Below, piece after piece: positions 1 through 11,482 of a stretch of DNA of 11,482 nucleotides. The notes beneath the pieces were generated by a model. That model had not been told where the DNA came from, did not search any database, and saw only the letters and a program-made list of their open reading frames with translations. The DNA is from Candidatus Poribacteria bacterium. GTDB taxonomy: Bacteria > Poribacteria > DTPJ01 > WJIO01. The position numbers and the translations under genes are program-made. The stretch is from assembly GCA_014730235.1 (NCBI GenBank), contig WJIO01000435.1, positions 1-11,482 on the forward strand, in the 5' to 3' direction. Numbering within the stretch: the stretch's first letter is position 1; every line of letters starts with the position of its first letter.

Positions 1-761
1 GGAGTATTGGTTTCTTGCGCCAAATATTGAATCATCTTGGATTTACCAACGCCCGACTCACCCACCAGGAGCAGGGATTCTCCGGACTCCAGGGCATATA
101 TGACCACTTCCGGCCCTTTCCCCTCCAGGATATAGGTGATGCCGGAAGGTATGAGGGAGTTACCCCTTCTGGGACGTTTGGTGAGTCTCTGATGACCGTA
201 GCGGAAGTGGCTGGAAGTGGACTTTACTGCCAGTATCTCAGAAGATTCGGCAGGATCATCCCTCACTTCTGGCATATCCTGACGGGAGTTCCTGTATTTA
301 TCCCCCAGCATCTCGTTGGCGAAGAAGATATGCTTGCACAGCATCCCGGCGAATTTCACCTTCTCATAGTAGGGACAGGTGCATTCCAGAGCCTTCAGAT
401 TTACGGTGTAAAATTTGCTGTGGCTTCTTTCGCTTTGTACCTCTATCTTCTCTCCGCCGTTGTCTCTTAGTATCAAGGAGTCATTCTCATATCGGGCTTT
501 CAGGGACAACCCTCGACTATGTATAACTCCCATGGTTTTTTCTATGACAGGTTTCAGTAACCTATACAGATTATCCACGCATTTATCCGGGTTACTGGTA
601 TATACTGACAGGATCTCGTCCAGATCATGTTCCGGTATCATAGACGAATTCCTGCCAAATACCGCTTTTAAAAGATAATTCCTGTGCTTCTCAAAATCCC
701 TTCCCAGGTATTCGGTGGCATTTTTCTCAAAAGAACCCTGTATTTCCCTCTCAAACAGCAC
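1..761 (-). CDS. SWIM zinc-finger AAA+ ATPase, N-terminal part (3' end off the left edge)
   Basis: An open minus-strand frame runs from a GTG at 761 off the left edge, with 253 residues visible. Residues 127-144 form a SWIM zinc finger (C127-x-C129 ... C142-x-H144, within ECTCPYY and MLCKH). Residues 234-241 (GESGVGKS) are a Walker A P-loop followed by a helix, as in MoxR/dynein-like AAA+ ATPases. Walker B, sensor and arginine-finger motifs would lie outside the window. The GTG is chosen because a full Shine-Dalgarno GGAGGTGA (minus strand, 769-776) sits 7 nt upstream; the only in-frame ATG codons are internal. SWIM fingers bind DNA or protein, so an ATP-driven remodeller targeted to DNA or a partner is a reasonable inference, but the substrate is unknown. 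It is the last visible gene of a minus-strand group with the coiled-coil gene and SSB, and has its own TATA-like box at 804-811. Confidence 0.85.
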   Translation of the reverse strand, partial: MLFEREIQGSFEKNATEYLGRDFEKHRNYLLKAVFGRNSSMIPEHDLDEILSVYTSNPDKCVDNLYRLLKPVIEKTMGVIHSRGLSLKARYENDSLILRDNGGEKIEVQSERSHSKFYTVNLKALECTCPYYEKVKFAGMLCKHIFFANEMLGDKYRNSRQDMPEVRDDPAESSEILAVKSTSSHFRYGHQRLTKRPRRGNSLIPSGITYILEGKGPEVVIYALESGESLLLVGESGVGKSKMIQYLAQETNT

Positions 762-803
762 CTGTCCTTCACCTCCTGCAAAATTGATAGCGAATAATCA
801 TGT

Positions 804-811
804 CTATATAT
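804..811 (-). promoter_or_regulatory. TATA box for the SWIM-AAA+ gene
   Basis: The minus strand reads TATATAGA here. An archaeal start site about 25 nt downstream would fall near 782, giving a leader of about 20 nt that contains the GGAGGTGA ribosome site before the GTG at 761. The box overlaps the spacer just after the preceding gene's stop codon. Confidence 0.4.
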
Positions 812-814
812 GAT

Positions 815-1234
815 CTATTCCTGGAGTATTTCATCCACCAGGTCTTTGGCCCGGGATAAGTCAGTTTCGGTCCATATACCGGCTGTTTTCTTGTCCTTCT
901 CGTCCTCCAGAAAGTCTATGTTTTCCTCATGGGAACTCAGGGCTTGGGTTATCATCCTGTGAGCTTCAGTGCCGGGAACAGGGCTGTCGTTGTATCTGCT
1001 GAACCCCAGCTCTTCCTTCCGACGTTCCAGGTGGCTGATCCTGTCCTTGAGTTCCTCCATTTCCCGATCTATTTTGTCCACACCCAGTTGGGATTTCACC
1101 TCCCGGGTTATCCGCTCTAATTCATATTCCCTGGTTTTCCGCAGCTTTTTTATCTTGCGGCCGTAGGTCTTCTCCAGAACCTTCACCAGGGCAGACCTTT
1201 GGGCGTTATTCAGCTTTCCGTTGGTACCTGACAT
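815..1234 (-). CDS. Small charged coiled-coil protein, unknown function
   Basis: I do not recognise a family. The 139-residue protein is very rich in Lys, Glu and Arg. A long helical stretch with heptad-like spacing of Leu/Ile/Val covers roughly residues 15-80 (KVLEKTYGRKIKKL, then EELKDRISHLERRKEEL), so a coiled-coil dimer or a partner-binding helix is likely. The C-terminal part is acidic and also predicted helical. The start is taken at the ATG at 1234 because the Shine-Dalgarno GGAGGA (minus strand, 1241-1246) lies 6 nt upstream; a TTG at 1252 would lie upstream of that site and an ATG at 1240 directly abuts it. It sits between SSB and the SWIM-AAA+ ATPase in the same direction, and shares an upstream DNA element with SSB, so co-regulation in DNA metabolism is plausible. 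Confidence 0.65.
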   Translation of the reverse strand: MSGTNGKLNNAQRSALVKVLEKTYGRKIKKLRKTREYELERITREVKSQLGVDKIDREMEELKDRISHLERRKEELGFSRYNDSPVPGTEAHRMITQALSSHEENIDFLEDEKDKKTAGIWTETDLSRAKDLVDEILQE

Positions 1235-1268
1235 GGGCATTCCTCCTGTCAATTGTTGTTATTTTGCC

Positions 1269-1313
1269 ATGTTAGAAACAGTAATTTCATACTAAACACA
1301 AATGAAAATCAAT
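1269..1313 (-). promoter_or_regulatory. Upstream element, copy B (matches the SSB upstream element)
   Basis: This 45-bp AT-rich segment matches 1820-1864 at 31 of 45 positions with no gaps. The two best conserved cores (plus strand) are TTAGAAAC at 1272-1279 and ACAAATGAAAATCAAT at 1298-1313. It ends 34 nt upstream of the coiled-coil gene's ATG, so it is a probable promoter/operator for that gene. Confidence 0.5.
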
Positions 1314-1355
1314 CGGTAACAGGCAAAAGCTTATCTTCATCAAAGATGAGAGAAC

Positions 1356-1395
1356 AGTCAGAGGAACATATTGGCAGGTTACTGCTCCCCTGACT
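1356..1395 (-). terminator. Hairpin just downstream of SSB
   Basis: AGTCAGAGGA (1356-1365) pairs with TCCCCTGACT (1386-1395), 10 positions with one mismatch. Inside it GCAG (1374-1377) pairs with CTGC (1382-1385) around a GTTA loop. It lies 18 nt past the SSB stop codon in the SSB direction. No clear T-run follows, so a processing or stability structure is equally possible. Confidence 0.4.
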
Positions 1396-1413
1396 ATGGC
1401 TGGAACCTATAAT

Positions 1414-1794
1414 TTAGAAAGGAATATCGTCCTCAGCAGTATCTTCGTCTTCATCCCTGGCTTTCCCGCTTCCCAGGAACTGGACGGACCTGGCCACAAC
1501 TTCGTGCTTATACCTCTTCTGACCGTCATCGGTAGTCCAGGAGTTCTGCCGGAGTCTTCCTTCTACAAACGCAGGGCTTCCTTTGTGCAGATACTGGGAA
1601 CAGGCTTTAGCCAGGTTGTCCCAGCAGGTCACGTCTATGAAGGTGACTTCCTCTTTCTTCTCGCCATTGCTGTCGTTGTATTTCCTGTTGACGGCCAGAC
1701 CGAAGCTGCATACGGCAACGCCGCCGGAAGTTATCCTTAGTTCCGGGTCTTTTGTAAGGTTGCCAAGGAGTATGATCTGGTTGTAGGATGGCAT
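1414..1794 (-). CDS. ssb: Single-stranded DNA-binding protein, bacterial type
   Basis: This protein coats single-stranded DNA during replication, recombination and repair. The 126 residues show one OB fold: the family start motif ILLGNLTKDPELR (residues 8-20), FGLAVNRKY in the middle, the conserved DVTCWDNLA segment with W58, and VEGRLR-NSW with W86. The acidic tail ends DDIPF, the standard tip through which bacterial SSBs recruit partner proteins. The length is short because the usual Gly/Gln-rich linker is almost missing (about 10 residues). The ATG at 1794 has GAGGT (minus strand, 1802-1806) 7 nt upstream. Many archaea instead use RPA-like proteins, so a bacterial SSB beside a primase/integrase module suggests acquisition with a mobile element (inference). 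Its upstream region is duplicated in front of the next gene. Confidence 0.95.
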   Translation of the reverse strand: MPSYNQIILLGNLTKDPELRITSGGVAVCSFGLAVNRKYNDSNGEKKEEVTFIDVTCWDNLAKACSQYLHKGSPAFVEGRLRQNSWTTDDGQKRYKHEVVARSVQFLGSGKARDEDEDTAEDDIPF

Positions 1795-1819
1795 ATCGTG
1801 TACCTCAATTCAGAGTTAA

Positions 1820-1864
1820 ATTTTAGAAACTAATAAATTCACCTGAATACAAATTAAAATCAAT
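1820..1864 (-). promoter_or_regulatory. Upstream element, copy A (SSB promoter region)
   Basis: This is the partner of 1269-1313, with cores TTAGAAAC at 1823-1830 and ACAAATTAAAATCAAT at 1849-1864 (plus strand). It ends 25 nt from the SSB start. A 7-bp inverted repeat, AAAATCA (1856-1862) and TGATTTT (1869-1875), overlaps its distal end, in the region shared with the divergent lipoprotein gene. Confidence 0.5.
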
Positions 1865-1887
1865 TTCCTGATTTTTGAAAGATCATA

Positions 1888-1916
1888 TTGACATAATCGT
1901 CTATGAATGCTATAAA
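1888..1916 (+). promoter_or_regulatory. Promoter of the variable lipoprotein gene (TATA box, or sigma-70-like)
   Basis: TATAAAAG at 1911-1918 can serve as an archaeal TATA box with a start near 1937. The same stretch reads as TTGACA (1888-1893), 17 bp, TATAAA (1911-1916), a near-perfect bacterial promoter. The gene begins at 1994 with a weak AAGGATA site before it. Confidence 0.5.
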
Positions 1917-1993
1917 AGTGTTAATAAAAGTTTAATTCCAATGATTATGGGAAAATTAACCAAACAAAATATATTAATGCAAAGGATAAGTCT

Positions 1994-3184
1994 ATGAAAT
2001 TTTGTTATGCTAAAAGGTTCACAGCTATAATTATTGCTATACCTGTCATGATCATATTTCTCAATGGCTGCAGTGAAGAAGATCCTGGTACTGTCGGTAC
2101 CCCTGATCTCATAGTCAGAAGCATTGTCACAGAAGGAGAAGCTAACATTGGTCAAACTACACGTTATATAGTAATCGTTGAGAACATTGACGCCGGTACG
2201 GCAAAGAACTTCATTGTCAAATTATATTCAGGAATTGGAGCTGAGGACTTATCTAACAATATTGACCAGTATATTGTGCCGGAACTCAGACCGGGAGAAA
2301 TCCATACCCGTACCCGTTCCTTAAGCTTTGTTCCCACGAGTTATTCCACCGGCTATATAATCGCAGTGGTAGACCCTGACGACAGGATCCCCGAAGCACG
2401 AGAGGATAACAACATGGATTCAATTCGTATCCAGTTCTATTATGATGAACGCGAGGGAATGGCGTTTATACCTGCCGGTGAATTTGAGATGGGCGATCAC
2501 CATGGAGATGGAGGTAGTGATGAAAGACCGGTTCATACAGTATATGTTGACGGTTTTTACATGGATAAGTATGAAGTAACTAACGCTCAATACGCCCGGT
2601 TTCTCAATGATTATGGTAAGAATACCGACGACTCCGGAAAGACATTACTGTATATTGATGACTGCAGAATAAACAAATCTGGTGGGATTTACGTGCCTGA
2701 TTCTGGCTACGAAGATCATCCTGTTGTGGAAGTAACCTGGTACGGCGCTATGGCTTATGCTCGTTTCTATAATAAGCGCTTGCCTACAGAAGCTGAGTGG
2801 GAATATGCAGCACGTGGCGGTCTAGAGGGTAAGAAATATCCCTGGGGTAATGAAATAAGTCATCAGGACGCCAATTATGATGGCACCGGTGGCAGGGATG
2901 TATGGAATGGAACTGCACCTGTTGGGAGTTTTCCGCCTAATGGTTATGGTTTGTATGATATGGCCGGAAACGTATGGGAATGGTGTGCCGATTGGTATGA
3001 TAGCGGATATTATAGGATTTCTCCTGAACGAAATCCGACTGGACCTAATTCTGGATCATATCGCGTGTTGCGCGGCGGTGGTTGGGACAGCTCTCCCAGC
3101 TCCCTCCGCGTGGCGTTCCGCAATAGCTACAATCCGGCGAGCACGAGCCGCCGCAGCGGTTTTCGGTGTGTTTCTCAGGACTGA
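1994..3184 (+). CDS. DGR target lipoprotein: CARDB + FGE-sulfatase (C-type lectin fold) domain with variable C-terminus
   Basis: The 396-residue protein has an N-terminal signal segment (KR then a hydrophobic run, residues 7-23) and a lipobox LNGC with C26, so it should be a lipid-anchored surface protein. Residues about 35-145 resemble a CARDB/Ig-like domain (TPDLIVRS, VENIDAGTA, AVVDPDDRIPE-EDNN). Residues about 153-393 are a formylglycine-generating-enzyme/SUMF1 domain (IPAGEFEMG, YEVTNAQYARFL, RLPTEAEWEYAARGG, MAGNVWEWCADWYD, final GFRC). The catalytic cysteine pair of true FGE is not seen in the segment after RGGGW, so a binding role rather than catalysis is inferred. Residues 357-395 are the variable repeat of a diversity-generating retroelement: relative to the template, 15 of the 18 A-containing codons between W364 and G389 encode a different residue. 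This is the usual place for DGR variation in C-type lectin folds. The likely role is a surface ligand-binding receptor with a hypervariable face. Confidence 0.93.
   Translation: MKFCYAKRFTAIIIAIPVMIIFLNGCSEEDPGTVGTPDLIVRSIVTEGEANIGQTTRYIVIVENIDAGTAKNFIVKLYSGIGAEDLSNNIDQYIVPELRPGEIHTRTRSLSFVPTSYSTGYIIAVVDPDDRIPEAREDNNMDSIRIQFYYDEREGMAFIPAGEFEMGDHHGDGGSDERPVHTVYVDGFYMDKYEVTNAQYARFLNDYGKNTDDSGKTLLYIDDCRINKSGGIYVPDSGYEDHPVVEVTWYGAMAYARFYNKRLPTEAEWEYAARGGLEGKKYPWGNEISHQDANYDGTGGRDVWNGTAPVGSFPPNGYGLYDMAGNVWEWCADWYDSGYYRISPERNPTGPNSGSYRVLRGGGWDSSPSSLRVAFRNSYNPASTSRRSGFRCVSQD
3061..3177 (+). repeat. DGR variable repeat (VR)
   Basis: This 117-bp end of the lipoprotein gene aligns without gaps to 3373-3489. 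There are 24 differences, of which 20 sit where the template has A (changed to G 10 times, T 5, C 5). The remaining four are T to G, G to C and two C to T; the T to G and both C to T changes are silent. The 3' 20 bp (from 3158) are identical to the template, as expected of the initiation-of-mutagenic-homing end, and identity stops after CTCA. Confidence 0.96.
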
Positions 3185-3215
3185 TGTTACCCCTTTTTCT
3201 TTTATCCCTTTACCC

Positions 3216-3244
3216 CTTCGCGGCGAAGCCGCGCGATTTTTTTT
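3216..3244 (+). terminator. Hairpin plus T-run after the variable gene (terminator and/or DGR cruciform)
   Basis: CGCGGC (3219-3224) pairs with GCCGCG (3228-3233) around a GAA loop, followed closely by eight Ts (3237-3244), like an intrinsic terminator. A competing hairpin CTTCG-CGG-CGAAG (3216-3228) overlaps it. In studied DGRs a short GC-rich hairpin/cruciform just downstream of VR helps target recognition; this one begins about 40 bp after VR. Confidence 0.6.
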
Positions 3245-3326
3245 GGCAGAAAACGGAGCTTAATTTGGCTGATGATATGAAGGCTGTAACAAAAATGTAT
3301 GATGTGCTTAATTTGAAGAAATTTCA

Positions 3327-3353
3327 TTTATAAAGGCGTGATGTAACATCACG
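3327..3353 (+). promoter_or_regulatory. TATA box and palindrome before the template RNA
   Basis: TTTATAAA (3327-3334) would place an archaeal start site near 3357, just before the template repeat. Directly after it CGTGATG (3337-3343) pairs perfectly with CATCACG (3347-3353) around TAA, between TATA box and predicted start. This could be an operator or, if transcription starts earlier, the 5' hairpin of the RNA. Confidence 0.45.
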
Positions 3354-3372
3354 GGGAACGTTATCGTCATGC

Positions 3373-3489
3373 TCGCGTTTTGCGCGGCGGTGGTTGGAAC
3401 AACAATGCAAACAACCTCCGCGTGGCGAACCGCAACAACAACAACCCGACGAACACGAACAACAACAACGGTTTTCGGTGTGTTTCTCA
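3373..3489 (+). repeat. DGR template repeat (TR)
   Basis: This 117-bp repeat lies 312 bp downstream of VR and contains 34 adenines, concentrated in AAC codons; read in the VR frame it gives 15 Asn codons in a 24-codon block. AAC is the codon that adenine-specific mutagenesis diversifies most widely. Of the 34 adenines, 20 are changed in VR and 14 are not. It is not a gene: the apparent Asn-rich reading frame over it lacks the rest of the domain. Confidence 0.95.
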
Positions 3490-3605
3490 ATACTTCTCAT
3501 GTTCGACGCCAGAGTTTGTAAGCCAGAATGTCTTACAGAGAGCGCGTCGAGAAGTCCAGATGACGTTCCTGTGTTGGACAACAAGTCCAGCCAAAGATAA
3601 ATAAC

Positions 3606-3646
3606 GTCCTGAACCGGCTGGTAGGCGACGAACGCTGGTTCGGGAC
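3606..3646. terminator. Strong hairpin between the template RNA and the convergent operon
   Basis: A 13-bp stem (3606-3618 with 3634-3646, two G-U pairs) encloses a 15-nt loop. It is placed where the plus-strand template RNA and the minus-strand primase operon (ending at 3662) converge, so it could end one or both transcripts. Only modest T-richness follows on either strand. Confidence 0.45.
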
Positions 3647-3661
3647 ACTCTTTAAAACAAA

Positions 3662-4579
3662 TTATGGAGATTTACGTTTCGTAAAGTGCCACCATACCAC
3701 ATCCCATTCCTCGTCTTTGGGAGGGTTTTTGATAGCTATCTGACCCTTCTGCAGCTTCACCAGGTTTGTCTTCAGCCTGGGTAGTCGGTCTTTACTGTAA
3801 GTCCGGATCCTCTTTATCAAAGCTCTGGCCGTATCCGACAGGGATACTTGAGACAGGAGTTTCTCCTTCCTGATATTGTACCTGTCCCAGAATACATTCC
3901 TCTGGGCATTTGACATGGCCAGATATACCTGCTGGTATTGAACCGGATCTTTCTCATTTTGAGCGGAATAACAGCCTTTGCCCAGGTTTCTCAGTTGAGC
4001 CAGGGATTTACACCTTCCAGGCGTGGTTATGAGCCTTCGGACCAGTTCCGGCTGTCTAAATATCCATGGGAGCTGGTATTCTGCGCCATACATACTGCTT
4101 ATCCTATGAAAACCATAAGTCGCCGGGATGGGATCCTGCCTGTGGGAATGATGGGTATAGTCTCCTTCGCATACAGCATATTTCTCCATCTCAGAGGCCA
4201 TGGTCTCCAGCCATGACAGGGTGGACTCAGCGCCTTCTTTCCTGAGCCTGGTGTCTACTTCATGTATGGCCTCAGGATAGGTGAAGTCGGCTTTGAGCAT
4301 CAGGCTTTTATATTGGGCTGCCTGATCATATGTGAGATTTTTATGCCGAAGGAGGATATTGTCCAGCCTTAACCTTTCGGGTATGCCATCCGGGGACAGG
4401 TTCTCATGTCTCTGCAGAATGACGGAACCTGAGACCTGGTAATCTGCCGACTCGAAATACAGCCTCTGTCCCTGGGAAAGCCCATTTCCTTTGGTTATCA
4501 CCGCATCAACTATATCCTCATATTCCTCTGTTACATGGAAGATATTCCCCAGATAGGTAAGTCCTTTATTGTTATTCAT
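3662..4579 (-). CDS. Unknown protein in the primase operon
   Basis: I do not recognise a family in these 305 residues. Visible features: an Asn-rich start (MNNNKGLTYLGN), a Gln/Tyr/Leu-rich helical middle, a THHSHRQD segment near residue 140 that could bind metal, and a basic C-terminal third (KRIRTYSKDRLPRLKTNLVKLQKGQ) suited to nucleic-acid contact, ending in a Trp-rich segment (VVWWHF). No signal peptide or membrane helix is seen. It begins 1 nt after the primase stop codon without its own clear ribosome site, implying translational coupling and a role with the primase in replication. It occupies the position where a DGR reverse transcriptase would be expected next to the template repeat, but I find no Y/F-x-DD motif or other RT signature, and it runs in the opposite direction. 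Confidence 0.8.
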   Translation of the reverse strand: MNNNKGLTYLGNIFHVTEEYEDIVDAVITKGNGLSQGQRLYFESADYQVSGSVILQRHENLSPDGIPERLRLDNILLRHKNLTYDQAAQYKSLMLKADFTYPEAIHEVDTRLRKEGAESTLSWLETMASEMEKYAVCEGDYTHHSHRQDPIPATYGFHRISSMYGAEYQLPWIFRQPELVRRLITTPGRCKSLAQLRNLGKGCYSAQNEKDPVQYQQVYLAMSNAQRNVFWDRYNIRKEKLLSQVSLSDTARALIKRIRTYSKDRLPRLKTNLVKLQKGQIAIKNPPKDEEWDVVWWHFTKRKSP

Positions 4580-4580
4580 T

Positions 4581-5603
4581 TTAATCGCTGGAGCATTTGC
4601 TCATGATATTTCTCACTGTATTTTGTATATAGCCATATCTCCTGTCTCGCTGATACTTGCCGAAGGGATTGAACATCAGCACCCGGGCTAACTCACCGGC
4701 ATCCATACCGGCCTGGGCCAGTTCGTATCCCAGACTCCAGTCGTGCATTGATGTGTCATTATGCTGATTGGGCGTAAGCCACAGATTTTGAATGATGGGA
4801 TCAAGCTTCAGCAACCTCAGAAATTTGACGGGAAGGTTCTGGCTGGGTTTCACGGGGCAATATCCGCTTTCGGGATAAACCGGCTGAGATAGTATAGCGT
4901 CCCGTACCTTGTCGTCGGTTGATACATCCATCTTAACGAACCTGGACAGCCTGTTTTTCTTACCTTTCACCGACATAGTGCCTATCACCTTCTTCAGCCT
5001 TGATAAGTCAAAACATCCATCTATCCGTAGACCATATTTATCCGGCCTGTGGGCTTTGATGATATTATCCTGCCATATTTTACACTTTTGCTTTATCTGG
5101 TCTCTCTTATATCCAGTTAATTTTACCGGTGCTTTGAAGGGTATCCAGAGATATGCGCCATTCCCGGAGTCATCCACCCATCCACCTAATTGCTTCTGTA
5201 GATTTAATCCAAACTTTATGGCCCTTTCATGCTGCCTGTCTGTTGATGACATCCCCTTTGGCCGCGCCGGGTCAATATCAAGGCTCATGGCTGTTATATA
5301 CTGGACATCTGAATCCTTTGCCCTCTGCCTGTATCGGGTGTCCAGGCAGTTCTCACAGACCTTTGGCAGCCACTTGGGTCTCGGGTTTCTTCCTGCGTAG
5401 ATATTGTATCTGTCGTTGTATGTAATGCAGGCCTTTACAAAGGCGTCCTCATTGTCAAAGAAGCCGGTGGCAATGACACCTCTTTCTCCCTTTGGGTCAA
5501 TGACAGCCAGCTCCGTAATTCCATAACCGGAATGGTTCAGTCTTCTGTAGAAATCCCTTATACTGCCTGTGTTAATTTTATTAGCTTTTTTGTTTATCTT
5601 CAT
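4581..5603 (-). CDS. Archaeo-eukaryotic-type primase (AEP/PrimPol-like)
   Basis: Probably makes primers for, or replicates, the mobile element. The 340 residues show the AEP core: metal-binding DxD (MSLDID, D109 and D111), then DDSGNGAYLWIPF at 144-156 matching the family's SGNGxH motif but with Tyr151 where His is usual, then the third motif around D195 (RIDGCFDLSRLKKVIGTMSVKGKK), close to the family's 'GTxNxK' signature. A CENC pair (C83, C86) before motif I may be half of a zinc site. Residues about 287-335 (WSLGYELAQAGMDAGELARVL) resemble the helical PriCT domain. The start is set at the ATG at 5603 because AGGTGG precedes it by 4 nt, whereas the upstream GTG at 5699 is part of another gene's ribosome site. 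It is coupled to the 28-aa ORF upstream and to the 305-aa gene downstream. Confidence 0.85.
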   Translation of the reverse strand: MKINKKANKINTGSIRDFYRRLNHSGYGITELAVIDPKGERGVIATGFFDNEDAFVKACITYNDRYNIYAGRNPRPKWLPKVCENCLDTRYRQRAKDSDVQYITAMSLDIDPARPKGMSSTDRQHERAIKFGLNLQKQLGGWVDDSGNGAYLWIPFKAPVKLTGYKRDQIKQKCKIWQDNIIKAHRPDKYGLRIDGCFDLSRLKKVIGTMSVKGKKNRLSRFVKMDVSTDDKVRDAILSQPVYPESGYCPVKPSQNLPVKFLRLLKLDPIIQNLWLTPNQHNDTSMHDWSLGYELAQAGMDAGELARVLMFNPFGKYQRDRRYGYIQNTVRNIMSKCSSD

Positions 5604-5689
5604 CACTTCCACCTGGAGAAGAATCCATTGCTCTGATTCTTTATTATATGGTCCAGCTTCTGGTTCATGTCTTCCAGCGTATATGCCAT
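5603..5689 (-). CDS. 28-residue ORF immediately upstream of the primase
   Basis: Reads MAYTLEDMNQKLDHIIKN then QSNGFFSRWK. It has a strong Shine-Dalgarno (GAGGTGAT, about 5 nt before the ATG) overlapping the stop of the winged-helix gene, and its TGA overlaps the primase ATG (TGATG). This arrangement fits translational coupling. The peptide is an amphipathic helix with a basic, aromatic tail; function is unknown. It may be a leader peptide that sets primase translation. Confidence 0.5.
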   Translation of the reverse strand: MAYTLEDMNQKLDHIIKNQSNGFFSRWK

Positions 5690-5695
5690 TATGTA

Positions 5696-5959
5696 TCACC
5701 TCTTGAGTGCAGGATATACCTGCAGAAACAATTCTGCCAACTGCTTCCCTGTTTCTGTCAGGGTAATATACTTGATCTTGCCCTTCCCCTCCCGCTCTAT
5801 TATCTTCATGTCCTCCAGGTCAGACATGAGGTTCCGAAGATGTCGGATGGTCATGCCGGTCCTGCGGTGCAATTTGCCGCAGTATCTCTGTTCCGGTGGG
5901 GTGCTATGCAATATCATCACCAGCTCTGTCCACTTTGGCAGATAGATGGGTTTAGCCAT
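5696..5959 (-). CDS. Winged-helix DNA-binding protein
   Basis: The 87 residues form a compact winged helix: helix 1 (WTELVMILHSTPPEQRY), the helix-turn-helix CGKLHRRTGMTIRHLRNLMSDLEDMKII, and a wing EREGKGKIKYITLTETGKQLAEL, a pattern shared with MarR/ArsR-like and archaeal element-encoded regulators. No extra ligand-binding domain is present. It lies 2 nt from the 108-aa gene upstream and its stop overlaps the ribosome site of the 28-aa ORF, so it is within the primase operon. It may control copy number or act as a replication-initiation accessory by binding DNA; targets cannot be seen. Confidence 0.8.
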   Translation of the reverse strand: MAKPIYLPKWTELVMILHSTPPEQRYCGKLHRRTGMTIRHLRNLMSDLEDMKIIEREGKGKIKYITLTETGKQLAELFLQVYPALKR

Positions 5960-5961
5960 TT

Positions 5962-6288
5962 TTAAGATATTTCCCTCACCTGGTATGATGTGTCCATCCC
6001 TTCACCGGTTCTCAGGATAGATACGGATATTGCGCTTATTCCATGCTTCGCTGCATTCTGGATAATTGGTCTTAATGCCCGGATTAATCTCCTGCTGGTT
6101 ATGCCCAAGGTTTTGTCCACTGGCTTTGAATCTTCCTCCAATACATCAAACCTCAAGCCCGGTCTGTCAAACCGGTGTTCCTGACGCCAGTTGGTCAGTT
6201 TCAGTTTTTTCTCCCTATCCGTATCAAGCTTCACAAAGCCTGACCCCAACTTCTCCCAGTCAATACCTGGGGTATCTTCATCTGTCAT
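5962..6288 (-). CDS. Unknown 108-residue protein of the primase operon
   Basis: No family is recognised. The N-terminal half is charged (residues 1-60, DTDREKKLKLTNWRQEHRF). The C-terminal half starts with a helix TSRRLIRALRPIIQNAAKHG, followed by beta-like ISAISVSILRTGEGMDTSYQVREIS, so a small alpha/beta domain is likely. The start is well supported by a full GGAGGTG ribosome site (minus strand, 6294-6300) 5 nt upstream. That site lies inside the end of the upstream 45-aa ORF, whose TGA overlaps this ATG. Position suggests a role in replication or its control. Confidence 0.75.
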   Translation of the reverse strand: MTDEDTPGIDWEKLGSGFVKLDTDREKKLKLTNWRQEHRFDRPGLRFDVLEEDSKPVDKTLGITSRRLIRALRPIIQNAAKHGISAISVSILRTGEGMDTSYQVREIS

Positions 6289-6422
6289 ATCAACACCTCC
6301 TGTTTACTATAATTTTCTGTATGATGGTTATTGCAGGTTACCCTTTTGTCTATGACGCCTTTCCGCATAACAGAGGACCATTCCGGAAGCTCATCCACAG
6401 TATCCCTAACCAAGGTGATCAC
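6285..6422 (-). CDS. Possible 45-residue ORF overlapping both neighbours
   Basis: A GTG at 6422 opens a frame reading MITLVRDTVDELPEWSSV and continuing to a TGA that overlaps the next gene's ATG (ATGA). It also overlaps the end of the ribbon-helix-helix gene by 17 nt. The overlap at both ends is typical of coupled genes, and the gap would otherwise be an unusual 117-nt hole in a tight operon. There is no good ribosome site at the GTG; an internal ATG at 6368 is an alternative start. Function unknown. Confidence 0.35.
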   Translation of the reverse strand: MITLVRDTVDELPEWSSVMRKGVIDKRVTCNNHHTENYSKQEVLI

Positions 6423-6561
6423 CCAGCCACATAGTCATAGCCTCCTCCAGGGATTCCCGGATAGCTCCTCTTCTCATACCTTTCCGCTTCCCTATCTCAA
6501 GTACGAACCTGTCCCATAGTCCAGAATCCACCAGGGTTGTGGGATAACGCTTAGATGCCAT
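6406..6561 (-). CDS. Small ribbon-helix-helix-like DNA-binding protein, leaderless
   Basis: This 51-residue protein begins MASKRYPTTLVDSGLWDRF. The layout fits a ribbon-helix-helix: a short strand (RYPTTLV), helix A (SGLWDRFVLEIGKRKG), a turn, and helix B (RRGAIRESLEEAMTMWLG). Such proteins dimerise and bind operators with the N-terminal strands, and are common first genes in archaeal plasmid and virus operons. The start is supported by a TATA box about 30 bp upstream with no ribosome site between, so the mRNA should be leaderless or nearly so. It probably autoregulates the operon through the inverted repeat at 6591-6619. Confidence 0.75.
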   Translation of the reverse strand: MASKRYPTTLVDSGLWDRFVLEIGKRKGMRRGAIRESLEEAMTMWLGDHLG

Positions 6562-6586
6562 AGAATAGAGCGTTCACTCCGTTTCC

Positions 6587-6594
6587 TATATAAA
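6587..6594 (-). promoter_or_regulatory. TATA box of the primase operon
   Basis: TTTATATA on the minus strand, centred about 29 bp from the ATG at 6561, puts transcription start at about 6564. It overlaps the left arm of the inverted repeat at 6591-6619, so a bound regulator would block TBP. Confidence 0.65.
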
Positions 6595-6619
6595 TATTGC
6601 GGAAGTGTAGTAATATTTA
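6591..6619. promoter_or_regulatory. Inverted-repeat operator in the divergent promoter region
   Basis: TAAATATT (6591-6598) and AATATTTA (6612-6619) are perfect inverted arms 13 bp apart, with 21 bp between arm centres (two helical turns). The left arm covers the operon TATA box; the right arm lies 27 bp before the regulator's TATA box. Candidate binders are the Lrp-like protein or the ribbon-helix-helix protein. Confidence 0.5.
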
Positions 6620-6646
6620 TGAAGACAGAGAAGAAAAAACGATAGG

Positions 6647-6654
6647 TTTATATA
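6647..6654 (+). promoter_or_regulatory. TATA box of the Lrp-like regulator
   Basis: TTTATATA on the plus strand predicts a start near 6677, followed by the ribosome site GGAGGTGA at 6682-6689. Confidence 0.6.
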
Positions 6655-6700
6655 GTATTTAGCATATTTACTCTATAAAGCGGAGGTGAGTAAAATAGAG

Positions 6701-7210
6701 GTGAGAAAAACAGATGATAAGTTCCGTGTAAAGGCTGACCTGGCAATGTTTCAGGCTATACAGCAGGATGGCAGACTATCGGAGCAAAGTATTGCTCAGA
6801 TAACTGACATTCCGCCTACCACAGTGCATTATGCCATGCAGAGAATCCGGCAGAGAGATTTCTTCCGGATCAAGGCAGTGCCTAAACTTGAGAAGTTTCG
6901 GGAGATCCCCATGGCTGTTATAGGCTTCTCCCACGTTAATCCTATGAGGATACATTATCTTAGGAATAAATATGCCGGGATTCCTGAGGTTATCCAGCTG
7001 CTTCACAGTGAGAAGGATATTCTACTATATGTTATGGATGCAGAACCCCACAAGCTTTCAGAGCGTTTGTTTGGTATCATGGAGGAGTTAGGTGAGAAGC
7101 CATGTCTGTATATGAGATCGCCTAACATCGCAAAGAGCGATATGATCATCCCGGACAGAATTCTAAATGCAGTCTATGGTCATTTACCTGGCAGAGGTGG
7201 GAAAATATGA
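6701..7210 (+). CDS. Lrp/AsnC-like transcriptional regulator
   Basis: An N-terminal winged helix (LAMFQAIQQDGRLSEQSIAQITDIPPTTVHYAMQRIRQRDFF) matches the Lrp/AsnC DNA-binding domain. The C-terminal part (EIPMAVIGFSHVNP ... IPEVIQLLHSEKDILLYVMDAEPHKLSERLFGIMEEL) has the beta-alpha-beta pattern of a RAM-like sensor domain, though it diverges from standard Lrp. It is transcribed away from the primase operon and likely regulates that divergent region. The start is uncertain: GTG at 6686 overlaps the only good ribosome site (GGAGGTGA, 6682-6689), so the in-frame GTG at 6701 is preferred; starting at 6686 would add five residues. It faces the integrase gene, whose stop is 23 nt away. Confidence 0.8.
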   Translation: MRKTDDKFRVKADLAMFQAIQQDGRLSEQSIAQITDIPPTTVHYAMQRIRQRDFFRIKAVPKLEKFREIPMAVIGFSHVNPMRIHYLRNKYAGIPEVIQLLHSEKDILLYVMDAEPHKLSERLFGIMEELGEKPCLYMRSPNIAKSDMIIPDRILNAVYGHLPGRGGKI

Positions 7211-7233
7211 CTTTCCCTAACTGTCAGCAGTAA

Positions 7234-8484
7234 TCATGCTTTACCAGTGACCTTCAGGAACTTATCTTCCAGACCCATCTGTGCCATCTTTCTCAGGATA
7301 ATCTGAAGCACCTCCGGGTCTTTTACCAGTTGGGTCATTATCCCATCCACCTGGTTTCGCCGTTCATCCAGATCCAGGGCTGTATTCACATCCAGGACAC
7401 TCCCGCATTTGTGGCAAAACTTGGCGTCTCTGGAGTTTATCACTGAACAGCGGATACATTGTCTGGGCTTCAGCGGTGATTCTTTAAACTTGTCCGTCTT
7501 AATGCCATGCATGGCCAGGATAGCGTCGTTCACATCGCTGGAGATGAGGTGAGAATACTCGGAAAGCATCTTGCTGTCCGGTACCCAGCCGAAGTATACC
7601 TTGGCCTGGGCTTCGTTGATCTGCTTGTTGATGAGTAGGTGGGTAACCCGGGTATGTCTAAACAGGTGATGATAGACGCGTCTCTTGATCCCTGCCCTGG
7701 CTACCAGCCTAAGCAGCAGTTCCCGGAATGCCCCATAAGTCATTTTATCTTCTTTAACTCGATGACCAATTCTGATCCATAGAGGTGATTCCGGTTTGTC
7801 TCTCAACGGATGAGTGTTAAGCCATTGAGTGATATGCGGATCCGAGATAACTATCCTGGGTGTCCTGTGACCGGTTTTACCCTCCAGATCCACAATATAT
7901 CCATACTTGTCCCTGGTGACTTCCTTTATTCTAAGACTTCCAATTTCACCGATCCTGGCTCCCAGCTCATACAGCATAGAGATAAAGGCTTTATCCCTGG
8001 AGTGTTCGGCTACATCAATGAGTTTCTTTACTTCCTCTTCAGTGAGAATGTCCGAGGCCTTTATCCTGGGCTGTTCCTTCTTCTTCAGGTTGCATCTCAG
8101 CCAGGATACTACTGGCGGATACTCATTCACCATCCTGTATTCATCACCGAATTTCAGCCATTTGTAGAATTTCTTGATGATCACCTTGTAGCTGTGTTTG
8201 GTCCAGGGAGAGCAGTCCTCCCGACTGTCGATCTTTATCACTATATCCTTGATGTCCTCCTTGGTGGCTGCATCAAAGTCACTCCTGAGATACTTTTCCG
8301 CCAGGATTATCAATGTGCCTATGAGCTTAAGTCGTCTTGGCTTGCTCAGGCCTTCCATGAAGCAGGCACGATCAAACTGCTCTATCAACTCTCTGTTTTT
8401 GTCAGAAATATCCGCTTTTTCCAGCTTTTTCTTTGCCATATCCAGCTTGTGTTTATAGTTGTATATATCATTTTTGGGCGTCAT
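7234..8484 (-). CDS. Tyrosine recombinase (integrase) with C-terminal zinc ribbon
   Basis: Cuts and rejoins DNA at attachment sites to integrate or excise an element. Of 416 residues, about 20-130 form the SAM-like core-binding domain and 145-325 the catalytic domain. Catalytic residues visible: R177 (GARIGE), K203 (GKTGHR), H273 and R276 (HLFRHTR), W300 replacing the second His (YFGW), and the nucleophile Y310 (SEYSHL). A zinc ribbon follows (C343-x2-C346 ... C357-x2-C360) and a helical tail; this C-terminal extension is common in integrases of methanogens and haloarchaea and is absent from bacterial XerC/D. The ATG at 8484 lies at the predicted transcription start (TATA centred 26 bp upstream), so the mRNA appears leaderless. 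TTTGGGCG boxes surround the promoter. Confidence 0.95.
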   Translation of the reverse strand: MTPKNDIYNYKHKLDMAKKKLEKADISDKNRELIEQFDRACFMEGLSKPRRLKLIGTLIILAEKYLRSDFDAATKEDIKDIVIKIDSREDCSPWTKHSYKVIIKKFYKWLKFGDEYRMVNEYPPVVSWLRCNLKKKEQPRIKASDILTEEEVKKLIDVAEHSRDKAFISMLYELGARIGEIGSLRIKEVTRDKYGYIVDLEGKTGHRTPRIVISDPHITQWLNTHPLRDKPESPLWIRIGHRVKEDKMTYGAFRELLLRLVARAGIKRRVYHHLFRHTRVTHLLINKQINEAQAKVYFGWVPDSKMLSEYSHLISSDVNDAILAMHGIKTDKFKESPLKPRQCIRCSVINSRDAKFCHKCGSVLDVNTALDLDERRNQVDGIMTQLVKDPEVLQIILRKMAQMGLEDKFLKVTGKA

Positions 8485-8597
8485 ATAGCTTATGTATGCC
8501 CACTGGTATATAAACCTTTGGGCGTTTACATAAGGTGTTTAACGCCCTGGCCGGACGTGAGGGTGTTTGTGTAACTTGTGGGCGTTTTCCGCCCAAA
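8473..8597. promoter_or_regulatory. TTTGGGCG box cluster around the integrase promoter
   Basis: Exact TTTGGGCG occurs at 8473-8480 (inside the first codons) and 8517-8524, and inverted as CGCCCAAA at 8590-8597. Further GGGCGTT copies form inverted repeats: 8521-8527 with AACGCCC at 8541-8547, and TGGGCG (8579-8584) with CGCCCA (8590-8595). The copy at 8517 abuts the integrase TATA box (8507-8514, minus strand TTTATATA). These could be operators or recombinase arm sites. Confidence 0.5.
8507..8514 (-). promoter_or_regulatory. TATA box of the integrase gene
   Basis: Minus strand TTTATATA, preceded by AAAGG that could act as a BRE. Its centre is 26 bp from the ATG at 8484, which predicts a leaderless transcript. 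Confidence 0.7.
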
Positions 8598-8624
8598 TGC
8601 CCTTTGTCGTCGGATGATGGCCAT

Positions 8625-9204
8625 TTTACTATATTGGGATGCGGGATGGGTTTATAAAATTACTGTTTTGCCATTCAGTTACTTTGGTGGCCATCTTGCC
8701 CAAATACTTTGATATTATAGCATTAGCGGTGATGGCTCGGACATATATGGCTTCTTTTGATGGGCAAACAGGAAACGTTCCTGGCCTTTAGTACCATCCA
8801 GTACATTCGCTGCCCCGGGTGGGCTTCAGCAATTGCTGCTTCGCTATACCAGAATGGAAAATGGTAATAATGCGGTTTGATGTTCTGCCAGGATTTGCCG
8901 TTCTTCGTTTTTGGTGGAGCTTTGCGTAGAATTCATCAAATGATCCTTTGATATTGGGTATAGTTTTTTTCATAATGCCTAGTGGTATAGCACCTTATGC
9001 ACAGTGATAAAATGGCAATGGTATCGGTACGTTTATACTCAAAGTATTTCAATTCATCTGTATGGCCCAATAAGTTGTAAAGAACAATGCTATATTTTCC
9101 AGGCACATATAGCTTAGACCATACAAACATTCCTGAATAACAGCTTATCCAAAAATTCCCCAATCTTTATTGACCTGGACTTAAATAATGGTCAATCCCA
9201 TAGA
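8625..9204. other. Stretch without a convincing gene, between integrase and sugar dehydratase
   Basis: About 580 bp in which no recognisable gene is seen. Two overlapping minus-strand frames (8936-9163 and 8788-8973) are open for 75 and 61 codons but lack ribosome sites and any family resemblance; past the second one's stop the frame stays open for another 50 codons. They could be remnants of a decayed gene. No tRNA, att-like direct repeat or CRISPR is visible. A TATA-like TTTATAAA is present at 8651-8658. Confidence 0.5.
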
Positions 9205-10350
9205 TCACCAATCCGCTACACTGCCATCGGACTCGTGGTAGAATTCTCCACCCAGTTCCTCTTCATAAATGCCCCGATCCTGTTCTGCTATCTCTTCGTT
9301 GATCTCGAATCCCAGTCCCGGTTTTGTGGGCAGTTCTATATGACCATCATTGACCATCCAATCTTCTTTCAATAAACCAGCACCCAGGCACTTATCAACT
9401 TGCTCCTGAATCAGGAAGTTTGGAACAACAGCGTCAACTTGCATTGATGCTGAGAAAGCAACAGGACCAATGGCGCAGTGTGGAGCCATGTGCATGTAGT
9501 AGACCTCAGCCATGTTTGAGATCTTCTTCAGTTCAGTGATGCCGCCAGTGTGAGATATGTCAGGCTGAAGATAGGCAGCCGCCTGTTTCTCAAATACATC
9601 CCGAAAACCCCATCGGGTAAGAAATCGTTCGCCAGTGGCAATGGGAAAAGTAACGTGGTCAGATACGAGCTTCAGAGCGTCAATATTTTCCTGAGGCACA
9701 GGTTCTTCAACGAACATTGGGCGCATGCCCTTTATCTCATGGCAGACCTCAATGGCCAGAGCAGGAGTCATTTTGCCGTGAAAGTCGAAGGCCAGTTCCA
9801 CATCAGGGCCAACCCATTCCCTCATCAGGTATGCCCGTTCCACAAAGGCGTCAATAAAGGCTGGTGGCTCATGGGCCCGCCACTTTCCGCCGGGACCAGA
9901 TTTAAATGCCTTGTATCCACCTTTTTTCTGGAGCATATCAAGACGCTGTCTAGCCTGTTCTTTTCCCTTGTCTGTGGTGCTCCCAATTCCCCAATGAGCA
10001 TAAACCCGAATCCGGTCACGAACAGCATCTCCCAGCAGCTTATAGGTGGGAACTTCGTAATATTTTCCTGCAATATCCCATAAAGCCTGGTCAATTCCCG
10101 ACAGCGCGCTCATCAATATATTACCGCCACGAAAGAATGCTGAACGGTAGATGTGCTGCCAGTGATGTTCGATCCGCAGTGGATCTTTGCCTATGAGGTA
10201 ATCTCCTATCTCATCTACAGCAGTCATGGTGCTTCTTGGCTTACCCTCAAGTGTGGTCTCACCCCAGCCCACAATCCCGGTGTCAGTGGTAATCTTAACA
10301 AGACGCACACGGGGAAGGGGAAAGAACTGCTCAATCTTGATAACTTTCAT
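9205..10350 (-). CDS. Enolase-superfamily sugar-acid dehydratase, D-galactonate dehydratase-like
   Basis: Members remove water from sugar acids via a Mg-stabilised enolate; D-galactonate dehydratase yields 2-keto-3-deoxygalactonate. The 381 residues show an N-terminal capping domain and a (beta/alpha)7beta barrel. Metal ligands D189 (AFDFHG), E215 (FVEEPV) and E241 (ATGERF) are present, together with H191 and H291 (APHCAIGP), matching the two catalytic His of the GalD family, and D264 (LQPDISHTGG). This set is intact, so it should be active; substrate specificity within the family cannot be assigned. The start is the ATG at 10350 (MKVIKIEQF), preceded by GGAAAGG; an upstream TTG would add six residues. 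No sugar-pathway partner is in the window, so it may be chromosomal flank or cargo beside the integrase. Confidence 0.9.
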   Translation of the reverse strand: MKVIKIEQFFPLPRVRLVKITTDTGIVGWGETTLEGKPRSTMTAVDEIGDYLIGKDPLRIEHHWQHIYRSAFFRGGNILMSALSGIDQALWDIAGKYYEVPTYKLLGDAVRDRIRVYAHWGIGSTTDKGKEQARQRLDMLQKKGGYKAFKSGPGGKWRAHEPPAFIDAFVERAYLMREWVGPDVELAFDFHGKMTPALAIEVCHEIKGMRPMFVEEPVPQENIDALKLVSDHVTFPIATGERFLTRWGFRDVFEKQAAAYLQPDISHTGGITELKKISNMAEVYYMHMAPHCAIGPVAFSASMQVDAVVPNFLIQEQVDKCLGAGLLKEDWMVNDGHIELPTKPGLGFEINEEIAEQDRGIYEEELGGEFYHESDGSVADW

Positions 10351-10407
10351 CTGGTTTTTCCTTTCCAAATGTGAGGTCTGATTCTATACATCCTAAGGGC
10401 ATATTGC

Positions 10408-10417
10408 AAACGCCCAA
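10408..10417 (-). promoter_or_regulatory. TTGGGCGTTT motif upstream of the dehydratase gene
   Basis: The minus strand carries TTGGGCGTTT, identical over 10 bp to 8518-8527 at the integrase promoter, and lies 58 bp upstream of the dehydratase start. The two copies are in opposite orientation. The surrounding 10369-10635 stretch holds no gene. Confidence 0.25.
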
Positions 10418-10635
10418 GGTAATGTGAAGGCACTAATAAAATTCAAAAGCTTTCGCTATTGGTATTTTACAAAAATTCTGCTGCCAGGTCAACAGTATCC
10501 TTTTCCCAACAATTTCTCACTTTTGAGGATTACAGCCTTGGGGAATGAATTTGATGTATAAAGCTTATGATAGATATATTATCACATGAAGATTTGATAG
10601 ACCACATTGAGTTTCCCTGAAATCCCGGAGGAGTT

Positions 10636-11482
10636 TCAGATCCTGAATAATCTTACGTGCTCAAAATCAGAGGGTTGGAAACGCTTAAGTTTTGCATTTA
10701 CCCTATCCAATGTTTTATCGTTTGTTGCTATAGAAACTACCTCAAAGCCAGCATTTAGGCATTTCCTGATATTTTTTATTGCATCCGACTTCCCTGTCTC
10801 AATCTCAACAGCAATCTTCTTCTTTTTCCCAATAATAGCCAAATCTGTAGTCTCCCCATTTCCGATTGGAAATTCCTCTTTTGGATGATAGCCAGCATCA
10901 ATCAATTTCTTCTTAACCTGCGCAACCCAATACAGATGCTCAACTCCTCCATGCCGCCATGATTTTGAAATACCGTAATTTTGCATTCCTTTTTCAGTTT
11001 GTTCCAGAAGCTTGATTCTTGCTTTTCCAGTTTTGATACTAACCTCTTTTATTAGCCCGAGTTCTATTAATTTTTTCTTGCATTTGTTTCCATTTCTGCC
11101 GCTCAAGCAAAGTTTCTGATACCTTTTTGCTATACCTAATAACGGCTCTTTCGCAATGCTTGATAACAATTCTTTCATATATTTATCTTGCTCTGGAATA
11201 ACCGGAATAACCTTATCCTGATTTATCGCAGGCGGAATAACCTCTGATTTTACGGAATAACCTTGCATTCTTGCTTTAAGTGCTTTATCACCGACTTTTC
11301 CAGCTTTAATTGGAACATACGGAAACCTTATCATAAATGGAGCGTGCCACCTGTTTTGCAGTTTTGCTATGGCTGTTCCTACTGGAAGTTTACCAAGAAA
11401 CTGGCAATCATGGTGGTCCAGAAACATTGCTTTTCCTGCTGCATTTACATCATCATTATGCTTTAAGCTAAAGGTTATTTGA
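10636..11482 (-). CDS. HerA-like ATPase C-terminus fused to a PD-(D/E)XK-like nuclease domain (5' end off the right edge)
   Basis: The frame stays open to the right edge, so the ATG at 11427 is internal and the true start lies outside. The first visible part (QITFSLKHNDDVNAAGKAM, then LGKLPVGTAIAKLQNRWHAPFMIRFP) matches the conserved C-terminal segment of archaeal HerA/VirD4-type ATPases, where the 'LPVGxAIxKLQ' strand and 'PFxIxFP' follow the RecA-like core. A linker with VIP repeats leads to a winged-helix-like region (PLLGIAKRYQKLCLSG through LIELGLIKEV). The last about 110 residues (GVEHLYWVAQVKKKLIDAGYH, then TTDLAII-KKKKIAVEIETGKSD) carry a D...ExE arrangement typical of restriction-endonuclease-like folds. 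Such proteins are often encoded by archaeal integrated plasmids; a role in DNA translocation or end processing is inferred. Confidence 0.75.
   Translation of the reverse strand, partial: QITFSLKHNDDVNAAGKAMFLDHHDCQFLGKLPVGTAIAKLQNRWHAPFMIRFPYVPIKAGKVGDKALKARMQGYSVKSEVIPPAINQDKVIPVIPEQDKYMKELLSSIAKEPLLGIAKRYQKLCLSGRNGNKCKKKLIELGLIKEVSIKTGKARIKLLEQTEKGMQNYGISKSWRHGGVEHLYWVAQVKKKLIDAGYHPKEEFPIGNGETTDLAIIGKKKKIAVEIETGKSDAIKNIRKCLNAGFEVVSIATNDKTLDRVNAKLKRFQPSDFEHVRLFRI
11195..11262. repeat. Four GGAATAACC repeats in the linker of the ATPase fusion
   Basis: Exact 9-mers lie at 11195-11203, 11204-11212, 11234-11242 and 11254-11262. On the coding strand they read GGTTATTCC; three give VIP and the last is read in another frame as GYS, so the repetition is at DNA level. 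Confidence 0.6.

Follow-up and report, generated by a model that had tools for sequence, protein, structure and literature searches.

The 11,482-nucleotide stretch of DNA analyzed here (hereafter the window) contains two closely similar repeats, raising the question of whether they belong to a diversity-generating retroelement (DGR) and, if so, whether that element can still act. A repeat search of the window recovered the variable repeat (VR, 3061–3177, + strand) and the template repeat (TR, 3373–3489, + strand) as a first-pass annotation had drawn them, 117 bp each, gapless, and at a spacing of 312 bp. The adenine bias claimed for the pair was likewise borne out by direct count. Specifically, 20 of the 24 mismatches among the 117 positions fall at TR adenines, which occupy 34 of those positions (hypergeometric P = 4.8e-10), and the changes from TR to VR at these sites lead to G (10), T (5), and C (5). 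The remaining four differences are T>G, G>C, and C>T twice. Counted in the reverse direction, VR holds only 14 adenines versus 34 in TR. When TR is read in the VR frame, its adenines lie mostly in Asn codons, and its variable sites consist almost wholly of such codons.

C-type-lectin-fold proteins, often of the formylglycine-generating enzyme (FGE) type, are the usual targets of DGRs. In the window, VR occupies the 3′ end of a gene (1994–3184, + strand) for a 396-aa putative lipoprotein whose signal, judged by eye, ends in LNGC. Pfam matches in this protein comprise a CARDB domain (1e-11) and an FGE-sulfatase domain (PF03781, E = 9.4e-78) that reaches residue 393 of 396. The earlier description of VR as the C-terminus of such a C-type-lectin-type domain, ending in GFRC, is thus upheld. 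PDB matches of the target include formylglycine-generating enzymes as well as the DGR variable protein of Treponema denticola (2y3c, E 2e-19).

The host, by contrast with what the first-pass annotation proposed, is not an archaeon. The DNA comes from the bacterium Candidatus Poribacteria, and the enolase-family (MR_MLE) gene neighboring the cassette has 73–85% orthologues in most Poribacteria. The tetranucleotide profile of positions 3660–11482 is also typical of the host (r 0.85–0.88 vs. a median of 0.86 for the genome itself), whereas that of positions 1900–3660, covering the target gene and the repeats, is atypical (r 0.48). An archaeal assignment is nonetheless understandable, because the best plasmid matches of a neighboring integrase are haloarchaeal and TTTATATA-like boxes can be seen by eye upstream of two genes of the element to which it belongs. 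From Pfam and sequence matches, this neighbor is a probable integrative element lying outside the DGR (3662–8484, − strand). It consists of a zinc-ribbon tyrosine integrase (7234–8484, − strand), two proteins without a family match (3662–4579 and 4581–5699, − strand), and an HTH gene (6686–7210, + strand). Elsewhere in the same genome, contig C13 (L184 3833–5113) encodes an integrase 67% identical to that of the window. A search of viral contigs with the window integrase found no relative, and a phage search with the protein at 4581–5699 gave no match.

DGRs usually encode their reverse transcriptase (RT) close by, and many of them, though not all, also carry the accessory gene avd. With respect to these components, no DGR RT was found in the window. 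The post-VR sequence runs into 18 avd codons and then almost at once into TR. This avd remnant (3256–3309, + strand), detected by tblastn and by DNA alignment with a second cassette on contig C66 of the same genome, is 89% identical to residues 5–22 of the C66 Avd, and the frame is lost beyond it. The segment at 3312–3341 (+ strand) may represent the last nine RT codons (FEEISFIKA-stop); this tentative assignment was made by eye from its likeness to intact RT C-termini (FSQTVFRRS-stop), the segment being too short for statistics. Thus, the adenine-specific signature behind the initial DGR reading stands, but the implied intact element does not, as deletion has taken the RT and all but a remnant of avd, and the assembled genome contains no DGR RT. 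That genome, in which the window is contig C384, is a metagenome-type draft of 5.53 Mb in 451 contigs, with 91.6% completeness and 4.8% contamination. A six-frame search of it with RVT_1 returned two RTs, both of group II type, one of which is a group II intron RT-maturase. The two were considered as a source of activity in trans and rejected, as both are of the group II intron type and one is fused to a PrimPol. The latter (G000:C357, L002 427–3570) is a 1047-aa protein that combines a hydrophobic N-terminus, an RT of group II type, and a PrimPol of the CRISPR-associated type. Searching the assembly with a profile (A1) built from three intact Poribacteria DGR RTs gave, beyond the group II RTs, only its first 80 positions on C66 and a weak match at chance level. 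Because the genome is 91.6% complete and split into 451 contigs, an intact RT may sit in an assembly gap.

A search of the genome for further VR copies, as proposed with the first-pass annotation, did yield one more cassette, that on C66, which is also without a functional RT. There, the final part of an FGE gene, which includes a VR of its own, is followed by a complete Avd (NF033474, 112 bits), 76 RT codons, the middle of a TR, and the same post-TR sequence as in the window. The RT is cut after these 76 codons and fused into mid-TR, and the contig breaks inside the target gene. Since different remains of avd and RT persist in the window and on C66, the two loci carry different deletions; the junctions differ, and neither is marked by a long repeat.

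Intact cassettes from other Poribacteria have the order FGE/VR-avd-RT-TR and RTs with the motifs IGNLTSQ and YMDD or YVDD. The avd-RT-TR portion is carried by G021:C291, G044:C99, G059:C137, and G031:C101, preceded by an FGE target wherever the contig is long enough. These elements share with the window a homologous avd, a post-TR RNA of the same family, the order up to TR, and an FGE target with its VR; they differ in possessing an RT of 352 aa and a complete avd with 57–60% identity to the C66 Avd, both of which the window lacks. Non-adenine mismatches are more frequent in the window (4/82) than in intact cis pairs (0/76 in G059 and 1/77 in G021; Fisher P = 0.05). This excess alone does not date the loss of the RT, because such changes are no rarity in surveys of DGRs and are common in published DGR pairs (PMC6642488). 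In G031:C101 (L101 5975–6079), the TR beside the intact RT is poor in adenines and VR-like over its 5′ half but normal and rich in adenines over its 3′ half, and is perhaps a VR/TR chimera. A more divergent Poribacteria DGR was also encountered in G081:C31 (L134 4849–6978), in which the gene order is different and the RT lies on the strand opposite to avd and an Asn-rich, TR-like repeat.

Downstream of TR, the TR RNA continues into a 3′ domain (3490–3648, + strand) whose structure, defined by covariation over seven cassettes, is a multi-stem fold with a terminator-like end hairpin. The consensus from the seven-cassette alignment comprises 51 pairs, with 95.2% of cells paired. Changes on both sides were seen for 21 pairs, compared with 11.5 ± 2.2 in shuffles, and none of 500 shuffles scored as high. 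Slid controls of the alignment gave 2–3, a comparison that flatters the structure because the structure was derived from that alignment. On its own, the window RNA has a single-sequence z of −3.3, and the covariance model built for this domain (R1) scores 131.5 bits on the window, whose sequence is part of its training set. Moreover, R1 matches RT-bearing cassettes outside the phylum, in G129 (35 bits) and on the Chloroflexi contig JAJRVV010000224.1 (26 bits), each time immediately downstream of a TR. Rfam contains no counterpart of this RNA, and R1 had no match at the divergent DGR of G081:C31. Between the two cassettes of our genome, 11 pairs are altered, of which 9 can still form in both, one of them thanks to a double change. 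The fold has therefore been largely kept since the window and C66 copies split, which fits use as a template until fairly recently.

Parallels with the DGR of Bordetella phage BPP-1 (mtd-avd-TR-brt) include adenine-specific change from TR to VR, a target with a C-type-lectin fold, a spacer RNA 3′ of TR, and possibly the hairpin downstream of VR. The BPP-1 spacer recruits the RT-Avd complex (PMC12875486), and by analogy the post-TR RNA likely has the same role. Unlike the window, BPP-1 has an RT, located after TR, and R1 matched neither the BPP-1 region, its spacer included, nor four other phage DGR regions. As for the hairpin, BPP-1 requires one downstream of VR (PMC3240598). In the window, VR ends in an IMH-like segment of 21 nt (3157–3177, + strand; pattern search of the genome) that is identical to the end of TR, and 42 nt beyond VR lies a hairpin of sequence CGCGGC-GAA-GCCGCG with a run of T residues after it (3219–3244, + strand; sequence and folding); C66 has the same hairpin. 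This is a candidate for the target hairpin, a terminator, or both, although it lies farther from VR than in BPP-1 and has a 3-nt loop where that of BPP-1 is GRNA.

Which template last wrote VR can be addressed at a few positions, given here as 0-based TR offsets from base 3374. Offsets 62 and 71 are T in both VR and the C66 TR but C in the window TR. Offset 33 is C in VR and in the C66 VR but G in the window TR and in the f3 TRs (G021, G044, G059, and G030); having lost its 5′ half, the C66 TR is uninformative here. In the own-genome pattern search, the IMH is by contrast specific to each locus, shared by its VR and TR but different in the window and on C66. These three sites suggest that the window VR was last rewritten in trans from a C66-type template, with the 3′ IMH left in place. 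Writing in trans has been argued likewise from non-adenine sites in Thiohalocapsa (PMC10907252).

Loss of the RT appears not to be confined to this genome. Among 84 Poribacteria genomes, R1 matches above 100 bits, taken as full-length copies of the TR RNA, occur in 14 places, of which 4 are beside an intact RT and 10 are not; five of the 14, besides our own two, are sequences used to train the model. The count takes in only matches above 100 bits because low scorers consist mostly of the 3′ hairpin alone, for which reason we also rejected the low-scoring matches in many Poribacteria as orphan TR RNAs. Besides the window and C66, the 10 copies without an intact RT comprise a cassette in G030:C31 with RT codons 281–352 left, two in which avd runs into the RNA and both RT and TR are gone (G059:C63 and G030:C92), one with avd and RT fragments (G018:C282), and four consisting of the RNA only (G044:C13, a second copy on G044:C99, G032:C162, and G083:C156). 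RT-less copies in several other genomes have yet other junctions, one of them on a 77-kb contig. Because the junctions differ among these copies, the sequences suggest several independent RT losses in Poribacteria. The TR of the RT-less G030:C31 cassette (L100 6288–6395) differs from that of G044 at 12 positions, 9 of them adenines (P = 0.001), and looks as if it had itself once been the target of mutagenic homing.

Taken together, we consider it probable that the window locus is a degraded, formerly active DGR of Poribacteria that was disabled by loss of its RT, unless an unassembled RT acts in trans. What was observed, and what this reading builds on, is the repeat pair, the adenine bias, the target domain, the absence of an RT both in cis and from the assembled genome, the avd remnant, the intact relatives, and the RNA structure. 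In the past, a DGR RT with Avd would have copied the TR-containing RNA, misincorporating at adenines, and the mutated cDNA would have replaced VR, the 3′-terminal segment of the FGE-domain lipoprotein gene. Later, a deletion starting at roughly avd codon 22 and stopping close to the RT end would have eliminated the enzyme while sparing VR, TR, and the structured RNA domain 3′ of TR. Because that deletion took the enzyme, the locus could no longer diversify itself, and the present VR variant would be frozen, barring trans action by an RT absent from the assembly; we infer that no activity remains at the locus in living cells. We file it as a DGR remnant, with product and template present and the RT missing.

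The simplest rival, in which the 3′ end of the gene was merely duplicated in tandem and then drifted, with no retroelement involved, would account for TR being open in the FGE frame, as expected of a duplicated gene end. It is scarcely credible given the extent of the adenine bias, the Asn codons that make up almost all variable sites of TR, the avd remnant lying between the repeats, and the shared order of RT-bearing relatives. The deletion itself may be an assembly error. More broadly, some cells could carry an intact cassette, with the contigs representing deletion variants or a mis-joined consensus, and the fragmentation and contamination of this metagenome-type draft are compatible with that, as is the coexistence of intact and disrupted DGR variants documented by long reads in Thiohalocapsa (PMC10907252). 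However, the two loci of this genome have different junctions with no long repeat at either, and RT-less copies with other junctions recur in several other genomes, including that on the 77-kb contig, so we judge such a mixture or artifact to be very unlikely.

Continued activity served in trans deserves somewhat more weight, though it too seems unlikely. Here, the window would supply VR, TR, and a foldable TR RNA, while RT and Avd would come from an unassembled region, a co-resident strain, or a mobile element. The VR sites matching a C66-type template suggest trans activity in the past, the TR RNA fold is preserved, C66 retains a complete avd, and trans diversification has been inferred for RT-less loci of Thiohalocapsa (PMC10907252). 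Against this, the assembled genome contains neither a DGR RT nor a copy of the TR RNA beyond the known two, and the RT core has been lost from both known cassettes.

For the preferred reading, a DGR remnant, there are precedents, as RT-less TR-VR remnants (PMC7517822) and degraded cassettes (PMC10907252) are already known. At all3226 of Nostoc sp. PCC 7120, TR-VR homology is found at a variable protein gene with no RT gene or pseudogene nearby, much as in the window, but Nostoc has two DGR RTs elsewhere (PMC7517822), whereas none was found in our assembly. Thiohalocapsa PB-PSB1 resembles our genome in having several cassettes, some without RT or TR; it still has intact RTs, and its losses are tied to transposons and MITE-like arrays (PMC10907252), whereas those described here look like simple deletions. 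To these precedents, our analysis adds the phylum-wide frequency of RT loss, together with the covarying post-TR RNA. One might speculate, with little confidence, that RT loss in Poribacteria is recurrent and perhaps selected, such that a surface protein is diversified, sometimes in trans across cassettes, and then locked by deletion of the RT, with the TR RNA domain outliving the enzyme and possibly keeping a role of its own. If the losses are indeed selected, DGRs would serve as transient tuning devices. In practical terms, an RT-less TR/VR pair can be recognized and compared with intact copies, and R1, which finds intact DGRs in other phyla, offers a route to orphan templates missed by RT-based surveys. 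The terminal hairpin of the TR RNA (GAGGTGTGATGGT...GCCGAATGCCATCACACCTCTTTT) also recurs intergenically across Poribacteria (L223–L226, L229, L231–L236, and others) as a dispersed terminator-like repeat.
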